From positions 1 to 64,000 of the forward strand of contig CAIUOG010000045.1 of NCBI GenBank assembly GCA_903900705.1: DNA of 64,000 bases, given 5' to 3'. Positions within the stretch are counted from its first letter, which is position 1, and every line of letters starts with the position of its first letter. A program made the translations under genes and the position numbers. Positions 1-64,000 of this stretch are shown in pieces. The notes beneath the pieces were generated by a model. The model saw nothing but the letters and a program-made list of their open reading frames with translations. It did no database searches and was not told the origin of the DNA. The DNA is from an uncultured Acidobacteriia bacterium. GTDB lineage: Bacteria > Acidobacteriota > Terriglobia > Bryobacterales > Bryobacteraceae.

Positions 1-52
1 TAGTTCTTGACTTCACGCCCGCCGGGTTTTAACGTGTATGTGCCGCCGGATA

Positions 53-1201
53 CTACTCCACCGGCAGAGGGGCTTTATAACCAGCCTTGGCGATGATCTG
101 CGGCTTGATCGGCTTGCCCTTTTCATCCGTGATTCTCAGCGGCTCGTTGGTCGCCGGATTCACCAGTTGCACGGTCAGTTTACGGAACTTTCCGTCGTGC
201 GCCTGATTGGTGGGCGAGTAGCCCAGCGTGTACTGATTCCGCAGCGCCTGATTGATCGCATAGAAGGCGTTCGGCATCTCCGCCTGAAAGCGCGGGAAGA
301 ACGCCTGGCCGCCCGTTTCCTTGGCAAACGTGCGGAGTTCGTTATCGCCCTGCAGGAAGTCGATGGTATTGGCGCCGCGCGCTTCCGCCATCTGCCGCGC
401 CAGTTGCAGAATGCCGATCGAATAAATCGGAATCCCTGATTCCTGCAGGCTCTTCCGCGCCTTGTCGTACGTCATTTTGCTGAACGTATCGATGCCGGAC
501 GTAATGAGCAGAATCGCCTTGCGGCCCTCGATCTTCGTCATGCGGTCGGCCGTGTCCGTAATCGCGTCAAACATGTTGCTTTCTGAAAAGCCCGGGATAC
601 GCAGGCGGCCCATCGCCTCCTGGATCCGGCCGCGGTCATTGGTGAAATCGGCCAGAATCTCGGTCCGCAGATCATAGGCAATGATGGCGACATAATCGTC
701 CTTCCGCAGCGTCTGGGTAAATCCGTAGGCGGCGGAGAGCGTTTCATACCAGCCCTGCCCCCAGGTCTGCTGGTAGCGGTTGCTGAATTCGATGACGAGC
801 GCAACCGTCATCGGCGCCTCGCCGGTCGCGTACTGCGTGATCGTCTGCGGCACATTGTCTTCCAGAATCCGGAAGTTGCCGCGGGGGATCTTCGGGATCG
901 GATTCCCCTTGTTATCCAGCACCGCCACATCCACCGTCACGATGCTGGTATCCACTTTAAAACTGACGTCACCACCCGCTTCGTCTTTGTTCTTGTTGAC
1001 CAGCTTCGAGGGGATCTTCGGCAGGTCGCCCGAACTACTGTCGGACGGCTTCGCGGAATCGGCCTTCTTCTTCGGTCGCGCCACGGTCTCGCTCCCCTGC
1101 TGGACGGGGCCATCCTGTGCCAACAGACCATCCGCAAAAAGGCCGGCGAGCAGGCCAAAGGAGACAAAAGAACCGACGATCCACTTTTTCATGATCAACA
1201 C
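53..1201 (-). CDS. Secreted VWA-domain protein (Acidobacteria-type VWFA-related)
   Basis: The 382-residue product starts with a hydrophobic signal peptide (about residues 8-28, ending near GLLAQDG). A charged Lys/Ser/Asp-rich linker follows, then a beta strand block at about 80-130 and a von Willebrand factor A-like domain at about 130-330. The segment VALVIEFS takes the place of the usual MIDAS DxSxS, so metal binding may be altered. The C-terminal end (RNQYTLGYSPTN) matches the family called VWFA-related Acidobacterial domain, which is greatly expanded in Acidobacteriota. Its function in that family is unknown; an extracytoplasmic adhesion or protein-interaction role is inferred. A rhomboid protease gene lies 58 bp upstream on the same strand. 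Confidence 0.85.
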   Translation of the reverse strand: MLIMKKWIVGSFVSFGLLAGLFADGLLAQDGPVQQGSETVARPKKKADSAKPSDSSSGDLPKIPSKLVNKNKDEAGGDVSFKVDTSIVTVDVAVLDNKGNPIPKIPRGNFRILEDNVPQTITQYATGEAPMTVALVIEFSNRYQQTWGQGWYETLSAAYGFTQTLRKDDYVAIIAYDLRTEILADFTNDRGRIQEAMGRLRIPGFSESNMFDAITDTADRMTKIEGRKAILLITSGIDTFSKMTYDKARKSLQESGIPIYSIGILQLARQMAEARGANTIDFLQGDNELRTFAKETGGQAFFPRFQAEMPNAFYAINQALRNQYTLGYSPTNQAHDGKFRKLTVQLVNPATNEPLRITDEKGKPIKPQIIAKAGYKAPLPVE

Positions 1202-1259
1202 TTATCCCTAGATGATATGCGAGGACGCGAAAGAGTGTGTGAGGGTTTCGATTCCCGCT

Positions 1260-2030
1260 TCAGTTCACCCACGGTCCCTGCCGCGAATCGTGTTTTTTCA
1301 TGTAAACCTGAAACTTCTTCTTCGCCCTCTGCAGCTTGTAGTCCTTCCACTGCCGCTTCAGGCCCTCCACAAAACCGGGTCCGGCAATCCCCCGGCGGCG
1401 GGAGCCGAATTGTGACCGGATGAACAGAAAGCCGAAGATCATCCCACCCAGGTGGGCCAGGTTGCTCACCGTGCTGCCGCTCTGGAAGGAGAACACAAAG
1501 GCGATGCCACCAAAGATCATCACCATGTACTTCGCCTTCATGGGGAAGAAAAACATCACCAGCACTTCCTGATCCGGGAACAGCATGCCAAACGCCAGCA
1601 GCAAGCCGTAAATTGCGCCGGATGCGCCCAGCACGGCCACGTTCGGATTCCCGAAAAGCAGATTCGCCACCACCACGCAGATGCCCGCGCCCACGCCGCA
1701 AACAAAGTAGTACTGCAGAAAGCGCCGGGTGCCCCACGTCTGTTCAATGGGAGCGCCGAACATCCACAAACCCAGCATGTTGAACAGAATGTGGCCGGGT
1801 CCGCTCAGGCTGTGGAGGAAAAGGTAGGTGAAGGGCTGCCAGATTTCGCCGTGCAGCACGTCACGCGGAACAAGTTTGAAGCTCTGCAGAATCTCATCGC
1901 CGCGGATGAACGAGCCGAAGAAATAGACCAGATATACCGCGACATTCGCAATAATCAGCCACTTCACGCCGGGAGGGAGCGAAAAGTTCGAAAAAGAACT
2001 GCGGCTTCGATAGCTGGTGTCGTAGCGCAT
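1260..2030 (-). CDS. Rhomboid-family intramembrane serine protease
   Basis: The 256-residue protein has at least six predicted membrane segments from residue 22 on. It carries the rhomboid signature: HxxxN at His80-Asn84, the catalytic serine in GASG at Ser137, and the catalytic histidine in AHLGG at His193. These residues form the Ser-His dyad that cleaves transmembrane substrates within the bilayer. The N-terminus is a short polar Ser/Arg-rich tail and the C-terminus a basic tail (about 206-256). The substrate cannot be told from sequence. It could be co-transcribed with the downstream VWA-protein gene on the same strand. Confidence 0.9.
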   Translation of the reverse strand: MRYDTSYRSRSSFSNFSLPPGVKWLIIANVAVYLVYFFGSFIRGDEILQSFKLVPRDVLHGEIWQPFTYLFLHSLSGPGHILFNMLGLWMFGAPIEQTWGTRRFLQYYFVCGVGAGICVVVANLLFGNPNVAVLGASGAIYGLLLAFGMLFPDQEVLVMFFFPMKAKYMVMIFGGIAFVFSFQSGSTVSNLAHLGGMIFGFLFIRSQFGSRRRGIAGPGFVEGLKRQWKDYKLQRAKKKFQVYMKKHDSRQGPWVN

Positions 2031-2094
2031 GGCGGATTCCCCTGAATCCTGTTTTCACAATAACAGAGGGCCCTGTCAGGAAGCGGCGCTTCGA

Positions 2095-2457
2095 TCAGAC
2101 CTTCGCGGGAAGGCGGGGATTCTCCGGCGCCTCGACCGGCGCTTCGGCGGACTCCGCCGGCGTGCGGGACTGCTTTGCGTACCGGGTCAGCTTCCACGCC
2201 GCGTACTGCAAAGCGGCAGCAGCCGCAAGCCAGACCTGCCAGTGAGAAAGGAACCCATCCGCGAACACGAAGTCGCCCGTAAGATCCACATCTTCGGTAA
2301 GACGCCACACGCCCATGGCAAACAGGCAAATGGCCACCAGCGTGAGCAGACTCGCAACCAGCAGCGCGATGCGACCGTTTTTTCCCTTTCGGCGCGTCAC
2401 CACGGGACCGCGACCGAAGCGAATTCTCACAACCATAAATTGGGTCTTCGTCTTCAC
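2095..2457 (-). CDS. Small two-helix membrane protein of unknown function
   Basis: I do not recognise this 120-residue protein. It has a basic N-terminus, two hydrophobic segments (about residues 29-50 and 70-88), and a Pro/Ala/Glu-rich tail. The chosen start is GTG at 2457 because AAGG stands about 5 bases upstream; an ATG at 2436 would give a form shorter by seven residues. It lies 64 bp upstream of the rhomboid gene on the same strand and may be co-transcribed with it. Confidence 0.6.
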   Translation of the reverse strand: MKTKTQFMVVRIRFGRGPVVTRRKGKNGRIALLVASLLTLVAICLFAMGVWRLTEDVDLTGDFVFADGFLSHWQVWLAAAAALQYAAWKLTRYAKQSRTPAESAEAPVEAPENPRLPAKV

Positions 2458-2552
2458 TATAACCTTTTCGCGGACTCGTGCCGTGCCCGGTTAGACGGTG
2501 TAACACCGGCGGACGTTTACAAGTTGCGCTGGTTTACAGCAAAGCATTACAC

Positions 2553-2580
2553 AAAAGCCCCGGGTATTCCCGGGGCTTTT
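2553..2580. terminator. Bidirectional intrinsic terminator
   Basis: A perfect 12-bp inverted repeat (arms 2553-2564 and 2569-2580) surrounds a TATT loop. The stem has a GC core and ends in AAAA/TTTT, so each strand shows a U-run. It lies 40 bp past the stop of the minus-strand FAH gene and probably ends that transcript. Confidence 0.9.
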
Positions 2581-2619
2581 GAAAAGACGTGAAGATTCGT
2601 ACAGCGGAGCGTTAAAGCG

Positions 2620-3474
2620 TCAGGCTTCCGCCACGCAGGTGTTGCGCAGTTCGCCCAGACCCTGAACCTTCACCACCACCTCGTCGCCCGGCTTCAGCCA
2701 CTTCGGCGGATTGAAAGAGAAACCCACGCCCGACGGCGTGCCGGTGGAGACAATGTCACCCGGCTCAAGCGTCATAATGCCCGAGAGAAACTCCACCAGA
2801 GCCGGAATCTTGAAGATCAGCTCCCGCGTGTTGGAATTCTGCAAAACCTCGCCATTCACGGAAAGCGAAATCGTCAGGTTGTGGGGATCCTCCACTTCAT
2901 CAGCGGTAACCAGATACGGACCCATCGGGGCAAAGGTATCAAAAGTCTTGCCCATCACCCACTGCGACACGGCCAACTGCACGTCGCGCGCGCTCACGTC
3001 GTTCAGATTCATATAGCCGAAGACATGCTGCTGCCAGTCTTCCGCCTTGATGTGCCGCCCGCCCTTGCCGATAACGAACGCGAATTCCGCTTCGTAGTCC
3101 GGCTTCTCGGAGTTCTTCGGCAGAATGATCTCGTCGCCCGAGGCAATCACGGTGTTGTTGTACTTCGAGAAAATCGTCGGTCTGGTCGGGATCTCCATCT
3201 TCGATTCGATGGCGTGATCCCGGTAGTTCAGACCCACGCAGATGATCTTGGTGGGTTTCGGGATGGGTGCGCAGAGCTTCACCGAACTCAGCGGGAAACT
3301 GGCGCCCTCCGGAGGATTGGCTGCCACTTCGGCGGCCTTCCGCAGCGCGGCATCTCCGCCCGCAAGAACCGAAATCACGTCCGCGAACCCGGCGGACTGC
3401 AGACTCACGACATTTTCATTGGAAACGACGCCCGCATGCTGCTGGCCATCGAGCTGGAAGGTTACGAAGCGCAT
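2620..3474 (-). CDS. Fumarylacetoacetate hydrolase family protein
   Basis: The 284-residue protein has the standard architecture of the FAH superfamily (2-hydroxyhepta-2,4-diene-1,7-dioate isomerases, ureidoglycolate lyases, acylpyruvases). A short N-terminal domain is followed by a catalytic beta domain starting at GLNYRDHA. The metal-site acidic residues are in PDYEAEFAFVIGK and the NDVSARDVQ segment; the C-terminal STGTPSGVGF is typical. Members cleave C-C bonds or isomerise dicarbonyl acids with a divalent metal. The substrate cannot be assigned: no aromatic or urate catabolic genes lie nearby. It is monocistronic, ending at the terminator at 2553-2580. Confidence 0.9.
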   Translation of the reverse strand: MRFVTFQLDGQQHAGVVSNENVVSLQSAGFADVISVLAGGDAALRKAAEVAANPPEGASFPLSSVKLCAPIPKPTKIICVGLNYRDHAIESKMEIPTRPTIFSKYNNTVIASGDEIILPKNSEKPDYEAEFAFVIGKGGRHIKAEDWQQHVFGYMNLNDVSARDVQLAVSQWVMGKTFDTFAPMGPYLVTADEVEDPHNLTISLSVNGEVLQNSNTRELIFKIPALVEFLSGIMTLEPGDIVSTGTPSGVGFSFNPPKWLKPGDEVVVKVQGLGELRNTCVAEA

Positions 3475-3488
3475 GAAACGGCTAGTCT

Positions 3489-3524
3489 ATCATTCACCGC
3501 ATCATTCACCACATCATTCACCGC
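3489..3524. repeat. Three-copy 12-bp tandem repeat in a divergent promoter region
   Basis: Three consecutive copies of ATCATTCACC plus GC or AC fill 3489-3524. The middle copy differs by one base. The array occupies much of the 97-bp space between the divergent FAH and M1 aminopeptidase genes, so copy number could affect both promoters. No function is known. Confidence 0.85.
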
Positions 3525-3571
3525 GTCCTTTACAACCCCGCGCCCGGAACTTGCGATAATCACGACAAACG

Positions 3572-6001
3572 GTGCCTGCTCCCAGAGTCCTCGCCCTGCT
3601 GCCGCTGCTTGCGGCGATTTCGTCCACCGCCCCGGCGCAGAATCCTGTCGCCGCGGAACTGGGCAAAAAAGTCCTCGCCGCCGGTCTCGACCCCGCCGAG
3701 TGCTACCGCATTCGCGACTTCGAAATCACTCAGGATGAGGCACGCATCTACCTGACCGACGGCTACATCATGTTTGGCAAACCCGTTCAGGGCGCGCCCC
3801 TCACCGCCGTCTTCTCCGGCGATACCGATGGCGGCGACGCCGAAGTGTTGCTGCTCCCCCCCGAAATCTCCGAACGCCGTTCCATGGCGGGCTATACCGG
3901 CGCGCCGAATCTGAACGAGCATTTCACCCAGGCCGCCTTCATCTTCACCGACGGAACCGCGCAATCGCTCCTCGAACAGATCCGGACCAGCGGCGCGAAG
4001 AAAGCGCCCGACGTGGGAGCCGTCATGGCCGAACGCTGGGGCAGCGTGGTCGCCAATCTTCTGGGCGGCTTCGAATCGCGCGTCATCCTCGATCTGCTCA
4101 CGCCCGACCGCAAACGCGGCTTCTTCGAAGCCGTCATCAAAGGCAACAAACTCGGCAACTTCGATGTAATTGCCGATTCCCGCTCCTACGAACAACTCAT
4201 CGCCGGTCAGGTCACCACCAACAAACGCGGCGAAACCTGGTGGGAAACCTGGACCAGCTTCGTCAGCCGCAGCTACCGCGGCCAGCCTGCCCACAAGCCC
4301 GAACAGACCATCCTCGGCTATCAGATCGACGCCACACTCGACCCGGACCTGACCATGCACTGCATCACCAAAATGCGCATCCGGGTGACAGAGGAATCGC
4401 GCAACGTCATCCCGCTCGATCTTTCCGGAAAAATGCGGACTCTCTCTGCGAAAATCGATGGCGTCCCCGCCGAGGTCTATCAGCGCGAGTCCGTGCGAAC
4501 GGGCCTCATCCAGAACAACGGCAACGAACTGGTGATGGTGCTGCCGCCGAAGCCGCTCGAAGCCGGTTCCGAACATGAAATCGAGATCATGCATGAAGGC
4601 AAGGTCATCCTCGAAGCCGGCCACGATGTCTACTTCGTCAGTGCGCGCGGCTCCTGGTATCCGAATCGCGGCCTTCAGTTCGGGCACTTTGATGTCACCT
4701 GGCGCTACCCGAAGACGCTCGACCTCGTCTCCGCCGGGCCGGTCACAGAGGATCGCGTGGAGGGCGATCGGCGCATCACGCGGCGACTGCCGGACGGGCC
4801 CGTTCGTCTGCTCGGGTTCAACCTCGGACGCTATGAACGCAAAGAGTTGGAACGCGCCGGCATCACCATCGAAGTCTGCGCAAATAAAGAAGTGGAAGAC
4901 GCCCTGCGCCCTCGCGCGGCGGACGTGTCCAACCCCTTGCCACAGATCACCACCCGACAACACCGTCCCGGCGTCATCGCCGAACCGGAGACATTGCGGC
5001 TGCCTCCTCCAACGGCGCCCAGCCCGGTGAGCCAACTGGCCCGCATCGCCACGCATGTGGATTCCGCCACGGAATTCTACCGCGCCCGCTTCGGCGATCC
5101 GCCCCTCAAACGCATTGAAGTCTCCCCCATGCCGGGCCGCTTCGGCCAGGGCTTCTCCGGTATGATTTACCTGCCCACCGTGAACTATCTTGAAGGGGGA
5201 ACCAGTGGTCGCCCACAGGACAGGGACCAGCAGTTCTTTCGCGACCTCCTTCTCGCCCACGAAGTGGCTCACCAGTGGTGGGGTAACATCGTCACCGCCG
5301 GTTCCTATCACCATGAATGGCTCATGGAATCGCTCTCCAACTACTCCGCGCTCCTGTATATGGAGACCGGCGCGCCCAACGCCGGTGGCGCGAAAGCCAT
5401 TGAGACGGCGCTCGACGTCTACCGCCATCAGCTCGCTGAGAAGGGCGCTGACGGTGAAACAGCGGAGTCCGAAGGCCCCGTTGTACAGGGCCACCGTCTC
5501 GAAAACTCCAATAATCCCAACGCTTCGAACGCCGTCATCTATGGCAAAGGTACCTGGATCATCCACATGCTGCGCCGCCGCCTGGGCGACGAACGCTTCC
5601 TTAAAATGCTGGCCGAACTGCGCAGGCGTTACGAGTGGAAGACGCTCGATACCGAAGCCCTCCGGGCCATCTGCGCCGAATTCCTGCCGCCCGGCGTGCC
5701 GGACGCAAAACTGGAAAATTTCTTCGACCAGTGGGTCTACGGCACCGGCGTTCCGACTCTGAAGATGACCTTTGCCGTAAAAGGCAAACCCGGCGCCTAC
5801 AAACTGACCGGCACCGTCACCCAGGCCGACGTGCCGGAAGACTTCAGCGTCGCCATCCCCGTCGAGATTCAGACCCCGCGCGGCAAGACCGTGGTGCAGA
5901 TCGTCCGTACCTCCTCCGAACCCGTGCAATTCAGCGTCAATGTCAGCAGTCCCGCGGCAAAGGCGGTGCTCGATCCGGGCTGGAGCGTGCTGCGTCGGTA
6001 A
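3572..6001 (+). CDS. Secreted M1-family metallopeptidase
   Basis: The 809-residue protein begins with a signal peptide (about residues 1-22) from a GTG start. The gluzincin zinc site is intact: HEVAH at 563-567, then 18 residues to Glu586 in WLMES. A Tyr at the start of YGKGTW (near residue 658) fits the catalytic tyrosine region. Residues about 25-230 form an N-terminal extension absent from PepN-type enzymes. The exopeptidase motif GAMEN is replaced by GFSGM (near residue 530), so substrate N-terminus recognition may differ. The C-terminus has a beta-sandwich-like domain. The likely role is periplasmic or extracellular peptide degradation. thrC starts 14 bp downstream. Confidence 0.88.
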   Translation: MPAPRVLALLPLLAAISSTAPAQNPVAAELGKKVLAAGLDPAECYRIRDFEITQDEARIYLTDGYIMFGKPVQGAPLTAVFSGDTDGGDAEVLLLPPEISERRSMAGYTGAPNLNEHFTQAAFIFTDGTAQSLLEQIRTSGAKKAPDVGAVMAERWGSVVANLLGGFESRVILDLLTPDRKRGFFEAVIKGNKLGNFDVIADSRSYEQLIAGQVTTNKRGETWWETWTSFVSRSYRGQPAHKPEQTILGYQIDATLDPDLTMHCITKMRIRVTEESRNVIPLDLSGKMRTLSAKIDGVPAEVYQRESVRTGLIQNNGNELVMVLPPKPLEAGSEHEIEIMHEGKVILEAGHDVYFVSARGSWYPNRGLQFGHFDVTWRYPKTLDLVSAGPVTEDRVEGDRRITRRLPDGPVRLLGFNLGRYERKELERAGITIEVCANKEVEDALRPRAADVSNPLPQITTRQHRPGVIAEPETLRLPPPTAPSPVSQLARIATHVDSATEFYRARFGDPPLKRIEVSPMPGRFGQGFSGMIYLPTVNYLEGGTSGRPQDRDQQFFRDLLLAHEVAHQWWGNIVTAGSYHHEWLMESLSNYSALLYMETGAPNAGGAKAIETALDVYRHQLAEKGADGETAESEGPVVQGHRLENSNNPNASNAVIYGKGTWIIHMLRRRLGDERFLKMLAELRRRYEWKTLDTEALRAICAEFLPPGVPDAKLENFFDQWVYGTGVPTLKMTFAVKGKPGAYKLTGTVTQADVPEDFSVAIPVEIQTPRGKTVVQIVRTSSEPVQFSVNVSSPAAKAVLDPGWSVLRR

Positions 6002-6015
6002 AATCGAAGTTCCTG

Positions 6016-7323
6016 ATGAATTCCTATCTCGCGTGTTTTAACCCGGTCTGCCGTGCGCACTTTGGCGTCAATGAAGTGATCTACAACTGCCCCACCTGCG
6101 GGACAGGCCTGCTGGAGGCGCAATACGACTTCACCGGCATCAACGCGGACGCGCTCAAAAAGACCTGGCGGGAACGCCGCATGGACAACGCTCCGCTCTC
6201 GCAAAGCGGTGTCTGGCGGTACCGCGAACTCTTTCCCTTCGTCGACGACACGGACAACGTGGTCACGCTTCGCGAAGGCAACACCCCGCTGCTCAGCGCT
6301 CCGCGCGCGGCAGCTTACGGCGGCCTCAGCCGCATCACCTTTAAGCACCAGGGCTTCAACCCCACCGGGTCTTTCAAAGACAACGGCATGACCGCCGGCG
6401 TCGCGCAGGCCCGCAAGCTCGGCATGAAGCGCGTCGCCTGCGTTTCCACCGGCAACACCTCGGCCTCCATGGCCGCCTACGCCAGCGCGGGCGGGCTGGA
6501 CCCGTTCATCTTCATTCCAAACGGCAACATCTCCTACGGCAAACTGGCGCAGGCTCTCGAATACGGCGCGAAGACCTTCCAGGTGGATGCCAACTTCGAC
6601 CAGATTCTCGCACTCGTCCGCGTGCTGGCCGAACGTCTCGGCATTTATCTGCTCAACTCCATCAACCCCTTCCGCATTGAAGGCCAGAAATCCATCGTGA
6701 TCGAAATGATGGACCAGCGTGACTGGCACGTTCCCGATTGGATCGTCCTGCCCGGCGGCAATCTCGGCAACGTGTCCGCCTTCGGCAAAGGCCTGCGCGA
6801 ACTGAAGGAACTGGGCTTTATCGACAAACTGCCCCGCCTTGCCGTCATCCAGGCGGCCGGTTCCTCGCCGTTCTACGAATACATGGCGGCCAAAGGCCTC
6901 ACGCCCTTCAAATCGCAGGAACACCCGGAAACCCTCGCCACAGCGATCAAGATCGGCGACCCCGTTTCCTGGCCCAAAGCGCAGCTCGAAATCGAAACCA
7001 CCAACGGCGTGGTGGAACGGGCTTCGGAACAGGAAATTGCCGACGGCAAGGCCGTGATCGGCGCGTGCGGCATCGGTTGTGAGCCAGCCTCCGCCGCGAC
7101 CCTCGCGGGCATCAAAAAGCTGGTGTCCGCCGGCGTCATCGCACCGGATGCCGACGTGGTCGCCGTCCTCACCGGCAACGTGCTCAAAGATCCCGATTAC
7201 ATCTACCGCTATCACACCGGCCAACTGACCGGGCCGGATGGCGCGCCCATCCTGCCCACCTTCGGCAACAAGCCCATCGTGGTTCCGAACGATGCCGACC
7301 GCATCACCGAACTCATCGGATAA
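6016..7323 (+). CDS. thrC: Threonine synthase
   Basis: This 435-residue PLP enzyme converts O-phosphohomoserine to threonine and phosphate. The PLP lysine is Lys121 in PTGSFKDNG, with the phosphate-binding STGNTSASMAAY following. An N-terminal Cys4 zinc-ribbon-like patch (CFNPVC and CPTCG, residues about 7-34) marks the short threonine-synthase subgroup. The reading frame is open far upstream, but the ATG at 6016 is chosen because homology starts there and the M1 gene ends at 6001. thrB, the preceding pathway enzyme, lies apart at 19200. Confidence 0.95.
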   Translation: MNSYLACFNPVCRAHFGVNEVIYNCPTCGTGLLEAQYDFTGINADALKKTWRERRMDNAPLSQSGVWRYRELFPFVDDTDNVVTLREGNTPLLSAPRAAAYGGLSRITFKHQGFNPTGSFKDNGMTAGVAQARKLGMKRVACVSTGNTSASMAAYASAGGLDPFIFIPNGNISYGKLAQALEYGAKTFQVDANFDQILALVRVLAERLGIYLLNSINPFRIEGQKSIVIEMMDQRDWHVPDWIVLPGGNLGNVSAFGKGLRELKELGFIDKLPRLAVIQAAGSSPFYEYMAAKGLTPFKSQEHPETLATAIKIGDPVSWPKAQLEIETTNGVVERASEQEIADGKAVIGACGIGCEPASAATLAGIKKLVSAGVIAPDADVVAVLTGNVLKDPDYIYRYHTGQLTGPDGAPILPTFGNKPIVVPNDADRITELIG

Positions 7324-7348
7324 ACCCCGGCTGCGGTAAGCTGGCCGG

Positions 7349-8629
7349 ATGCTGTTGCGGAAGGAACTCGGCGCGCGCGACCTCACGCTCTTCGCCATTG
7401 CCAGCATCGTCGGCGTGCGCTGGATCGCCACCGCCGCCCACGCCGGCCCGGGTTCCATTCTGCTCTGGGTTCTGGCAACCCTGCTCTTCCTGATCCCCCT
7501 CTCCATCACGGTCGCCACGCTCACCGCGCGCGACCCCGCGGCGGGCGGCATGTATCTCTGGAGCCGCCGCGATTTCGGCCAGTGGCACGGCTTCCTCTGC
7601 TTCTGGATTTACTGGATGGGCACGGTGGTCTGGTTCCCCTCAGCCGCCATCTTCTACGCGAGCGCGCTCACCCACAGCCGCGCCGCCATGCTGGCCGTCT
7701 CGCTCGGCATCATCTGGCTCGCGCTCGGCACCAACATGCTCGGCATGAAGGTCGGTAAATGGACCGAAAATCTGGGGGCAACCGCCACCTGGATTCTGGG
7801 CCTCGGCCTCATGCTGGTGGCCTCCGCCGCCTGGCGACGACACGGTTCCGCCACCGAATTCCACCTGCTGCCCGAACTCAACTGGGATACCGTCAACTTC
7901 TGGGCCTCCATCGCCTACGCTCTCACCGGCTTCGAAGTCGTTGGCATGATGGGCGGGGAAATCAAAAACCCGGCCCGCGATCTGCCCCGCGCAGCCTGGA
8001 TCGCCTCCGCCTTCACCACTCTGTTCTACGCCGGCTCCACCGCGGCACTGCTGGTGCTTCTGCCGCCGGCGAAGATCAGCGATCTGAACGGGCTCTCCCA
8101 GGCGGGCGACGCCGCCGGCGGACTTCTCGGCCTCCCGTGGCTGCCCACCGCCATCGCCGCGCTGGTGCTCTGCTCCGCCGTCGGCCAGTTTGGGGGCCTC
8201 GGCAGCGCGGTCGCCCGCATGCCGTTCGCCGCCGGGGCGGATCACCTGTTGCCGGAGATTGTGGCCCGCCTCCACCCCCGCTGGGGCACTCCGTGGGCCG
8301 GCATGCTGATCTTCGGCGTGCTCGCCTCCGCCCTGCTTCTGTTAATACAACTGGGCGACACCGCGCAGGCCGCCTACCAGACCATCGTCTCCCTCATGGT
8401 GATCTCCGGTTTCCTGCCCTTCCTTTACATCTTCGCCAGCGCCTGGAAATGCGGCAAATACCTCTCCGCCGTTTGCGGAACCGGGGTCAGTGTCCTCGCG
8501 ATCATCTGCTCGGTGGTGCCCACGGCGGATATCCACAACGTCTGGCTCTTCGAAGGCAAACTCGCCGCCGGAACCATGGCCGTAGTGGGGTCGGCGTGGG
8601 TGGTCTACTCTAGGCGCCGTCCCGGATGA
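7349..8629 (+). CDS. APC-superfamily amino acid permease
   Basis: The 426-residue, highly hydrophobic protein has about 12 predicted membrane segments. The N-terminal region (FAIASIVGVRW) sits where APC transporters carry the unwound TM1 substrate motif, and YALTGFEVVGMMGGEIKNPARD is the typical TM6/loop signature of amino acid-polyamine-organocation transporters. It likely imports or exchanges amino acids, in line with the peptidases in this region; the substrate is unknown. It starts 25 bp after thrC and may be co-transcribed. Its last 20 bases overlap the 3' end of the convergent aminotransferase gene. Confidence 0.85.
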   Translation: MLLRKELGARDLTLFAIASIVGVRWIATAAHAGPGSILLWVLATLLFLIPLSITVATLTARDPAAGGMYLWSRRDFGQWHGFLCFWIYWMGTVVWFPSAAIFYASALTHSRAAMLAVSLGIIWLALGTNMLGMKVGKWTENLGATATWILGLGLMLVASAAWRRHGSATEFHLLPELNWDTVNFWASIAYALTGFEVVGMMGGEIKNPARDLPRAAWIASAFTTLFYAGSTAALLVLLPPAKISDLNGLSQAGDAAGGLLGLPWLPTAIAALVLCSAVGQFGGLGSAVARMPFAAGADHLLPEIVARLHPRWGTPWAGMLIFGVLASALLLLIQLGDTAQAAYQTIVSLMVISGFLPFLYIFASAWKCGKYLSAVCGTGVSVLAIICSVVPTADIHNVWLFEGKLAAGTMAVVGSAWVVYSRRRPG

Positions 8630-10088
8630 CACGGCAGGAATCGTCCTCCGCCACCAGGTCTCCCAGGTTGCTGTGGCTCTTGTCCCGCAGCGTTTTGGCG
8701 AATTCCACGAAGCGCCACGCATCCTCGAAATTACTGGCAATCCCGAAGGAAACCCGCAGTGCGCCAATACTCTTGCCACTCCCGGCCTCTTCCATCAGCC
8801 GCAGAAAGCGCGGCAGAGAGAGTTCATTGCCCAGCGCGAAGGCCGCGTTCATATCCTGCAGCGTCAGGCCCTCGGCCACCTCGCCCGCCCCGGGGTTGCA
8901 GAAGCAGCCGGTGCGAATGGAAATGCCCGCCTCGTTCGCCAGTTCCTCCACGCGGCGGTAGTCGGTGAACCGCCCATCCGGATCGTAGAAATTCATCGTG
9001 ATGGTCGCCCCGCGGCTCTCCGTGTCCGCCGGACCATAGACCTGCACCAGCGCCTTGCCGTTCGAGTGGCGCAGTTCGGCCAGTTGTTCCAGCAGCCACC
9101 CGGTCAGGCAGGTGGTGCGCAGACCAATCTTCTCCACGCCGATGGCATCGAGATGCCGCAGCCCGGTCTCGACCGCCGGAATCGCCAGGTAATTTACCGT
9201 GCCGTCTTCGAGCGCGCCTTCGTTCGAAACCATCACGTGGGAGCGCGCCTGGACGGAAACAAAATTGACCGTCCCGCCGGCAAACCAGGGTCGCATCAGA
9301 GCGGCGAATGCGTCGCGGCGGATCAGCAGCGCGCCAATGCCGGTGGGGTACCCGAACATCTTGTAGAACGAGAGCGTCACGAAATCCGGCTTCACCTCGC
9401 TCAGGTCCAGCCGATTGGTGGGCGCAAACGCCGCCGCATCCAGCAGCACGCGCCAGCCGCGCGCCTGCGCTTCCCCCACCAGGCGCAGCGGATGCTTCAC
9501 GCCGGAGAAGTTCGATTGCGCCGGAAAGGCAAACAGCCCCGCCGGACCAGGCTCGCGCAGCAGTTCAGCCAGCTTTTCTTCGTCGAGGCGCAGGTCCGGC
9601 GCGGTGAGCGGCGCATAGTCAAAGCGCCCGCCCTTGTTGCGGGCGAATTCACGGATACCGTTGACGGAGTTGTGGTTGTCAAAGCTCAGCAGCAGCCGCG
9701 CTTCCGGCCCAAAAGGGAACGCCTCGCCGACCAGTTTCAGCGCACCCGACGCGTTGAGCGTAAAGGCCGCCAGGTACTCGTCCGGGTCGGCACGGCAATA
9801 GCGCAGCAAATAGCGGCGCGCCGATTCCACATGCTCCGTCATGGCGGACGACGCCCGGTTGGCGGAATGTGGATTACCGAAGATCCCTCTCGCGAGGAAC
9901 TCCGTATGAGACCTTAGCTGCGACTCGGCGTAGAGCGACCCGCCGGTGTAATCGAGGTAGACTTCCCGCGCCTGATCGAGACGAGAGTAATCGGTCTGCC
10001 GCAACTGGTCCAGCGCAGCCGTTTCCTCATAAGCCGGGTAACGCCGCAGGAACCCGGATTTCGCGGTTTGCAAATCGGAAGAGGTCAA
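8610..10088 (-). CDS. Class V aminotransferase, molybdenum-cofactor-sulfurase-like
   Basis: The 492-residue PLP enzyme has the fold-type I aminotransferase class V domain. The PLP-lysine segment LSFYKMFGYPTGIG and the early YLDYTGGSLY are hallmarks of the MOCOS N-terminal domain rather than IscS/SufS desulfurases. A conserved Cys stretch near the end (RTGCFCNPGAG, about 390-400) fits the persulfide-carrying cysteine. MOCOS enzymes add the terminal sulfur to Moco of xanthine-dehydrogenase-type enzymes; the C-terminal MOSC domain of eukaryotic MOCOS is missing here. A molybdenum hydroxylase of that type is encoded at 56837-59676, a possible client (inference). Confidence 0.75.
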   Translation of the reverse strand: MTSSDLQTAKSGFLRRYPAYEETAALDQLRQTDYSRLDQAREVYLDYTGGSLYAESQLRSHTEFLARGIFGNPHSANRASSAMTEHVESARRYLLRYCRADPDEYLAAFTLNASGALKLVGEAFPFGPEARLLLSFDNHNSVNGIREFARNKGGRFDYAPLTAPDLRLDEEKLAELLREPGPAGLFAFPAQSNFSGVKHPLRLVGEAQARGWRVLLDAAAFAPTNRLDLSEVKPDFVTLSFYKMFGYPTGIGALLIRRDAFAALMRPWFAGGTVNFVSVQARSHVMVSNEGALEDGTVNYLAIPAVETGLRHLDAIGVEKIGLRTTCLTGWLLEQLAELRHSNGKALVQVYGPADTESRGATITMNFYDPDGRFTDYRRVEELANEAGISIRTGCFCNPGAGEVAEGLTLQDMNAAFALGNELSLPRFLRLMEEAGSGKSIGALRVSFGIASNFEDAWRFVEFAKTLRDKSHSNLGDLVAEDDSCRVIRDGA

Positions 10089-10369
10089 ATTTCAGTATCG
10101 CCGAGCGACGCCCCACCCGCCCGCCCACTCGCGCGGGTGATCAGCAGTGGCAAGAGCGCGAGACTGTACCCCCGGACGTTGCCGGCCAAACTCAGATTGC
10201 GGGACTGCCCTTCTGAATCCTCCGCGCCGGCGCTGATGACGCTGACCGCCCAAAGGCTACAGATCAGGAACAGAAAGATGAGGATAGTTTGCAGACAAAC
10301 AGACACAGTGTGTCCGCCAGTTCCACAGATCACTCTCCTCAAAACGAATTTGGATCGCCGATCTGACAC
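10085..10369 (-). CDS. Possible small membrane protein, unrecognised
   Basis: This is a weakly supported 94-residue reading frame. It has one clear hydrophobic segment (about residues 24-46) and a polar tail. Support comes mostly from its TGA overlapping the ATG of the Moco-sulfurase-like gene in an ATGA junction, which is typical of translational coupling. Against it, the composition of the tail is not distinctive and I know of no homologue. It may instead be untranslated upstream sequence. Confidence 0.3.
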   Translation of the reverse strand: MSDRRSKFVLRRVICGTGGHTVSVCLQTILIFLFLICSLWAVSVISAGAEDSEGQSRNLSLAGNVRGYSLALLPLLITRASGRAGGASLGDTEI

Positions 10370-10390
10370 TGGTTCAGAGAATCGACTGCG

Positions 10391-10918
10391 TCAGAAAATC
10401 GAAGCCACGGGAATCATCCCGCCACAAAATGGCACATCCTGCCCTTCGCGAAATACCTTTGTCACACCATTTCGGGTACTGACCCGAACGCTGCGGCGCT
10501 TCGGGTCAATCACCCAAAACTCAAGCCCGCCGTTCTCAAGACAGATCGCCTCCCGCTCAAACATGTCATTCGCGGAATTGGAAGGACTCAGCACTTCCAC
10601 CACAATCTCCGGCACGCCCCGGAAATCTTCGTCCGACCGGCAGGAACTCAATTGTGCCGAGCTCAGGTATGCCACATCGGCCCGCCAGAGTTGGTACTCT
10701 TCCTGTGGTCGGAACGGGAATTCGAGTCCGACAAATGCCCCGGTCTCAGCCAGCGGAAGCATCAGGTGAAAGAGTTTGTGCTGCACGAAAATGTGTGTCA
10801 GCTTTGGGAACGTCAACGGAACAATCTCCCCGTGGCGGAGTTCGAAATGCTGCGCTGTCTCCGGGAGAGCACGAAACTCCTCCACAGTGACCTGTCTGAC
10901 GGCGGTCGCCATACACAT
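10391..10918 (-). CDS. Uma2-family (DUF820) putative restriction-endonuclease-fold protein
   Basis: The 175-residue product matches the Uma2 family, whose members have a PD-(D/E)XK nuclease-like fold. The features visible are an N-terminal VTVEEFRALPE, the core RADVAYLS, and PEIVVEVLSPSN, which supplies the acidic pair and the family signature; the E-x-C/K position reads EREAICLE. The family is very abundant in cyanobacteria and Acidobacteriota and its biological role is unclear. A second in-frame ATG two codons later (10912) could be the true start. The gene is divergent from the S10 peptidase gene, leaving 53 bp for both promoters. Confidence 0.85.
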   Translation of the reverse strand: MCMATAVRQVTVEEFRALPETAQHFELRHGEIVPLTFPKLTHIFVQHKLFHLMLPLAETGAFVGLEFPFRPQEEYQLWRADVAYLSSAQLSSCRSDEDFRGVPEIVVEVLSPSNSANDMFEREAICLENGGLEFWVIDPKRRSVRVSTRNGVTKVFREGQDVPFCGGMIPVASIF

Positions 10919-10971
10919 ATCTTAACGCCAGATGCGGCCTCAAAATGCGCCTTATGGTAGCCTGATCGGCA

Positions 10972-12507
10972 ATGAAATCGCTCGCCGTGTCCATCTTCCT
11001 GCCGGGCCTCCTGCTGGGCTCCACCCTCCTCGCGCAGACCCCGCCCGCACCCGCCTCCACCGCAAACACCAACACACCCCGCCCCCTCACGGACGAACCG
11101 CCCGTCATCACCAGACACGAAATCCAGCTCAACGGCAAGACCCTCAAATACACCGCCACCACCGGCATGATGCCCATCAGGAACGACGCCGGCAATATCG
11201 AAGCCAGCCTCTTCTACGTGGCCTACACGCTCGACGGCGCAATCAATGACAAAGCCGGCCTGAAAAAGCGCCCCCTCATGTTCTCCTTCAACGGCGGCCC
11301 CGGTTCCGCCTCCGTCTGGCTCCACATGGGCTGCATCGGCCCCAAACGCGTCAGAATGCTGGACGATGGCAGCCTCCCCGCCCCGCCCTACGATCTAGTC
11401 GATAACGACAACACCTGGCTCGACCAGACCGACCTCGTCTTCGTCGATCCCGTCGGCACCGGCTACAGCCGCGCTGCCGACACCAACCTCCAGCGACGCT
11501 TCAACGGTCTGCAGGGCGACATCCAGTCCGTCGGTGAATTCATCCGCCTCTACCTCACCCGCAACGAGCGCTGGACCTCACCGCTCTACATGGTCGGCGA
11601 AAGCTACGGCACGCTCCGCGCCGCCAGCCTCGCCGGCTACCTCATCGACCAGGGCATCGCCTTCAATGGCGTCGCGCTGCTCTCCACCGTGCTCAACTTC
11701 CAGACCATCAACTTCGCGCACGGCAATGAACTGCCCAACATGCTCTATCTGCCCAGCTACACCGCCACCGCCTTCTATCACAGGAAGCTCTCGCCGGACC
11801 TGCAGAAGAGCCTCGAAGTCGCGCTGAAAGAATCCGAAAAGTGGGCCGTCGGTGGTTTCAATGAGGCTCTGGCGAAAGGCGACAACCTGACCGATGCCGA
11901 AGCTAAAGCCGCCGTGGCGAAGTTCGCCCGCCTCACCGGCCTCGACCCGAAGTACGTCGAAAATTCCCAGCTTCGCGTCGAACTCATGCACTTCCTCCGC
12001 GAACTGCTGCGCGACCGCAAGCTGATGGCCGGCCGCCTCGACAGCCGCCTCACCGGCCCCGCGCCGCTCGACACGTCCGCCACCATCGAGTTCGACCCCA
12101 GCATGACCGATATCCGCCCGCCCTACACCGCGCTCTTCAATCAATACGCGCGTTCCGAGCTGGGCTTTAAGACCGATGCGACCTATTACGTGCTCGGCGG
12201 CGGCATTCTGCCCTGGGATTACGGCGTCGCCAACCAGAACAAATACGTGGATGTCTCCGACGCCCTGCGCACCGCCTTCGCCAAAAACCCGCACATGAAA
12301 GTCTTCGTCGGCTGCGGCTACTTCGACATGGCGACCCCCTACTTCGCCGCCGAGTACACCTTCAGCCACATGGGACTGCAGCCCAATATCCGGAAAAACG
12401 TAAGCTTCCAGTACTACAACGCGGGCCACATGTTCTACATCGACGTGCCCTCACACAAGAAGCTGAAGACCGATATCGCACGGTTTATTGAAAGCGCGAA
12501 GCCCTAA
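10972..12507 (+). CDS. Secreted S10-family serine carboxypeptidase
   Basis: The 511-residue protein has a signal peptide (about 1-20) and a Thr/Pro-rich linker before the alpha/beta-hydrolase domain. The S10 catalytic triad is visible: Ser211 in GESYG, Asp452 in GYFDMATP, and His486 in AGHMFY. The oxyanion/carboxylate-binding segment NGGPGSAS is also intact. S10 enzymes release C-terminal amino acids, usually at acidic pH; they are common in acidobacteria and fungi but rare in most bacteria. The likely role is periplasmic or extracellular peptide scavenging alongside the M1 and M20 peptidases of this region. Confidence 0.93.
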   Translation: MKSLAVSIFLPGLLLGSTLLAQTPPAPASTANTNTPRPLTDEPPVITRHEIQLNGKTLKYTATTGMMPIRNDAGNIEASLFYVAYTLDGAINDKAGLKKRPLMFSFNGGPGSASVWLHMGCIGPKRVRMLDDGSLPAPPYDLVDNDNTWLDQTDLVFVDPVGTGYSRAADTNLQRRFNGLQGDIQSVGEFIRLYLTRNERWTSPLYMVGESYGTLRAASLAGYLIDQGIAFNGVALLSTVLNFQTINFAHGNELPNMLYLPSYTATAFYHRKLSPDLQKSLEVALKESEKWAVGGFNEALAKGDNLTDAEAKAAVAKFARLTGLDPKYVENSQLRVELMHFLRELLRDRKLMAGRLDSRLTGPAPLDTSATIEFDPSMTDIRPPYTALFNQYARSELGFKTDATYYVLGGGILPWDYGVANQNKYVDVSDALRTAFAKNPHMKVFVGCGYFDMATPYFAAEYTFSHMGLQPNIRKNVSFQYYNAGHMFYIDVPSHKKLKTDIARFIESAKP

Positions 12508-12510
12508 GCA

Positions 12511-13437
12511 TCAGGCCTTCGGCGTGGCGGGCGGCTTCGGCTTCGCCGCCTCCGCCGCGAGGAAGGTTGCCAGCAGCCGACCCTCCTGCCCGGCGGGCAG
12601 TAACTGCAGCTTCCCGCTGCTCGCCAGAATCCGCTGCGTTTCCAGAATCTGGAACAGTGCCTCATTCACCTCCGGCACCCCGGAGATTTCCTGAAACACC
12701 TGCCGCAGCGTCGAGGGCCGGATCACCGCCGCCTTGGCAAACTCCACCGCCGCCTCCCGCTCCGCCGAACTCGTGATCACGCTCACCTGATTCGCACCCG
12801 CCTGCCGGATGGCCGAAGTCACCTGCCGCAGCCGGTTCACCACCTTCTCCTCAATCTGCCGGATCATCCCCGCATCCCGGAAATGCACCTTCCGGATGTA
12901 AACCGACCCCAGCTGATACCCCCAGGCATTCGACTTCGCCGAAACCTCCGTCCGCACCGCCAGACTCATCTCATGCCGGGTCTCCAGCATCTGCGCCAGC
13001 GGCATATTGCTCAGGCAGCGGACCGCCGAATTGCTCACGTTCGCCCGTAGCGACCCGCGCGGGTCCGTGTTTTTAAACAGATACGCGATCGGATCGGAGA
13101 TCCACATCTCATACCAGATGCCGATTCCCATCGGCGCGCCCTCCTCCGAATTCACCGGCTCGCTGCGGAGGTATTCCTGGTCCAGCCGCCGGTCGAGCAC
13201 GCTGCACGTGCCCAGAAAATTCACCACAAACGCCCGGGGACCCAGCACCAGCGGCAGAATATGCAACCCCGGCTCCTCAATCACCCCGATCACCTTGCCG
13301 AACAATACGTACACCCGGCAGGTCCCTTCCTGCACCGTCGTGTAAATCCCAAAGAACAGGAGCAACCCGGCGAGGATGTTCTCCGCAAAGAACCCCGCGA
13401 AAAAAGTCATCACGAAAGCAATCGCCACGCTTCTCAC
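12511..13437 (-). CDS. SPFH/Band 7 domain protein, second of a pair
   Basis: The 308-residue protein has an N-terminal hydrophobic helix or hairpin (about residues 5-35), then an SPFH/Band-7 domain and a helical C-terminal region with EREAAVEFAKAA, as in stomatin/HflC-type proteins. The C-terminus is Ala/Lys/Pro-rich. Such proteins form membrane microdomain or protease-regulating oligomers. Its ATG overlaps the stop of the upstream SPFH gene by 4 bp, so the two are translationally coupled and probably hetero-oligomerise, as HflK/HflC do (inference). It converges on the S10 gene with 3 bp between them. Confidence 0.85.
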   Translation of the reverse strand: MRSVAIAFVMTFFAGFFAENILAGLLLFFGIYTTVQEGTCRVYVLFGKVIGVIEEPGLHILPLVLGPRAFVVNFLGTCSVLDRRLDQEYLRSEPVNSEEGAPMGIGIWYEMWISDPIAYLFKNTDPRGSLRANVSNSAVRCLSNMPLAQMLETRHEMSLAVRTEVSAKSNAWGYQLGSVYIRKVHFRDAGMIRQIEEKVVNRLRQVTSAIRQAGANQVSVITSSAEREAAVEFAKAAVIRPSTLRQVFQEISGVPEVNEALFQILETQRILASSGKLQLLPAGQEGRLLATFLAAEAAKPKPPATPKA

Positions 13438-14438
13438 CGGCTCACCTCCAGATAAATCTGCTGGGCCTTGTCGAGCAGGGCCATGCGCACGTTCCTCAGA
13501 TACGCCGCAAGCACCGCCGGACCCGACCGGTGCAGTTCCAGCAACTCCTGCGCCAGCGACCGGATGGGCGCCATTTCCGCCTGCGCCCGCAGGGTCTCAA
13601 TCTCCACCGCACGGCGCGACTGCACGATCTTCTGGTCGGCCGACGCCTGGGCCAGACTGATGTCGCTCGACACCTGGTTGTGCGCCGTATTGATCGCGGC
13701 CAGCGCCGATTCCACCTCCGCCGGCGGATCGATCGCCGTAATCAGAGATGCATCGAACACCACGCCATACCGCGCCGGCGACGACCGGCATTCAAGGTCG
13801 ACATACTCATTCAGATCCCGCAGATTCTTTCGGAGGTCATTGATCGACACCCCGATCATCTCGTTGCCCGGCACCGAGGGCGAAGCCGGCTGCGCAGCCA
13901 GCGGATCCGCCTTCGCCTCAAAATTCGCAATCCGCTGCCGCAACACCGAGACGAAATAGCCCATCACGTGCACAAACGGCTTCTTGATCCCGAAAAGATA
14001 CGCATAGAGGTTGCTTTCGCTCACCCGGTACCGGATCTGCCCCGTCAGACCGGTGTTCAGCTGATCCTTCGTCACCGCGTCGAGCCTGGTACCGCCCGCA
14101 TTCGCCCGCGGGTCCTCGAAATCGACCGCCATGTTCACCGTCATGGTGGCAATCGAAACTTTGTGGATGCGTTCCCAGGGCATCCGGAAATAAGGACCGC
14201 CAGGCGGGATCACCCGAACCTGCGGATAGCGGTAGCGTTCGCGCTCCTCCGGCCGAAGGTGCTCAGACATGGGGTCGTCGAGAGTCGTTTTGCCCTCCAC
14301 GCGTTCGGCCCGGCCAAAGCTGGTTTTGACGGCCCGTTCGTTCTGATCCACCGTGTAAACGCCCATCAGCACCACCCGGACGAAGAACCAGGCGAGGGCT
14401 CCGAGAAGAATTCCGAGCACAGTTTCCATTTGCTTCAC
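13434..14438 (-). CDS. SPFH/Band 7 domain protein, first of a pair
   Basis: The 334-residue protein has one N-terminal membrane segment (about 7-28), then VYTVDQNERAVKTSFGRAE, the typical opening of the HflK/stomatin SPFH domain. A predicted coiled coil lies at about 225-290 (DISLAQASADQKIVQ). An insertion of about 30 residues (ERVEGKTTLDDPMSEHLRP) separates the first two strands, which is not usual for HflK. It is the promoter-proximal gene of the pair, divergent from the rplM leader region. Confidence 0.85.
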   Translation of the reverse strand: MKQMETVLGILLGALAWFFVRVVLMGVYTVDQNERAVKTSFGRAERVEGKTTLDDPMSEHLRPEERERYRYPQVRVIPPGGPYFRMPWERIHKVSIATMTVNMAVDFEDPRANAGGTRLDAVTKDQLNTGLTGQIRYRVSESNLYAYLFGIKKPFVHVMGYFVSVLRQRIANFEAKADPLAAQPASPSVPGNEMIGVSINDLRKNLRDLNEYVDLECRSSPARYGVVFDASLITAIDPPAEVESALAAINTAHNQVSSDISLAQASADQKIVQSRRAVEIETLRAQAEMAPIRSLAQELLELHRSGPAVLAAYLRNVRMALLDKAQQIYLEVSR

Positions 14439-14467
14439 AGTTTATACGGCTTCACAGGGGACCGGGC

Positions 14468-14630
14468 TGTTATAATTCTGGTAAGGTTTGGGCAAAGCCG
14501 TATTGAGCGGCTTCAGAGCAAACTGACGGCAGAAGGCACAGGCACTCCCGGGCGTTTCGCATGCCGCAAAACATGCGGGTTCCTCCGGCGCGAGTGAGAC
14601 AAGCGTGCTCCCAATAGCGCGCCCAGGCTG
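14468..14630 (+). ncRNA. Candidate structured RNA or long leader upstream of rplM
   Basis: An extended -10 promoter (TG at 14468-14469, TATAAT at 14471-14476) stands far upstream of rplM. The RNA starting near 14484 can fold as one long interrupted hairpin. The pairs I could draw by eye are 14486-14493 with 14621-14628, 14536-14539 with 14605-14608, 14543-14547 with 14592-14596, and an apical CGCATG/CATGCG stem (14558-14563 with 14572-14577). A side hairpin lies at 14496-14512. The shape recalls 6S RNA, but it is shorter and lacks motifs I could match. It could equally be an L13 autoregulatory leader. No U-run terminator follows. Confidence 0.35.
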
Positions 14631-14649
14631 TTTATGGTCTTTCAGCAGA

Positions 14650-14678
14650 TTGACATATTCCGCCGCCTTCGCTAGCCT
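14650..14678 (+). promoter_or_regulatory. Predicted sigma70-type promoter for rplM-rpsI
   Basis: A perfect -35 box TTGACA (14650-14655) is followed after exactly 17 bp by TAGCCT (14673-14678), which keeps the key T, A and T of the -10 box. Transcription would start near 14686, leaving about 29 bases before the rplM ATG. Confidence 0.6.
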
Positions 14679-14714
14679 ATATTGGTAAGCGCAATCAAAC
14701 GGAGTCGTGTGTTC

Positions 14715-15146
14715 ATGAGTACGGTCTTCCCGTCAAAGCCGGGAATCGAAAGAAAATGGCATGTCATTGATGCCAATGATGTAGTCCTTGGGAAGCTTGC
14801 CAGCCACGCAGCCAAACTGCTGATGGGTAAGCACAAGGCGACATGGACGCCCTTTATTGATACGGGCGATCACGTGATCGTTCTGAATGCCGCGAAGGTC
14901 AAACTGACCGGTAAAAAGGACGACCAGAAAATTTATCGGCACTTCACCGGCTATCCGGGTGGACTTGTTGAGACCGGTGCGAAGAAAGTTCGCGCGACTC
15001 GTCCGACCCGTATGATCGAGGAAGCAATTTCGGGCATGCTGCCTAAGAATAAACTCGGCAAGCAGATGTACCGGAAGCTGAAAGTGTACGCGGGTGACAA
15101 GCATCCGCACGCCGCGCAGCAACCCGCGGCGCTCACCATCTCGTAA
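14715..15146 (+). CDS. rplM: 50S ribosomal protein L13
   Basis: The 143-residue protein matches L13 throughout: [37 protein letters not shown], the [10 protein letters not shown] loop, and the [19 protein letters not shown] end. The frame is open 33 bases further upstream, but the ATG at 14715 is chosen because GGAG lies about 10 bases before it and the family starts there. It is followed by rpsI, the usual L13-S9 pair. Confidence 0.97.
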
Positions 15147-15230
15147 GGCTGGTCCAGTCGTTTTCGACGGGACGGCCCGCGATTAAAAAGCTCTTGCATT
15201 CAAGAAAGCTGTCAGGAAAGGTACCCGAAG

Positions 15231-15632
15231 TTGGCGTTAAGAAAAATTGAGCAGTATCTGGGAACCGGGCGTCGCAAAACCAGCGTAGCGCGCGTATTCC
15301 TTCGTCCGGGATCCGGCAAGATCACCGTGAACGGTCGGGCATTTGAGAATTACTTCCCGACCGAAGCGACCCGCATTCCGGTGCAGCAGGCTCTGCGCAT
15401 CGTGGAAATGGGCGACCGGTTTGATGTTCTGGTTCTCGCCAATGGCGGTGGTGTAGTGGGACAGGCCGGGGCCATCCGCCTCGGTATTGCACGCGCTCTG
15501 TGTCAATTCAACATCGAGCTTCGCGGCACGCTCAAGAAGGCCGGCCTTCTGACCCGTGACCCCCGCAAGCACGAGCGTAAGAAGTATGGCCAGAAGGGCG
15601 CCCGCAAGCGGTTCCAGTTCTCCAAGCGCTAA
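15231..15632 (+). CDS. rpsI: 30S ribosomal protein S9
   Basis: The 133-residue protein matches S9, with [17 protein letters not shown] near the N-terminus and the strongly basic C-terminus ending in FQFSKR, which reaches the P-site tRNA in ribosome structures. Initiation is at TTG (15231), preceded by an AGGAAAGG ribosome-binding sequence; no ATG fits. It lies 84 bp after rplM. Confidence 0.97.
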
Positions 15633-15654
15633 ATCGGTATTGTTTGTTGTGGGC

Positions 15655-15688
15655 GGGGCGTATGGCTTCTCCGGAAGCACTACGCCCC
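15655..15688 (+). promoter_or_regulatory. Hairpin in the rpsI-rpsB spacer
   Basis: GGGGCGTA (15655-15662) pairs with TACGCCCC (15681-15688), and an inner stem GCTTC/GAAGC lies at 15665-15678. No U-run follows, so it is unlikely to be a simple terminator. An S2 autoregulatory leader or a processing site is possible. Confidence 0.5.
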
Positions 15689-15789
15689 GAAACCGTGTCC
15701 ATCCTCCCGTCGCCCTCCTGAAGTGCAAATCTCGCTTAGGACAGCATTTTCAATGGGGTTACGGTTCCTGTATCACCTAAGGAGTTAGT

Positions 15790-16689
<900 letters not shown>

Positions 16690-16706
16690 TCAACGGAAGC
16701 ACCCCG

Positions 16707-16747
16707 GGACCGGCGGCAGTTCATCTGTAATTGAACTGTCACGGTCC
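16707..16747 (+). promoter_or_regulatory. Strong two-part hairpin between rpsB and tsf
   Basis: An outer stem GGACCG/CGGTCC (16707-16712 with 16742-16747) encloses an inner 7-bp stem CAGTTCA/TGAACTG (16717-16723 with 16732-16738). No U-run follows, so it may mark RNA processing or stabilise the upstream message. tsf has no obvious Shine-Dalgarno sequence after it. Confidence 0.55.
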
Positions 16748-16788
16748 TGTAGTGTGAGCAAGCCTGCAAATACCCGAAACTTAAATAT

Positions 16789-17406
16789 ATGGCCGAAATC
16801 AGCGCAAGTTTAGTCAAGCAGCTCCGCGAGCGTACCGGGGCCGGAATGATGGAGTGCAAAAAAGCTCTCGTCGAAGCAAAGGGTGACCTGAGCGAAGGCG
16901 AAACTCTTCTCCGCAAGTGGGGCATCGCCTCGGCGGGCAAGAAAGCCACCCGTTCCACCAAACAGGGTTCCATTGGAACCTATATCCATGCCGGCGCGCA
17001 GCTGGGCGTGATGATCGAAGTGAACTGCGAGTCCGACTTTGTCGCCCGCACCGATGACTTCCAGGAACTGGTCCGCGACCTCGCCATGCACATCGCCGCC
17101 GCCGACCCTCAGTTCATTCGCAAGGAAGACGTGACGGAAGCCGTGCTCGCCAAGGAAAAAGAGATCCAGAAAGCCCGCGCGGTCAACGAAGGCAAACCCG
17201 AAAAGGTCGCCGAGAAGATCGTCGAAGGCCGCATGGCCAAGTTCTACGAAGAAGTCTGCCTCCTCGAACAGCCGTTCGTGAAGGAAAACAGCATCACCAT
17301 CGACCAGCTCATCAAGGCGAAGATCGCCAAGCTGGGCGAAAATATTTCCGTCTCCCGCTTCGCCCGCTTCAAGGTTGGCGATACGGGCGTCGCTGAACAG
17401 GCTTAG
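16789..17406 (+). CDS. tsf: Elongation factor Ts
   Basis: The 205-residue protein is EF-Ts, the nucleotide-exchange factor of EF-Tu. The UBA-like N-terminal domain with VKQLRERTGAGMMECKKAL is followed by the core with VNCESDFVARTDDF, the TDFV-type motif that contacts EF-Tu. It is the short form, with one core subdomain rather than the two of the roughly 280-residue E. coli protein. The sequence before the ATG is A/T-rich and lacks a clear Shine-Dalgarno element. Confidence 0.96.
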   Translation: MAEISASLVKQLRERTGAGMMECKKALVEAKGDLSEGETLLRKWGIASAGKKATRSTKQGSIGTYIHAGAQLGVMIEVNCESDFVARTDDFQELVRDLAMHIAAADPQFIRKEDVTEAVLAKEKEIQKARAVNEGKPEKVAEKIVEGRMAKFYEEVCLLEQPFVKENSITIDQLIKAKIAKLGENISVSRFARFKVGDTGVAEQA

Positions 17407-17423
17407 TCTCTATACTGAAAAGA

Positions 17424-17470
17424 GGGCAGGCGGCAGGTGGCGAAAGCCGCTTTCCGGCCTGCCCATTTTT
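17424..17470 (+). terminator. Intrinsic-terminator-like hairpin between tsf and pyrH
   Basis: GGGCAGGC (17424-17431) pairs with GCCTGCCC (17457-17464), directly followed by ATTTTT (17465-17470). Inside is a GUGGC-GAAA-GCCGC hairpin with a GNRA loop. The U-run ends two bases before the pyrH ATG, so the element could end the rpsB-tsf transcript or act as an attenuator for pyrH-frr. Confidence 0.75.
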
Positions 17471-17472
17471 CC

Positions 17473-18180
17473 ATGCCCAAATACGAACGCATTCTCCTCA
17501 AACTGAGCGGCGAAGTCATGGCCGGTCCGCAATCCTTTGGCATTGACGCGGAACGCGTGAAGGGCCTGGCGATTGAAATCGCAGCTCTCGCACAGAACGG
17601 CATCCAGGTCGGCATCGTCGTGGGCGGCGGTAATATCTTCCGCGGCATCGCACTGGCGGCGAAAAAGATGGATCGCGTCACAGGCGACCACATGGGCATG
17701 CTCGCCACCGTCATCAACTCGCTGGCTCTGCAGGACGCGCTCGAACAGATCGGCCAGCACACCCGCGTGATGAGCGCCATTCAGATGCACCAGGTCGCCG
17801 AGCCTTATATCCGCCGTCGCGCCATCCGGCACCTCGAAAAAGGCCGCATCGTCATCTTCGCCGCCGGCACTTCCAACCCGTATTTTTCGACCGACACCGC
17901 CGCCACTCTCCGCGCCCTCGAAATCAAGGCGCAGGTGATCGCGAAAGCAACCAAAGTGGATGGCGTGTACGACAAAGATCCCATGAAGCACCCGGACGCG
18001 GTCATGTACGAGCAGATCGCCTATACCGAAATCCTCACCAAGTCTCTCGGCGTGATGGATGCGACCTCCATCGCCATGTGCCGCGACAACAAACTCCCGA
18101 TTCTGGTCTTCAATCTGAATACGCCGGGCAATATAATGCGAATGGCTTCCGGTGAACCGGTCGGAACCCTCATCAGCTAA
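17473..18180 (+). CDS. pyrH: UMP kinase
   Basis: The 235-residue protein is a bacterial UMP kinase of the amino-acid-kinase fold, making UDP from UMP. Visible motifs are [11 protein letters not shown] at the N-terminus, VGGGNIFRG (phosphate binding), and [16 protein letters not shown]. Family alignment favours the ATG at 17473. A GTG at 17437 in frame would add 12 residues; it has a purine-rich stretch before it, but that stretch is part of the terminator stem. The normal start thus lies immediately after a U-run without its own Shine-Dalgarno sequence. Confidence 0.95.
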
Positions 18181-18202
18181 GCCCGGAACTCTCAAGAACA
18201 TT

Positions 18203-18769
18203 ATGGAAACAGTAAAGGAAATCGAAGCAAGCGCAAAACAGCGCATGGAAAAGGTGCTCGGCGACCTGCAGAACGCCATGGCGACCATCCGCACCGGACG
18301 CGCCAGCGTTCACCTGCTCGACAACGTCCGGGTGGACTACTACGGCTCCCCGACTCCCATCAATCAGGTTGCCAATCTGCATGCTCCCGAGCCGGGTCTC
18401 ATCACCGTGACCCCCTGGGATACCTCGCAGATCGCCCCCATCGAAAAGGCCATCCGGAACGCGGATCTGGGCGTCAATCCCTCCAACGACGGCAAGATGA
18501 TTCGCATCCCGATTCCACCGCTCAACGAAGAGCGCCGCAAGGAACTCGCGAAGAAACTGCACGGCGTGGCCGAAGAACACCGCGTGGCGGTCCGCAACGT
18601 CCGCCGCGACGCCAATGAAGCCATCAAGAAGCTGGCCAAAGACAAGAAGATCGCGGAAGACGAAGATCGCCGCGGCCACGACGAAACGCAGAAACTGACC
18701 GACGCCTACATGGTGAAGCTCGATCAGGCTGCGCGCACCAAAGAAAAAGAAATCCTCGAAATCAAGTAG
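18203..18769 (+). CDS. frr: Ribosome recycling factor
   Basis: The 188-residue protein is RRF, which splits post-termination ribosomes with EF-G. It shows MEKVLGDLQNAMATIRTGRAS, DYYGSPTPINQVANL and the three-helix-bundle C-terminal half with VRNVRRDANE. The ATG at 18203 is chosen over an upstream in-frame codon because the family starts there. The length is close to the usual 185. It ends the rpsB-tsf-pyrH-frr cluster. Confidence 0.96.
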   Translation: METVKEIEASAKQRMEKVLGDLQNAMATIRTGRASVHLLDNVRVDYYGSPTPINQVANLHAPEPGLITVTPWDTSQIAPIEKAIRNADLGVNPSNDGKMIRIPIPPLNEERRKELAKKLHGVAEEHRVAVRNVRRDANEAIKKLAKDKKIAEDEDRRGHDETQKLTDAYMVKLDQAARTKEKEILEIK

Positions 18770-18771
18770 CT

Positions 18772-18799
18772 TTGAAGTCCCCTCAAGGGGGCTACTTCA
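18772..18799. terminator. Palindromic hairpin between convergent frr and PilZ-like genes
   Basis: The nearly palindromic TGAAGTCCCC-TCAA-GGGGGCTACTTCA forms a stem with outer TGAAG/CTTCA pairs. It starts 3 bp after the frr stop and overlaps the stop codon of the convergent PilZ-like gene. The U-run is weak on both strands, so termination efficiency is uncertain. Confidence 0.6.
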
Positions 18800-19100
18800 T
18801 CGAGCCAGGATCAAAAAGATGTTCGGGGCGGAAGCTCCCGGGCTTCCAAAGCGTTGCGGGGGAAAACTCCACCGCAATCCGCCAGCCGAAGCGATGGGCT
18901 TCCGCCTTTTTTACTGTGCCCCGGAAATCCGCGGCCCCGCAGCGCAACTCCACCGACGCTCCCTCACCAACCTCTTCCTCCGACTCCACCACGCAGCCGG
19001 ACTCCTGAATTTCTTCCAGGTTCACAATCGTCTCGCCCTCTTCATAAACCAGCGTCACGAGTTGCGAACAGAGATAGCGAACCGGTTCAATCTGACTCAT
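18792..19100 (-). CDS. PilZ-like domain protein
   Basis: This 102-residue protein looks like a compact PilZ-type beta barrel: strands with NLEEIQESGCVVESEEEV, a middle VELRCG...FRGTVKKAEAHR, and GWRIAVEFSP. PilZ domains bind cyclic di-GMP through RxxxR and [D/N]xSxxG; here the second motif reads ESGCVV and a clean RxxxR is absent, so ligand binding is doubtful. It converges on frr and is divergent from thrB. Confidence 0.55.
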   Translation of the reverse strand: MSQIEPVRYLCSQLVTLVYEEGETIVNLEEIQESGCVVESEEEVGEGASVELRCGAADFRGTVKKAEAHRFGWRIAVEFSPATLWKPGSFRPEHLFDPGSMK

Positions 19101-19199
19101 GGCGGGGCAAGCGGAATTCCGAGCCTGATTCTAACACCGGGAAACAGCGGCGACGGCGGATTTTTTGAATCGCGCGGGGCGAGGTTGGATAATAGCGAA

Positions 19200-20102
19200 T
19201 TGTCCCCCGTCAGCATTCTTCGTGTCCCCGGCTCGAGCGCCAATCTCGGCCCCGGCTTCGACGCCCTCGGCATCGCGCTCCAGGTTTATCTGGAGTGCCG
19301 CTTCTTCCCGTCTGAAAAACTGTCCATTCGCGTCAAAGGCCGCGATGCGGATATGATCTCGCCGCGCGGCGAAGACAACCTCATCTGGCAGACCGCGCAG
19401 GCCGTGGCAACCCGCGCGCACATGACGCTGCCCCCCGTGAGCCTCGAAATCATCAACGACATTCCTCTCGGCAAAGGCCTCGGATCCAGTGCGGCGGCTC
19501 TCACCGCCGGCGTCATCATCGCGGAAACCATCCTGGGCCTTGGCTGGAAGCCGGGCCGCATTCTGGATGAGGCCGCCCGCCTCGAAGGCCATCCCGACAA
19601 TGTGGCCGCTTCCGTTCTGGGGTCGATCGTCGCCAGCGCCACCGAACCCGGCGGCAATACCCGCGCGGTCCGCCTCCCCATGCCGAAGGCATTTCAGGTC
19701 GCCGTGGTCGTTCCGAATTTCCAGTTGCCCACCAAAGAGGCCCGCGCCGTGCTCCCCGATACTTACAGCCGGGCCGACGCAACTTTTAATATCCAGCGCG
19801 CCGCCCTGCTGATCGCCGCTCTGGCCACCGGCGACGCAACGGCTTTTCCCACGGCCCTCGACGACCGCCTGCACCAGCCCTTCCGTTCGCAGTTGGTTCC
19901 CGGGCTGACCGAGATCCTCCGCCTCCGCGCGCCCGGCCTGCTCGGCTGCACGCTCAGCGGCGCGGGCCCCGCCGTGCTGGTCTTTTATGAACGCGGCTGC
20001 GAACATGTCTGCGATCTGGTCCGCCAGGTCTTTGCCATGAACGGCTGCACCACGGAAGTCATCGGCTCCGGTGTCGCGGAAAGAGGGTTTGAACTGCTAT
20101 GA
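19200..20102 (+). CDS. thrB: Homoserine kinase
   Basis: The 300-residue GHMP kinase makes O-phosphohomoserine, the substrate of ThrC. It has RVPGSSANLGPGFDALG at the N-terminus and the ATP-binding GHMP motif PLGKGLGSSAAAL. Initiation is placed at TTG 19200 because homology begins there and GAGG lies near 19181; the longer upstream frame has no support. It overlaps the next gene by 4 bp (ATGA). thrC lies 12 kb away. Confidence 0.93.
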   Translation: MSPVSILRVPGSSANLGPGFDALGIALQVYLECRFFPSEKLSIRVKGRDADMISPRGEDNLIWQTAQAVATRAHMTLPPVSLEIINDIPLGKGLGSSAAALTAGVIIAETILGLGWKPGRILDEAARLEGHPDNVAASVLGSIVASATEPGGNTRAVRLPMPKAFQVAVVVPNFQLPTKEARAVLPDTYSRADATFNIQRAALLIAALATGDATAFPTALDDRLHQPFRSQLVPGLTEILRLRAPGLLGCTLSGAGPAVLVFYERGCEHVCDLVRQVFAMNGCTTEVIGSGVAERGFELL

Positions 20103-21013
20103 GCCAGCATGCCGCCGAATGGCTGAAAAGCCTGCACTATCCCGCCGCCGATCCCGTACCGGCTCCCGATTCGTCGCTCCGGTTTGAAGACGGCGGCCAG
20201 TACCGCATCGAAATCCCCAGCACCGAAGGCCCCCGTTCCCTCCAGGCTGTGATCGACGAAGGCCGCAAACGCCAGGTCCCGCTGCATCGCGTCAGCCAGG
20301 GCAGCGGCATCATGCTGATGACCGATGACGAAATCACCGAAATGCTGGCCATCGGCCGTGAGGCCGGCATCGAAGTGAACCTGTTCATCGGCCCGCGCGC
20401 CACCTTTGACGTGGGCGCGCAGGTATTCTCGGCCGCCGGCAAGGCGCTCGGCCTGAGCGCCCGCGGCGCGGACCAGCTTCGTTTCGCGCTCGAAGATCTG
20501 GAACGCGGCGTGGAACTCGGTCTGAAAAGCGTGCTGGTTTCCGACCTCGGCGTGCTCCAGGTCATCGGTCGGATGAAAGCCACCGGAGCGCTGCCCGGTG
20601 ATCTCATCATCAAAACCTCCGTCATGATGGCGCCGGCAAATCCCGTCTCCGCGCGGATTCTGGAAGACCTGGGCGCGACGACGATCAACATCCCGTCAGA
20701 CCTCACCATCCCCCAGATCGCCTCCATCCGGGCCGCCATTCAGGCCCCCATTGACTTCTACGTGGAAGCGCCCGATAACATCGGCGGCTTCATCCGTTAC
20801 TTCGAAATCCCCGAACTGATTCGCGTCGCCGCACCCATCTACCTGAAATTCGGCCTGCGCAACTCGCCCGACATCTATCCGAGCGGAACCCACATTGAAG
20901 GCACCGTGCTGGCGCTTTCCCGCGAGCGCGTCCGCCGCGCCAGCCTGGCCATGCAAACCATCGCCCGCTATTGTCCGGATGCGGTGATGTCCCCTCTCAC
21001 CCCCGGCCGTTAA
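20099..21013 (+). CDS. U32-peptidase-like TIM-barrel protein
   Basis: The 304-residue protein resembles the U32-peptidase/collagenase-like superfamily: a TIM-barrel pattern with GLKSVLVSDLGVLQVI, a central GATTINIPSDL, and YVEAPDNIGGFIRYFEIPELIRVA. U32 members act in rRNA/tRNA hydroxylation and ubiquinone synthesis (RlhA, TrhP, UbiU/V) and usually carry a four-Cys Fe-S cluster. This protein has almost no cysteines, so any such activity is unlikely to be conserved. Its ATG overlaps the thrB stop, implying coupled expression. The function is unknown. Confidence 0.55.
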   Translation: MSQHAAEWLKSLHYPAADPVPAPDSSLRFEDGGQYRIEIPSTEGPRSLQAVIDEGRKRQVPLHRVSQGSGIMLMTDDEITEMLAIGREAGIEVNLFIGPRATFDVGAQVFSAAGKALGLSARGADQLRFALEDLERGVELGLKSVLVSDLGVLQVIGRMKATGALPGDLIIKTSVMMAPANPVSARILEDLGATTINIPSDLTIPQIASIRAAIQAPIDFYVEAPDNIGGFIRYFEIPELIRVAAPIYLKFGLRNSPDIYPSGTHIEGTVLALSRERVRRASLAMQTIARYCPDAVMSPLTPGR

Positions 21014-21021
21014 GAGGTTCT

Positions 21022-22497
21022 ATGAGGCTGTACGCCGCATTCTTCGTCGCGCTCGCTCTCCACGCCACCGTAATTCAGGCCGCCGTGATTCAGGGCGTGG
21101 TGCTCGACGAAGAAACCGGCAACCCGCTGGCCCGCACCCAGGTCACCCTGACACCGCTTCCCGGCACCCAGGCCGGCACGGTGTCCATCCGCGCCGGGGA
21201 GCGCGGCGGCTTCACCATCCTCAGCGTGCGGCCCGGCTGGTATGTACTGAAAACCAGCCGCCGCGGTTATGCCGATGCCGAAGCGGGACAACTGCGCCCG
21301 GGCCGCCCCGGCATGGCGTTTGAGGTCACGGTCGCCGCGCCCTCGAACTTCTTCCAGATCCGCATGCGCCACCTGGCCGCGATGACCGGCAGCGTGCTCG
21401 ATGACAACAGCGTCGGCATACCCGACTGGCCGGTTCACATCTACACCTCGAAGAAACCCGTGCGGCGGCTCATGGAAGTCCGCACCGATGATCGCGGGAA
21501 CTTCCGGGCGGGCGGACTCGACCCGGGGACCTACATCGTCCGCTCCGGCGCGGGTGCGCTTGAAGACGATTCGCCGTTACTCGCCACCTATTACAAGTAC
21601 GGCACCGCGCTCGAAACCGCCGAACCCGTCCGCCTGCGCCTGGGCGAGACAATTCCCGATATCACGATCCGCACAGCCAAAGGCAAGCTGCTCACCCTGA
21701 GCGGAACGTTCAGCTCGGTGCCGCCGGCACGGCTGATTCTGATCACCGATACCGGGCGGCGGCAGATCGCAGCCACAGGCGGCGGGCGTATTGCGCCGTT
21801 CGAAGCCTCCGGAATTCCGCCGGGGCCCGTGGAACTGGTCGCCGAAGGCGACACGCCCGGTCAGGAATGCGGCAGCTACGCAAAGGTGCTCGCGGACAAA
21901 GATACCGCGGGCATCCGGATTGGCTGTCCGCTGCTGTATCCGCCCACCATCAGCTGGGTGGGAACGCAGGGCAAAGCGATTCTCGCCCGACGGGTTGACC
22001 TGGATGGCACGGGCCCCATCCGCACCCTTCGGACCGACCAACCGCTCCCGCCGGGGTTCTGGGAACTGACGGCGCTCGCCCCGCCGCAGTTCTATCTGGC
22101 AACCATCCAGCCGCAGTTTGAGCGGGAGCCGACCACCCGGAATGACGGCTGGTTCGGCATGCTGCTGGGAAACCAGACACGCCTGCAGATCATTCTGTCG
22201 AACCGTCCGGGGACGGTGTCCGGCGTGGTCACCGCTCAGGGCAGGCCGGTCGCGGGGGCTTCCGTCTATCTCGAATCCTTCAACCCGAACCTGCCCGAGA
22301 AGCGACTGCAGTTGTTCAGCGTGCGGTCCGACCCATCCGGAACCTATTCATTCACGCAGCTCTCGCCCGGTCGCTACCGCGTACTGAGCAGCTTCGATTT
22401 CGATCCCGAGGACCCCTTCGTGATGGAGAAGGCGGAGACCTTCACGATCCGCGAGGGCGATACGGTGACGAAAGACCTCACACTGCTGCTGCCCTGA
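21022..22497 (+). CDS. Secreted protein with carboxypeptidase-regulatory-like domains
   Basis: The 491-residue protein has a signal peptide (about 1-20) followed by AVIQGVVLDEETGNPLARTQVTL, a typical transthyretin/carboxypeptidase-regulatory-like beta sandwich. More such sandwiches appear at about 115-180 (VRTDDRGNFRAGGLDPGTY) and near the C-terminus (SGVVTAQGRPVAGASVYL). Proteins of this kind are abundant in Acidobacteriota and often resemble the N-termini of TonB-dependent receptors, but no barrel follows here. The start at 21022 has GAGG 5 bp upstream. Its role is unknown; surface or periplasmic binding is likely. Confidence 0.8.
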   Translation: MRLYAAFFVALALHATVIQAAVIQGVVLDEETGNPLARTQVTLTPLPGTQAGTVSIRAGERGGFTILSVRPGWYVLKTSRRGYADAEAGQLRPGRPGMAFEVTVAAPSNFFQIRMRHLAAMTGSVLDDNSVGIPDWPVHIYTSKKPVRRLMEVRTDDRGNFRAGGLDPGTYIVRSGAGALEDDSPLLATYYKYGTALETAEPVRLRLGETIPDITIRTAKGKLLTLSGTFSSVPPARLILITDTGRRQIAATGGGRIAPFEASGIPPGPVELVAEGDTPGQECGSYAKVLADKDTAGIRIGCPLLYPPTISWVGTQGKAILARRVDLDGTGPIRTLRTDQPLPPGFWELTALAPPQFYLATIQPQFEREPTTRNDGWFGMLLGNQTRLQIILSNRPGTVSGVVTAQGRPVAGASVYLESFNPNLPEKRLQLFSVRSDPSGTYSFTQLSPGRYRVLSSFDFDPEDPFVMEKAETFTIREGDTVTKDLTLLLP

Positions 22498-22537
22498 AGA
22501 GAGCCGCTCGGACGAGGCGGCCTTCTATCCTGAGGAG

Positions 22538-23812
22538 ATGAAGCTGCTCCTCGTTTGCCTGGCCGCCTGTCTGGCGAGTTCCGCACAGTCCCTCACCCCG
22601 CAACAGCAGAAGATTGTGGAAGCCGTCAACGCGGACCGCGATGAATCGCTGCGGTTGCTTGAGCAGATCGTCAACATCAACAGCGGCACCCTCAACCCGG
22701 AGGGCGTGAAAAAGGTGGCGGCGGTCCTGCGGCCACAGTTCGAGGCGCTGGGGATGAAGTGCCGGTTCATCCCGATGGACGAAGTGCAGCGCGCCGGCCA
22801 CCTGGTCTGCGCCACGCCGCCCGGCAAAGGCAAACGTGTGCTGATGATCGGCCACATGGACACGGTGTTTGAACCCTCCAGCCCCTTCCAGAGGTGGGAG
22901 CGCCGGGGCGACGAAGCCATCGGCCCCGGTACCGCCGATATGAAAGGGGGCCTCGCCATCATGCTCAGTTCGCTCAAGGCGATGAAGGCCGCTGGCGCGC
23001 TCGATGACGCCAACATCACCGTGTTCCTGACCGGCGACGAGGAGCGGCACGGTATTCCCGCGTCCATCTCGCGCCGCGACCTGATCGAGGCCGGAAAGAA
23101 CAGCGATGCGGCGCTGGAGTTCGAAGGCGGCGTGCGCGTTCAGGGCCATGACGAGGCCAGCATCGCCCGGCGCAGTTCGTACTCCTGGTCGCTCAAAACG
23201 ACGGGCCACAGCGCGCATTCGGGCGGCGTCTTCGGCCAGGTGGGCTTCGGGGCCATCTATGAACTGACCCGGATTCTGGACGCTTTCCGGGTACAACTTC
23301 GCGAGACCGGCCTGACCTACAACGTCGGGCTGATGGCCGGCGGGGCGACGGTGACAGCCGACGGCGCGACGGGGCTGACGGCGACCGGCAAGAGCAACAT
23401 CATCCCGCCCACCGCCCAGGCGAGCGGTGACCTGCGGACGCTCACCGAAGAGCAGTACGAGAGCGTGAAGCGGAAGATGCAGGCGATTGTGGCGCAGCAT
23501 CTGCCCGGCACCGGCGCGGAGATCACGTTCGACGAGGGCTATCCCTCGATGCCGGAGACCGAAGGCAACAAGGCCCTGCTGCGGGACCTGAATCAGGTGA
23601 ACCGCGACCTGGGCCTCGAAGTCATGGAGCCCTTTGACCCGATTCTCCGGGGCGCGGGTGATCTGTCGTTCGTTGCGCCGTATGTGGCGAGCATTTCCGG
23701 ACTCGGTTCGTACGGCCGGGGTTCGCACGCAGCCGGGGAATCGCTCGAACTGCCGCCGCAGGTAAAACAGACACGGCGGGTGGCGCTGTTCCTCTATCAG
23801 CTCACCCGTTAG
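22538..23812 (+). CDS. Secreted M20-family peptidase (glutamate carboxypeptidase-like)
   Basis: The 424-residue protein has a signal peptide (about 1-18) and an M20 dizinc fold. Metal and catalytic motifs are visible: GHMDTV (His and catalytic Asp), GTADMKGG (bridging Asp), and TGDEERHG (catalytic Glu pair). The dimerisation or lid domain begins near SYSWSLKTTGHSAHSGG. The closest named relative by pattern is carboxypeptidase G2 (CPG2), which removes C-terminal glutamate from folates or peptides. The substrate here is not proven. Confidence 0.88.
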   Translation: MKLLLVCLAACLASSAQSLTPQQQKIVEAVNADRDESLRLLEQIVNINSGTLNPEGVKKVAAVLRPQFEALGMKCRFIPMDEVQRAGHLVCATPPGKGKRVLMIGHMDTVFEPSSPFQRWERRGDEAIGPGTADMKGGLAIMLSSLKAMKAAGALDDANITVFLTGDEERHGIPASISRRDLIEAGKNSDAALEFEGGVRVQGHDEASIARRSSYSWSLKTTGHSAHSGGVFGQVGFGAIYELTRILDAFRVQLRETGLTYNVGLMAGGATVTADGATGLTATGKSNIIPPTAQASGDLRTLTEEQYESVKRKMQAIVAQHLPGTGAEITFDEGYPSMPETEGNKALLRDLNQVNRDLGLEVMEPFDPILRGAGDLSFVAPYVASISGLGSYGRGSHAAGESLELPPQVKQTRRVALFLYQLTR

Positions 23813-24072
23813 ACCAAACGGCTTACGTCCATCGCGGCGGGCTTCATTTTCCAGAGCCGAATGGAGCTGAACTTCGCTTCGCCCCGGGCGAAGAGTTCCA
23901 CGGCCTGTGGACCGCGTCCCCCACTTTCAGGGAGCCGCCTTTCGGGTCAAAAACAATCTCCGTACCGCGCATCGACGGCGGCGCCGCCTGTCGAAACCTC
24001 GATGCCGCCTTCGGAAGCCCGTGCAAGCGTGGCCCCGGCGGCGAGGAGCAGGGTTCGGCGGCTGATATCCAT
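23809..24072 (-). pseudogene. Remnant of a Tat-exported enzyme, possibly GH32-like
   Basis: An ATG at 24072 opens a Tat-type signal (SRRTLLLAAGATLARA), but the frame stops after 41 codons. Coding-like sequence continues in the next frame (MRGTEIVFDPKGGSLKVGD) and then in the third (PQAVELFARGEAKFSSIRLW), ending at 23809. The last part resembles the C-terminal sandwich of GH32 fructosidases, a weak call by eye. A large internal deletion plus frameshifts from a secreted enzyme is the simplest reading. Its end overlaps the M20 stop on the other strand. Confidence 0.4.
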
Positions 24073-24153
24073 GGAGCGATCTTACCCCATGCGGCAGGGG
24101 AAGAACGGAAGTCTGAAACCAAACGCCCCGCCTTATAATCGTAAGATTGGACT

Positions 24154-24726
24154 ATGAGAAACGCCCTTCGGCTTGCGCTGCTTGGCATTACCGCGGTTGG
24201 ACTGGGGACGCTGGCGTGCGCGCCGCAGGAACCGGTGAAGTCCGTGGTCAAGGACACGAAGGACCGCAAGCATGCGCCGGAGTTCGAACTCAAGGACGTG
24301 AACGGCAAGGTCGTCCATCTGGCGGACTACAAGGGCAAGGTCGTGCTGCTTGATTTCTGGGCCACGTGGTGCGGCCCGTGCGGGATCGAGATCCCGTGGT
24401 TTGTCGAGTTCCAGCGGAAGTACAAGGACCGCGGTCTCGAAGTGGTCGGCATCAGCATGGATGACGACGGCTGGAAGGCCATCACGCCTTTCGTGGGCGA
24501 ACACAAGATCAACTACAGAGTGCTGCTGGGCGACGACAAGACGGGCGATCTTTATGGCGGCGTGGAAGCGCTGCCGACCACTTTCGTGGTGGATCGCGAG
24601 GGGCGCGTGGCGTCCGTCCATGTCGGGCTGGCAAGCAAAAAGGACTTCGAAGATGCCATTGAACAACTGCTGCAAACACCTGCTGCGCCTGTCTCTGCCG
24701 GGACTCCTGACCATCGCGGCGCTTAA
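24154..24726 (+). CDS. TlpA-type thioredoxin-fold lipoprotein
   Basis: The 190-residue protein has a lipobox-like signal (GTLAC, lipidated Cys22). A TlpA/ResA-like thioredoxin domain follows with the CxxC motif WCGPC (Cys73, Cys76), the WATWCGPC context, and cis-Pro loop EALPTTF. Such proteins reduce disulfides or handle apocytochrome thiols in the periplasm. The insertion GISMDDDGW after the second strand is typical of TlpA/ResA. The next gene, a DsbD-alpha-like protein, overlaps its 3' end by 74 bp, which suggests the two act together. Confidence 0.88.
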   Translation: MRNALRLALLGITAVGLGTLACAPQEPVKSVVKDTKDRKHAPEFELKDVNGKVVHLADYKGKVVLLDFWATWCGPCGIEIPWFVEFQRKYKDRGLEVVGISMDDDGWKAITPFVGEHKINYRVLLGDDKTGDLYGGVEALPTTFVVDREGRVASVHVGLASKKDFEDAIEQLLQTPAAPVSAGTPDHRGA

Positions 24727-25138
24727 CGCCCAGATGGCCCCGACTCTGAAAGTGGAGCCGGTGCCCACCGTGAAAGCGAAGAAGGGCGGCGAGACCACCG
24801 TGACGCTGAAGGCGACGCTGCCTGCCGGCTATCACGCCAACAGCAACAAGCCGTCTGAAGCGTACCTGATTCCGCTCACTCTGAAGTGGACGGCGGGACC
24901 GCTGCAACTGGACGGGATTACCTATCCGAAGCCGGAAATGGAGAAGTACTCGTTCTCCGAAAAGCCGCTCTCGGTGGTGACCGGCGAGTTCGCCATCACG
25001 ACGAAGTTCAAGGTTCCGGCGGATGCCCAGAACGGCCCGGCCGCACAGACCGGCACGCTGCGCTACCAGGCCTGCGACAACAAGGCGTGCTATCCGCCGA
25101 AGAGTGTTCCGGTGAACATTACCGTCAGCGTGGAATAA
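24653..25138 (+). CDS. DsbD N-terminal (alpha) domain protein
   Basis: The 161-residue protein has an N-terminal signal-like stretch, then an immunoglobulin-like domain ending in YQACDNKACYPPKSVPV. The Cys pair in this segment corresponds to the thiol pair of the DsbD alpha domain, which passes electrons to periplasmic partners. DsbD beta and gamma domains are absent, so it acts as a stand-alone module, probably with the TlpA-like lipoprotein just upstream. The ATG at 24653 lies inside the tlpA-like gene; the 74-bp overlap in a different frame is long but both frames are supported. Confidence 0.8.
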   Translation: MPLNNCCKHLLRLSLPGLLTIAALNAQMAPTLKVEPVPTVKAKKGGETTVTLKATLPAGYHANSNKPSEAYLIPLTLKWTAGPLQLDGITYPKPEMEKYSFSEKPLSVVTGEFAITTKFKVPADAQNGPAAQTGTLRYQACDNKACYPPKSVPVNITVSVE

Positions 25139-27770
25139 CCTCCGGACACATTTCGAGTACCTGAATCGCTTCCAGACATCCCTGGGCCGTCGAGTTGGTC
25201 GACAGCCCGGGGATTTCGTCTATTGGGTTCAGAACTTCCGGCGTGGCGAGGTGCGTGGTGGCGTACGCCGGGACGGTGACGCGGCTCCAGGCTTTCTTTG
25301 CGAAGGCAGCGTTCTTCGTCTCGCGATAAACGTACGCGGCCAGACGGGCGAAGGTGGCATAGCGGGCATCGGCGGCATCCGCCACCGGGCTCTCTTTCCG
25401 CGCACCGTGGCGTTCGCAGTATTCGAGCCAGGCCTTGCGCCAGCCGGCGTGGTCGATGAGTTCATTCAATTCAAAGACGACCTCCGCGCCGCCCATGATG
25501 GTGGCGAGGTTGTAGACGCCGTAGCCGCCCGGAACAATCGAACCCATTTTGCCGGTGGCAGGGTCATAGCCGTAGAGCTGGTTAGGCCCGGTGAGGAAGC
25601 CGTAGGGCATGGCGGCAATGGAGTCCATGCCGGCGAGGATCTTATCGCGATATTTGGGCTGGCCGGTGCGTTCCCATTCCGTCATCCAGTTGCCGACGAA
25701 GGCGAGCCAGTCCGGGCCGCCGCGGACACGGGCGGGGTATGGGATGGGTTCGGTCTGCGGCGAGGCGAGACGCATGGGATCGAGTTCGAGGAGTTTGGCA
25801 TCGACGTCGACGACAGCGCGCATCAGGTCGCCGGTACGTTCATCGGTGGTGAGGTAGTAGTAGAAGCGACGGTAAGAGGCCTGGCTGATGCGGGACTCCT
25901 TCGCGCCACAGCCCCAGTGCCGGACATTATGACGGGAGCCGAGACCGGCGAAGCGGCCAAGGTGATAAACATCGACCTCGCTGGTGTGGCGGGTCATGGC
26001 TTCGGCCATGCGGAAGACGTCGGCGCGGCCAGTGCGGAGGAAGGTGTACCAGAGCCAGAGGTCGGTGCCGAGTTCGGTGTTGTCCCAGGCAAAGCCGCCG
26101 ACATCATAGCGCCAGGTGTGGCGGGGGCCATCGTGCTGGTGCATGACGTCGCCGTAGTTCCAGAAACCGTACCAGTGACGCTGTTCGATTTCGCGGTGGT
26201 AGAGGTCAAAAGCCGCGTCGAGGTGGTCTTCGAGGGTGGCTTTGGCGGGGACGGATCGGTCCGGCAGGCTCCAGATGCCGAAGACTTTGGCGGCATGGAG
26301 GTGGGCCGGGGACGCGGTGAGGAGCGGCGGCCGTTGGGTGAAGGCGGCGCGGCGCGCGGTGTCCTGATGGGTGGGGAGCACGGCGGACGGGAACAGCATC
26401 AGTTCGCTGGTGCGGGCGACGCCGTGCGGGGTGCTGAAGCCGGGCTGCACGTCTTCATAGCTGGAATCGAGATCATGCGCGCGGGTGTCGTAGTGGCGCA
26501 GATCCATGGCGGCGGCGTCCGGGGACCAGAGCCAGACGCGGAGGTCGGCCGCGGGCGTGGTGGCCGCGTGGATCTCGAAGGACGCGGGGTGCGACTGCCA
26601 CATATTCTTCAGGGCGACGGCGAGGCCACCCGAGACATCACCCACAAAGGCGCAGCCACCGGAGCGATGGCCCCAGGCGGCATCGAGCCAGCAGCCCTCG
26701 GAAACGGCGCGCTTCTGGATAGCGAAGCCATCGGCGGTGAGCTGGGTGAGTTTGTAGGAATCCCAGGTGGCCCAGTCGGCGAGGAGCTTCTGGCCCGGCG
26801 CGGCGAAGGTTTCGCGGTTGGGGAGACGTTTGCCAGCGAGCTGATCTTCAAAGAGATTGGCTCGGGAGCCGGGGGCGGAGAGGACGCGGCGGCCGGTGGC
26901 GGGCAGAACGGGTTCGGCCCAGACGCCGTTCGCGTCGCCGGCGAAGTGGACGTGGCGGTTGTGCAACTGCTCGCGGAAGGGGACGGCGAAGGAGAGGCCG
27001 AGGCCGCGAATGAAGTCCTTCCGGTCATCGCCATCAAAGATGAAGCTGTGGACGAGGCGGATGTTTTCGCTGCCCGCGTAGAAGTAGAGGCGCAGGGTGA
27101 AGGGAAGCCATTCGCGAGTTCCCTGCTCTGCCCGGTGGACGCCCTCGATTCTGACGACGGCGCGGACGGGGCCCGTCTGTTCGGCGACGACGGATTTGAT
27201 TTCCGAGTGGTAGTCGTCCAGGCGGAGCGTGTTGGGGGTGAGGCGGTTTTCGGTGACGCAGCGAAGGCGCGCGGGTCCGGCGACGGTTTGGGCGCCGACG
27301 CGAAGGCTGGTGAGAAAGTCCGGGCCGGATTGGGGGATGGAACACTGGAGCGCGCCGGTGTCGATTTCGAGGGCGGCGGCGGTTTGCCGGACGGTGAGCG
27401 CGGGGCCGACCGGCGCGGGCGCGCCGGGGGCGAGGCGGAGATTCGCGGCGGTGGCGGGGGCGACGGTTGCGAAGCCGTTGAACTTGATGGAACCATCGGG
27501 CCAGTAAGCGAGCGGCCAGGTCTGGAGGGGCAGCGGGACGCCGTTGGCGGTGAGCGTGAAGGTCTGGGAGCTGGAGACCGTGCCGCGGGGGAACGGCACG
27601 CCCCAGCTGACGCCGGCGGGCTGGGCGGGGGCTTCATTGCTCAGCCAGTTCAGGGGGATGGCGGCGGCCTGGGAGGAAGCCTGTTGGGCGTCGGTCTGCT
27701 GTTCGGCGGCAGCCTGGGCGACCTGGGCGAGGGCGGCTTGGGCGAGGATCTGGCGGCGGGTCAGTTTCAT
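25125..27770 (-). CDS. Tat-exported YetA/PcRGLX-like protein, putative rhamnogalacturonan exolyase (PL26-type)
   Basis: The 881-residue protein starts with a Tat signal (TRRQILAQAALAQVAQA). The N-terminal domain matches the YetA/PcRGLX pattern: GVSWGVPFPRG, PLQTWPLAYWPDGSIKFNG. A large beta domain and an alpha/alpha-barrel-like region (about 480-870, GGFAWDNTELGTDLWLWY) follow. PcRGLX is the founding PL26 rhamnogalacturonan exolyase; B. subtilis YetA sits in a pectin-utilisation region. The gene overlaps the esterase gene by 4 bp in an operon with a PL22-type lyase, which supports a pectin role. Activity on rhamnogalacturonan I is inferred. Its 3' end overlaps the DsbD-alpha gene by 14 bp on the other strand. 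Confidence 0.7.
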   Translation of the reverse strand: MKLTRRQILAQAALAQVAQAAAEQQTDAQQASSQAAAIPLNWLSNEAPAQPAGVSWGVPFPRGTVSSSQTFTLTANGVPLPLQTWPLAYWPDGSIKFNGFATVAPATAANLRLAPGAPAPVGPALTVRQTAAALEIDTGALQCSIPQSGPDFLTSLRVGAQTVAGPARLRCVTENRLTPNTLRLDDYHSEIKSVVAEQTGPVRAVVRIEGVHRAEQGTREWLPFTLRLYFYAGSENIRLVHSFIFDGDDRKDFIRGLGLSFAVPFREQLHNRHVHFAGDANGVWAEPVLPATGRRVLSAPGSRANLFEDQLAGKRLPNRETFAAPGQKLLADWATWDSYKLTQLTADGFAIQKRAVSEGCWLDAAWGHRSGGCAFVGDVSGGLAVALKNMWQSHPASFEIHAATTPAADLRVWLWSPDAAAMDLRHYDTRAHDLDSSYEDVQPGFSTPHGVARTSELMLFPSAVLPTHQDTARRAAFTQRPPLLTASPAHLHAAKVFGIWSLPDRSVPAKATLEDHLDAAFDLYHREIEQRHWYGFWNYGDVMHQHDGPRHTWRYDVGGFAWDNTELGTDLWLWYTFLRTGRADVFRMAEAMTRHTSEVDVYHLGRFAGLGSRHNVRHWGCGAKESRISQASYRRFYYYLTTDERTGDLMRAVVDVDAKLLELDPMRLASPQTEPIPYPARVRGGPDWLAFVGNWMTEWERTGQPKYRDKILAGMDSIAAMPYGFLTGPNQLYGYDPATGKMGSIVPGGYGVYNLATIMGGAEVVFELNELIDHAGWRKAWLEYCERHGARKESPVADAADARYATFARLAAYVYRETKNAAFAKKAWSRVTVPAYATTHLATPEVLNPIDEIPGLSTNSTAQGCLEAIQVLEMCPEVIPR

Positions 27771-28993
27771 TTCGACCGCCGGGTAAAGATGCCGAGGTCG
27801 ATGGCGTCGGCCATGGCCTGATAGCCGGCATCGTTGGGGTGGAGGTGATCGCCGGGATCGAAATCCGGGCGGAGATGTTTGGGGTTGTTGGGATCGCGGG
27901 TGGCGGCCTCGAAATCGACAACGGCGTCAAAGGAGCCCGGGGTGCGAATCCAGGTGTTGAGGGCTTCGCGCATGGCCTCGCCTTCGGGACGGGAGTAGCC
28001 CGCACCTTCGTAGGGCGTGAGGGTGCAGCCGATGACCCTGATGCCGTGGGTGTGGGCGCGTTCGATGAGCTGGCGGAAGGCTCCGATGAGTTCGTCGGCA
28101 GTGACGGGCTCGGTATTGGCGTGGCCGATGTCATTGATGCCTTCGAGCAGCATGACCCATTTCACGCCGGCCTGGCTGAGAACGTCACGATCAAAACGGG
28201 CGAGGGCGCTGGCGCCGGAACCGTCCCGCAGGACGCGGTTGCCGCCGATGCCCATGTTGGCCACGGCGAGATGCCGGGTGGCTTTGTTGGCGGCGAGACG
28301 GGCGCTGAGGAGGGTGGGCCAGGGATGGTCGGAATCGACGGTGGAGCGCGCGCCCTCGGTGATGGAATCGCCGAAGGTGACGATGGTGGCGACGTCCGCG
28401 GGGGCCGTGACTTCGAGGCTTTCGAGATAGAAGTACTGGGGGCGTTTGGCGGCGTTGCCCTGATCCGGGGCGGCGATGTCCGTGGCGGCGAGGAAGTCGC
28501 CTTCCTTTGAGACGTAGCTGGTGCGGAGTCCGCCGTGCGCGGAGGGCGGGCCCGTTTCGGTGGGGAACCAGAGGCTGACGGCGAGGTCTGCCTGCGGGGC
28601 AACGGGGAAATCGAGAGGGTCAGAAAGCATGACCATGCCAGGGCCGAGGGTGACGGAGGGCTTGCCGTTAAAGGTGAGGGCGCGGTCCGAGGCAGGGACG
28701 ATTTCGGCGTCCTTTTTCCGCAGGGCGAGGTGCGCGCCGCCGATGGTGACGGGCCCTGCGCCGAAGGGGCTGGAGAGCTTGATGCGGAGTTTCGAGCCGG
28801 CGACGCTGCTGCGGACGATCATGCGGACGGTCTGGTTGGCGAAGCCCCTGGGGGGCTGGCCGGTCTGGGGCTGGCTGGCGGCCGGGCGGATGAGCGGCTG
28901 CGCGGTGGCCCAGGTGGTGACCCAATGCGGTGCGGCGGGCTGGGCCGCGAGGGTGGAGGCGAGCGCGAAGAAGAGGCTGAGGCGGAGGTTCAT
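27767..28993 (-). CDS. Secreted SGNH/GDSL hydrolase (putative carbohydrate acetylesterase)
   Basis: The 408-residue protein has a signal peptide (about 1-18) and a roughly 170-residue N-terminal beta domain, then an SGNH hydrolase domain. The four SGNH blocks are visible: FGDSITEG (Ser), GIGGNRVL (Gly), GINDIGH (Asn) and DHLHPNDAGY (Asp/His). The ATG at 28993 is chosen because the signal peptide starts there. Given its position between PL22-like and PL26-like lyase genes, deacetylation of pectin fragments is a reasonable inference. It overlaps the next gene by 4 bp. Confidence 0.88.
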   Translation of the reverse strand: MNLRLSLFFALASTLAAQPAAPHWVTTWATAQPLIRPAASQPQTGQPPRGFANQTVRMIVRSSVAGSKLRIKLSSPFGAGPVTIGGAHLALRKKDAEIVPASDRALTFNGKPSVTLGPGMVMLSDPLDFPVAPQADLAVSLWFPTETGPPSAHGGLRTSYVSKEGDFLAATDIAAPDQGNAAKRPQYFYLESLEVTAPADVATIVTFGDSITEGARSTVDSDHPWPTLLSARLAANKATRHLAVANMGIGGNRVLRDGSGASALARFDRDVLSQAGVKWVMLLEGINDIGHANTEPVTADELIGAFRQLIERAHTHGIRVIGCTLTPYEGAGYSRPEGEAMREALNTWIRTPGSFDAVVDFEAATRDPNNPKHLRPDFDPGDHLHPNDAGYQAMADAIDLGIFTRRSK

Positions 28994-28998
28994 AGGAG

Positions 28999-30252
28999 TT
29001 ATTTCACCGCCTTTGCGATTTCGACCGCGAAGACGTGCGTTGGACCCAGCATATTCGACCGGAAGACGATCCACTTCATGTCGGGCGAAAAGGTGACGTT
29101 CGGTTCGAGGTGGTAGTTGTGTTTTGAGAGATTTACGAGCTTTTCGGATTTGAAGTAGCCGATATCGATGAGGTCCTTCTTATCGCGGAAGGAGCTGCCT
29201 TTGACCATGGAAGGGCGGAAGAGGTAGATCCACTGGCCGTTGCCGGGGATTTTTTCGCCATCGGGGGTGCGGGCGGCGACGCTGTCGGGACCGCCGCCAT
29301 CGCCGGCGAAGAGTTTGCCATCGGCGGAGACGTTGTAGTGCACGGACCATTCGGGGCGCTGGAGGTTGTACCAGGTGCGATGGCCGGTGGCGAGGTCGAC
29401 GCCGGCGACCCAGAAGACGGTGCTTTTGGGGGTTTGCAGGTCATACCAGACGGTTTTGCCATCGGCGCTGAAGAATTCGTGACCGGCGATTTCCATGTTC
29501 TGGGTGCGTTCGTGCATGAGTTTGAGGCCGGTGCCGTCGGTGCGAATGGTCCAGACGCGGTCGTTGTAGTGCCAGGGGCCTTCGTGACAGAACATGATGA
29601 GGTTGGGGTCTGTGGGAGACATCTGGAGGTGGTTGGTCCAGTCATTCTCGGTGTAGATTTTGCGGAATTTGCCGGTGGCGATCTCGATGGTGTAGAGCAT
29701 TTTGGGCGTACCGGCGGCCCAGTTGGCTTCGAGGCTACCGCCGCCACCGTTGGCGGGCGGGGTGCGGGGGATGACTTTACCGTCGGGGTCGGGCGCGATG
29801 CCGACGAGGAGGGTTTCATCGGCATTGACGGCGACAGCGCCGCGGGGGCCGGCCTGGGGAGGCATTTTGGCGATTTCGGTGGTCTTTTTGGTGTCGAGGT
29901 CGGTGGCGAAGATGGCTCCGTCACGGGTGTAGTAGATGCGGCCGGTTTTGTGGCCGGTGACGAGGATGTTGACGCGGCCTTCGACGACCTGTTCGATGGC
30001 GCGGGTTTCGAGATTGATGGTGGCGATGCCGTGGGGGTTGGTGACGACGAGTTTTTTACCGTCGGCCGAGTAGGCGTTCTGGTGGAAGTAGAGGGAGGCG
30101 GTGCCGTCTTCGCGGGAGAGGCGGATGACGCGATGGCCGGTGTCGGGGTCGATCCATTCTTTTGGGAGGGGGTCGGTTGGCAGAGGCGCCGGGCCGGGCT
30201 GGGCCTGGAGCAGGCGGGTGGCGGCGAGGGTGAAGAGGAAAAGTTTTCGCAT
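28999..30252 (-). CDS. Oligogalacturonate lyase-like protein (PL22-type), secreted
   Basis: The 417-residue protein has a signal peptide (about 1-17) and a beta-propeller. It opens with DPDTGHRVIRLSREDGTA and the HQNAYSADGKKL repeat typical of oligogalacturonate lyases. Later blocks include FCHEGPWHYNDRVW, GHEFFSADGKTVWYD and YHLEPNVTFSPDMKW, where PL22 enzymes place Mn-ligand His/Gln residues. PL22 enzymes break unsaturated digalacturonate. Bacterial OGLs are usually cytoplasmic, so an export signal suggests periplasmic action. It is the first gene of a three-gene operon (5 bp to the esterase gene). Confidence 0.8.
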   Translation of the reverse strand: MRKLFLFTLAATRLLQAQPGPAPLPTDPLPKEWIDPDTGHRVIRLSREDGTASLYFHQNAYSADGKKLVVTNPHGIATINLETRAIEQVVEGRVNILVTGHKTGRIYYTRDGAIFATDLDTKKTTEIAKMPPQAGPRGAVAVNADETLLVGIAPDPDGKVIPRTPPANGGGGSLEANWAAGTPKMLYTIEIATGKFRKIYTENDWTNHLQMSPTDPNLIMFCHEGPWHYNDRVWTIRTDGTGLKLMHERTQNMEIAGHEFFSADGKTVWYDLQTPKSTVFWVAGVDLATGHRTWYNLQRPEWSVHYNVSADGKLFAGDGGGPDSVAARTPDGEKIPGNGQWIYLFRPSMVKGSSFRDKKDLIDIGYFKSEKLVNLSKHNYHLEPNVTFSPDMKWIVFRSNMLGPTHVFAVEIAKAVK

Positions 30253-31049
30253 GGGTGGCAAGTTGTTGGGGCGGCGGCGGACGGGAGCCACGTTACCAGG
30301 GTTCAGGATAATGTAACGCGGTTTTTGGGTGCGAAACGTGTAAAAACCAGGGCGAAATGGGCTTCGAAGCGGGTAAAGCGGGGTGGAAACGTGGTGCTCC
30401 CGGTGGGTGGTTTTGGTGGGTGTGCCTTTAGAATCAATCACCTGGCAGGTTCGTTCCGCAATTTTTTCGTTTTTTGCGACGAAAAGGGGGCTGGAGGTTG
30501 GGTTGGCGGTCCGGGAGGCGCGGCGATGGGGAAGGAGGGGGCTCACGATATGGTTATGGCATGGCGTGGGGTGGTTTGGGGGTTGGGTGTGGGGTAAGTG
30601 GTTGAGGGGGTGGGGGATAGATTTTTGGGTGGGTTGGGAATGACGGTGGCTCAGTGCCCAAGGAGCCGCCCAAAAACCAGCTTCCGGTAATGCTGAAGAA
30701 CGGGCGTACCGCATTCACATCGAGCGCTTCTTGCCGAGATCATCAAGGAACTCCGAAACTGGCATGATACCCGTCACCATCAAATGGTCTCCAGATCATA
30801 ACGTTAATGGAAATGAGACCGGCTGGAATGAGACCGGCCCGGGTGGGGCTGAGGGAGGTCACCATCCTGCCCAACGGCTGCTCCGCCCAGTCCGCCTGGT
30901 CCAGCGGCGCTGCCCCGAGGGGCTTGCAATTCGTAGAATGACAAGGAAGAGGAATATTGAGCGTTTCAGTGCAACCTCGGAAATTGTCCGGCCCCTGGAA
31001 TGGCGGACACGCCCTCGACATCCACATTGTGAGCAGTACATTTTTGGGC
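30253..31049. other. Gene-poor stretch upstream of the pectin operon
   Basis: About 800 bp without a convincing gene. The part at 30380-30640 is strongly G-rich on the plus strand and probably contains the promoter of the minus-strand pectin operon, though I see no clean boxes. Near 30680-30790 the sequence looks like broken coding DNA (for example LAEIIKELRNWHD in one frame) with stops and no start, so a decayed gene is likely. Two overlapping short open frames here lack signals and look spurious. Confidence 0.5.
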
Positions 31050-31334
31050 TACGACGGCGCGGGGCCTGCCCGCTTCGATAGCGAACGCTCTGAAATTGGC
31101 GAGCTTCTTTATCGATGAAGGGCTCTCCTTGAGCGGGTCCATCCTGTCCCGGCCCGGAGAAAAACGCAGTGGAGAGTGGGAAAACGGGGTGCCCTCGGCG
31201 CGCAGACGTTCTCTCCGAGAATGAGACCAGAGAACGAAGACACGGCAAAGGGTTTGCTTTGTTGGGGATACTGCGGGGGGACTACGGAAGCGCCAGTGTT
31301 AACAAACTGCGGGTGAAAATTCGTGCGGACAAAA
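31050..31334 (+). repeat. Repeat X, copy A (285 bp)
   Basis: This block starts TACGACGGCGCGGGG and ends GTGCGGACAAAA. It is repeated in direct orientation at 35960-36244 with the same length, no gaps, and about 13 substitutions counted by eye. Neither copy holds a credible gene. It immediately precedes repeat Y copy A. Confidence 0.95.
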
Positions 31335-31336
31335 TC

Positions 31337-31400
31337 TGGCTCAATTCGCCCCTGACATCATTTTCACCGGCTGGTTAACAGGGCCACCCACTAAGTTATT
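31337..31400 (+). repeat. Repeat Y, copy A (64 bp)
   Basis: The block begins TGGCTCAATTCGCCCCTGAC and ends AAGTTATT. It matches 34901-34964, with the first 40 bases the best conserved. It lies downstream (3') of the AbiEii gene, as copy B lies downstream of the PIN toxin gene. On the minus strand both copies could encode a short tail ending QPVK-x-MSGAN. A run of ten A follows at 31401-31410. Confidence 0.85.
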
Positions 31401-31516
31401 AAAAAAAAAATATCGGCGCTCGGCCCGGAATTGCTGTTCTGATCTGCGGATGGAACGGCCCGAGCCATACAGCGCCACGAACATCAAAACAGAGAAATGG
31501 GGTAGTACGGAGGTCC

Positions 31517-32422
31517 TTAAGACCAGGGACCGCCAGGAATCCACTCGCGTCCAGCGGCACCCTCGTGGCGTTGGGCATCCAGCGCTGGCTTAAGAAAAGC
31601 CGCGATGTATCCGCCAACTGCCGGAAGGTTCGGCAGGTCGCCCAGGGCGAGCCGCTTCCCGAACGCCGTCCACTGAGTCAGCTTTGCGGGGTCCTCCAGA
31701 AACTCGCCGGTCAGTGCGAGCGGCAAGTCTTCGGGTACTGGCGTCTGGCGCCGCTCAAATGTGCTCCCGATGGCACGCGCCAGCTGCCCGATTTCAAAGT
31801 GGTGAGTTTGGCCAAGGGTCCAGATGTCGAAGAAGTCCTTCATCCGGCTGTTCGCGATGCCGAGAACAACCATCGCGTGGAACTTTTCGGCGATAACTGC
31901 CTCAGGGGGATACGCGCGAAGGACCGGAGCGGCGAGAGGCAGGAGCACCGGAAAGGTGAGCGGTCCGGGCGCCGGGTCGACGAGATCACCAAATCCGACA
32001 TCGATCTGCATGACGATCCGTGCCCCGTCCAGACTGGCCGGCACACGCAGGCGGACGCCTTCATATTCGGCGTCCTCTTTGATTCTGCTTCCCTCGATGC
32101 CGGGAAGATCGAATAGAATCCCGTCTGACTCGACCAGCGCGCAGATTTCGCGAATCCGCTGCGTGACGTCCGGAATTTCCGGGGATCCAAATCCAAGAAG
32201 GTCGAGGTCGCGTGTTGGGCGGTGCATTTGTCCCTCCCACGCGAGAAACAGCATCGCACCCTTGAGGACAAAGCTGTCCTTGTGAGCCGACTGCGAGAGT
32301 CTATAGAGAAAGCGCTCAACGATCCATCGGCCGAGGAGGAACTGGAAGTCTTCGCCCCGCTCGCGCGCCAGAGCCAGCAGCTTCGCGCGGTGTGATCCCG
32401 CGATGTTGGTGATCTTTTTCAT
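31517..32422 (-). CDS. AbiEii-type nucleotidyltransferase toxin
   Basis: The 301-residue protein is an AbiEii/AbiGii-family nucleotidyltransferase, the toxin of type IV toxin-antitoxin and abortive-infection systems. The core motifs are FVLKGAMLF (Lys54-Gly55), then RPTRDLDLLG with the metal-binding Asp72 and Asp74, a later AEKFHAMV block with the AbiEii lysine, and SRMKDFFD. Characterised relatives such as MenT add pyrimidines to tRNA acceptor stems and block translation. The gene overlaps the AbiEi-type antitoxin gene by 4 bp. A stretch of about 30 residues at the C-terminus is low in similarity. Confidence 0.92.
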   Translation of the reverse strand: MKKITNIAGSHRAKLLALARERGEDFQFLLGRWIVERFLYRLSQSAHKDSFVLKGAMLFLAWEGQMHRPTRDLDLLGFGSPEIPDVTQRIREICALVESDGILFDLPGIEGSRIKEDAEYEGVRLRVPASLDGARIVMQIDVGFGDLVDPAPGPLTFPVLLPLAAPVLRAYPPEAVIAEKFHAMVVLGIANSRMKDFFDIWTLGQTHHFEIGQLARAIGSTFERRQTPVPEDLPLALTGEFLEDPAKLTQWTAFGKRLALGDLPNLPAVGGYIAAFLKPALDAQRHEGAAGREWIPGGPWS

Positions 32423-33015
32423 ACCGCCGACTCCAGGTAAGGCCGGATCACATTGGACACCCGGCAGACCTTTGCGAAGCGGTGGATCTGGTCGACCGTA
32501 GCCTTGCGTGAACGCAGTGCGTCTCTCAGCGCTTCAATCGCAACGTCGACTCCGAGCTTGTTCCTGTACTTGAAGCAGTCGGCCACCGTTTTCGCAGCGG
32601 AGTAGACGGGCACACGAATACCTTCGATGGTGTGGTGCTCAACACCTTCGATCAGCGCGGGCCCGGAGAACCGAACCACTCGAAGCGCCACTGACTCAGC
32701 GACCGGCTTGTGGGCTTTGAAATCAATTGCCATCCAGACTTCGTGCGGATCCTGCGTCGACAGGCCATGGAATCGCAGCGCGGATAGAAGGCAGATCACA
32801 CCGCCCGGTGTCCGCGTGGCCGCGATGGCAAGGCTGTGATGCTCTGTGATCGATGACTCCGGCAGGGAATAGACGCCGCGTGCCTGACGTACGAGAAGGC
32901 CCTGGCGATAGAGGCGGAGCAGCGATTCCCGTGCAATTCCGCGCGCCTCAACGTCGCGCGGGCGGATCAGCGGTTGGCGTTTGGCTATGGCGAGGATACG
33001 CTGGGCGCTGGTCAT
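32419..33015 (-). CDS. AbiEi-type antitoxin / transcriptional regulator
   Basis: The 198-residue protein matches the AbiEi antitoxin family. An N-terminal winged helix (about 1-50, with IRPRDVEARGIARESLLRLYRQG) is followed by a C-terminal domain containing GGVICLLSALRFHGL and VYSAAKTVADCFKYRNKLG, both family hallmarks. In studied systems it neutralises AbiEii and represses the operon by binding inverted repeats in the promoter. An inverted repeat at 33027-33050 just upstream fits this. Confidence 0.92.
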   Translation of the reverse strand: MTSAQRILAIAKRQPLIRPRDVEARGIARESLLRLYRQGLLVRQARGVYSLPESSITEHHSLAIAATRTPGGVICLLSALRFHGLSTQDPHEVWMAIDFKAHKPVAESVALRVVRFSGPALIEGVEHHTIEGIRVPVYSAAKTVADCFKYRNKLGVDVAIEALRDALRSRKATVDQIHRFAKVCRVSNVIRPYLESAV

Positions 33016-33026
33016 GTTGCGTTACA

Positions 33027-33050
33027 TTGGTATTTTACACTATCTACCGA
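33027..33050 (-). promoter_or_regulatory. Candidate AbiEi operator and promoter
   Basis: TTGGTA and TACCGA form an inverted repeat separated by 12 A/T-rich bases. On the minus strand a TAAAAT -10-like box lies inside it, with TTCGTT 16 bp upstream as a weak -35. It stands 12 bp before the AbiEi ATG, where autorepression would be expected. Confidence 0.45.
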
Positions 33051-33372
33051 TATAACGAAACACAAGCAGCCTCGATCAGATGGACTCCCGGGGCGGTTCG
33101 ATTCGAACGAACTTCGCCCGCGCTGATCATGACGCCCTTGCATGCCTCGCGACCACCCGCCGTGGATCGGCATCGGCAGTAGCGGCGGATCAGGATACCG
33201 AGGACACACGATTCAGGAACTGGCGTCGATCTTCCGGGAACGACGATGCCGTTTGGGGCTTATTGAGGGATGTCCCGGTCAATCCAGGCTGGCATAGACA
33301 GCAGACCGAGTACCGTTAGAGCCTTCCGCGATGGACCTTCTCTTGACTGTGGCGGGTGCCCGCCGTTGCGGA
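33051..33372. other. Non-coding stretch between the AbiE module and the lipocalin-like gene
   Basis: About 320 bp containing repeat Z (33095-33115). The rest has no gene with a start signal. One plus-strand frame reads GYRGHTIQELASIFRERR around 33190-33250, which looks like a coding fragment, but it has no start and ends soon; a decayed gene is possible. Confidence 0.4.
33095..33115 (+). repeat. Repeat Z, copy 1 (21 bp, palindromic core)
   Basis: The 21-mer is GGTTCGATTCGAACGAACTT plus C. It recurs at 35855-35875 with one substitution. The core GTTCG-ATT-CGAAC is an inverted repeat. Copy 1 begins 80 bp upstream of the AbiEi start codon; copy 2 begins 71 bp upstream of the UPF0175 start. Confidence 0.8.
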
Positions 33373-33846
33373 TTACTGCTTCGTGAAGACGAAAACCTCG
33401 TCGAGGACCCGCCCGTTGTTTGCCCCGGTGCCTTTCCTGGTTACGGTCAGGGTTTTACCATCCGCGGAGACCACGTCATCAGTAACGGTCGTGCCCTTTG
33501 GGCCCCTGACGGTCATGCGCACATGACGTTCGTCAGTCCGGACTGCAATACTGACGACACCATTTCCACCGGCGCCGTGATCCTTGCCGTCAAGGTAGAT
33601 ATCAACCACTCGGGCGGGTTCCCCGGTGGGCGTTACGGCGGGCTGCCCGTTCTTCGAGGTCCAGGACTCCTGGTAATGATCTTTCGTCACCGCATTCCAA
33701 GTCATGATTCCGTCGCTGCGGAAGCTCGCGGATCCGGGACTGGGCTTCGCTTTCGACGGATCGGACTTCCAGGTCCCGATAAAAGGATCGGCGGCCAGAG
33801 CCAGGGAAGCAGCCATAAGCGTCAGTATCGCAGTTTGACTAATCAT
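33373..33846 (-). CDS. Small secreted lipocalin-like protein, function unknown
   Basis: The 157-residue product has a signal peptide (about 1-19) and a short beta-rich domain. The opening ADPFIGTWKSDPSKAKPSPG resembles small lipocalin-like or calycin proteins common in Acidobacteriota, and strands alternate to the end (KTLTVTRKGTG). No catalytic residues are evident. It looks unrelated to the surrounding TA genes. A perfect 18-bp palindrome covers its start codon and a run of 11 C lies just upstream, so expression control may be unusual. Confidence 0.75.
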   Translation of the reverse strand: MISQTAILTLMAASLALAADPFIGTWKSDPSKAKPSPGSASFRSDGIMTWNAVTKDHYQESWTSKNGQPAVTPTGEPARVVDIYLDGKDHGAGGNGVVSIAVRTDERHVRMTVRGPKGTTVTDDVVSADGKTLTVTRKGTGANNGRVLDEVFVFTKQ

Positions 33847-33881
33847 TCCCGGGAATGATAACTCAGTTCGCCCCCCCCCCC
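33842..33881 (-). promoter_or_regulatory. Palindrome over a start codon and an 11-bp homopolymer
   Basis: Bases 33842-33859 form the perfect palindrome ATCATTCCCGGGAATGAT, which contains the start codon (33844-33846) of the lipocalin-like gene. Twelve bases further upstream is a run of 11 C (33871-33881; G on the coding strand), a tract prone to slippage. Confidence 0.6.
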
Positions 33882-33972
33882 GTCAACTAAATCGCGTGTC
33901 TGTTGTCGTAGCTCTCTAGAACTGTCCCCTGTACTGCCTGGGGCTGCTTAACCTCGGCGTTCCGGCCCGGAT

Positions 33973-34584
33973 TCAATGGAACCAGGGAGGATCGAAGCTC
34001 GCGAGATAACCCGCAAAGAGGGGCATGCGTTCTGGATCACTGATGATGACTTTCTCATACAATAAGCGGACGATTCCAACCGCCCAGACGAAGAGTCGGT
34101 GCGAGGCGATCTGGCTCAGAAGAACAAAATCATGCTCCTCGCCGGTGCTCTCCAGGATTCCCTTTGCCTTGACTCGCGCCAGATACAGGGGCCAATTGTC
34201 CGTCGTCCCAGTCGCTGCGTGCGCTGGATGGATTATTTCGTTTCGCAGTTCAACGAGATCCTTGAAGTCTTCTAACAGTTCACCGCTGATGCCGTAACGC
34301 GCGATGAACTCGGGTGTTGCGATGTCCGGCGGCTTTGTGGTCGGGTGCGGGTGAAGGATGAATTCGTATTCCACGACAAGGGCCTGAAGAGCCGCAAGAA
34401 GGATTGGCAGCCCCGCCCACGTGTACCGCGAGCAATTGCCGCCAACGCATTGAACTGCATACGCTTCGGAGTGCCTAAACAGGAGATGAGCCAGATGGAG
34501 GTAGTCCTGCGAGCTTGTCGCAGAGACGCCGCTACGCTTTGCACTCAGTCTTTCTCTACGGTCTGTTGTTCCACTGCGACGCAC
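33973..34584 (-). CDS. HEPN-like protein, putative RNase-type toxin or accessory
   Basis: The 203-residue, mostly helical protein carries ELRNEIIHP, where Arg114-Asn115 and His119 fit the Rx4-6H motif of HEPN domains, including the polar residue after Arg. Upstream helices (LAHLLFRHSEAY and ILLAALQALVVEYEF) suit the four-helix HEPN bundle. HEPN proteins are frequent in toxin and defence systems, often next to a nucleotidyltransferase; no MNT partner adjoins this gene. The N-terminal 25 residues are low-complexity, so the true start may be further in. The assignment rests on one motif and fold pattern. Confidence 0.5.
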   Translation of the reverse strand: MRRSGTTDRRERLSAKRSGVSATSSQDYLHLAHLLFRHSEAYAVQCVGGNCSRYTWAGLPILLAALQALVVEYEFILHPHPTTKPPDIATPEFIARYGISGELLEDFKDLVELRNEIIHPAHAATGTTDNWPLYLARVKAKGILESTGEEHDFVLLSQIASHRLFVWAVGIVRLLYEKVIISDPERMPLFAGYLASFDPPWFH

Positions 34585-34900
34585 TGTTCATTTCAAGGAT
34601 ACTTGGCTATTCCCTGTTCGGCTCGCCTGCCTGTGCCAAGACGACGGATTTGCCTCGGTTTTGAATCCGTCCCCGCTGGGCCGGACTCTCCGGAATTCGT
34701 GTAAACCACTTCGGGTTTCTCCAGCCCACTCCGTGAGAAACGGCCTCCGGCAAAGCCGTAGAAGCGATGGTCTGGCTGCCCAAACGAGAGAGGAGAAAAA
34801 ACGGAGAGAGCGGGGAGACGCGGAATATCGGCCAGTTGCGCGCCTCAGCGGGCGTGCTGGCGTAAACCAAATGGGGCTAAGAGGTTGGGGATAAACAATT
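34585..34900. other. Degenerate repeat-like spacer
   Basis: About 315 bp without a credible gene. The last 60 bases before repeat Y copy B (GCTGGCGTAAACCAAA to GGGGATAAACAATT) resemble the end of repeat X, which precedes repeat Y copy A. This may be a highly diverged third X-like copy. Confidence 0.4.
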
Positions 34901-34964
34901 TGGCTCAATTCGCCCCTGACATCCTTTTCACCGGTTGGTCAACATTGACGATGCGTAAGTTATT
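34901..34964 (+). repeat. Repeat Y, copy B (64 bp)
   Basis: It matches 31337-31400 over the same length, well conserved in the first 40 bases and in the last nine (AAGTTATT region). It starts 72 bp beyond the stop of the minus-strand PIN toxin gene, that is on its 3' side. Confidence 0.85.
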
Positions 34965-35035
34965 GAAAATACGAGAACGCCAAGACCCCAATTGAGGCCG
35001 ATTCGTTTCTGAAAATCGACGGCCTGCGTGACACC

Positions 35036-35521
35036 CTAAACCGAACGTGTGCCATACCGCTCCAGTGTGGCCTTGAAAAGTGCGGGAGAACATCGAAAGG
35101 TGGTTCTCCGGAGCTGGTCGATCGCATCCGCCAGATTCACGAACTTACGCGTCGCGGCCTCCCAGAGTACGCCCAATATTCCGGTAACCGATAGCCCTCG
35201 TTCCGCAGCAATAAGCCGCGCGGCTCTCTCGTCGATGATGACGATGTCGGCTTTTACCGATTCGGCGAGGAAAATAACCGCCCGCTCCCCAGCCTGTAGC
35301 TTTTCCATGCCCCGGGAAATGACGTTGGGTGTCTGTTCGACCGAGATCCATTCGGGCGGGTTGGAGGCCCATGCCCGAACGGCTGCGGGAGCATCTTCAT
35401 GGAGTAGTTTAAGAACGACCGCGTGAGGCACCAGAACTCGACTGAATAGCTGCGGAAGAAGATCAATCTCGCCGATCAGCACCAGGTAGCAGAGCGGCGA
35501 TGCATCGGCGACTGCAATCAC
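35036..35521 (-). CDS. PIN-like toxin (DUF3368 type)
   Basis: The 161-residue protein is a PIN-fold nuclease of the DUF3368 kind. Conserved acidic positions are visible: Asp6 in VADASPL, Glu79 in AGERAVIFLAE, and Asp97 in IIDERAAR. GLSVTGILGVL is a further signature of this subfamily. Such proteins are paired with UPF0175 antitoxins in predicted type II toxin-antitoxin modules; the RNA target is unknown. Its ATG overlaps the antitoxin stop by 4 bp. Confidence 0.88.
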   Translation of the reverse strand: MIAVADASPLCYLVLIGEIDLLPQLFSRVLVPHAVVLKLLHEDAPAAVRAWASNPPEWISVEQTPNVISRGMEKLQAGERAVIFLAESVKADIVIIDERAARLIAAERGLSVTGILGVLWEAATRKFVNLADAIDQLRRTTFRCSPALFKATLERYGTRSV

Positions 35522-35784
35522 TTGTGCGAGGCGTCGCGAATCGCAGCGATATCCTTTTCGAGGTCATCCATCGTGTAGTCGTGGAAAGCCTCGGCGCGGT
35601 GCAGGAACGACTCCGTCGCCCACCACGAGTTCAACCCAAGCATTTGCTGGACCTGCGCAGGGGTGATCGCGCCGGAACGATAGGACTCGATTGCGACGGC
35701 TTCCAGCACGGCGCGCGAAACACCGCCCGCCTGGGCGGCGAGAACGTGTCCGATGTCATCCGGAATGTCGATCGCAATATTCAC
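35518..35784 (-). CDS. UPF0175-family antitoxin
   Basis: The 88-residue protein follows the UPF0175 pattern: an N-terminal strand (IAIDIPDDIG), then SRAVLEAVAIESYRSGAIT, VQQMLGLNSWWATESFL, and the acidic C-terminal toxin-binding part YTMDDLEKDIA. It is predicted to neutralise the overlapping downstream PIN-like toxin and to bind DNA via its helix-turn-helix-like middle region. Repeat Z lies 71 bp upstream. Confidence 0.88.
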   Translation of the reverse strand: MNIAIDIPDDIGHVLAAQAGGVSRAVLEAVAIESYRSGAITPAQVQQMLGLNSWWATESFLHRAEAFHDYTMDDLEKDIAAIRDASHK

Positions 35785-35854
35785 CGCAAAATCTCCCTCC
35801 TGTATTGTACCGCCGGAAAGCCGTGGCTATTGCTCGTCGACAGGCGTGTCGGTG

Positions 35855-35875
35855 GGTTCGATCCGAACGAACTTC
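35855..35875 (+). repeat. Repeat Z, copy 2 (21 bp, palindromic core)
   Basis: It matches 33095-33115 with one substitution, in the same orientation. The core GTTCG-ATC-CGAAC keeps the inverted repeat. It lies upstream of the UPF0175 start at nearly the same distance as copy 1 lies from AbiEi. Confidence 0.8.
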
Positions 35876-35959
35876 AGCGTGCGCTCGGCTGCATTGTACG
35901 AGACGGATCGCAGCACTTCCTTCACCCTGGCAGTCTGCTCCCTCGAGACCATACGCGAA

Positions 35960-36244
35960 TACGACGGCGCGGGGCATGCCCGCTTCGATAGCGAACGCTC
36001 TGAAATTGGCGAGCTTCTTTATCGATGAAGGGCTCTCCTTGAGCGGGTCCATCCGGTCCCGGCCCGGAGAGAAACGCCCTGGAGAGTGGAAAAACGGGGT
36101 GCCCTCGGCGCGCAGACGTTCTCTCGGAGAATGAGACCAGAGAACGAAGACACGGCGAAGGGTTTGCTTTGTTGGGGATACGGCGGGGGGACTACGGAAG
36201 GGCTGGTGTTAACAAACTGCGGGCGAAAATTCGTGCGGACAAAA
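35960..36244 (+). repeat. Repeat X, copy B (285 bp)
   Basis: It matches copy A (31050-31334) at identical length and orientation, about 95 percent identical by eye. Copy B is on the 5' side of the PIN module, copy A on the 3' side of the AbiE module, so the two X copies bracket both TA modules. Confidence 0.95.
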
Positions 36245-36555
36245 CTAACAGCAGCTCCGCGTGTCAGGTTGAACCTTCACCTGAGTGCCCCTCCCAGCCG
36301 AGAGCGGACGCAACGTCTCCATCGGCCCGGCTGGATTCAACTCCCTTCCTCGCCTCCGTTTCAACCGGCTTCAGTCTGAGCGAGCTCGTTCACGCATTCA
36401 GCTCGGGTAAAACGATGGGGAGCATGCTGGAAACGGAAGGCGGGACGTAAAGACCCGGCGCGTCGTTTGGGACACAGGGAGATGGTAGCGTCTGGAAGGA
36501 CGCGATCCGAAGGGAATACCCGGAAATCACCTGCGTTCAAGGGTGCTGAAGTTCC
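36245..36555. other. Spacer between repeat X and the small ORF before fic
   Basis: About 310 bp where I see no gene, RNA hallmark or repeat match. It has several purine-rich blocks (for example AGGACGCGATCCGAAGGGAA near 36506) but no promoter or terminator I can defend. Confidence 0.4.
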
Positions 36556-36768
36556 TTAGGCCCGGTGGATGCACAGCCACTCCTTCAGGTTCAGCACGAT
36601 CCGTGCATGGTTGCCGTCAAACCTAAGCTCGAAGGCGCCCGGCTTCACAAGCGGAACGAAAGCAATGGGTAAAGCTTTCGTGCCACCAAAGCTTCGGTGG
36701 CAGTTCTGTTTTTTCTTCCAATCGGACATTTTAGCGGACATTTCTCCGGCGTCATCCCAGCCTGGCAA
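36556..36768 (-). CDS. Hypothetical 70-residue protein or fragment
   Basis: I do not recognise this short frame. Its C-terminal half (VKPGAFELRFDGNHARIVLNLKEWLCIH) looks like real protein, whereas the N-terminal half is Lys-rich and unconvincing. It is divergent from fic with 8 bp between the start codons. It may be the tail of a decayed gene, for instance of a mobile element. Confidence 0.3.
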   Translation of the reverse strand: MPGWDDAGEMSAKMSDWKKKQNCHRSFGGTKALPIAFVPLVKPGAFELRFDGNHARIVLNLKEWLCIHRA

Positions 36769-36776
36769 TCATTTAA

Positions 36777-38021
36777 ATGTATGATATGTATACGTTTGAA
36801 CCACAGGTTGATACGGTCATGGATGCGGACATAAAAACGGCGGATCGAGACGAGATCGTCTCGGTGATGGAGCCTCTGCTCCTTGGACCCCGTCATCGAG
36901 GGGCGCTGACGGATCTTGCTTTCGACTTGATCCAAAAGTCCGCCGCGTTCCGCGCTAGCCTGCCCGCGAGCATTCTTTCTTCGCTGTCGGATTTGGTCCG
37001 CTCGATGAATTGCTATTACTCGAATCTCATTGAAGGGCACAGCACCCATCCTGTCGATATCGAGCGCGCGCTGAAAGGCGAATACAGCAACGATAAGAAA
37101 AAACGCGACCTGCAGATAGAAGCCAAAGCCCACATTGCCGCGCAACAGTGGATTGACCGGGGGGGGCTCAAAGGGCGCCGCGCGCTGACGGTCGAAGGCA
37201 TCTGTGAAACCCACCGGCGGTTCTGCGAGTTGCTGCCGGAGGATTTGCTCTGGGTTGAAGACCCGAAGGCGCATGAACGAGTACGCATCATTCCGGGCGA
37301 ATTGCGCCACCGCGATGTTCAGGTGGGTCATCACGTCGCGATCAGTCCGGGCGCCCTCCCCCGCTTCCTTGAGCGGTTTGAAAAAGTTTACGCCACCGTG
37401 GGCAAAACCGAATCGATACTTTCCGCTGCGGGCGCTCATCATCGATTCCTCTGGATGCATCCTTTCCTTGACGGCAATGGCCGCGTGGCGCGACTGATGT
37501 CGCATGCGATTCTGCTCGATACCCTTGAAACCGGAGCCGTATGGTCGGTTGCCCGAGGCCTCGCCCGCAATGCGCAGGAGTACAAGCGGCATCTCGCTGA
37601 ATGCGATCTCCACCGTCGCAACGATCTCGACGGACGAGGCACCCTGAGCGAAGAGGCGCTCGCGGCATTTACGAAGTTTTTTCTTACTGTCTGCATCGAT
37701 CAGGTGACCTTCATGGAAGGCCTGGTCCAGCCAGATCGCCTGCGCGCCCGAATTCTCATGTGGGCAGAAGAGGAAATCAGGCTCGACGAATTACCGCGGA
37801 AGGCAGGCAGTATTCTCGAAGCGGTACTTTACCGAGGTGAACTTCCAAGGGGCGATGCCGACGCTGTGGTCGGCACTGGTGAGCGTCAGGCACGGCGAAT
37901 TGTCGCCGCTCTCGTAGATAAAGGCGTACTCACCTCCGACAATCCGCGAGCGCCTCTGCGTCTCCTCTTCCCTGCGACGCTTGCGGGTCGCTGGATGCCG
38001 GGATTGTTTCCCGAGCAATGA
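36777..38021 (+). CDS. Fic-domain protein with N-terminal inhibitory motif
   Basis: The 414-residue protein has the Fic catalytic motif HPFLDGNGR, with the catalytic histidine at His228. Fic enzymes usually transfer AMP from ATP to a protein hydroxyl. An inhibitory helix motif S-x-x-x-E-G is present as SNLIEG (Ser82-Glu86-Gly87); its glutamate is expected to block productive ATP binding, which makes this a self-inhibited (class II) Fic. The C-terminal 90 residues look like a winged helix (GERQARRIVAALVDKGVL). Three in-frame ATGs near the start (36777, 36786, 36819) leave the true start open. The target is unknown. Confidence 0.9.
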   Translation: MYDMYTFEPQVDTVMDADIKTADRDEIVSVMEPLLLGPRHRGALTDLAFDLIQKSAAFRASLPASILSSLSDLVRSMNCYYSNLIEGHSTHPVDIERALKGEYSNDKKKRDLQIEAKAHIAAQQWIDRGGLKGRRALTVEGICETHRRFCELLPEDLLWVEDPKAHERVRIIPGELRHRDVQVGHHVAISPGALPRFLERFEKVYATVGKTESILSAAGAHHRFLWMHPFLDGNGRVARLMSHAILLDTLETGAVWSVARGLARNAQEYKRHLAECDLHRRNDLDGRGTLSEEALAAFTKFFLTVCIDQVTFMEGLVQPDRLRARILMWAEEEIRLDELPRKAGSILEAVLYRGELPRGDADAVVGTGERQARRIVAALVDKGVLTSDNPRAPLRLLFPATLAGRWMPGLFPEQ

Positions 38022-38299
38022 ATTCGTCCGCAACAATCTCTTGCATGGGCTCAAGAACCCCGATGACGTTGACGATCGTCAGCTCATTGAGCGACTGAAC
38101 CCCAACCAATCCGCCAGCCGCCCGGTTGACTTGGTGGAGAACGATGGCTAAACGTCCCTGGTAGTCGCGCCCGATCGATTCGCGTTCCTGTGTGTTCCCG
38201 CCGCCTCTTTTTTGCTCAGACGGAGAAGGGCAAGGCGCAGAGCGTGGCTATCAACGCGGGAAGCGAGCGCCCTTCCTGGGCTTTCGATGCGGACGGTCT
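38022..38299. other. Fragmented sequence after fic
   Basis: No intact gene. A frame running on from 38022 reads FVRNNLLHGLKNPDDVDD and RQLIERLNPNQSASRPVD before stopping near 38150; it has no start and may be a gene tail left by rearrangement. It is followed by the VapC remnant. Confidence 0.4.
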
Positions 38300-38465
38300 G
38301 GTCGCAGGTAACCCACCCCGAACCCGTCGCGCTCGTGGCGCAATGGCCGGAGGCCTCGGACGACTGCCGTACCTCAGCGTCATCACCATCGGTGAGTTGT
38401 GCAGGGGAATCACGGGCCGCCCGGAGTCTCACCGCCGCGACACGTTCGCGGTGTTCGCTGAATGA
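38300..38465 (+). pseudogene. Truncated, frameshifted VapC-like PIN toxin
   Basis: One frame gives HPEPVALVAQWPEASDD, matching the segment after the first Asp in many VapC proteins (PEP..V..W). After a frameshift near 38365 another frame gives YLSVITIGELCRGI and PESHRRDTF, a typical VapC middle region. The N-terminal DTN motif and the C-terminal half with the remaining acidic residues are missing, so it cannot be functional. Confidence 0.6.
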
Positions 38466-38508
38466 ACGGAGCGACTGAAGGATAACCCCGGCGCTGAAGG
38501 ATTTCTCT

Positions 38509-39354
38509 TCAGGACCTGAGAACTCGTTTGCGGGCGAGCGCGGCAGCGGCCTGTTCGGCGGAGGCTTTGACGAGACCCGCCATTTTCGGATGCGTCGGAA
38601 TCACGTCGACGGGCAGTCCCGCGGCCTCGAGCGCGGACGTCATGATGGGGCCAACGGAAGCCAGCACCGCATGGTGAGCCAGCGAGTTGCGCACTTCCGC
38701 CTCCAGGCCCAGTTCCGCGGCGATCAGAAAGAGATGGTCGAGCTGGATGGACGAAGTGAACAGAACCACGTCGATATCCCGCGCCGCCAGCCGCCGGGCG
38801 GCCTCCCGCAGCGGTTCCGTATCGGCGGGCAATTCCCAACGGTAAATGGCGAAGGGCGTGACGCGCGCGCCGAGGGCTTCGAGCGCGGCGGTCATCTCGG
38901 GATTCGGCCTGCCGTATTCCTGGACCATAATTCGGCGCTCCGGGCGCGCGGCGACGGCGGCCACAATTTCTCTCCAGGTATTCGGTTCCGGCACGACGAC
39001 GTGCGCCTTCACACCCAATTCCCGCAGGACCGGTACAGGCTTGGGACCGCGGGACACGATGTGCGTCCTGCGCAGCCCTTCCGAGAGGCGCGCGACGGTT
39101 GAGCCGTCAGCCGCATCGGCAAGGGCGAGTTCCCGCAGGAATGCCAAACCGGCGGCGGTCATGCACACCACGAGGTCGAATTCGCCTGCCTCCAGACGAC
39201 CGACAAATTCGAGGGCGCCCTGATGGTCGTCCAATGCGCGTTCCTGAACGGAAGGGGCGACCATCGGGTCGCCCCCCTCACGGCGAATCAGGGCTTCCAT
39301 TTCCCTGGCGCGCCGGCTTTCCAGACTAAGTACTTTGAGTCCTCCAAATGACAT
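38509..39354 (-). CDS. hemD: Uroporphyrinogen-III synthase family protein
   Basis: The 281-residue protein has the two-lobed pattern of HemD: VLSLESRRAREMEALI at the start, the crossover segment, and a second lobe with FTSSIQLDHL and the late VASVGPIMTSALEAAGL-type block (ASVGPIMTSAL). HemD makes uroporphyrinogen III, the precursor of siroheme and heme. Its position downstream of the nitrate assimilation genes suggests a role in supplying siroheme to NirB, as reported for hemD genes linked to nitrite reductases (inference). Whether it is the housekeeping copy is unclear. Confidence 0.88.
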   Translation of the reverse strand: MSFGGLKVLSLESRRAREMEALIRREGGDPMVAPSVQERALDDHQGALEFVGRLEAGEFDLVVCMTAAGLAFLRELALADAADGSTVARLSEGLRRTHIVSRGPKPVPVLRELGVKAHVVVPEPNTWREIVAAVAARPERRIMVQEYGRPNPEMTAALEALGARVTPFAIYRWELPADTEPLREAARRLAARDIDVVLFTSSIQLDHLFLIAAELGLEAEVRNSLAHHAVLASVGPIMTSALEAAGLPVDVIPTHPKMAGLVKASAEQAAAALARKRVLRS

Positions 39355-39424
39355 GGGTTCGAATCGGGCTTCTTTCTTTCAGTATGACGACCGAGTCACG
39401 CCGAAATGGAGCTGAGCGCGCAGA

Positions 39425-40879
39425 TTACATCCGGAACAGGGCCTCCAGATAGCCGAAGCGGCCACCGGTTCCGGCAGGATAGATCTGCTGTATGACCGCC
39501 TTGCCCTGCGCGTAACCCAGGTAGGCGGTAAAGGTCATGTGGCTGGTATAGCGGTATTCCACGCTGGTGTCGCAGAGATTGGCGAGGGACCGCCGGCCGG
39601 AGGTGGCGCGACCGGCATAGCCGAAGGTCCAGGGCTGAAACGCGCCGCCGCCGGAGTACCAGAGGTCATTGGCGTTGGTAAGCCGGAGCGAGTGGGCTTC
39701 GCTCGTGATGGTGATCTTCGCGCCGGGACGCAGCAGCAGCGCGCCGAAGGCATCTTCCGTATTCATCATGTTGAAAAACGGCATGCGCGCGTAAGGGCGG
39801 GGCGTGGGCAGAAGCTGAAAGAAGGTTTCGTGCCTGTTATCGGCAGTGTTGCCGTCTCCCGAGCCGACGGCATAGCCGCCACGAAGCCAGGGCCGGAGCT
39901 TCGGCAGGATAGCCGGCTGAAAGCCGGCTTCCAGATCGTAAGCGTACGACTGCTGGGACTGCGTGCCCCATTTCCCACGCTGAATGACACCCCAGGCCAG
40001 GGCGTCCACGGTTCCGGCAGTGGTGGCGAAGGCGTGGACACTATGCGCGCCGTAGGACTGGATATGGATATTCTCCAGATCATTCTTCTTCACCGCCGCG
40101 GGGCGGTTGTCGGTTTTAACGATGTGGCGGAAATCGTCGTAGTCGATGACGAAGACGCGGGTGTCAGCGGCGTGGGCGCCGTGGCCCCACTGTTTGGTGA
40201 AAGATCCATAGCCAAAGCCGATGCGGTTCCAGCCCCAGCCATCGGTCTGGAAGACGCCGCGTGTGGGAGTAGCGGCGACGAAGGTAAGATCGGTGGAACC
40301 GGGCTGGTTCCAGTCGTAATGAAGACCGTCGAAACCGCGGCCCACATCGGAGAAGCCAAAGGTCCCGATGAGTCGCTGGCTGATGCGGTCGCGTTTGAGG
40401 GCGGCCAGAGTGGCATTTTTGGGGGCCAGTTCGGAGCCGTCGTTGAACTCGAAACGACCGGCCTGAACGCTTTGCGAGCCCTGGTCGCCGAAATGATAGC
40501 GAGCGTAGAGCTGTTTGGCGAAGGCCATGGCGGCGTACTGGTGGCCGTTGGCGGCGTAGTAATTTGACCCGAGGCCGAGCGCGCCCTGCGGAGCCGGAGC
40601 GGTGGCGGTTTTCGGAAGGTTCAGCAGTAAGGGGACGGCGATCTCGGCGTCAAAATCGAACGCGGCGCGCTTCTCCGCGAAGTTGAGGCGAAGCAGGTTA
40701 CCCGAATAGCCGTATTGATGGGCATATTGCGGGGCGGCCTGAAAGAAATCCCAGACGTAGGCGCGGGTGCGAAAGGTGGCGGTGAAATTCACGTCGCCCA
40801 GTTTGATGGGGTCTGACGTGGTTTGCGCAGCCAGAGTGGCGGCGGCAAGCCAGCAGAGGGAGAGCAGTCTGTTTGTCAT
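39425..40879 (-). CDS. Outer-membrane porin of the alginate-export type
   Basis: The 484-residue protein has a signal peptide (about 1-18) and a pattern of alternating amphipathic strands over its whole length, ending in an aromatic-containing C-terminus (ALFRM). The overall pattern (NFTATFRTRAYVWDFF at the start) resembles the alginate export/AlgE-like 18-strand barrel family in Acidobacteriota and Proteobacteria. It begins 1 bp after the end of narK, so it is likely co-transcribed and could carry nitrate or another anion across the outer membrane (inference). Confidence 0.7.
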   Translation of the reverse strand: MTNRLLSLCWLAAATLAAQTTSDPIKLGDVNFTATFRTRAYVWDFFQAAPQYAHQYGYSGNLLRLNFAEKRAAFDFDAEIAVPLLLNLPKTATAPAPQGALGLGSNYYAANGHQYAAMAFAKQLYARYHFGDQGSQSVQAGRFEFNDGSELAPKNATLAALKRDRISQRLIGTFGFSDVGRGFDGLHYDWNQPGSTDLTFVAATPTRGVFQTDGWGWNRIGFGYGSFTKQWGHGAHAADTRVFVIDYDDFRHIVKTDNRPAAVKKNDLENIHIQSYGAHSVHAFATTAGTVDALAWGVIQRGKWGTQSQQSYAYDLEAGFQPAILPKLRPWLRGGYAVGSGDGNTADNRHETFFQLLPTPRPYARMPFFNMMNTEDAFGALLLRPGAKITITSEAHSLRLTNANDLWYSGGGAFQPWTFGYAGRATSGRRSLANLCDTSVEYRYTSHMTFTAYLGYAQGKAVIQQIYPAGTGGRFGYLEALFRM

Positions 40880-40880
40880 G

Positions 40881-42236
40881 TCAGTCTCCCATTGCTCCCG
40901 CCGTCATCGCGGCCGCCGGAAGCATTTCATTGGAAAGCCGGGTGGCGATTTCGTGTTCGGCGTGGCGCTCTTCCGCATCAGAAAAGCGAACCAGCAGGGC
41001 GAAGACGGAGGTCACGGTGACCGTGACGCCCAGCACGAAAAGAGCCTGCGTCCACGGCATACCGCCCTTGAAGAGGAAGCCGGCGAGCACAGAACCGACG
41101 TTGCCGCCCGCGCCGACGATTCCCGCTACCGCGCCGAGCGCTTTCTTATTCACGAAGGGGACGACGGCGTAACTGGCGCCGTTGGACATCTTGATGAAGA
41201 GGCCTGTGAGCATCATGGTGGCAATGGCGAGGGGGAGCCAGCGCATCCGGGAGAAGAGCATCAGCGCCAGGCCTTCGCAGAAGATAGTTCCGCCCAGCAG
41301 CAGAGCGCGTCCGCGCAGGCCCCAGATCTTATGGCAGCGGTCACTGACGATGCCGCCGAGAGCGCGGGCGAAAAGGTTCATCATGCCAAACGAGCCCGCC
41401 ACGAACCCGGCGGCGGTGAGGCCGAGGTGGAAGTTGTCGGTGAAGTAAAGAGCGGCGATGTTGTCGATGGTGAGTTCCATGCCAAAGCAGGCTCCGTAGA
41501 TGACGAACAGTGCCCAGACGCGCGGATCGCGGCACGCGGCGGCAAACGCTCCGCCCGCCGCGGATTTAGCGGTCATTTCTCCGCGGGCGCGGAGATCAGC
41601 GAAGTCGCCGTCCGCCGTGTCCTGCGTCATGAAGCAGTAAGCGATACCGGTGACGAACATGACGATGCCGGGGATCAACATGGCCATGCGCCAGCCCCAC
41701 CATGCGCCCGCGCCGAGGCTCATAAAACCGGCGAATAAGAGGGGCATGACCATTTGCGTCACGCCTCCGCCAAGATTGCCCCAGCCCGCCGCGGCGGCGT
41801 TCGCGGTCCCCACGATGTTGGGCGCGAACATCACGGAGGTGTGATACTGCGTGATCACGAACGATGCGCCGATGGCTCCGATGGCGAGCCGGAAGAACAG
41901 GAACGTCTGGTAGTCATGCGCGAGGCCGACGCCCATCACCGGCAGAGACCCGAGGATCAGCACGCAGGTGTAAGCGCGGCGCGGGCCGATGCGATCACAG
42001 AGAAAGCCGATCAGCGCCCGAACCACAACGGTGATGAGGACGGAGGCAATTGTCAGGTTGCCGATTTGGGCTTTGGTGAGATGAAATTCCTGGCGGATGA
42101 CGGGCATGAGTGGCGCGAGCCCGAACCAGCCGAAAAAGCAGATAAAGAAAGCGAACCACGACATGTGGAACGCGCGCATCGGAACGCTGGAAAAGTCAGT
42201 GAGCCGGATGCTGGTGGCTTTATTCCTGAGTGTCAT
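40881..42236 (-). CDS. narK: NarK/NasA-type MFS nitrate/nitrite transporter
   Basis: The 451-residue protein has 12 predicted membrane segments. The first segment carries FFICFFGWFGLAPLMPVIR and a nearby loop FLCDRIGPRRAYT, the MFS signature; the glycine-rich nitrate signature appears in TM5 (AAAAGWGNLGGGVTQ). The start at 42236 is chosen for the GGGAGA seven bases upstream. It lies 180 bp after nirD; that gap holds three 14-bp tandem repeats. It imports nitrate for the reductase encoded upstream. Confidence 0.93.
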   Translation of the reverse strand: MTLRNKATSIRLTDFSSVPMRAFHMSWFAFFICFFGWFGLAPLMPVIRQEFHLTKAQIGNLTIASVLITVVVRALIGFLCDRIGPRRAYTCVLILGSLPVMGVGLAHDYQTFLFFRLAIGAIGASFVITQYHTSVMFAPNIVGTANAAAAGWGNLGGGVTQMVMPLLFAGFMSLGAGAWWGWRMAMLIPGIVMFVTGIAYCFMTQDTADGDFADLRARGEMTAKSAAGGAFAAACRDPRVWALFVIYGACFGMELTIDNIAALYFTDNFHLGLTAAGFVAGSFGMMNLFARALGGIVSDRCHKIWGLRGRALLLGGTIFCEGLALMLFSRMRWLPLAIATMMLTGLFIKMSNGASYAVVPFVNKKALGAVAGIVGAGGNVGSVLAGFLFKGGMPWTQALFVLGVTVTVTSVFALLVRFSDAEERHAEHEIATRLSNEMLPAAAMTAGAMGD

Positions 42237-42264
42237 AACGATTCTCCCTTTGTGTTCTTTCATT

Positions 42265-42306
42265 GGCTCCGACGAGGGGGCTCCGACGAGGGGGCTCCGA
42301 CGAGGG
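42265..42306. repeat. Three perfect 14-bp tandem repeats between nirD and narK
   Basis: GGCTCCGACGAGGG occurs three times without mismatch at 42265-42278, 42279-42292 and 42293-42306, ending 29 bp upstream of the narK start. It may be a transcription factor site array or a slippage product. Confidence 0.95.
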
Positions 42307-42415
42307 AGATCTGCGTGAGCACAAGGGATGCCCGTTTGCATCCGCATCGCGATCGAATGAGGCCCTCCAACACTGAGGGGAAGTGCCGTAAAACCGAGTG
42401 CCGCGCGGCGACTGC

Positions 42416-42769
42416 TCAGGCCGCGTCGGATTCGAAAGCCCGGTGACCAGCGTCGAGATCGACCAGAATCACACCGTCTTCCACGCACGTGGGGAAGACA
42501 GCCAGGCAGGAAGGTTCGGAGGCGCGGACGGGAATGCCGGTCTCCAGGTCAAAGTGGCGCCCATGCAGAGGGCAGACAACGGCTGTGCCGGTGACCATAC
42601 CGTCGCAGAGCGGGCCGCCTTTGTGCGGGCAGGCATTCTCGATGGTCAGAAAGCGTCCGTTGATATTAAAGACAGCGATTTCCAGACTGCCGACTTTTAC
42701 GGACCGGCCCTCGCGGGGAGGGATGTTTTCGGTACGCGTGATTTTGGTCCAGTTGCGCTGGGTGATCAT
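42416..42769 (-). CDS. nirD: Nitrite reductase small subunit (Rieske-type)
   Basis: The 117-residue protein is a Rieske-fold NirD. The 2Fe-2S ligand set is complete: Cys47 and His49 in CPHKGG, and Cys66 and His69 in CPLHG, so unlike E. coli NirD it probably binds a cluster. It works with NirB in the six-electron reduction of nitrite to ammonium. Its ATG overlaps the nirB stop by 4 bp. Confidence 0.93.
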   Translation of the reverse strand: MITQRNWTKITRTENIPPREGRSVKVGSLEIAVFNINGRFLTIENACPHKGGPLCDGMVTGTAVVCPLHGRHFDLETGIPVRASEPSCLAVFPTCVEDGVILVDLDAGHRAFESDAA

Positions 42770-45186
42770 ACGAGTTGAGGCTCCCGGGCTTTTTCAATGG
42801 CTTCAATCGGGACGAACTGCGTGGGGTTTACGGGGCGGTCGCCCTCAAGCCACGCGTCATGCGAAAGGGCTTTGGATCGGTGAAGACGTTCGAGCAGCTT
42901 CCGCTTTTCTTCGTCCGGCGCATAGACCGTGTCTTTGCGAATTTTCTCAATACCGAGGCGTTCGACGAAGTCGTAGCTGCGTTCCAGATAATTGCCGTTT
43001 TCGCGGTAATACTGGAAGAACAGCTCACTGGCTTCGATGGCTTCCTGCCTGGTTTCGACGGTGACCAGGAGGTCCGCCTTCCGGACGGACTTACCGGCCG
43101 CGCCGCCGACGACAATCTGCCAACTGCCATCCTGCCCGATGAGCCCGAGATCTTTCACGGTGGCTTCCGCGCAGTTCCTCGGGCACCCGACAACGCCCAT
43201 CTTGAACTTGTGCGGCGTAAAGAGATTTTCGAGGCGTGCTTCGAGTTCGATACCCGTGTTGGTGGAATCCTGAACGCCAAAACGGCAGAACTCCGTGCCC
43301 ACACAGGTCTTCACCATGCGGACGCCTTTGGCGTAGGCCTGCCCGGAGGGCATGCCGAGATCGCGCCAGACGGCCGGGAGATCCGCCTTTTTGACACCCA
43401 GAAGGTCGAGGCGCTGGCTGCCCGTCACCTTCACCATGGGGATCTGGTATTTGTCGGCCACATCCGCAATACGCCGCAGTTCATCGGGCGAGGTCACGCC
43501 GCCACGCATGCGCGGGACAACGGAGAAAGTACCGTCTTTCTGGATGTTGGCGTGTACGCGGTCGTTGATGAAGCGCGCCGAGCGGTCCTCGTCGTGATCG
43601 CCGCACCACAGCATATCGAGCATGTAACTCAGGGCGGGTTTGCAGACTTCGCAGCCTTTGCGGTTGCCGTAGATGGCGAGCACCTCTTCCACGGACTTCA
43701 GTTTCTGGCCTTTGACGATCTCGCGGAGCCGCTCATAAGAGAACGGTACGCAGGCGCACAGCGAGGTTTTGGTTTCTTCCTGGAAATCCGGCGCAACGGC
43801 GCGGAGCAGCTTCTGGCAGAGTCCCGCGCAGGTGCCGCAACTGGTGGAGGCCCTGGTCTTTTCCTTCAGTTCGGCCATGGTGGTGATGCCGTGCGCGTGG
43901 ATGGAGTGGATGATGTCGCCCTTGCGGACTCCGTTGCAGCCGCAAATGGTTTCGCTGTCCGGCATGTCCGCCACTTCCAGACCCTGATCGGAGGCGGCCG
44001 GAGGGAAGAGCAACTGGCGGCGCAGAGGAGCGAGATCTGTACCGCTGCGCATCCAGTCGAGGTAGGTTTGTTCGTCTTCGACATCGCCCACCAGAATCAT
44101 GCCGATGAGGCGGTTGTCTTTGATCAGCAGTTTTTTATAGGCTCCGAGCGCCGGATCTTCGTAGCGAACGGTTTCCACTCCCTCCGCCTTGTCGTCCGTC
44201 GCGCCGGCGGAGAAGATATCGATGCCCATGATTTTGAGCCGGGTCGCGGGAGCGGCCGCGGAAAAGACCGGTCCGCGGTTGTCCGTAATGGTGGCGGCCA
44301 GCACGCGCGCCTGGTCGAACAACGGCGCCACCAGGCCGAAGGTTTGTCCGCGATGCTCGGTACACTCGCCCACGGCGAAGATTTGCGGGTCGGAGGTCTC
44401 CATGAAATCGTTGACGACGATGCCGCGATTGACCTCGATTCCGGCGATCCGGCCGAGATCGGCATTGGGTTTGATGCCCGCCGCAATCACGACGAGGTCG
44501 GCTTTGAGTTCTTCTCCGGTGGCGAAGCGCAGCCCGTCGACATGCCCGTTGCCCATGATGGCGGCGGTCTGGCGGGGCAGCATCACGCGAATGCCGAGGC
44601 CTTCGATGCGGCGCCTGAGATAGTCGCCTCCGGTGGCGTCGAGCTGGCGTTCCATGAGTGAATCCGCGAGATGAATGACGGTCACGTCACAGCCGCGAAC
44701 CTGCAGACCGCGGGCCGCTTCCAGGCCGAGCAGGCCGCCGCCGATCACGACGGTCTTCAGCCCTTTGCGGGCTTTCGCCATGAGCGCGTGGGTGTCGTCC
44801 AGAGTGCGAAATACATGGACGTTGTCCTTATCGACGCCGGGAATCGGCGGGATGAAGGCCTTGCTGCCGGTGGCGAGGATCAGCCGGTCGTAGGGCGTGG
44901 ATTCGCCCTGTTCGTCGGTGACGATTCGCGCGTGACGATCAATGCCGGCAATCTTTACGCCGAGGCGGGCGCGGATCTTGTTCGACCGATACCAGTCGGC
45001 ATCATTGAGAACAATTTCGTCGGCGGATTTTTCTCCGGCGAGCACAAGCGACAACATAATGCGGTTGTAATTGACGTGCGTCTCATCGCCGAAGATGGTG
45101 ATATCAAACTCCGGGTTGCGCTTGAGAATCTGTTCCACGCAGGCCACGCCGGCCATGCCGTTTCCTACAACTACGAGGCGTTTCAT
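42766..45186 (-). CDS. nirB: Assimilatory nitrite reductase large subunit
   Basis: The 806-residue protein contains all NirB parts in order. An FAD/NAD(P)H module opens with VVVGNGMAGV and continues with VIGGGLLGLEAARGL. A BFD-like 2Fe-2S domain has CGCNGVRKGD and SCGTCAGLC, and a second BFD-like repeat has GCEVCKPAL. The siroheme-4Fe4S domain has CVGTEFCRFG and GCPRNCAE. It reduces nitrite to ammonium in the cytoplasm using NAD(P)H. The ATG at 45186 is preferred over a longer frame. It overlaps the nitrate reductase gene by 4 bp. Confidence 0.95.
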   Translation of the reverse strand: MKRLVVVGNGMAGVACVEQILKRNPEFDITIFGDETHVNYNRIMLSLVLAGEKSADEIVLNDADWYRSNKIRARLGVKIAGIDRHARIVTDEQGESTPYDRLILATGSKAFIPPIPGVDKDNVHVFRTLDDTHALMAKARKGLKTVVIGGGLLGLEAARGLQVRGCDVTVIHLADSLMERQLDATGGDYLRRRIEGLGIRVMLPRQTAAIMGNGHVDGLRFATGEELKADLVVIAAGIKPNADLGRIAGIEVNRGIVVNDFMETSDPQIFAVGECTEHRGQTFGLVAPLFDQARVLAATITDNRGPVFSAAAPATRLKIMGIDIFSAGATDDKAEGVETVRYEDPALGAYKKLLIKDNRLIGMILVGDVEDEQTYLDWMRSGTDLAPLRRQLLFPPAASDQGLEVADMPDSETICGCNGVRKGDIIHSIHAHGITTMAELKEKTRASTSCGTCAGLCQKLLRAVAPDFQEETKTSLCACVPFSYERLREIVKGQKLKSVEEVLAIYGNRKGCEVCKPALSYMLDMLWCGDHDEDRSARFINDRVHANIQKDGTFSVVPRMRGGVTSPDELRRIADVADKYQIPMVKVTGSQRLDLLGVKKADLPAVWRDLGMPSGQAYAKGVRMVKTCVGTEFCRFGVQDSTNTGIELEARLENLFTPHKFKMGVVGCPRNCAEATVKDLGLIGQDGSWQIVVGGAAGKSVRKADLLVTVETRQEAIEASELFFQYYRENGNYLERSYDFVERLGIEKIRKDTVYAPDEEKRKLLERLHRSKALSHDAWLEGDRPVNPTQFVPIEAIEKAREPQLV

Positions 45187-47381
45187 TTGTGTGCTCCACT
45201 GCGTTCCACACGGACCGCGCACTGCTTGTAATTGGGCTCGCGCGATATGGGGTCGAACGCACTTTGCGTGATTTCGTTGACGTTGGTCTCAAAAAAGTGG
45301 AAGGGCATGAAGACCTGCCCGGGCGCGGTGATTTCGGTGAGTCGCAGTTCGACTCCGCGTGTTGCACCGCGGCGCGAAATGATGTCCACCGAGTCGTGGC
45401 TGCGCAGTCCGAGTTTCTGCGCATCACGCGGGTTGATCTCCAGCCAGGCGCGCGGCGACAAGCGTTCCAAAATGGGCACTTCTTTGGTTTTGGTGCGGGT
45501 GTGCCAGTGCTCGACGGTGCGACCGGTATTGAGAATGAACGGATAATCTCCGCCGGGCTGTTCGGGGAAAGCGGCCCAATCGGCGCAGATCAGTTTCGCT
45601 TTGCCGTCCGGCGTCTGAAAGCGCCCGTCGGCGTAAAGACGGGAGGCTCGTTCCGGGATGGTTCCTTCGGGAAGCGGCCATTGCACCGCGCCGCAGGTTG
45701 CAAGCAGTTCGTAGCTGATTCCCGAAACATCACAGAGGCGGCCACGCGAAACCATCCGCCATTCGTTGAAGGCGTCTTCCGGTTTTGTCCAGCCCCTGAA
45801 GAGTTCTTCACGGCAGCCGAGCTGCGCCGCGATGGCGAGGAAGATATCGAAGTCCGTGCGCGCTTCGCCCGGAGGCGGAACGGCTTTGTTGACCTTGCTG
45901 ACACGCCGTTCCGAGTTGGTGTAGGTGCCTTCTTTTTCGCCCCAGATGGCAGCGGGAAGAACGAGGTCAGCCAGTTCCGTGGTGGGCGTTGGATGATAGC
46001 CATCCTGTACGACGAGGAAATCGAGATTGGAAAGGCCGTGACGCAACAGGCCCTGATTCGGATAAGACACAAGCGGATTCGTCGCGATGACCCACAGCGC
46101 GCGAATCTTTTTCGAAACGGTGGCTTCGATGATGTCCGGATAGGCGAGGCCACGCTTGCGGGGCAGCCTTGTTTCATCCACGCCAAGGCGGGCGGCGAGT
46201 TCCGCGCGGTCCGCCGGGTCTTCGAATTTGCGGTAACCGGGCATGCCGGAGGTGAAACTGGCCTCGCGGGAACCCATTGCGTTGCACTGGCCGGTGATGG
46301 AAAACGGCGCGGCGCCGGCGCGGCCGATTTTGCCGGTGAGCAGCGCCAGATTGCAGATGGCGTTCACGGTCTGCGTGCCGATGGTGCTGTGATTCACGCC
46401 CATGGTCCAGCCGATGAAGCCGGATTCGGCGCGCCCGTAGAGGAATGCCGTTTTGAAGATGATGTCCTGGCTGAGGCCGGTGAGTTCGGCAACGCGTTCG
46501 GGCGTGTAGGCCGCGAGGAACGTTTCCAGCTCCGCGAAGCCCGTGGTGTGCCGCGCGATGTAGTCGCGGTCAATCAGGTTGTAGTGAACCAGAATGTGCG
46601 CGATGCCGTTGAGAAGCGCGAGATCGGAACGCGGCTTCAGCGGAAGGTGCAGATCCGCCATCATAGCGGTCTTGGTGACGCGCGGATCGGCCACAATCAG
46701 CGTCTGGTTGGGGTTCGATTCCAGATACTGGCAGAGAATCGGGTGATTATCGGCGAGATTCGCGCCGATCAGCAGCACCACGTCGGCACGTTCCATGTCT
46801 TCGTAATTGCCGGGAGGTCCGTCGCTGCCGAACGACAGCTTATAGCCGGAGACGGCTGTGGCCATGCAGAGCGTGGTGTTGCCGTCGTAATTGCTGGCGC
46901 CGAAGCCGAGTTGCACCAACTTGCCCAGCGTGTAGAACTCTTCGGTCACCAACTGGCCGGTACTGATGACGCCAAGGGCCTCGGGGCCATACTGCGACTG
47001 CACCTTGCGGAAGCGATCGACCATGGTTGCCAGAGCTTCTTCCCAGCTCACGCGCCGCAGTTGGCCGTTCTTTCGGAGCAGAGGGTACTTCGCGCGATTT
47101 TCAGCGTCGATGGTGTAGTGCTCCGACAGCCCCTTGGGGCACAGCTTGCCGCGGTTCACCGGATGTGAGGCCAGCGGTCTGGATGCGACCGCCCTGCCTT
47201 CTTTCACGCCGATCTCTATGCCGCAGCCCACTGAACAATACCCGCATGTGGTGGGTACCCACTGGTCGGGAATTTTCTGCGCGGAAGTATAGCCGGTGGA
47301 TTCGCTCCGCCCGTATTTGTATTCCTCCGAGAGGTTATCGAGACCAATGAGGCGCTTCCAATCCATCGGCCGTATTTTCAT
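45183..47381 (-). CDS. nasA: Molybdopterin assimilatory-type nitrate reductase catalytic subunit
   Basis: The 732-residue protein has an N-terminal 4Fe-4S site (Cys46, Cys49, Cys53 and Cys81 in CGYCSVGCG and LCPKG). The cysteine that should ligate Mo is Cys172 in TTLCMATAV. The bis-MGD fold and the C-terminal GQVFMPFHF block fit NasA/NarB-like reductases. No Tat signal is present, so it is cytoplasmic. It differs from classical NasA by lacking the C-terminal 2Fe-2S domain. The gene upstream encodes a DmsB-DmsC-like fusion that may deliver electrons from quinol. It overlaps both neighbours by 4 bp. Confidence 0.88.
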   Translation of the reverse strand: MKIRPMDWKRLIGLDNLSEEYKYGRSESTGYTSAQKIPDQWVPTTCGYCSVGCGIEIGVKEGRAVASRPLASHPVNRGKLCPKGLSEHYTIDAENRAKYPLLRKNGQLRRVSWEEALATMVDRFRKVQSQYGPEALGVISTGQLVTEEFYTLGKLVQLGFGASNYDGNTTLCMATAVSGYKLSFGSDGPPGNYEDMERADVVLLIGANLADNHPILCQYLESNPNQTLIVADPRVTKTAMMADLHLPLKPRSDLALLNGIAHILVHYNLIDRDYIARHTTGFAELETFLAAYTPERVAELTGLSQDIIFKTAFLYGRAESGFIGWTMGVNHSTIGTQTVNAICNLALLTGKIGRAGAAPFSITGQCNAMGSREASFTSGMPGYRKFEDPADRAELAARLGVDETRLPRKRGLAYPDIIEATVSKKIRALWVIATNPLVSYPNQGLLRHGLSNLDFLVVQDGYHPTPTTELADLVLPAAIWGEKEGTYTNSERRVSKVNKAVPPPGEARTDFDIFLAIAAQLGCREELFRGWTKPEDAFNEWRMVSRGRLCDVSGISYELLATCGAVQWPLPEGTIPERASRLYADGRFQTPDGKAKLICADWAAFPEQPGGDYPFILNTGRTVEHWHTRTKTKEVPILERLSPRAWLEINPRDAQKLGLRSHDSVDIISRRGATRGVELRLTEITAPGQVFMPFHFFETNVNEITQSAFDPISREPNYKQCAVRVERSGAHK

Positions 47382-48916
47382 GCGGCCCTCCGTCCGCCGG
47401 AGGTAAAGGCCGCGGCGATGTTCTTTGGCACCACGCTGACGAAGAATAAATAGCGCCCGAGCATCTCACCCGCCAGCGCCGCCGCGAACGCCAGCGCGGC
47501 TAAGAGGGGAGAGGTAGTCTTCAGCGGAATCACCATGCCCGCCGCGATGAGAATCACGAGTCGCGTGACGAACAATGCGCGCAAACGCCCAGCCAGCAGC
47601 ACCGATGAGGAGCGCAGTTCGAAGACATCCGACTGCGACAGCCAGAGGAACCTGCCTGACTGCACCATGAGTTGCGCGGCCGCGCCGGCCACGGACGCGA
47701 AGAGTACGGCGGGCGGCAGGTTCGGAATCAGTGCGTGAACGAAGCCCGGACCCAGCAGGAGCGCGGTGGAAAAGAATTCGGCCACCGTATAGCCGCTGAA
47801 CCAGGCGGGGCGCGCCCGCACAATGTAGATTCGCGCGGAGCAGGTGATTCCGGCGATGCCGGCCAGGGCGGTCGCAAACCCGGCCGCGTTCCGCCCCGGG
47901 AGACCAAAGAACAGCATGCCGGCAAAGGCACTGGCGGCGCCCGCAAAAAGGGACAGGGTCAGGACTTCGCGGCTCAGCCAGGAGCGCCGCAAGCCCCGCA
48001 GGGCTTTCCACGCGTGAACCGGGCGGCCCAGGTGGAGAGTGGAAGCCCCAAGGCTCATGCCGGCGAGGGTGAGTGAGGCGAGGGCGGCAACTCTGAGGTC
48101 GGTTGCGCCCCCGCCGAAACCCAGCATCCAGAGCGCGATGAACGCGCCCACGCACAACTGCGTGACCACCAGCATGAAAACCAGCGGCCAGTGCGGATGC
48201 TCGGGTTCCACGCGGTTGGTATCGACACGGCCGAGATCCGGCGTCAGATTTTCGGGCAGCGTGACGCGGGTGGTGGAGATGCTGTCATCGGCCGATGGCA
48301 GGCCGGGCGCATTGGCGGAGAGGTAGTCGCGCCGCCACTCCGCGATGTTGACGATTTCGATGGCGATGGCGCCTTCCGGGCAGGCCGCCACGCAGGCCGG
48401 AGCCATGTCATCACTCAGGCGGTTGTGGCACATATCGCACTTGCCCACCACGCCGCGTTCGGGGTTGTACTGGGGCACGCCATAAGAGCAGTTCCAGGTG
48501 CAGTACTGGCATCCGATGCAGGCATCGGCGCTGTGCAGGACCACTCCGGTGATCGGGCTTTTCGTATAAGCCTCGACCGGGCAACCGATCAGGCAGGACG
48601 GCTCCACGCAGTGATTGCAGCCCATGGAAAGGTGATGCCGCTGCGTGTGCGGATAATAGCCGCCTTCGACTTCGCCGACGCGACGCCAGTTCAGTTCGGC
48701 CGGGTTGCCATTCTGCTCATTGCAGGCCACGACGCAGCACTTACAGCCGATGCACTTCGTCATGTCGAAGTGAAAGCGATATTGTTCGCCCGCTTCGAGC
48801 GGACGTTCGGGGATCAGGCGCGCGGGCTGGATTTGCACCAAACCCTTTATTGCGGGATAAGCCGATGGCGCCGCGGTGTAGAGCAGCGGGCTTTCCATTA
48901 ACGGCAGCGTCGTCAT
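47378..48916 (-). CDS. DmsB-DmsC-like fusion: four-cluster ferredoxin plus membrane anchor
   Basis: The 512-residue protein joins two modules. Residues about 50-210 are a DmsB/NrfC-type subunit with four Cys motifs: CIGCKCCVVACN, CNHCVEPSCLIGC, CIGCQYCTWNC and CDMCH...CVAACPEGA. Residues about 245-505 form a DmsC-like quinol-binding anchor with about eight membrane segments. A single chain that takes electrons from quinol to the catalytic subunit is implied. DmsB and DmsC are normally separate proteins. It leads the operon; GGGAGG lies before the start. Dedication to nitrate assimilation rests on the operon, not on its sequence. Confidence 0.85.
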   Translation of the reverse strand: MTTLPLMESPLLYTAAPSAYPAIKGLVQIQPARLIPERPLEAGEQYRFHFDMTKCIGCKCCVVACNEQNGNPAELNWRRVGEVEGGYYPHTQRHHLSMGCNHCVEPSCLIGCPVEAYTKSPITGVVLHSADACIGCQYCTWNCSYGVPQYNPERGVVGKCDMCHNRLSDDMAPACVAACPEGAIAIEIVNIAEWRRDYLSANAPGLPSADDSISTTRVTLPENLTPDLGRVDTNRVEPEHPHWPLVFMLVVTQLCVGAFIALWMLGFGGGATDLRVAALASLTLAGMSLGASTLHLGRPVHAWKALRGLRRSWLSREVLTLSLFAGAASAFAGMLFFGLPGRNAAGFATALAGIAGITCSARIYIVRARPAWFSGYTVAEFFSTALLLGPGFVHALIPNLPPAVLFASVAGAAAQLMVQSGRFLWLSQSDVFELRSSSVLLAGRLRALFVTRLVILIAAGMVIPLKTTSPLLAALAFAAALAGEMLGRYLFFVSVVPKNIAAAFTSGGRRAA

Positions 48917-49338
48917 TAGTCCGGCCTCCCTTCAAAGACACGTGTCCCCCTGTCGCGCCGGAAGAGGCGCGGTGAGTGACGCGAATAAATTCGAGGCGCG
49001 CAGAGCAAAAAGCTATGCGTACCAACAGAGTTATTTTTTTACTTGAATCGGCTCCGCCTGGAGCCTAAGGTGAGAACCGACAGGGGTTCCGGGATTGCCC
49101 CGGAAAACCCGTTTGTTTCGCGGCGAGCTACTGCCAGACTAGCAGCAGAGCGCTGGTTTTGAAAAGTCTGCGTTGAAAGAAACTTTTTATCGGTCTGATT
49201 GATTGGATTGGAAGTGTCGTCATCCGCACAGGGCCGGGGCGGGAGTTGGAGGGGTATCCACAAATCTGCTTCAACATCCCGCAAGTCGATCCGCGTCCGG
49301 GCAGCAACGGGGGAAAAACCGTTTAGTACTCTGAACCC
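48917..49338. other. Divergent regulatory region between the nitrate operon and the sulfatase gene
   Basis: About 420 bp without a gene. It holds hairpins at 48954-48971 (CGCGCC/GGCGCG, six-base loop) and 49050-49065 (GGCTCC/GGAGCC, four-base loop), and the palindrome GACACGTGTC at 48937-48946. The hairpin at 48954-48971 would lie in the 5' leader of the nitrate operon. I could not place promoter boxes with confidence. Confidence 0.5.
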
Positions 49339-50859
49339 ATGACTCGGGCCGATTTTCTGAAGACGCTGGGAGTTGCGGCGCTGGCGAGCGGGGCTTCGTC
49401 GGGAAAGCGTCCGAATGTCCTGTTTATCGCGGTGGACGACCTGCGGCCGGAACTGGGCATTTACGGCGCCGGTCATGTGCACAGCCCCCGGATCGACGCT
49501 CTTGGCCGGAGCGGGACGGTGTTCACGCATGCGTATTGTCAGCAGGCGGTGTGCAATCCGTCGCGCGCCAGCCTGATGACCGGACTGCGGCCCGATACGC
49601 TGCGGGTCTGGAATCTGCAGACCGATTTCCGTAAGACCAAACCCGAAGCCGTCACCGTCACCCAGGCGTTTATGGCGGCGGGCTATCACGCGGTGAGCAT
49701 CGGCAAGATCTTCCACAACGTGTTGCCGGATCCCGCTTCGTGGAGCGAACCGGAGATGCACCTCGAGGGCTACCCGTTCGACCCCGACGCGGTGTATCGG
49801 AGCGATGACGATACGGTCTGGATCGAGCATCGCAAGGAGCAACTCAAGGCCGCGGGGGAGGAAAAGCGGCATATCGACCCATACGGGCAGTGGTATCTGA
49901 AGAGCGCGGCGACGGAAGGTCCGGATGTGCCCGATAACGCTTATTATGATGGCGCGCAAACCGACGCGGCGATTCGGAAACTCGGCGAACTGAAAGCTCG
50001 AAAGCAGCCGTTTTTCTTCGGAGTCGGGTACTACCGTCCGCATCTGCCGTTCAACGCGCCGAAGAAGTACTGGGATCTGTATGATCGGGCGAGCCTTCCA
50101 CTCTCGCCCAATCCGTTCCTGCCGAAGAATGCGCCGCCGATGGCGGCCAACATGAATCGCGAACTGCGCGGCTACCGGGACTTCGCCAACGTGCCGACGC
50201 CCCACGAGGGTTCGGTCAGCGAAGCGGAGGCGCGGCGGCTTCGCCACGGTTACTTCGCGTGCGTCAGTTACGTTGACGCGCAGATCGGCAGGCTGCTGGA
50301 CGAGTTGGACCGCCTGGGCATTGCCGACAACACGATTGTGGTTCTCTGGGGCGATCATGGCTGGAAACTGGGCGACCACAATGGCTGGGGCAAGATGACG
50401 AATTACGAGATCGACACCCGCGTCCCGCTGATTGTTCGCGCGCCCGGCATGCGGGGAGGGCAGGTCTGCCAGCGGATGGTGGAACTGGTGGATCTGTATC
50501 CGACGCTTTGCGAACTGGCCGGCATTGCCCGGCGGCCGGAACTGGAAGGCACGAGCGTGGTTCCTCTGTTGCGCGAGCCGAAGCGCCCCTGGAAGCCCGC
50601 CGTGTTCAGCCAGTTCCTGCGGGACGGCATCTGGGTTGCGCCCGATGGGGTGGTCTACATGGGCTACAGCATTCGCACGGAGCAATATCGCTATGTGGAA
50701 TGGTTCCGCTGGCAGGACAAAGTCCAGGTGGCTACGGAGCTCTATGATCTGCGGCGCGATCCGCTGGAGAACGTGAGTCTGAAAGATGCGCACGAACTGC
50801 GGAAGAAGCTGGCGTTGCAGTTGCATGCCGGCTGGCGCGCCGCGTCACGAACTTTGTAG
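49339..50859 (+). CDS. Sulfatase, iduronate-2-sulfatase-like, probably exported
   Basis: The 506-residue protein has the formylglycine motif CNPSRASLMTG (C-x-P-S-R), where Cys is converted to formylglycine by a maturase. Calcium and catalytic residues fit FIAVDDLRPELG near the N-terminus and WGDHGWKLGDHNGWGK later, as in the S1_7 iduronate-2-sulfatase-type group. The N-terminus (MTRADFLKTLGVAALASGAS) lacks the second Arg of a Tat motif but looks like an export signal. The substrate, probably a sulfated polysaccharide, is unknown. No maturase gene is in the window. Confidence 0.88.
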   Translation: MTRADFLKTLGVAALASGASSGKRPNVLFIAVDDLRPELGIYGAGHVHSPRIDALGRSGTVFTHAYCQQAVCNPSRASLMTGLRPDTLRVWNLQTDFRKTKPEAVTVTQAFMAAGYHAVSIGKIFHNVLPDPASWSEPEMHLEGYPFDPDAVYRSDDDTVWIEHRKEQLKAAGEEKRHIDPYGQWYLKSAATEGPDVPDNAYYDGAQTDAAIRKLGELKARKQPFFFGVGYYRPHLPFNAPKKYWDLYDRASLPLSPNPFLPKNAPPMAANMNRELRGYRDFANVPTPHEGSVSEAEARRLRHGYFACVSYVDAQIGRLLDELDRLGIADNTIVVLWGDHGWKLGDHNGWGKMTNYEIDTRVPLIVRAPGMRGGQVCQRMVELVDLYPTLCELAGIARRPELEGTSVVPLLREPKRPWKPAVFSQFLRDGIWVAPDGVVYMGYSIRTEQYRYVEWFRWQDKVQVATELYDLRRDPLENVSLKDAHELRKKLALQLHAGWRAASRTL

Positions 50860-51381
50860 CGCGCGCCGAAGCCGGGTGATCTGGTAGCGGTGATGTTGCA
50901 GATGGGAGCGAAGGAACAGCAGTGCGCCGTTGGCGGTGGTCCAGCCGCCGAAGGGATGACGGAAGACGCCTTGCCGCTGATCCACGGGGGAGAGGCTTTC
51001 AAGAAAGCCGGCCAGTTCAGTGCGATCCGACTCCCAGGCCCGCAGAAGGGCGGACAGATCGCGCCCGGTCGCGGTGGGCAGGATCGATTGCACGGCGGCA
51101 GGAACCTTGACGCGCGCGGGCAGGAGCATGACGGCGAGAATGCGCGCGCTGAGGAGGCGATCACGCAGGGTCACGCGGTTTTGGTCCGGCAGGTTGCGGC
51201 GCATGGTGGCCAGCACGGCCACTTCCGTTAAGCGGAGATGTTCGAGCACGTCCAGGGCGGACCAGGCCTCACCGGAGGGTCGAAAGCGCAGACATTGCGG
51301 GGACCAGGTCCGCAGTTCGGCTAACAATTGGCCGGTTTGGTGTTTCAGTTTCGCGAGCGGTCGCGTGAGAGGGGACGGCAT
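50845..51381 (-). CDS. DinB-like four-helix metal-binding protein
   Basis: The 178-residue protein fits the DinB/YfiT-like four-helix bundle. The putative metal histidines are in VLEHLRLTE (about residue 47) and in FLRSHLQHHRYQI near the C-terminus, with WSALDVLEHL as the classic first-helix motif. Many DinB-like proteins are thiol transferases or of unknown role. Its 3' end overlaps the convergent sulfatase gene by 15 bp, and it lies 6 bp downstream of the tetR stop, so it probably belongs to the same operon. Confidence 0.8.
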   Translation of the reverse strand: MPSPLTRPLAKLKHQTGQLLAELRTWSPQCLRFRPSGEAWSALDVLEHLRLTEVAVLATMRRNLPDQNRVTLRDRLLSARILAVMLLPARVKVPAAVQSILPTATGRDLSALLRAWESDRTELAGFLESLSPVDQRQGVFRHPFGGWTTANGALLFLRSHLQHHRYQITRLRRALQSS

Positions 51382-51387
51382 GGGGGC

Positions 51388-52002
51388 CTACGGCTGTTTT
51401 CCGGCGCCCTGCCCCAGCGCCATGCCGATTCGCCAGAGCGCAAAAGGCACGGCGGATTCGAGGATTGGCGCGGGGATGCCGAGCCCGCCGAGCGCGTCGC
51501 CGCGCAGGATTCCGGCGAGACCGTGCATGACCGACCAGACGAAGAGAGCGTCGAGGTCCACGGGCGCGGCGGGGGGGCGGCCGGGCAGGCGCGCGATGGC
51601 TTCCCGCAGAAGCGAGAAGGCGTGCTCGGCGCGGCGCATCATTTCGGGATGTTCCGCAGGGTTGGGCAGGGGCGTTTCGAACATCAGCCGGTAATGAAGC
51701 GGGTGGTGTTGCGCGTATTCGAGGTAGGCCTTGCCCATATTCGCCATGTCTTCGTTGGGATCCGCACTGCGGGGCCGGCGGTCGAGGTGATCGGCAAAAT
51801 CGGCGTAAGCGCGACTGACGACCTCGGCCAGGATATGGTCCCTGCTGCGAAAGTGCTTGTAAGGGGCCTGATGCGATACGTGGAGGCGGCGGGCCACTTC
51901 GCGGAGGCTCAGGTGTTCGAGACCGGACTCTCCAATAATGGCCAGCGCTTCTTCGACGCAGGCCTTACGCAGGTCCTCCGGTTTGGGCTTTGGCTTCGTC
52001 AT
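51388..52002 (-). CDS. TetR-family transcriptional regulator
   Basis: The 204-residue protein has the TetR N-terminal helix-turn-helix: IIGESGLEHLSLREVARRL, then HVSHQAPYKHFRSRDHIL as the recognition helix and its flank. The C-terminal ligand domain has a WHG-like pattern (FVWSVMHGLAGILRG). Its start lies within the 3' end of the SDR gene (38 bp overlap), so it is co-transcribed with it. The paired palindromes at 52866-52914 upstream of the SDR gene are the likely operators, which implies autorepression relieved by a small ligand. Confidence 0.92.
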   Translation of the reverse strand: MTKPKPKPEDLRKACVEEALAIIGESGLEHLSLREVARRLHVSHQAPYKHFRSRDHILAEVVSRAYADFADHLDRRPRSADPNEDMANMGKAYLEYAQHHPLHYRLMFETPLPNPAEHPEMMRRAEHAFSLLREAIARLPGRPPAAPVDLDALFVWSVMHGLAGILRGDALGGLGIPAPILESAVPFALWRIGMALGQGAGKQP

Positions 52003-52834
52003 TCTGATGGTTTGTCATGCCACCCATGACGAGGCTCATTACCCGGACCCGGCCCCGGCGGGGCAGAACCGCGAGGGAATATTCCAGCAATTTGGAGAGC
52101 GGGCCGGGACGAACCGTCGTACGGTGGCCCAGAGACTTCAGTGTAGCGGCAGCGACGATCTCCGGGCCGGCGGCCAGACTCATGCGCATGTTGGCGCGGG
52201 CGGCGAAACCGCTGCGGATGGGGCCCGGGGCGCAGGCGATCATGTCGACGCCGAGCGACCGGAGTTCGAGTCGCAGCGCTTCGGCGAGCGTCTGCACATA
52301 GGCCTTGGTGGCCGCGTAACCGGCTGCACGGGGGGTTCCCTGGAAGGCGAGCAGGGAGCTCATCAGGACCAGGCCGCCACGGCCCCGACGAGCGAGGCGT
52401 TGGCCGACATGCAGGCTCATTTCCATGACGGCGCGGCAGTTGACGTCGATCATGTGCCGTTCTTCGTCGAGGTTGGCGTCGAGAAATGACCCGGACGTGC
52501 CGAAGCCCGCCGCGGCGACGAGCAGACCGACGTCCAAATCCCGAGTCGTGGCGAGTACGCGCTCGACTTCTTCGGTCCGCGCGAGGTCAGCGGCGATTAC
52601 GCGGGTATCGATGCCTTGAGTCACCTGTAGTTCCGCCGCCAGCGCGGAGAGGGCTTCGGCGCGGCGCGCGACCAGGACGAGGTTTAAGCCCATGGACGAG
52701 AGTTGGAGGGCGAAGGCCCGTCCAATGCCGTCGGACGCGCCGGTGACGACGGCCCAGGGGCCGTAGCGCTCGCGCCAGCGTGCGAGGCGGGGAGTCGGGG
52801 TCTTGATTGCCGGATTGGTTTTCATTTCGTTCAT
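51965..52834 (-). CDS. Short-chain dehydrogenase/reductase
   Basis: The 289-residue protein is a classical SDR with the cofactor motif TGASDGIG, the catalytic serine in MSSLLAFQG, and the YAATK catalytic pair. It probably oxidises or reduces a hydrophobic alcohol or ketone; the region after the active site resembles the DltE/oxidoreductase subgroup. Two starts are possible (52834 or 52825). It is the first gene of a TetR-controlled operon. The substrate is unknown. Confidence 0.9.
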   Translation of the reverse strand: MNEMKTNPAIKTPTPRLARWRERYGPWAVVTGASDGIGRAFALQLSSMGLNLVLVARRAEALSALAAELQVTQGIDTRVIAADLARTEEVERVLATTRDLDVGLLVAAAGFGTSGSFLDANLDEERHMIDVNCRAVMEMSLHVGQRLARRGRGGLVLMSSLLAFQGTPRAAGYAATKAYVQTLAEALRLELRSLGVDMIACAPGPIRSGFAARANMRMSLAAGPEIVAAATLKSLGHRTTVRPGPLSKLLEYSLAVLPRRGRVRVMSLVMGGMTNHQNDEAKAQTGGPA

Positions 52835-53316
52835 GTTTATCGGCCAGCGTCCATCAGCCGATCAGGTTGACAGCGTCTACTAAATCGTCGCACGCGCAGG
52901 TAGACACTGTCAACATTCGACGCATCCGAAAGGCCTTGTGCAATTGAGTACAGACGCCGACCCGCAGTTTTCCGGAGGAGGCGACCACAATGAGCAACGT
53001 GCCACTACTTTCCGAGGCAAGGGATATGACGCCGGCAGAGGCTCCGAACGAGTCACAGCATGTATCCGGCAAGACATTGAATTTACGAAGGAAAGAGGCG
53101 GAACGACACATTGAAGCGAGATCAGGGCTGGCAGGTTTTGACGTGGTGACGGGAGTTCAACGGGTGGCTGCCGGCGTGATGGCGGCAGGTGAGATCAGGG
53201 CAGGCGGTGAGGGAGGGTGGGTGCATCCGGGCGGGTTTTGTCGGGTTCGGCACCCTCATACGGCCGGGAGATCGGCTTGCGGCGCAATCTGTGATACGAC
53301 ATACTGTCACTACCCG
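52835..53316. other. Divergent control region between the SDR operon and the histidine kinase
   Basis: About 480 bp. The operators of the SDR-tetR operon are at 52866-52914. The frame of the kinase stays open back to 52990, but this part (RSGLAGFDVVTGVQRV and onward) shows no domain and the kinase signal anchor begins after 53317, so I treat it as non-coding leader. Confidence 0.55.
52866..52914 (-). promoter_or_regulatory. Paired TetR-type operator palindromes
   Basis: GTTGACAGCGTCTAC (52866-52880) and GTAGACACTGTCAAC (52900-52914) are inverted copies with one mismatch, 19 bp apart. Each half is itself a near-palindrome (GTnGACA-n-TGTCnAC), the size and symmetry of a TetR site. They lie 32-80 bp upstream of the SDR start, and the TTGACA they contain could serve as a -35 box. 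Confidence 0.75.
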
Positions 53317-56300
53317 ATGAACAAGTCCGAGACGGTGGCGAGACGGGAAACCGATGGTCTCCATGTTGCCGTCCTCATGGTGCTCGCTTCCGCCATTGGT
53401 TACGGCGGGTATCAGTTCTATTCCACCCAGAAACAGGTGATTGAATCCGGGTTGCACCGGCAACTGGTCGAGATCGCCGCGGCGAAGGTGAGTCAGGTGA
53501 GCGTCTGGCGGCAGGAGAGAATGGGCGACGCCGCTCTTGCCGCCGTCGAGGCTCGTTTGATGCCTGATGTGCAACAGGTCCTGCATTCGCGGGGTACGCC
53601 GGAAGCCCGCCGGCGGACCTTGGAATGGATGGAGGCGCTCCGGTCGAATTACCGATACGCGAACATCGTCCTGCTTAACTCCGACGGACAGAGCCTCCTC
53701 ACAACCGGTGAGCGGTTGGGCACGGAGGATCTTTATGCGGAGATGGTTCGGGAATCGGCGCGGGCACCCAACGGCTGGGCGTTTCGGGAATATCATAGCG
53801 ATCCCAGAGTTGTACGACCTCATTTTGTTTTGGGCGTGCGGCTGAGAACGGACCAGGGCGAGACTTCCGGCGTGATGCTGATGGGAATCGATCCCCAGGT
53901 TACGGTATATCCCTCGATCATGAAATGGCCGACGGACAGCCGGACCGGCGAGGTGTTCCTGGTACGCCGGGATGGTGATCGCGTTCTGATTCTGAGTGAT
54001 CTCCGGCGGGGACCGGAAGCGGCGATGCAACTGGAGGGCCTGGGGACTAAGACACTGTCCCCGGCGGTGCGGGCGGTGGTTTCGCAGGGGATCGCGAGGG
54101 GCGTCGATAAGAGCGGCGTGGAGGTGATCGCGACAGCCTTGCGGGTACCGGGCGACGGCAAGGACTGGTTTGTCGTTTCTCAGATTCACGCGGAGGAGGC
54201 GTACCAACCGGTGCGGGATCTCCGCATGATGGTCCTTCTGGTGAGCGTGCTGCTCTTTCTGGCGTGTGCGGCGGGTGTGGGACTGATCTGGCGGCATCAG
54301 GTCTCTATGAGCTACCAGCAGCGATACGAGAGCGAGCAGGAGCGAAGGGCGTTGCTGGGGCATTATGACTACCTGACCCGCAATGCAAACGACGCGATTC
54401 TGCTTCTCGATGAAAGCGGTGCGATCCGGGCGGCGAATGACAGGGCGACCGAGTTCTTCGGGTACAGCAAAGAGGAATTGGTCCAGCTGAATATAAGGCA
54501 GCTGAAGACTTCGCAAACGATGGCGGAGTTCGACAAAGCCTGGGAGAAGCTGCACCGGGAAGGAAGCCTGCTTTATGAAACCATGAACCGGCGGAAAGAT
54601 GGCCGTGAAATGGCGACAGAGGTCAGCGTCCGGGTGATTGATGTGGACGGCCACAAATACTCCCAGAGCATCGTGCGCGACATTACGGACCGCAAGCAGG
54701 CTGAACGGCAGATCCGGAGACTCAATCGACTCTACGCGGTGCTGAGCCGCAGTGGCCGGGCGATGGTGAAGGCGCGGACGGAAGGCGAGCTGCTGGACGC
54801 GGTGTGCGGGATTGCTTCGGAATCGGGAGGCTTTGCGCTGGCGGTGATCACGAGGCTGGATCCGGACACGCATCAACTGATCCCGGTGGCGGCGGCTGGG
54901 GACAGCCGTGACTATCTGGAGGGCGTGGAGATGAGTGCGGCTGACGTTCCGGTGGGACGCGGGCCGGCCGGCACGAGCGTGAGGGAACTTCGACCGGTGA
55001 TCTGCAACGATATTCCGACGGACCCGGCGATGACGCCGTGGAGGGAGATGGCTGCCCGGTACAATCTGCGGTCTTCGATTTCCCTTCCTTTGATTCGAGC
55101 TGGCGGGGTGATCGGGCACCTGGGGCTTTACGCGACGGATTCCGGGTTCTTCGATGAGGAGGAGGCTGCGCTGGCGGGCGAGATTGCCGAGAGCGTGTCT
55201 CATGCGCTGGACACCCTGAGTCAGGACCAACAAAGGCGGCGAGCCGAGGAGGAACTGCAAGTCAGCCGCGAGCGACTGGAACTGGTGCTGGACGCCAGCG
55301 ATGAGGGCTATTGGGATTGGAATCTGCTTTCCACAGAAGCACACCAAAGCCCCCGCTACGAGACGCTGCTGGGATACAAGCCAGGGGAACTGGAACCCGG
55401 TTATCTGCCGTGGCGCGGGATGGTGCATCCCGAGGATCTGCAGGCCACGGATCAGAAGTTCCATGAATTCATCCAGAACGGCACCAGCAGTTTTTCGTGC
55501 GAATATCGCATGCGCCGCAAGAGCGGGGACTACGTCTGGGTGATCTGCCGGGGGAAGGTGGTGGAGCGGGATCAAACCGGCCGGCCCATCCGGGTTGTGG
55601 GTACGATTGGGGATATCACGGAGCGGAAACAACTGGAAGCGCAGTTTCTGCAGGCACAGAAGCTCGAAAGTGTAGGCCGGCTGGCGGGCGGGGTGGCGCA
55701 CGACTTCAACAACCTGCTGACCGTAATCAACGGCTACAGTTCCCTGCTGATGAAGCGGCTGCGGGAAGGAGACCCACACCGGCAACAAATACAGCAGATT
55801 CTTCAGGCCGGCGAGCAGGCGGCCAACCTCACGCAGCAGCTTCTGGTTTTCAGCCGCAAGCAAATTGTGGAACCACAGGCCCTGAGGCTGAACGTGGAAG
55901 TCAGCCAGGCGCAGAAGATGCTTCAGCGCATCGTGGGCGAGGATATCGAACTGACGATTGACTTGCGGGCGAAGCCGGATGGAGTGATGGCGGATCGCGG
56001 CCAGATCCACCAGGTACTGATGAACCTTGTGGTCAACGCGAGGGACGCGATGCCAAACGGGGGCAGGATCCGACTCGCGACGGAGAACCACGACCTGAGG
56101 CCGGAAGAAACGATGGAGGGGTCGGGGGAAACTCCGGGTTCCTATGTTGTTCTGACAGTGTCCGACAACGGGCTTGGAATGGACGAGAAGACGCGGCTAA
56201 GAATATTCGAACCCTTCTTCACCACAAAAGAGGTGGGCAAAGGCACCGGACTGGGCCTGGCGACGGTCTATGGCATTGTGAGGCAGAGCGGCGGATTTAT

Positions 56301-56784
56301 TCGCCTGGAGAGCGAACCGGGCGAGGGTGCGACCTTCCGGATTTGTCTGCCGCTGGTTGCGGCGAATTCGGTGGAGGGAAAGGCGGCTGTGCCGTGCGAG
56401 ACCGCCGGTACGGAGAGGATTCTGCTTGTCGAAGATCAGGAACAGGTTCGCACGCTGGCGGCAGAAAGCCTGCGAATGTATGGCTACTCGGTGGTGACGG
56501 CGGCCAATGCCGAAGAGGCATTGGCGCAGGCGAGACGGATTCGCGAGCCAATCGACCTGCTGCTGGCGGATGTAGTGATGCCGGGAATCAGTGGCACGGT
56601 GCTGGCGAAGAAGATCCTGGAGTTCAGGACGGAGACCCGTGTGCTGTTCATGTCGGGCTACACGGAAGAGGCGCTTGGAAGGAACGGGGTAATCGAGGCA
56701 GGGACGAAGTATTTGCAGAAGCCGTTTACGCCGGACAGCCTGGCGGCGCGGGTGAGGCAGGTTCTGGACATAGAAATACTGTGA
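53317..56784 (+). CDS. Membrane-bound hybrid sensor histidine kinase (Cache-PAS-GAF-PAS-HisKA-HATPase-REC)
   Basis: The 1155-residue protein has two membrane segments (about 15-35 and 303-325) flanking a roughly 270-residue extracytoplasmic Cache-like sensor domain. Next come PAS (about 350-465), GAF (about 475-635), PAS (about 652-770), and HisKA with the phosphoacceptor His795 in [10 protein letters not shown] HATPase domain follows ([21 protein letters not shown]). A C-terminal receiver holds the phosphoacceptor Asp1085 in LADVVMPG. The ATG at 53317 is chosen because the membrane anchor starts just after. No cognate regulator adjoins it; the signal is unknown. Confidence 0.9.
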
Positions 56785-56836
56785 CGGAGGTGACTGCAAA
56801 CCGGGCATACCGGCCCGCAGTCCGACCAAATGGGGC

Positions 56837-59179
56837 CTATACGCCCGCGGCCCTGAGGGCGGCCAAGACGCGTTCGGGACGGAACGGGACTCTGCGGAGG
56901 CGAACGCCGGTGGCGTCATGGATGGCGTTGGCGACGGCGGCCATGGTGGGTTTGAGGCAGGCTTCACCGGCGCCGTAGAGCGGGAGATCGGGACGGCCGG
57001 GGTTGGGGTCTCCGTTCACGATGACGATTTCGACGCTTGCGGGGACGTCGGCGTGGCGGAGCGTGGGGTGAGAGATCCAGTCCACGCTGGTCACCCGTTC
57101 GGTGTTGAAGCGGACTTCCTCGTGCAGGGAACGGCTGAGACCGTGGAGCATGCCGCATTCGAGGCTGGTGAGAAGGCTTTGGGGATTCACCACAAAGCCG
57201 CAATCGTGCGCGCAGACCATGCGTTTGGCCCAGACATGGCCGGTTTCACGGTTGACCTCGACTTCGACGATCTGGGCGACCATGGACTGGCCACGGAAGG
57301 TATAGGCGATGCCGCGACCGGTCAGGATTTTCCCGGAACCGCGGGGCTTGCCGGAAGGCCGGGAATCCCAGCCGTACTTTTGCGCGGCGGCCTTCAGCAC
57401 GGCAAGGGAACGGGCGCGGCGGAAACCGCTGTCGTCGCCCGTGCCGGCCTCCAACAACTTCAGACGGAAGTCCAGGGGATCGGCCTGGATGGCCGCGGCC
57501 ACTTCATCGATGAAGGACTCGGAAGCGAAGGCGGCCTGCGGGCCGTTGGGGTCGCGCAGATTGCCGGTGCGGAGAGGAGTCTCCCAGATGGCCGGTAAGG
57601 CAACGACATCGCCGCGCATGCCGCGATTCGGAATGGCGTACATATCCGAAGGAGTGGCGGCGCTTCCGGCGGCGGGCTTTTCGCGCCGCTGTCCCATGAG
57701 TTGCGCGATAAGCGTGGTATCGGGTTCGTTGTAGCCCAGGTGATTGTAGTCGCACGAACGGGCTTCGTAGGAATACCCGTTCAGGTTCCCCTCGTTATCG
57801 AGAGCGGCGCGCATCTTCACAAGGAAGGCGGGCGATTTCGAATCCCACGCGGTTTCCTCGTCGCGCATCCACTGCATACGGACGGGCCGGCCGAGTTCGT
57901 GAGCGAGCCAGGCGGCTTCGCAGGCCGCGTCTTCCGCGGCGGTGCGGCCAAAGCCCTGAGAGCCCGGCATGTAGACGACGCGCACGCGGTCGTGCGGCAG
58001 GCCGAGAAAGGTGGCTACGCCGCGGCGCATTCCGTACGTCTTCATGTCGTTCGAGTAGATGGTCATCTGGCCGTTCGAAGGATCGGCAATGGCATGAGCC
58101 GGGCCAAACGCGGTATGACCCTGGAAGGGGATTTCATACTCGGCTTCGATGACTTTGGCCGCATTTTGGAAGGCCCGGGCGGGGTCGCCCACAACGAGGG
58201 CGCCGGCTTCCGGCCCGGCAGTGGATACGGCGACGGGTTTGGCGGTCCGGAGATAGTTGAAGAGATCGTCAGACGACGGGAAGGGCGCGGTGGCGGGCTT
58301 TTGCCAGGTGGTCTTCAACTGGCGGGCGGCCCGAACGGCCTGCTCCTCGCGTTCGCAGACCACGGCGACATAGTTGCCCTTGCTCATTACTTTGATGAAG
58401 CCCGGCAGGGACTTCACGGAAGATTCATCAATGCCCGTGAGGGTGGCGCAGGCATAGGGAGGTTTCACGTTGCGGGCATGCACCATGCCGGGCAGCTTCA
58501 CGTCGACCGAGTATTTCGTGGTGGCGTCGACCTTGCCGGGGATATCGTCTCGGCGGGTGGGCTTGCCGGCGTATTTCAGTTCCGGGATGGTTTTGATTTT
58601 CGCCTTACCGTTGACGTTCAAGGCGTTGTTACCGCTGAGGGTGATGTTGAATTTCCCGCCGCCGATCAGGTCGCCGTAGGTGACGTGTCTGGACGGGTCG
58701 GTTTTGACAGTGACTACTCCTTCGGACACGGCGAGCTGATCGAGGGGAACGGCGAAGCGGGCGGAGGCCATTTCGAGCAGCGCGCGGCGGGCTTCGGCGG
58801 CGGCGCGGCGCATGGGCAGAGAGTCGCGTTCCATGGCGCTGGAGCCGCCGGAGCCGATCTGATCGACGGTGATGTCGGTGCTGCCCATGATGCAGGTGGT
58901 GTTGTCGAACGCGATGTCGAGTTCGTCGGACATGAGTTGACGGAAGCCGGTTCCGGTGCCCTGCCCGGGGTCGGTTTTGCCGACGTAGAAGGTGGCGGTA
59001 TTGTTCTGGTGAATGACGATCCAGGAGTCGAGTCTGGTGGGGTCGACAAGCGGATAGGGGCCGGGTGCGTCGGCGGCGGGGCTGGCCGGGGCGGCGAAGC
59101 CGATGAAGAGGAGACCGGCGGTGGTGAGGAAGCCGCGCCGGTGCGTGAGCAGGATGTCCTCGACGTTTTGGGGAATCAT
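56837..59179 (-). CDS. Xanthine-dehydrogenase-family molybdopterin-binding subunit (isoquinoline oxidoreductase-type)
   Basis: The 780-residue protein is the large subunit of a two-component molybdenum hydroxylase. The N-terminus (THRRGFLTTAGLLFIG) looks like a Tat signal with a double Arg, which suggests export. Cofactor-binding blocks include GQGTGTGFRQLMSDEL and QGFGRTAAEDA near the molybdopterin pocket. The arrangement without an FAD subunit is typical of isoquinoline 1-oxidoreductase-like enzymes (IorB). It overlaps the 2Fe-2S subunit gene by 4 bp. The substrate, probably an aldehyde or N-heterocycle, is unknown. Maturation may need the MOCOS-like protein encoded at 8610-10088. Confidence 0.88.
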   Translation of the reverse strand: MIPQNVEDILLTHRRGFLTTAGLLFIGFAAPASPAADAPGPYPLVDPTRLDSWIVIHQNNTATFYVGKTDPGQGTGTGFRQLMSDELDIAFDNTTCIMGSTDITVDQIGSGGSSAMERDSLPMRRAAAEARRALLEMASARFAVPLDQLAVSEGVVTVKTDPSRHVTYGDLIGGGKFNITLSGNNALNVNGKAKIKTIPELKYAGKPTRRDDIPGKVDATTKYSVDVKLPGMVHARNVKPPYACATLTGIDESSVKSLPGFIKVMSKGNYVAVVCEREEQAVRAARQLKTTWQKPATAPFPSSDDLFNYLRTAKPVAVSTAGPEAGALVVGDPARAFQNAAKVIEAEYEIPFQGHTAFGPAHAIADPSNGQMTIYSNDMKTYGMRRGVATFLGLPHDRVRVVYMPGSQGFGRTAAEDAACEAAWLAHELGRPVRMQWMRDEETAWDSKSPAFLVKMRAALDNEGNLNGYSYEARSCDYNHLGYNEPDTTLIAQLMGQRREKPAAGSAATPSDMYAIPNRGMRGDVVALPAIWETPLRTGNLRDPNGPQAAFASESFIDEVAAAIQADPLDFRLKLLEAGTGDDSGFRRARSLAVLKAAAQKYGWDSRPSGKPRGSGKILTGRGIAYTFRGQSMVAQIVEVEVNRETGHVWAKRMVCAHDCGFVVNPQSLLTSLECGMLHGLSRSLHEEVRFNTERVTSVDWISHPTLRHADVPASVEIVIVNGDPNPGRPDLPLYGAGEACLKPTMAAVANAIHDATGVRLRRVPFRPERVLAALRAAGV

Positions 59180-59676
59180 GCGACCACCTCTTTTTCCTGA
59201 GCGGCGTTGTCCAGAGCGGCGACGGTTTTGGCGGCGCGCTTGATGGCGGCCTGGACGCGGTTGTAGGACATACAGCGACAGAGGGTGTTGTTCATGGTGT
59301 CGCGGATCTGCGCATCGGTAGGGTGGGGATTTTTGTCGAGCATCACCTTCGCGGTCATGATTTGCCCGTTCTGACAGAAGCCGCACTGGGGCGCCTGCTC
59401 ATCGATCCACGCCTGCTGGAGGGGGTGGAGCTGGCCGTTGCGGGAGAGGCCTTCGAGGGTGGTGATTTCACCCCGGACGGCCGAAACGGGAAGGATGCAC
59501 GAGCGGACGGCGGCGCCGTTCAGGATGACGGTGCAGGCGCCGCATTGTCCGAGTCCGCAGCCAAAGTGGGGGCCTTGCAGATTCAGGTCGTTGCGAAGGA
59601 TGTAGAGGAGGGGCGTGGTGGGGTCGACATCCACCGTATGTGTCCCGCCGTTTACCTTCAGGGTGATTTTACTCAT
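59176..59676 (-). CDS. 2Fe-2S subunit of a molybdenum hydroxylase
   Basis: The 166-residue protein has the two 2Fe-2S clusters of the CoxS/IorA type. The N-terminal plant-ferredoxin-like cluster uses GCGLGQCGACTVIL plus a later Cys in VRSCILP. The C-terminal helical domain carries QCGFCQNGQI and LCRCMSYNR. It passes electrons from the molybdopterin subunit. The ATG at 59676 is chosen because the fold starts there (KITLKVNG). Confidence 0.93.
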   Translation of the reverse strand: MSKITLKVNGGTHTVDVDPTTPLLYILRNDLNLQGPHFGCGLGQCGACTVILNGAAVRSCILPVSAVRGEITTLEGLSRNGQLHPLQQAWIDEQAPQCGFCQNGQIMTAKVMLDKNPHPTDAQIRDTMNNTLCRCMSYNRVQAAIKRAAKTVAALDNAAQEKEVVA

Positions 59677-59783
59677 TGCGCACGTTCCTTGGGGCCGTCC
59701 GGATGATGGCAACCGGCTTTATGATATCGCTGTCAGAGCCGGACGCGTGATGGCGGTGCGGCGGCGCGGCGGAAATCAATGGA

Positions 59784-60539
59784 TCAGGCGGGGGGAAGCG
59801 AAGGTTCGGAGAAGTTCGTCACGAGCTGGTCCCCGGGGGCGCTGGTCAGGAGGCTGAGAGCGGCCAGCATGATGCTCTTCTGCAGGACGGGATCGTGAGG
59901 TTCTCCGAGCGGGTAGCCGAGAGGGCGGTCCACGATCAGCACGCGCGGCGGGTTGACGCGCTTTGTGACTTCCATAAGAAGGGAAATGGAGACGGTGGCG
60001 ATTCCCGCTCTTTCGATGATGCTCTGCAACAACCCGGCGGCCTGATGGCAGAAAGGGCAGACCGGGGCGAGCAGGACGCCATCCACACGGTCTTCCAGTA
60101 ACTGGCGCGCAATCTCTGGCCCGCTCTCCGCGAGGAGACGGGCGGGGGCGATGATCGAACCCATGATGCTGTAATGCCGGGGCGCGGCTTCGCCGATGAG
60201 CCCGGCATCGATCAACTCGCGCAAGCGGTCGAGCGGCAGCGTTAAATTCCGGTCCGCTTCAATGCCGGAGTGGTCGAAGGCGTCGCTCGATTGCCCGATC
60301 CGCAAGGTATCCGCCGGGGTGCCCCAGGGAATTTCGCGGAAAGAGCAATCGTCATGGCGGAAAGATTGGTCGAAGGGCGCCTGGCCTGGCAGGTAGAAAC
60401 CCGCCGTCGTGATCAGCGCAATGCGAGCCTGTTTCAGCGACTTATTCAGACGAGCGCCGGGCCGCCAATCGACGTGGCGGAACGGATAGCCCTGGATCAG
60501 CACCCGGTATTTGAGTTTCAGGTCCGAGAGTTGTGCCAT
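59784..60539 (-). CDS. GrdB-like protein (glycine/betaine reductase component B family)
   Basis: The 251-residue protein resembles the GrdB/selenoprotein B family of glycine, sarcosine and betaine reductases, in a short Cys form. At the usual selenocysteine region it reads LLAPVCPFCHQAAG, a CxxC motif with no in-frame TGA, so it is not a selenoprotein here. The neighbouring IERAGIATVSISLLMEVTKRV and RPLGYPLGEPHD match the family. Genuine glycine reduction is unlikely without GrdA and GrdC. The ATG at 60539 lies 1 bp after the methyltransferase gene. Its function is unknown, but it probably acts with the three upstream genes. Confidence 0.7.
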   Translation of the reverse strand: MAQLSDLKLKYRVLIQGYPFRHVDWRPGARLNKSLKQARIALITTAGFYLPGQAPFDQSFRHDDCSFREIPWGTPADTLRIGQSSDAFDHSGIEADRNLTLPLDRLRELIDAGLIGEAAPRHYSIMGSIIAPARLLAESGPEIARQLLEDRVDGVLLAPVCPFCHQAAGLLQSIIERAGIATVSISLLMEVTKRVNPPRVLIVDRPLGYPLGEPHDPVLQKSIMLAALSLLTSAPGDQLVTNFSEPSLPPA

Positions 60540-60540
60540 A

Positions 60541-61350
60541 TCATGCAGCGGGAACGGGGGTGCGACCGGTAAGAATCGCGTAGCCCAGGGTCCGCGCGCG
60601 AACCGCGTCTGAGGCGGCGCGCGCCATGGACTTCGCCTGGGTGAAGTCGACGCCGCCAAGATCGATTTTTTTCAGTTTGCTCATGATTTCGACACCGAGG
60701 AGTTTGCCCTGAATATCGCGCACCATTTCGGCGAGCGCCTCGTCGTGCGGTTCCATGGCGACATTCACCAGACCGGCGGATTCGAGATAGCCGGCGTATT
60801 CGGCGACGGGCCTCGCGTCGGCGATGCAGGCAACCCAGGCGAGCAGACCGGTCAACTCCGGCGGGAGCGTCGCGGCGCGGGTGAGATCGCTCAAACCGAC
60901 CTGGCCACCGGGTTTGAGAACGCGAACAAACTCCGCGGCGGCCTGGGCCTTGTCGGGGAACGTGCAAAATGCACACTCGCAGATGACGGCATCAAAGCTG
61001 AGAGCCGGGAAATCGATTTTCTCGGCGTCGCCCTGACAGATCCGGATGAGTGAAGCGGCAGGGGATTGCGCGGCGCGGACGGACGACTGCCTGACGTTTT
61101 CCGGCCCGAAGTCGATGCCGACGACTTCACAGCCGAAGGTTTCGGCAAGAAAGATGGCGCTTTCGCCCTTACCGCTGGCGACATCGAGAACGCGCATGCC
61201 TGGCCGGAGACCGAGGTTTTCCCCGAGACGGCGGGTGAGACGAAGACCGCCGGGGTGAAACGAGTCGCCGAGCAGCATACGCGCGAGATCGCTTTCATAG
61301 AGCGTGGCGCAACAGGATTTGAGTTCGCCGGCCGTTGTTTCGGGGCTCAT
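60541..61350 (-). CDS. Class I SAM-dependent methyltransferase (ArsM-like)
   Basis: The 269-residue protein has the class I SAM fold: VLDVASGKGESAIFLA (motif I), VVGIDFGPENV (motif II, acidic residue), and FDAVICECAFCTFPD (motif III/IV). The N-terminal ELKSCCATLYESD with a Cys pair and HPGGLRLTRRLG are features shared with arsenite methyltransferase-like proteins, but the third catalytic Cys position of ArsM is not clear. Product and substrate are unproven. It overlaps the radical SAM gene by 4 bp, so joint action is likely. Confidence 0.8.
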   Translation of the reverse strand: MSPETTAGELKSCCATLYESDLARMLLGDSFHPGGLRLTRRLGENLGLRPGMRVLDVASGKGESAIFLAETFGCEVVGIDFGPENVRQSSVRAAQSPAASLIRICQGDAEKIDFPALSFDAVICECAFCTFPDKAQAAAEFVRVLKPGGQVGLSDLTRAATLPPELTGLLAWVACIADARPVAEYAGYLESAGLVNVAMEPHDEALAEMVRDIQGKLLGVEIMSKLKKIDLGGVDFTQAKSMARAASDAVRARTLGYAILTGRTPVPAA

Positions 61351-62873
61351 TCGGTGTTCCCCGCCGGGGCGAGCGTGACCAGGGGTACCGGTTGAGGGAC
61401 GGCGGGTTCCGCGGCGAAGGAGAACGTGACGGGCCGGGGTTCATACCGGCGCCCTTCCCTGCGGGCGAGGCGGCGTTCGGGTTCCGCGGCCACCAACTGT
61501 TCGCGGGCCTGTTCGCGGTAGCCAATGGTGTTGTAGGAACAGAAAGGAATCTGTTTGCCGCCTGGCAAAAGGAATTCCTTGCAGCACTTCATGAGGTTCT
61601 TCTGATTGAAAGTCCAGGGGTCCATGAAGTCCTGGAGCATGATCATCATCATGTGCTGCGCGATGTCACCGACGGTGAGGCTCTCCGGGATGCCACAGGA
61701 CTGGCAGGAGAACGCCAGTTGTTCGGCGGATTTCTGGGAGCCCGCCACGGAGGACGAGGACCAGAGACCTTCGAGCGCTCCCTTGACTTCCATGTTCCAG
61801 TCCGGCATCACGCGATTGGCGATGTAGTCCAGGTAGTCATACACATTGACGATGCGCGGCAGAGGGGTCACGGTGTCTCCGTCGATGAAGGCATAGGTGA
61901 CGGAGTTGCAGGTTGGGAAGCAACAGGGTACGGGGACGAAATCGCTTACCTTGAATTTCTCCGCTGTCTGCGTCTCGATCAGACGCAGAATATCGGGAAT
62001 TGTCATGCGGTTCATCGGATCGTGTTTCGTGTGACGGCCGGCATGAAACGCGGGCTGAAAGTTAATTCCCCGGATCGCCGGATGCCTGATGGCGAACTCG
62101 ATGATCCGACCGATTTCATGTTCGTTCACACCGCGCTCAATGGCTGGAACGATGGTGACGGTAAGGCCGATCTGCGCGAGGCGATCGAGCGCGAGGAGCT
62201 TTTCCTCAAGGATGTCGGGTTCACCGCGCAGAACGCGATAGGTCTCGGATTCGAAGCCATCAAACTGGAAATAGATGGACGGACGGACTTCATTCAGCTG
62301 TTCGAGGAAGCGGTCGTCCTTCGCGATGCGTTTGCCGTTGGTGTTGACCATTACGGAGGAAATGCCGCGGGCTTTGGCGGCACGGACGAAATCGATGATT
62401 TGCGGGTGAATGGTGGGCTCGCCGCCGGAGAACTGTACGACTTCCGGATTCCCCTCGGTGCGCACATAGTCGTCCAGAATCTGCTCGACTTCCTCCAGGG
62501 TCAGGTTGAAGCCTGGACTGGCGTCGGAGAAGCAAAGAGGACAGGCCATGTTACAGGCACTGTTCACTTCGATAATACCGAGGCAGGCGTGCTGCTGGTG
62601 ATCGGGACAAAGGCCACAATCGTGGGGACAGCCATCGTGAATTTCGGCGTTGAAAGCGAGCGGAATGGTACCCGGTTTGTTGTAGCGCGCCTGGGTCATA
62701 TAGGCTTCCGCATCGGCGTAGACGAGGCCTTCAAAAGGCCCGCATTGCGGACACCGCTTGCGCATGTAGACCTTGTTGTCGCGGAGCAGAATCTGCGCGT
62801 CGATAACCTTGCGGCACTCGGGGCAGATACTGCGCGTCAGTTCGTAGAAAACGTAATCGGCATCCTTCTTCAT
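61347..62873 (-). CDS. Tes-like radical SAM protein (COG1964-type, tetraether-synthase family)
   Basis: The 508-residue protein has the radical SAM motif CNMACPLC (Cys107, Cys111, Cys114). It also has the extra Cys sites of the Tes/COG1964 family: CPEC (Cys17, Cys20) and CPQCG (Cys41, Cys44), then GCPHDCGLC (Cys82, Cys86, Cys89). C-terminal family blocks PVPCCFPTCNS, MKCCKEFLLPGG and IPFCSYNTIGYR are intact. Archaeal Tes joins two lipid chains to form tetraether lipids; bacterial homologues are known, but their products mostly are not. The C-terminal 50 residues are a Pro/Arg-rich tail. It lies 9 bp downstream of the flavoprotein gene. Confidence 0.85.
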   Translation of the reverse strand: MKKDADYVFYELTRSICPECRKVIDAQILLRDNKVYMRKRCPQCGPFEGLVYADAEAYMTQARYNKPGTIPLAFNAEIHDGCPHDCGLCPDHQQHACLGIIEVNSACNMACPLCFSDASPGFNLTLEEVEQILDDYVRTEGNPEVVQFSGGEPTIHPQIIDFVRAAKARGISSVMVNTNGKRIAKDDRFLEQLNEVRPSIYFQFDGFESETYRVLRGEPDILEEKLLALDRLAQIGLTVTIVPAIERGVNEHEIGRIIEFAIRHPAIRGINFQPAFHAGRHTKHDPMNRMTIPDILRLIETQTAEKFKVSDFVPVPCCFPTCNSVTYAFIDGDTVTPLPRIVNVYDYLDYIANRVMPDWNMEVKGALEGLWSSSSVAGSQKSAEQLAFSCQSCGIPESLTVGDIAQHMMMIMLQDFMDPWTFNQKNLMKCCKEFLLPGGKQIPFCSYNTIGYREQAREQLVAAEPERRLARREGRRYEPRPVTFSFAAEPAVPQPVPLVTLAPAGNTE

Positions 62874-62882
62874 AACTCTCCT

Positions 62883-64000
62883 CTAACGCACGAGCTTCGA
62901 TAAACCGCGAACGATGCTGCCCGAGACGCCGGACAGCAGGCGCTCCAGGGTCATGTCTCCGGCAAGCTGCCAGGTGGCCGAGGAGTAACCGGGGTAAGGG
63001 TGAATGACTCCGGCAAGATCAGAAGTTTTCATTTTCATTTTGATGGCGAGAGCAAGTTCGCAGATTGCCTCGCCCGCACGGGAATGGACGATGGTGGCGC
63101 CCAGGATTCGACCGTTGGGGGCGGCGACGATCTTCACGAAGCCGTCCTCCGCCGCGTCACAGATGGCCCTGTCCGTCCGGCTCATATCCTGACGGCCCAC
63201 CTGAATGCGGTCGCCGAACCGCGCGCGCGCGGTTTGTTCGGACAGCCCGACGTGGGCCACCTCGGGGTCGGTGAACGTGGCGGAAGGCAGCGGGGAGAGT
63301 CCGTCGGAAGAACCCGGAAGAAGAGCATTTCTGGCCGCCTGAAAGGCCTGCCAGCCCGCGAGGTGAGTGAACTGGGGACCGCCGGTGACGTCGCCCGCCG
63401 CATAGATGTGTTTCACGTTCGTCCGGAAGCGGCTGTCAACCGGGATGCCTCTTTCGGAAAACTTCACGCCGGCTTTGCCGGGATCGAGCGCGTCCACCAC
63501 GGGCGCGCGTCCGGAGCCGATGAAAAGCATTTCGCCGCGCGCTTCTCCGGAATCGGAGACCGCCACAACGGCGCCGGACTCTTTTCGCACCGCGCGCACG
63601 CAACCGCGAATCCAGTGAATGCCTTCGCGTTCGAAGACGCGGGCCATGGTTTCGGAAACCTCGGGCTCGTCTTTGGGAAGCAACTGAGCCGCCACGATGG
63701 TGACCTGAACGCCGAAGCGCCGGTAGGCCTGGGCGATTTCCATGCCGATGGGGCCGCCGCCGACCACGATCATGGAAGCGGGAAGCCGGTCGTTATCGAA
63801 AATGCTCTGGTAGGTATGAAAGGGGATTTCGGCCAGACCGGCAATGGCGGGGATGCGCGGGCGCGCGCCGGTGGCGAGGAGGAAAGTTTTGGCCCGCAGC
63901 ACGGTGTGGCCAACCTGAATTGTTCGGGCATCGAGGAAGCGAGCCTCGCCTTCGATGATTTCGACGCCCTGGCTGCGCAGTTCCTCCGGGCTTTCGAAAT
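62883..64000 (-). CDS. Pyridine-nucleotide-disulfide oxidoreductase, mercuric-reductase-like (5' end cut off)
   Basis: The gene continues beyond the right edge; 372 codons are visible. The NAD(P)H domain motif VVGGGPIGMEIAQAYRRFG, the second FAD motif HIYAAGDVTGGPQF, and a dimerisation domain ending IHPYPGYSSATWQLAGD are typical of the MerA/lipoamide dehydrogenase group. The tail lacks the C-terminal Cys pair of MerA, so mercury reduction is unlikely. The redox Cys motif near the N-terminus is outside the window. It is the first visible gene of the set with the Tes-like enzyme and could reduce a partner in that pathway. Confidence 0.85.
   Translation of the reverse strand, partial: FESPEELRSQGVEIIEGEARFLDARTIQVGHTVLRAKTFLLATGARPRIPAIAGLAEIPFHTYQSIFDNDRLPASMIVVGGGPIGMEIAQAYRRFGVQVTIVAAQLLPKDEPEVSETMARVFEREGIHWIRGCVRAVRKESGAVVAVSDSGEARGEMLFIGSGRAPVVDALDPGKAGVKFSERGIPVDSRFRTNVKHIYAAGDVTGGPQFTHLAGWQAFQAARNALLPGSSDGLSPLPSATFTDPEVAHVGLSEQTARARFGDRIQVGRQDMSRTDRAICDAAEDGFVKIVAAPNGRILGATIVHSRAGEAICELALAIKMKMKTSDLAGVIHPYPGYSSATWQLAGDMTLERLLSGVSGSIVRGLSKLVR

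Follow-up and report, generated by a model that had tools for sequence, protein, structure and literature searches.

The radical SAM protein encoded near the end of the 64,000-nucleotide stretch of uncultured Acidobacteriia DNA analysed here (the window) has the fold and the metal-site cysteines of tetraether synthase (Tes), but it is not Tes; it represents a separate, widespread branch, referred to here as WIN, which is characterized by an ArsM-related methyltransferase as near-constant partner. We tentatively read the genes around it as a thiol/soft-metal stress operon, which may make or modify a small metal(loid)-linked or thiol metabolite. Our literature search retrieved no paper on a pair of this radical SAM protein and methyltransferase.

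As had been claimed from the sequence alone, four genes form a tight set on the minus strand (Table 1). The radical SAM and methyltransferase genes overlap by 4 bp, the FAD oxidoreductase gene is spaced 9 bp from the radical SAM gene, and the likely ATG of the GrdB-like gene (60539; stop at 59784) lies 1 bp past the methyltransferase stop. A 291-aa form of the GrdB-like protein with a TTG start was regarded as an over-extension, and the 251-aa ATG form is preferred. Of the FAD oxidoreductase, 371 of the 483 codons are located within the window, the remainder being cut off by its end.

Table 1. Genes of the locus and their positions in the window, unless indicated otherwise
Gene	Position	Strand	Remarks
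GrdB-like/PrdB-like protein	59784..60539	minus	251 aa; accessory
ArsM-related methyltransferase	60541..61350	minus	269 aa; near-constant partner
Radical SAM protein (Tes/TrsS type, own branch, WIN)	61347..62873	minus	508 aa
FAD disulfide reductase (CxxxxC, PRK06370-like)	62883..64000, beyond window end	minus	483 aa; start at contig position 64334
MFS protein	L009:9322-10548		just past window end; 14-bp overlap with FAD oxidoreductase start

The radical SAM protein matches the Tes (GDGT-MAS) enzyme of M. jannaschii (MJ0619; PDB 7tol, 7tom) far beyond chance (phmmer E 2.5e-78, 33% identity), and its predicted structure superposes on Tes across 420 residues with a Z score of 41.5. All metal sites of the Tes type are present, i.e., the rubredoxin-type CX2C...CX2H, a CX3CX2C with His, the radical SAM CX3CX2C, and the Cys residues of the C-terminal cluster; at these sites Cys 17, 20, 41, 82, 86, 89, 107, 111, 114, 322, 430 and 445 are kept at 0.99-1.00 across the WIN branch, which bears out the Cys sites and C-terminal blocks noticed earlier. 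At position 44, the window's protein has Cys and 54% of the branch has His; His92 is invariant.

The protein nevertheless scored 321.8 bits against the Tes profile NF045702, under the cut-off of 450. In quick, unrooted trees, which show splits and not rooted clades, the WIN branch, TrsS and two other groups were split from archaeal and bacterial Tes (SH-aLRT 99), and a topology with WIN, Tes and the long Tes-like form opposite TrsS and C29 was rejected (p-AU 0.00105; unrooted, with a long-branch warning). Placement outside the Tes side of the split is the very outcome which the sequence-only reading had named as speaking against its proposal; in view of this position and the profile score, Tes/brGDGT synthase was discarded as the family of the protein. 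Met439, the labile ligand of the C-terminal cluster of Tes (Met in 29 of 29 Tes rows), corresponds to Gln414 in the WIN branch (Gln in 95% of 85 rows), and the adjacent His of Tes to Asp. One or two residues are changed at the cluster. The M439A mutant of Tes is described in published work as still active. Moreover, the branch has six additional invariant Cys residues (97, 317, 318, 390, 393 and 431). With the TrsS radical SAM (seleno)protein (NF045646), WIN shares the side of the tree and Cys97, and the TrsS score of the window's protein, 319.3 bits, is nearly equal to its Tes score; however, the TrsS cut-off is 490, the window's gene has no in-frame TGA, as found in 6 of the 11 TrsS rows over the cut-off, and TrsS loci contain other neighbours.

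The methyltransferase gene lies directly downstream of the radical SAM gene and in the same orientation in 75 of 80 related loci, which are 65-87% identical and come from seven named phyla. It adjoins 24 of the 25 WIN-branch genes; in flanks that mostly comprised 1.5 kb, it accompanies 1 of 30 Tes genes, at a distance of about 1 kb, and none of the 12 genes of the long Tes-like form. Both positions corresponding to As(III) ligands of ArsM are Cys, C126 in 95% and C175 in 97% of 61 sequences; the As(III)-binding role of these positions is known from algal ArsM. Cys13, Cys14 and Cys129 are conserved as well. What the earlier reading had offered as a hedge, namely a different radical SAM product made with an ArsM-like partner, is supported. 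The methyltransferase shares the class I fold with ArsM (NF008823) and with the DVU_1556 family (NF045667), which is its best family match, but it scored under both cut-offs (91.0 vs. 263 bits and 127.3 vs. 155 bits, respectively) and is not part of an ars operon; four relatives reached 127.7-137.8 bits against NF045667. Its predicted structure was closest to the small-molecule and lipid methyltransferases PMT, MitM and CmaA1 (Z ~27), and the fold comparison points to no particular substrate. ArsM was not among the 50 matches listed in this comparison, which excludes nothing.

The flavin oxidoreductase, proposed earlier as a redox partner, turned out to be an FAD disulfide reductase with a CxxxxC motif, belonging to the family of glutathione and mycothione reductases. 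Mercuric reductase was dismissed as its identity, because the score against TIGR02053 was 337.4 bits (cut-off 454) and the C-terminal vicinal CysCys is missing, the protein having no CC pair. Homologues (at least 150 bits and 35% identity) were detected in 40 of the 80 loci, many contigs being short; in 14 loci they are adjacent and in the same orientation, and in 21 they adjoin an MFS gene. Since, in addition, a GrdB-like gene occurs near the pair in four of the 80 loci, one of these being weakly alike, the four genes are not conserved as a set, and the notion of one conserved unit was abandoned.

Recurrent neighbours within 7 kb in the 80 loci, with cluster labels checked on examples, comprise genes of FAD reductases (37), ECF sigma factors (23), MFS proteins (21), VKOR (13), the DUF692 bufferin enzyme (9), and NrsF (8). 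AhpC-TSA/Redoxin genes make up 11 of 148 near neighbours, genes coding for CcdA and TlpA-like proteins are also found beside the pair, and redox genes are again among the neighbours in loci of Mycolicibacterium and haloarchaea. MerR-type regulators form a neighbour cluster of four loci, of which one was checked. No arsenic-resistance family occurred in the 27 recurrent neighbour clusters of the 80 loci, or among the 25 of 102 Pfam families listed for the 148 neighbours; linkage with a known arsenic pathway, the second outcome that had been named as adverse to the earlier proposal, was not observed in these sets.

The sigma-F element GTAACC-N15/16-CGA is present upstream of 7 of 79 loci (0.24 expected), all of them proteobacterial and mostly beside copper-bufferin operons. 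This count is fairer than that of the strict form GTAACCTTT-N11/13-CGA (7 of 79 loci vs. 0.03 expected), a pattern which was picked after hits had been seen, yet it was also run after a loose search. Across whole proteobacterial loci, the loose pattern gave 41 matches, where mononucleotide shuffles led to an expectation of 26.7. Of the 6 loci listed, 5 have the strict form also ahead of the operon ending in sigF-nrsF; the strict form is absent from the window's 20-kb stretch. In the published accounts, the sigma-F regulon of Caulobacter is described to respond to Cu, chromate and Cd, and that of Bradyrhizobium to H2O2 and singlet oxygen. The idea that the pair modifies bufferins was rejected because the DUF692 enzyme was not found in the window's genome.

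In a thiol/soft-metal stress operon as tentatively proposed here, the Tes-fold radical SAM protein and the ArsM-related methyltransferase would form a two-enzyme core unit acting on one common small-molecule substrate, which might carry a trivalent metalloid such as As(III), or soft-metal-binding thiol or selenol groups. The methyltransferase would grip this molecule via C126 and C175, possibly aided by C13/C14 and C129, and transfer a methyl group to it. For its part, the radical SAM enzyme would generate the 5'-deoxyadenosyl radical and join or modify a carbon beside the C-terminal auxiliary [4Fe-4S] cluster, in a reaction akin to that of Tes on lipid tails but in an active site altered by the Met439 to Gln and subsequent His to Asp exchanges and an extra CxxC. 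The FAD disulfide reductase, along with the PrdB-like protein in a few Acidobacteriota, could keep thiols or an intermediate reduced, the MFS protein could export the product, and in proteobacteria the unit would be induced together with the sigma-F regulon for metal and oxidative stress. Computation shows the operon, the family, the place in the tree, the conserved residues and partner, the promoter at seven proteobacterial loci and the in-frame TGA of PrdB-like relatives; we infer one pathway for all parts, with its substrate, product, electron route and export, and a response of the window's copy to the same stress. The linkage of the methyltransferase in 75 of 80 loci, C126/C175, the redox neighbours, the sigma-F element and the added invariant Cys residues count in favor of this proposal. 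The low ArsM score, the lack of a recurrent arsenic-resistance family nearby, the similarity of the methyltransferase model to small-molecule and lipid methyltransferases, a phospholipid gene beside the pair in Ktedonobacteria, the restriction of the promoter to proteobacteria, the absence of its strict form from the window's 20-kb stretch and of the DUF692 enzyme from the window's genome, and the fact that no more than 14 of the 80 loci have an FAD homologue adjacent in the same orientation count against it. Two small soluble genes, Bradyrhizobium/Afipia relatives with a stress-type promoter, and a conserved Cys pair allow the prediction of a soft-element ligand. A wider formulation is possible but doubtful: a new pathway of several bacterial phyla and haloarchaea, in which the two enzymes would produce a carbon-metalloid, carbon-chalcogen or metal-chelating thiol compound as a contribution to defence against copper-like metals and oxidants, with a selenocysteine PrdB-like reductase as an optional component.

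Among the alternatives, a low-molecular-weight thiol or redox metabolite without metalloid fares best, although we consider it rather unlikely. The pair would then produce a small thiol or a redox cofactor, and the FAD enzyme would reduce its disulfide, in the manner of the glutathione, mycothiol or bacillithiol systems. The family and CxxxxC motif of the FAD enzyme, its lack of a CC pair, the VKOR, AhpC-TSA/Redoxin, CcdA and TlpA-like neighbours and the sigma-F regulation agree with this; however, the FAD homologue is found in only half of the loci, with the reservation on short contigs made above, and the ArsM-type ligand pair would need a different role.

Arsenic-specific organoarsenical synthesis, resembling ArsL-ArsM-ArsQ (arsinothricin) or ArsS-ArsM (arsenosugars), in which the two enzymes would create a C-As bond and methylate the arsenic and the MFS protein would serve for export, appears unlikely. 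ArsS presumably belongs to a radical SAM family different from that of the window's protein. The conserved As(III)-ligand positions would suit such a pathway, as would a true ArsM (358.8 bits, cut-off 263) near one TrsS gene (locus L172) and the composition of the arsQML cluster as given in PMC8552651, with a radical SAM protein, an ArsM-like protein and a permease. According to the same source, however, ArsL, whose CX3CX2C is at 194-201, is a dissimilar radical SAM protein, ArsQ is GntP-like, in contrast to the MFS protein here, and the cluster is under ArsR-type As(III) control. Moreover, the radical SAM protein did not match the ArsL profile, ArsL being of a different radical SAM family, and the recurrent neighbours include no ars genes, a lone ArsC-like gene beside one haloarchaeal pair scoring 62.6 bits (cut-off 174.3).

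Lipid coupling, one of the options named in the sequence-only reading, is improbable. The protein would in this case have a Tes/Mss function in bacteria and synthesize membrane-spanning lipids, namely iso-diabolic acid or brGDGTs, and the methyltransferase would add lipid methyls. This reading draws on the full-length Tes fold with its metal-site Cys, the proximity of the methyltransferase model to CmaA1/CFA-type lipid enzymes, the CDP-alcohol phosphatidyltransferase gene beside the pair in Ktedonobacteria, and brGDGT formation by S. usitatus, which has two Tes homologues, as reported in PMC10087280. However, the acidobacterial long form of ~550 aa reaches 577.3 bits against NF045702, above the cut-off missed by the window's protein, and a member of this form, the paralogue C54, is another lipid-synthase candidate in the window's genome and the better one for iso-diabolic acid; the position off the Tes side, the changed cluster-side residues, the methyltransferase linkage, rare at Tes and long-form loci, and the sigma-F promoter and redox neighbours of the branch argue in the same direction. 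Because of its separate branch, its ArsM-like partner and the tie to metal/oxidative stress in some bacteria, the radical SAM protein is probably not a membrane-lipid maker, though loose searches would score it so. According to PMC8941075, bacterial Tes homologues were included in a count of possible brGDGT makers if they had E < 1e-50, an identity > 20% and a length over 400 aa; given its length, identity and E value, the window's protein would therefore very probably be counted. Carriers of a WIN-branch gene should not be taken as tetraether makers from this gene alone, and the branch makes it testable what other chemistry the Tes fold can perform.

A role of the TrsS type in connection with molybdenum hydroxylases, considered because 2Fe-2S and molybdopterin-binding genes come next on the same strand in the window, and in line with molybdopterin-binding hydroxylase and aldehyde ferredoxin oxidoreductase genes near TrsS in L172, is highly improbable, since neither window gene, both also discarded as operon parts, has a homologue of at least 50 bits in the 80 loci, and the TrsS score is under its cut-off.

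The GrdB-like gene is an accessory of the locus. Its product resembles PrdB/GrdB in exceeding the cut-off of PF07355 (36.5 bits vs. 22) and in its CxxC/UxxC site, but it remains under that of the PrdB profile TIGR04483 (133.3 bits vs. 300), and no proline or glycine reductase genes lie alongside in the loci seen. A search by sequence found no relative of solved structure. The site reads CPFC in the window and UPFC, UPMC and UPIC in three relatives, which have an in-frame TGA (selenocysteine) at the position of the window's Cys. SelA scored over its cut-off in the window's genome and in those of L097 and L066, but not in those of L100 and L110. Hairpins 3' of the TGA gave z values of -2.28 (L100) and -0.47 (L097), as compared to about +1 for the Cys forms.

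The radical SAM protein of the window belongs to a distinct Tes/TrsS-type branch whose dedicated partner is an ArsM-related methyltransferase and whose setting is one of thiol/metal stress. Its gene lies in a set of four which, as the sequence-only reading had described, is tightly packed, with 9 bp between the FAD disulfide reductase and radical SAM genes, an overlap of 4 bp between the radical SAM and methyltransferase genes, and 1 bp between the methyltransferase and GrdB-like genes; beyond the window, an MFS gene overlaps the reductase gene by 14 bp. For none of the four proteins was the cut-off of any NCBIfam model reached. The radical SAM protein scored 321.8 bits against NF045702 (archaeal tetraether synthase, Tes; curated cut-off 450) and 319.3 bits against NF045646 (the related TrsS radical SAM (seleno)protein family; 490), the methyltransferase 127.3 bits against the DVU_1556 family (155) and 91.0 bits against ArsM (263), the GrdB-like protein 133.3 bits against PrdB TIGR04483 (300), and the whole FAD enzyme 388.3 bits against PRK06370 (620) and 337.4 bits against MerA (454.45). 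The GrdB-like protein exceeds the Pfam GRDB cut-off (36.5 bits; 22). VVDLS is repeated in tandem in the window's FAD reductase (VDLSVVDLSVVDLSVVDLSK), a feature which the relative at locus L100 lacks in the sequence given.

Features of the window, of its contig beyond the window end (L009) and of other contigs of the same genome (G000)
Feature	Location	Strand	Remarks
Four-gene set	59784-64000	minus	FAD disulfide reductase (about three quarters), radical SAM, methyltransferase, PrdB/GrdB-like
Radical SAM protein		minus	508 aa
Methyltransferase		minus	269 aa
PrdB/GrdB-like protein		minus	251 aa
FAD disulfide reductase gene	L009:7884-9335 (contig 62883-64334)	minus	extends past window end
ECF sigma gene	L009:11903-12538		about 1.4 kb further up past the MFS gene; one other ORF between
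2Fe-2S subunit gene and molybdopterin-binding hydroxylase gene (xanthine dehydrogenase family)	56837-59712	minus	after the GrdB-like gene
C54	G000:C54:75571-77130 (L013, L053)		long Tes-like paralogue, open frame 750 aa
C29	G000:C29:15155-16543 (L051)		Tes-like paralogue, 478 aa

In a quick tree of 68 rows (26 of the window's branch, WIN; 7 C29-type; 10 TrsS; 1 haloarchaeal; 15 Tes, 7tol included; 9 of the long, C54-like form), a single split (SH-aLRT 99) separated Tes and the long form from WIN, C29-type, TrsS and haloarchaeal proteins; WIN formed one group (99) placed with the C29-type (100), and the long form was nested inside Tes. Joining WIN with Tes and the long form against TrsS and C29 was rejected in a tree of 42 rows (p-AU 0.00105); both trees are unrooted and carry the tool's warning that long branches meet. 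With WIN thus split from Tes, the earlier suggestion of possible lipid coupling fails its own test of placement.

Three Tes-like genes of the window's genome (6.1 Mb, completeness 99.87%) score above 200 bits, namely the window gene, C54 and C29. Among the matches listed for 101 genomes (own, genus, family, order and class), a close copy of the window protein occurred in one other genome (G061, 72%), the longer C54-like form in many rows, and a Tes-like form of about 550 aa in at least 15, one protein of which exceeded the Tes cut-off (577.3 bits); C54 scored 312.1 bits. Identities to MJ0619 in a scripted comparison were 40–48% for the ~550-aa rows, 26–35% for the long rows and 33% for the window protein. 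Since the values given in PMC8941075 (Koribacter 42%, Solibacter 40%, Edaphobacter aggregans 32%) agree with the ~550-aa and long forms, these two are, judged by sequence, the probable lipid candidates of these bacteria, and in the window's genome C54 would be the stronger candidate for making membrane-spanning lipids. Many C29-type rows miss cysteines of the C-terminal cluster. A prolipoprotein diacylglyceryl transferase-like gene adjoins the related gene at L054, and M. branderi has one close to a radical SAM gene; these observations concern L051, L054 and L193.

The predicted model of the radical SAM protein (pLDDT 76.2) matched Tes with Z scores of 41.5 and 37.4 over 420–421 residues, followed by MoaA at 17.7. 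Comparison of 85 WIN with 29 Tes rows indicated that all twelve metal-site cysteines of Tes are conserved in WIN, which adds Cys97, common to C29, TrsS and the haloarchaeal row, as well as Cys317, 318, 390, 393 and 431, each at 0.99–1.00. Tes lacks the CxxC formed by Cys390/393, whereas some Tes rows likewise carry Cys at 317/318. In Tes, the C-terminal cluster has Met439 as a labile ligand (PMC9433317); its counterpart in WIN is Gln414 (95%), followed by Asp instead of His. Since M439A Tes retains activity (PMC9433317), the exchange marks a changed rather than a dead site.

Relatives of the radical SAM gene (the best 80 of 154 from one scan of genome contigs, many of them metagenome bins) belong to Acidobacteriota (33), Chloroflexota (29), Pseudomonadota (12) and four other named phyla (5), with one further relative unnamed. 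In 75 of the 80 loci the methyltransferase gene is the next one downstream, with the same orientation; three of the remaining contigs end within 300 b (L093 shows the methyltransferase start), and the gene is absent at L079 and L126. Among comparison loci, with flanks of mostly 1.5 kb and three genes counted twice, it was near 24/25 WIN genes and 1/30 Tes genes (about 1 kb distant), and near none of the 12 long, 10 TrsS and 9 C29-type genes. When longer stretches of five TrsS loci were examined, three had an ArsM-type gene on the opposite strand, about 1.4 kb off; scoring of one of these genes showed a true ArsM (358.8 bits, cut-off 263). Of 396 genomes of the phylum, 10 carry TrsS genes above the cut-off (L141–L150, genomes of family f38), and six of 11 TrsS rows have one in-frame TGA. 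The TrsS gene at L172 is near AMP-ligase-like, molybdenum hydroxylase and aldehyde ferredoxin oxidoreductase genes.

Seven cysteines of the methyltransferase (Cys13, 14, 74, 124, 126, 129 and 175) show conservation of 93% or more across 61 sequences. C126 and C175 align with the Cys of the SNC and WVGC motifs, respectively, of ArsM-type proteins, the As(III)-binding positions in algal ArsM. The predicted model (pLDDT 91.5) ranks with PMT, MitM and CmaA1 (Z ~27), which counts against an arsenic reading. No arsenic-resistance family appeared in the 27 neighbour clusters, nor within the first 25 Pfam families out of 102.

The GrdB-like protein shares 73%, 71% and 58% identity with those of L100, L110 and L097, respectively. 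Exactly at the window's Cys161 (TGC; also Cys in L110), L097 (TPVUPMC) and L100 (VPVUPFC) have an in-frame TGA; the more distant relative at L066 reads VPVUPIC. A hairpin lies just 3' of the TGA in L100 (z -2.28), is not clear in L097 (z -0.47), and is missing from the Cys forms. SelA exceeded its cut-off in three of five genomes, including the window's and excluding that of L100. Together, these data support a PrdB-like redox site in this accessory gene.

Up to 7 kb from the 80 genes, the neighbour clusters, with labels checked on examples, included FAD reductase (37), ECF sigma (23), MFS (21), VKOR (13), DUF692 (9), DUF2063 (8), NrsF (8) and MerR (4). Near neighbours (n=148) included VKOR (14), AhpC-TSA/Redoxin (11), ECF sigma (10), CDP-alcohol phosphatidyltransferase (8) and NrsF (6). 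The CDP-alcohol phosphatidyltransferase genes, checked at three loci, lie beside the radical SAM/methyltransferase pair in eight Ktedonobacteria loci (L104–L108, L113, L116, L119), a hint towards lipids.

A Caulobacter-type sigma-F element (as given in PMC3420878; spacer 15–16) occurred upstream of the radical SAM gene, at a distance of no more than 900 b, in 7 of 79 loci, all alpha- or betaproteobacterial going by their record titles or gene content, versus 0.24 expected from dinucleotide shuffles. In five of the six such loci that were listed, its strict form is found before an operon ending in sigF-nrsF as well, with a labelled DUF692 gene in four. In Caulobacter, the sigma-F regulon responds to copper, chromate and cadmium (PMC8224329), and in Bradyrhizobium to H2O2 and singlet oxygen (PMC3420878); bufferins bind copper (PMC12452194). 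The strict element is absent from the window's 20-kb stretch, and DUF692 from its genome; its close relative L097 (87%) adjoins DUF692, DoxX and an ECF sigma-like gene. The stress link is therefore strong for proteobacteria and may extend to the window's own copy. For the product of the pair, the best-supported guess, with moderate confidence, is a thiol metabolite or one linked to a metal(loid).

A redox theme recurs in the haloarchaeal and mycobacterial loci. A distant, plasmid-borne form of the pair occurs in five haloarchaeal records (radical SAM gene broken in one), three of which contain a dihydrolipoyl-dehydrogenase-type FAD enzyme, with only 32% identity to the window's, and three a redoxin or peroxiredoxin. 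Mycolicibacterium harbors a plasmid-borne pair (52%), its loci encoding CcdA and a TlpA-like protein. On the M. vanbaalenii plasmid (L137), the pair adjoins Rv1679 (FadE16)- and Rv1681 radical SAM-family genes, a deiodinase-like gene and an AhpD-type gene.

The 2Fe-2S and molybdopterin-binding hydroxylase genes downstream of the set have no homologue of 50 bits among 80 related loci. By eye, a plus-strand ORF of 1264 aa (52990-56784) resembles a hybrid sensor histidine kinase of the PAS/GAF kind that includes a receiver domain.
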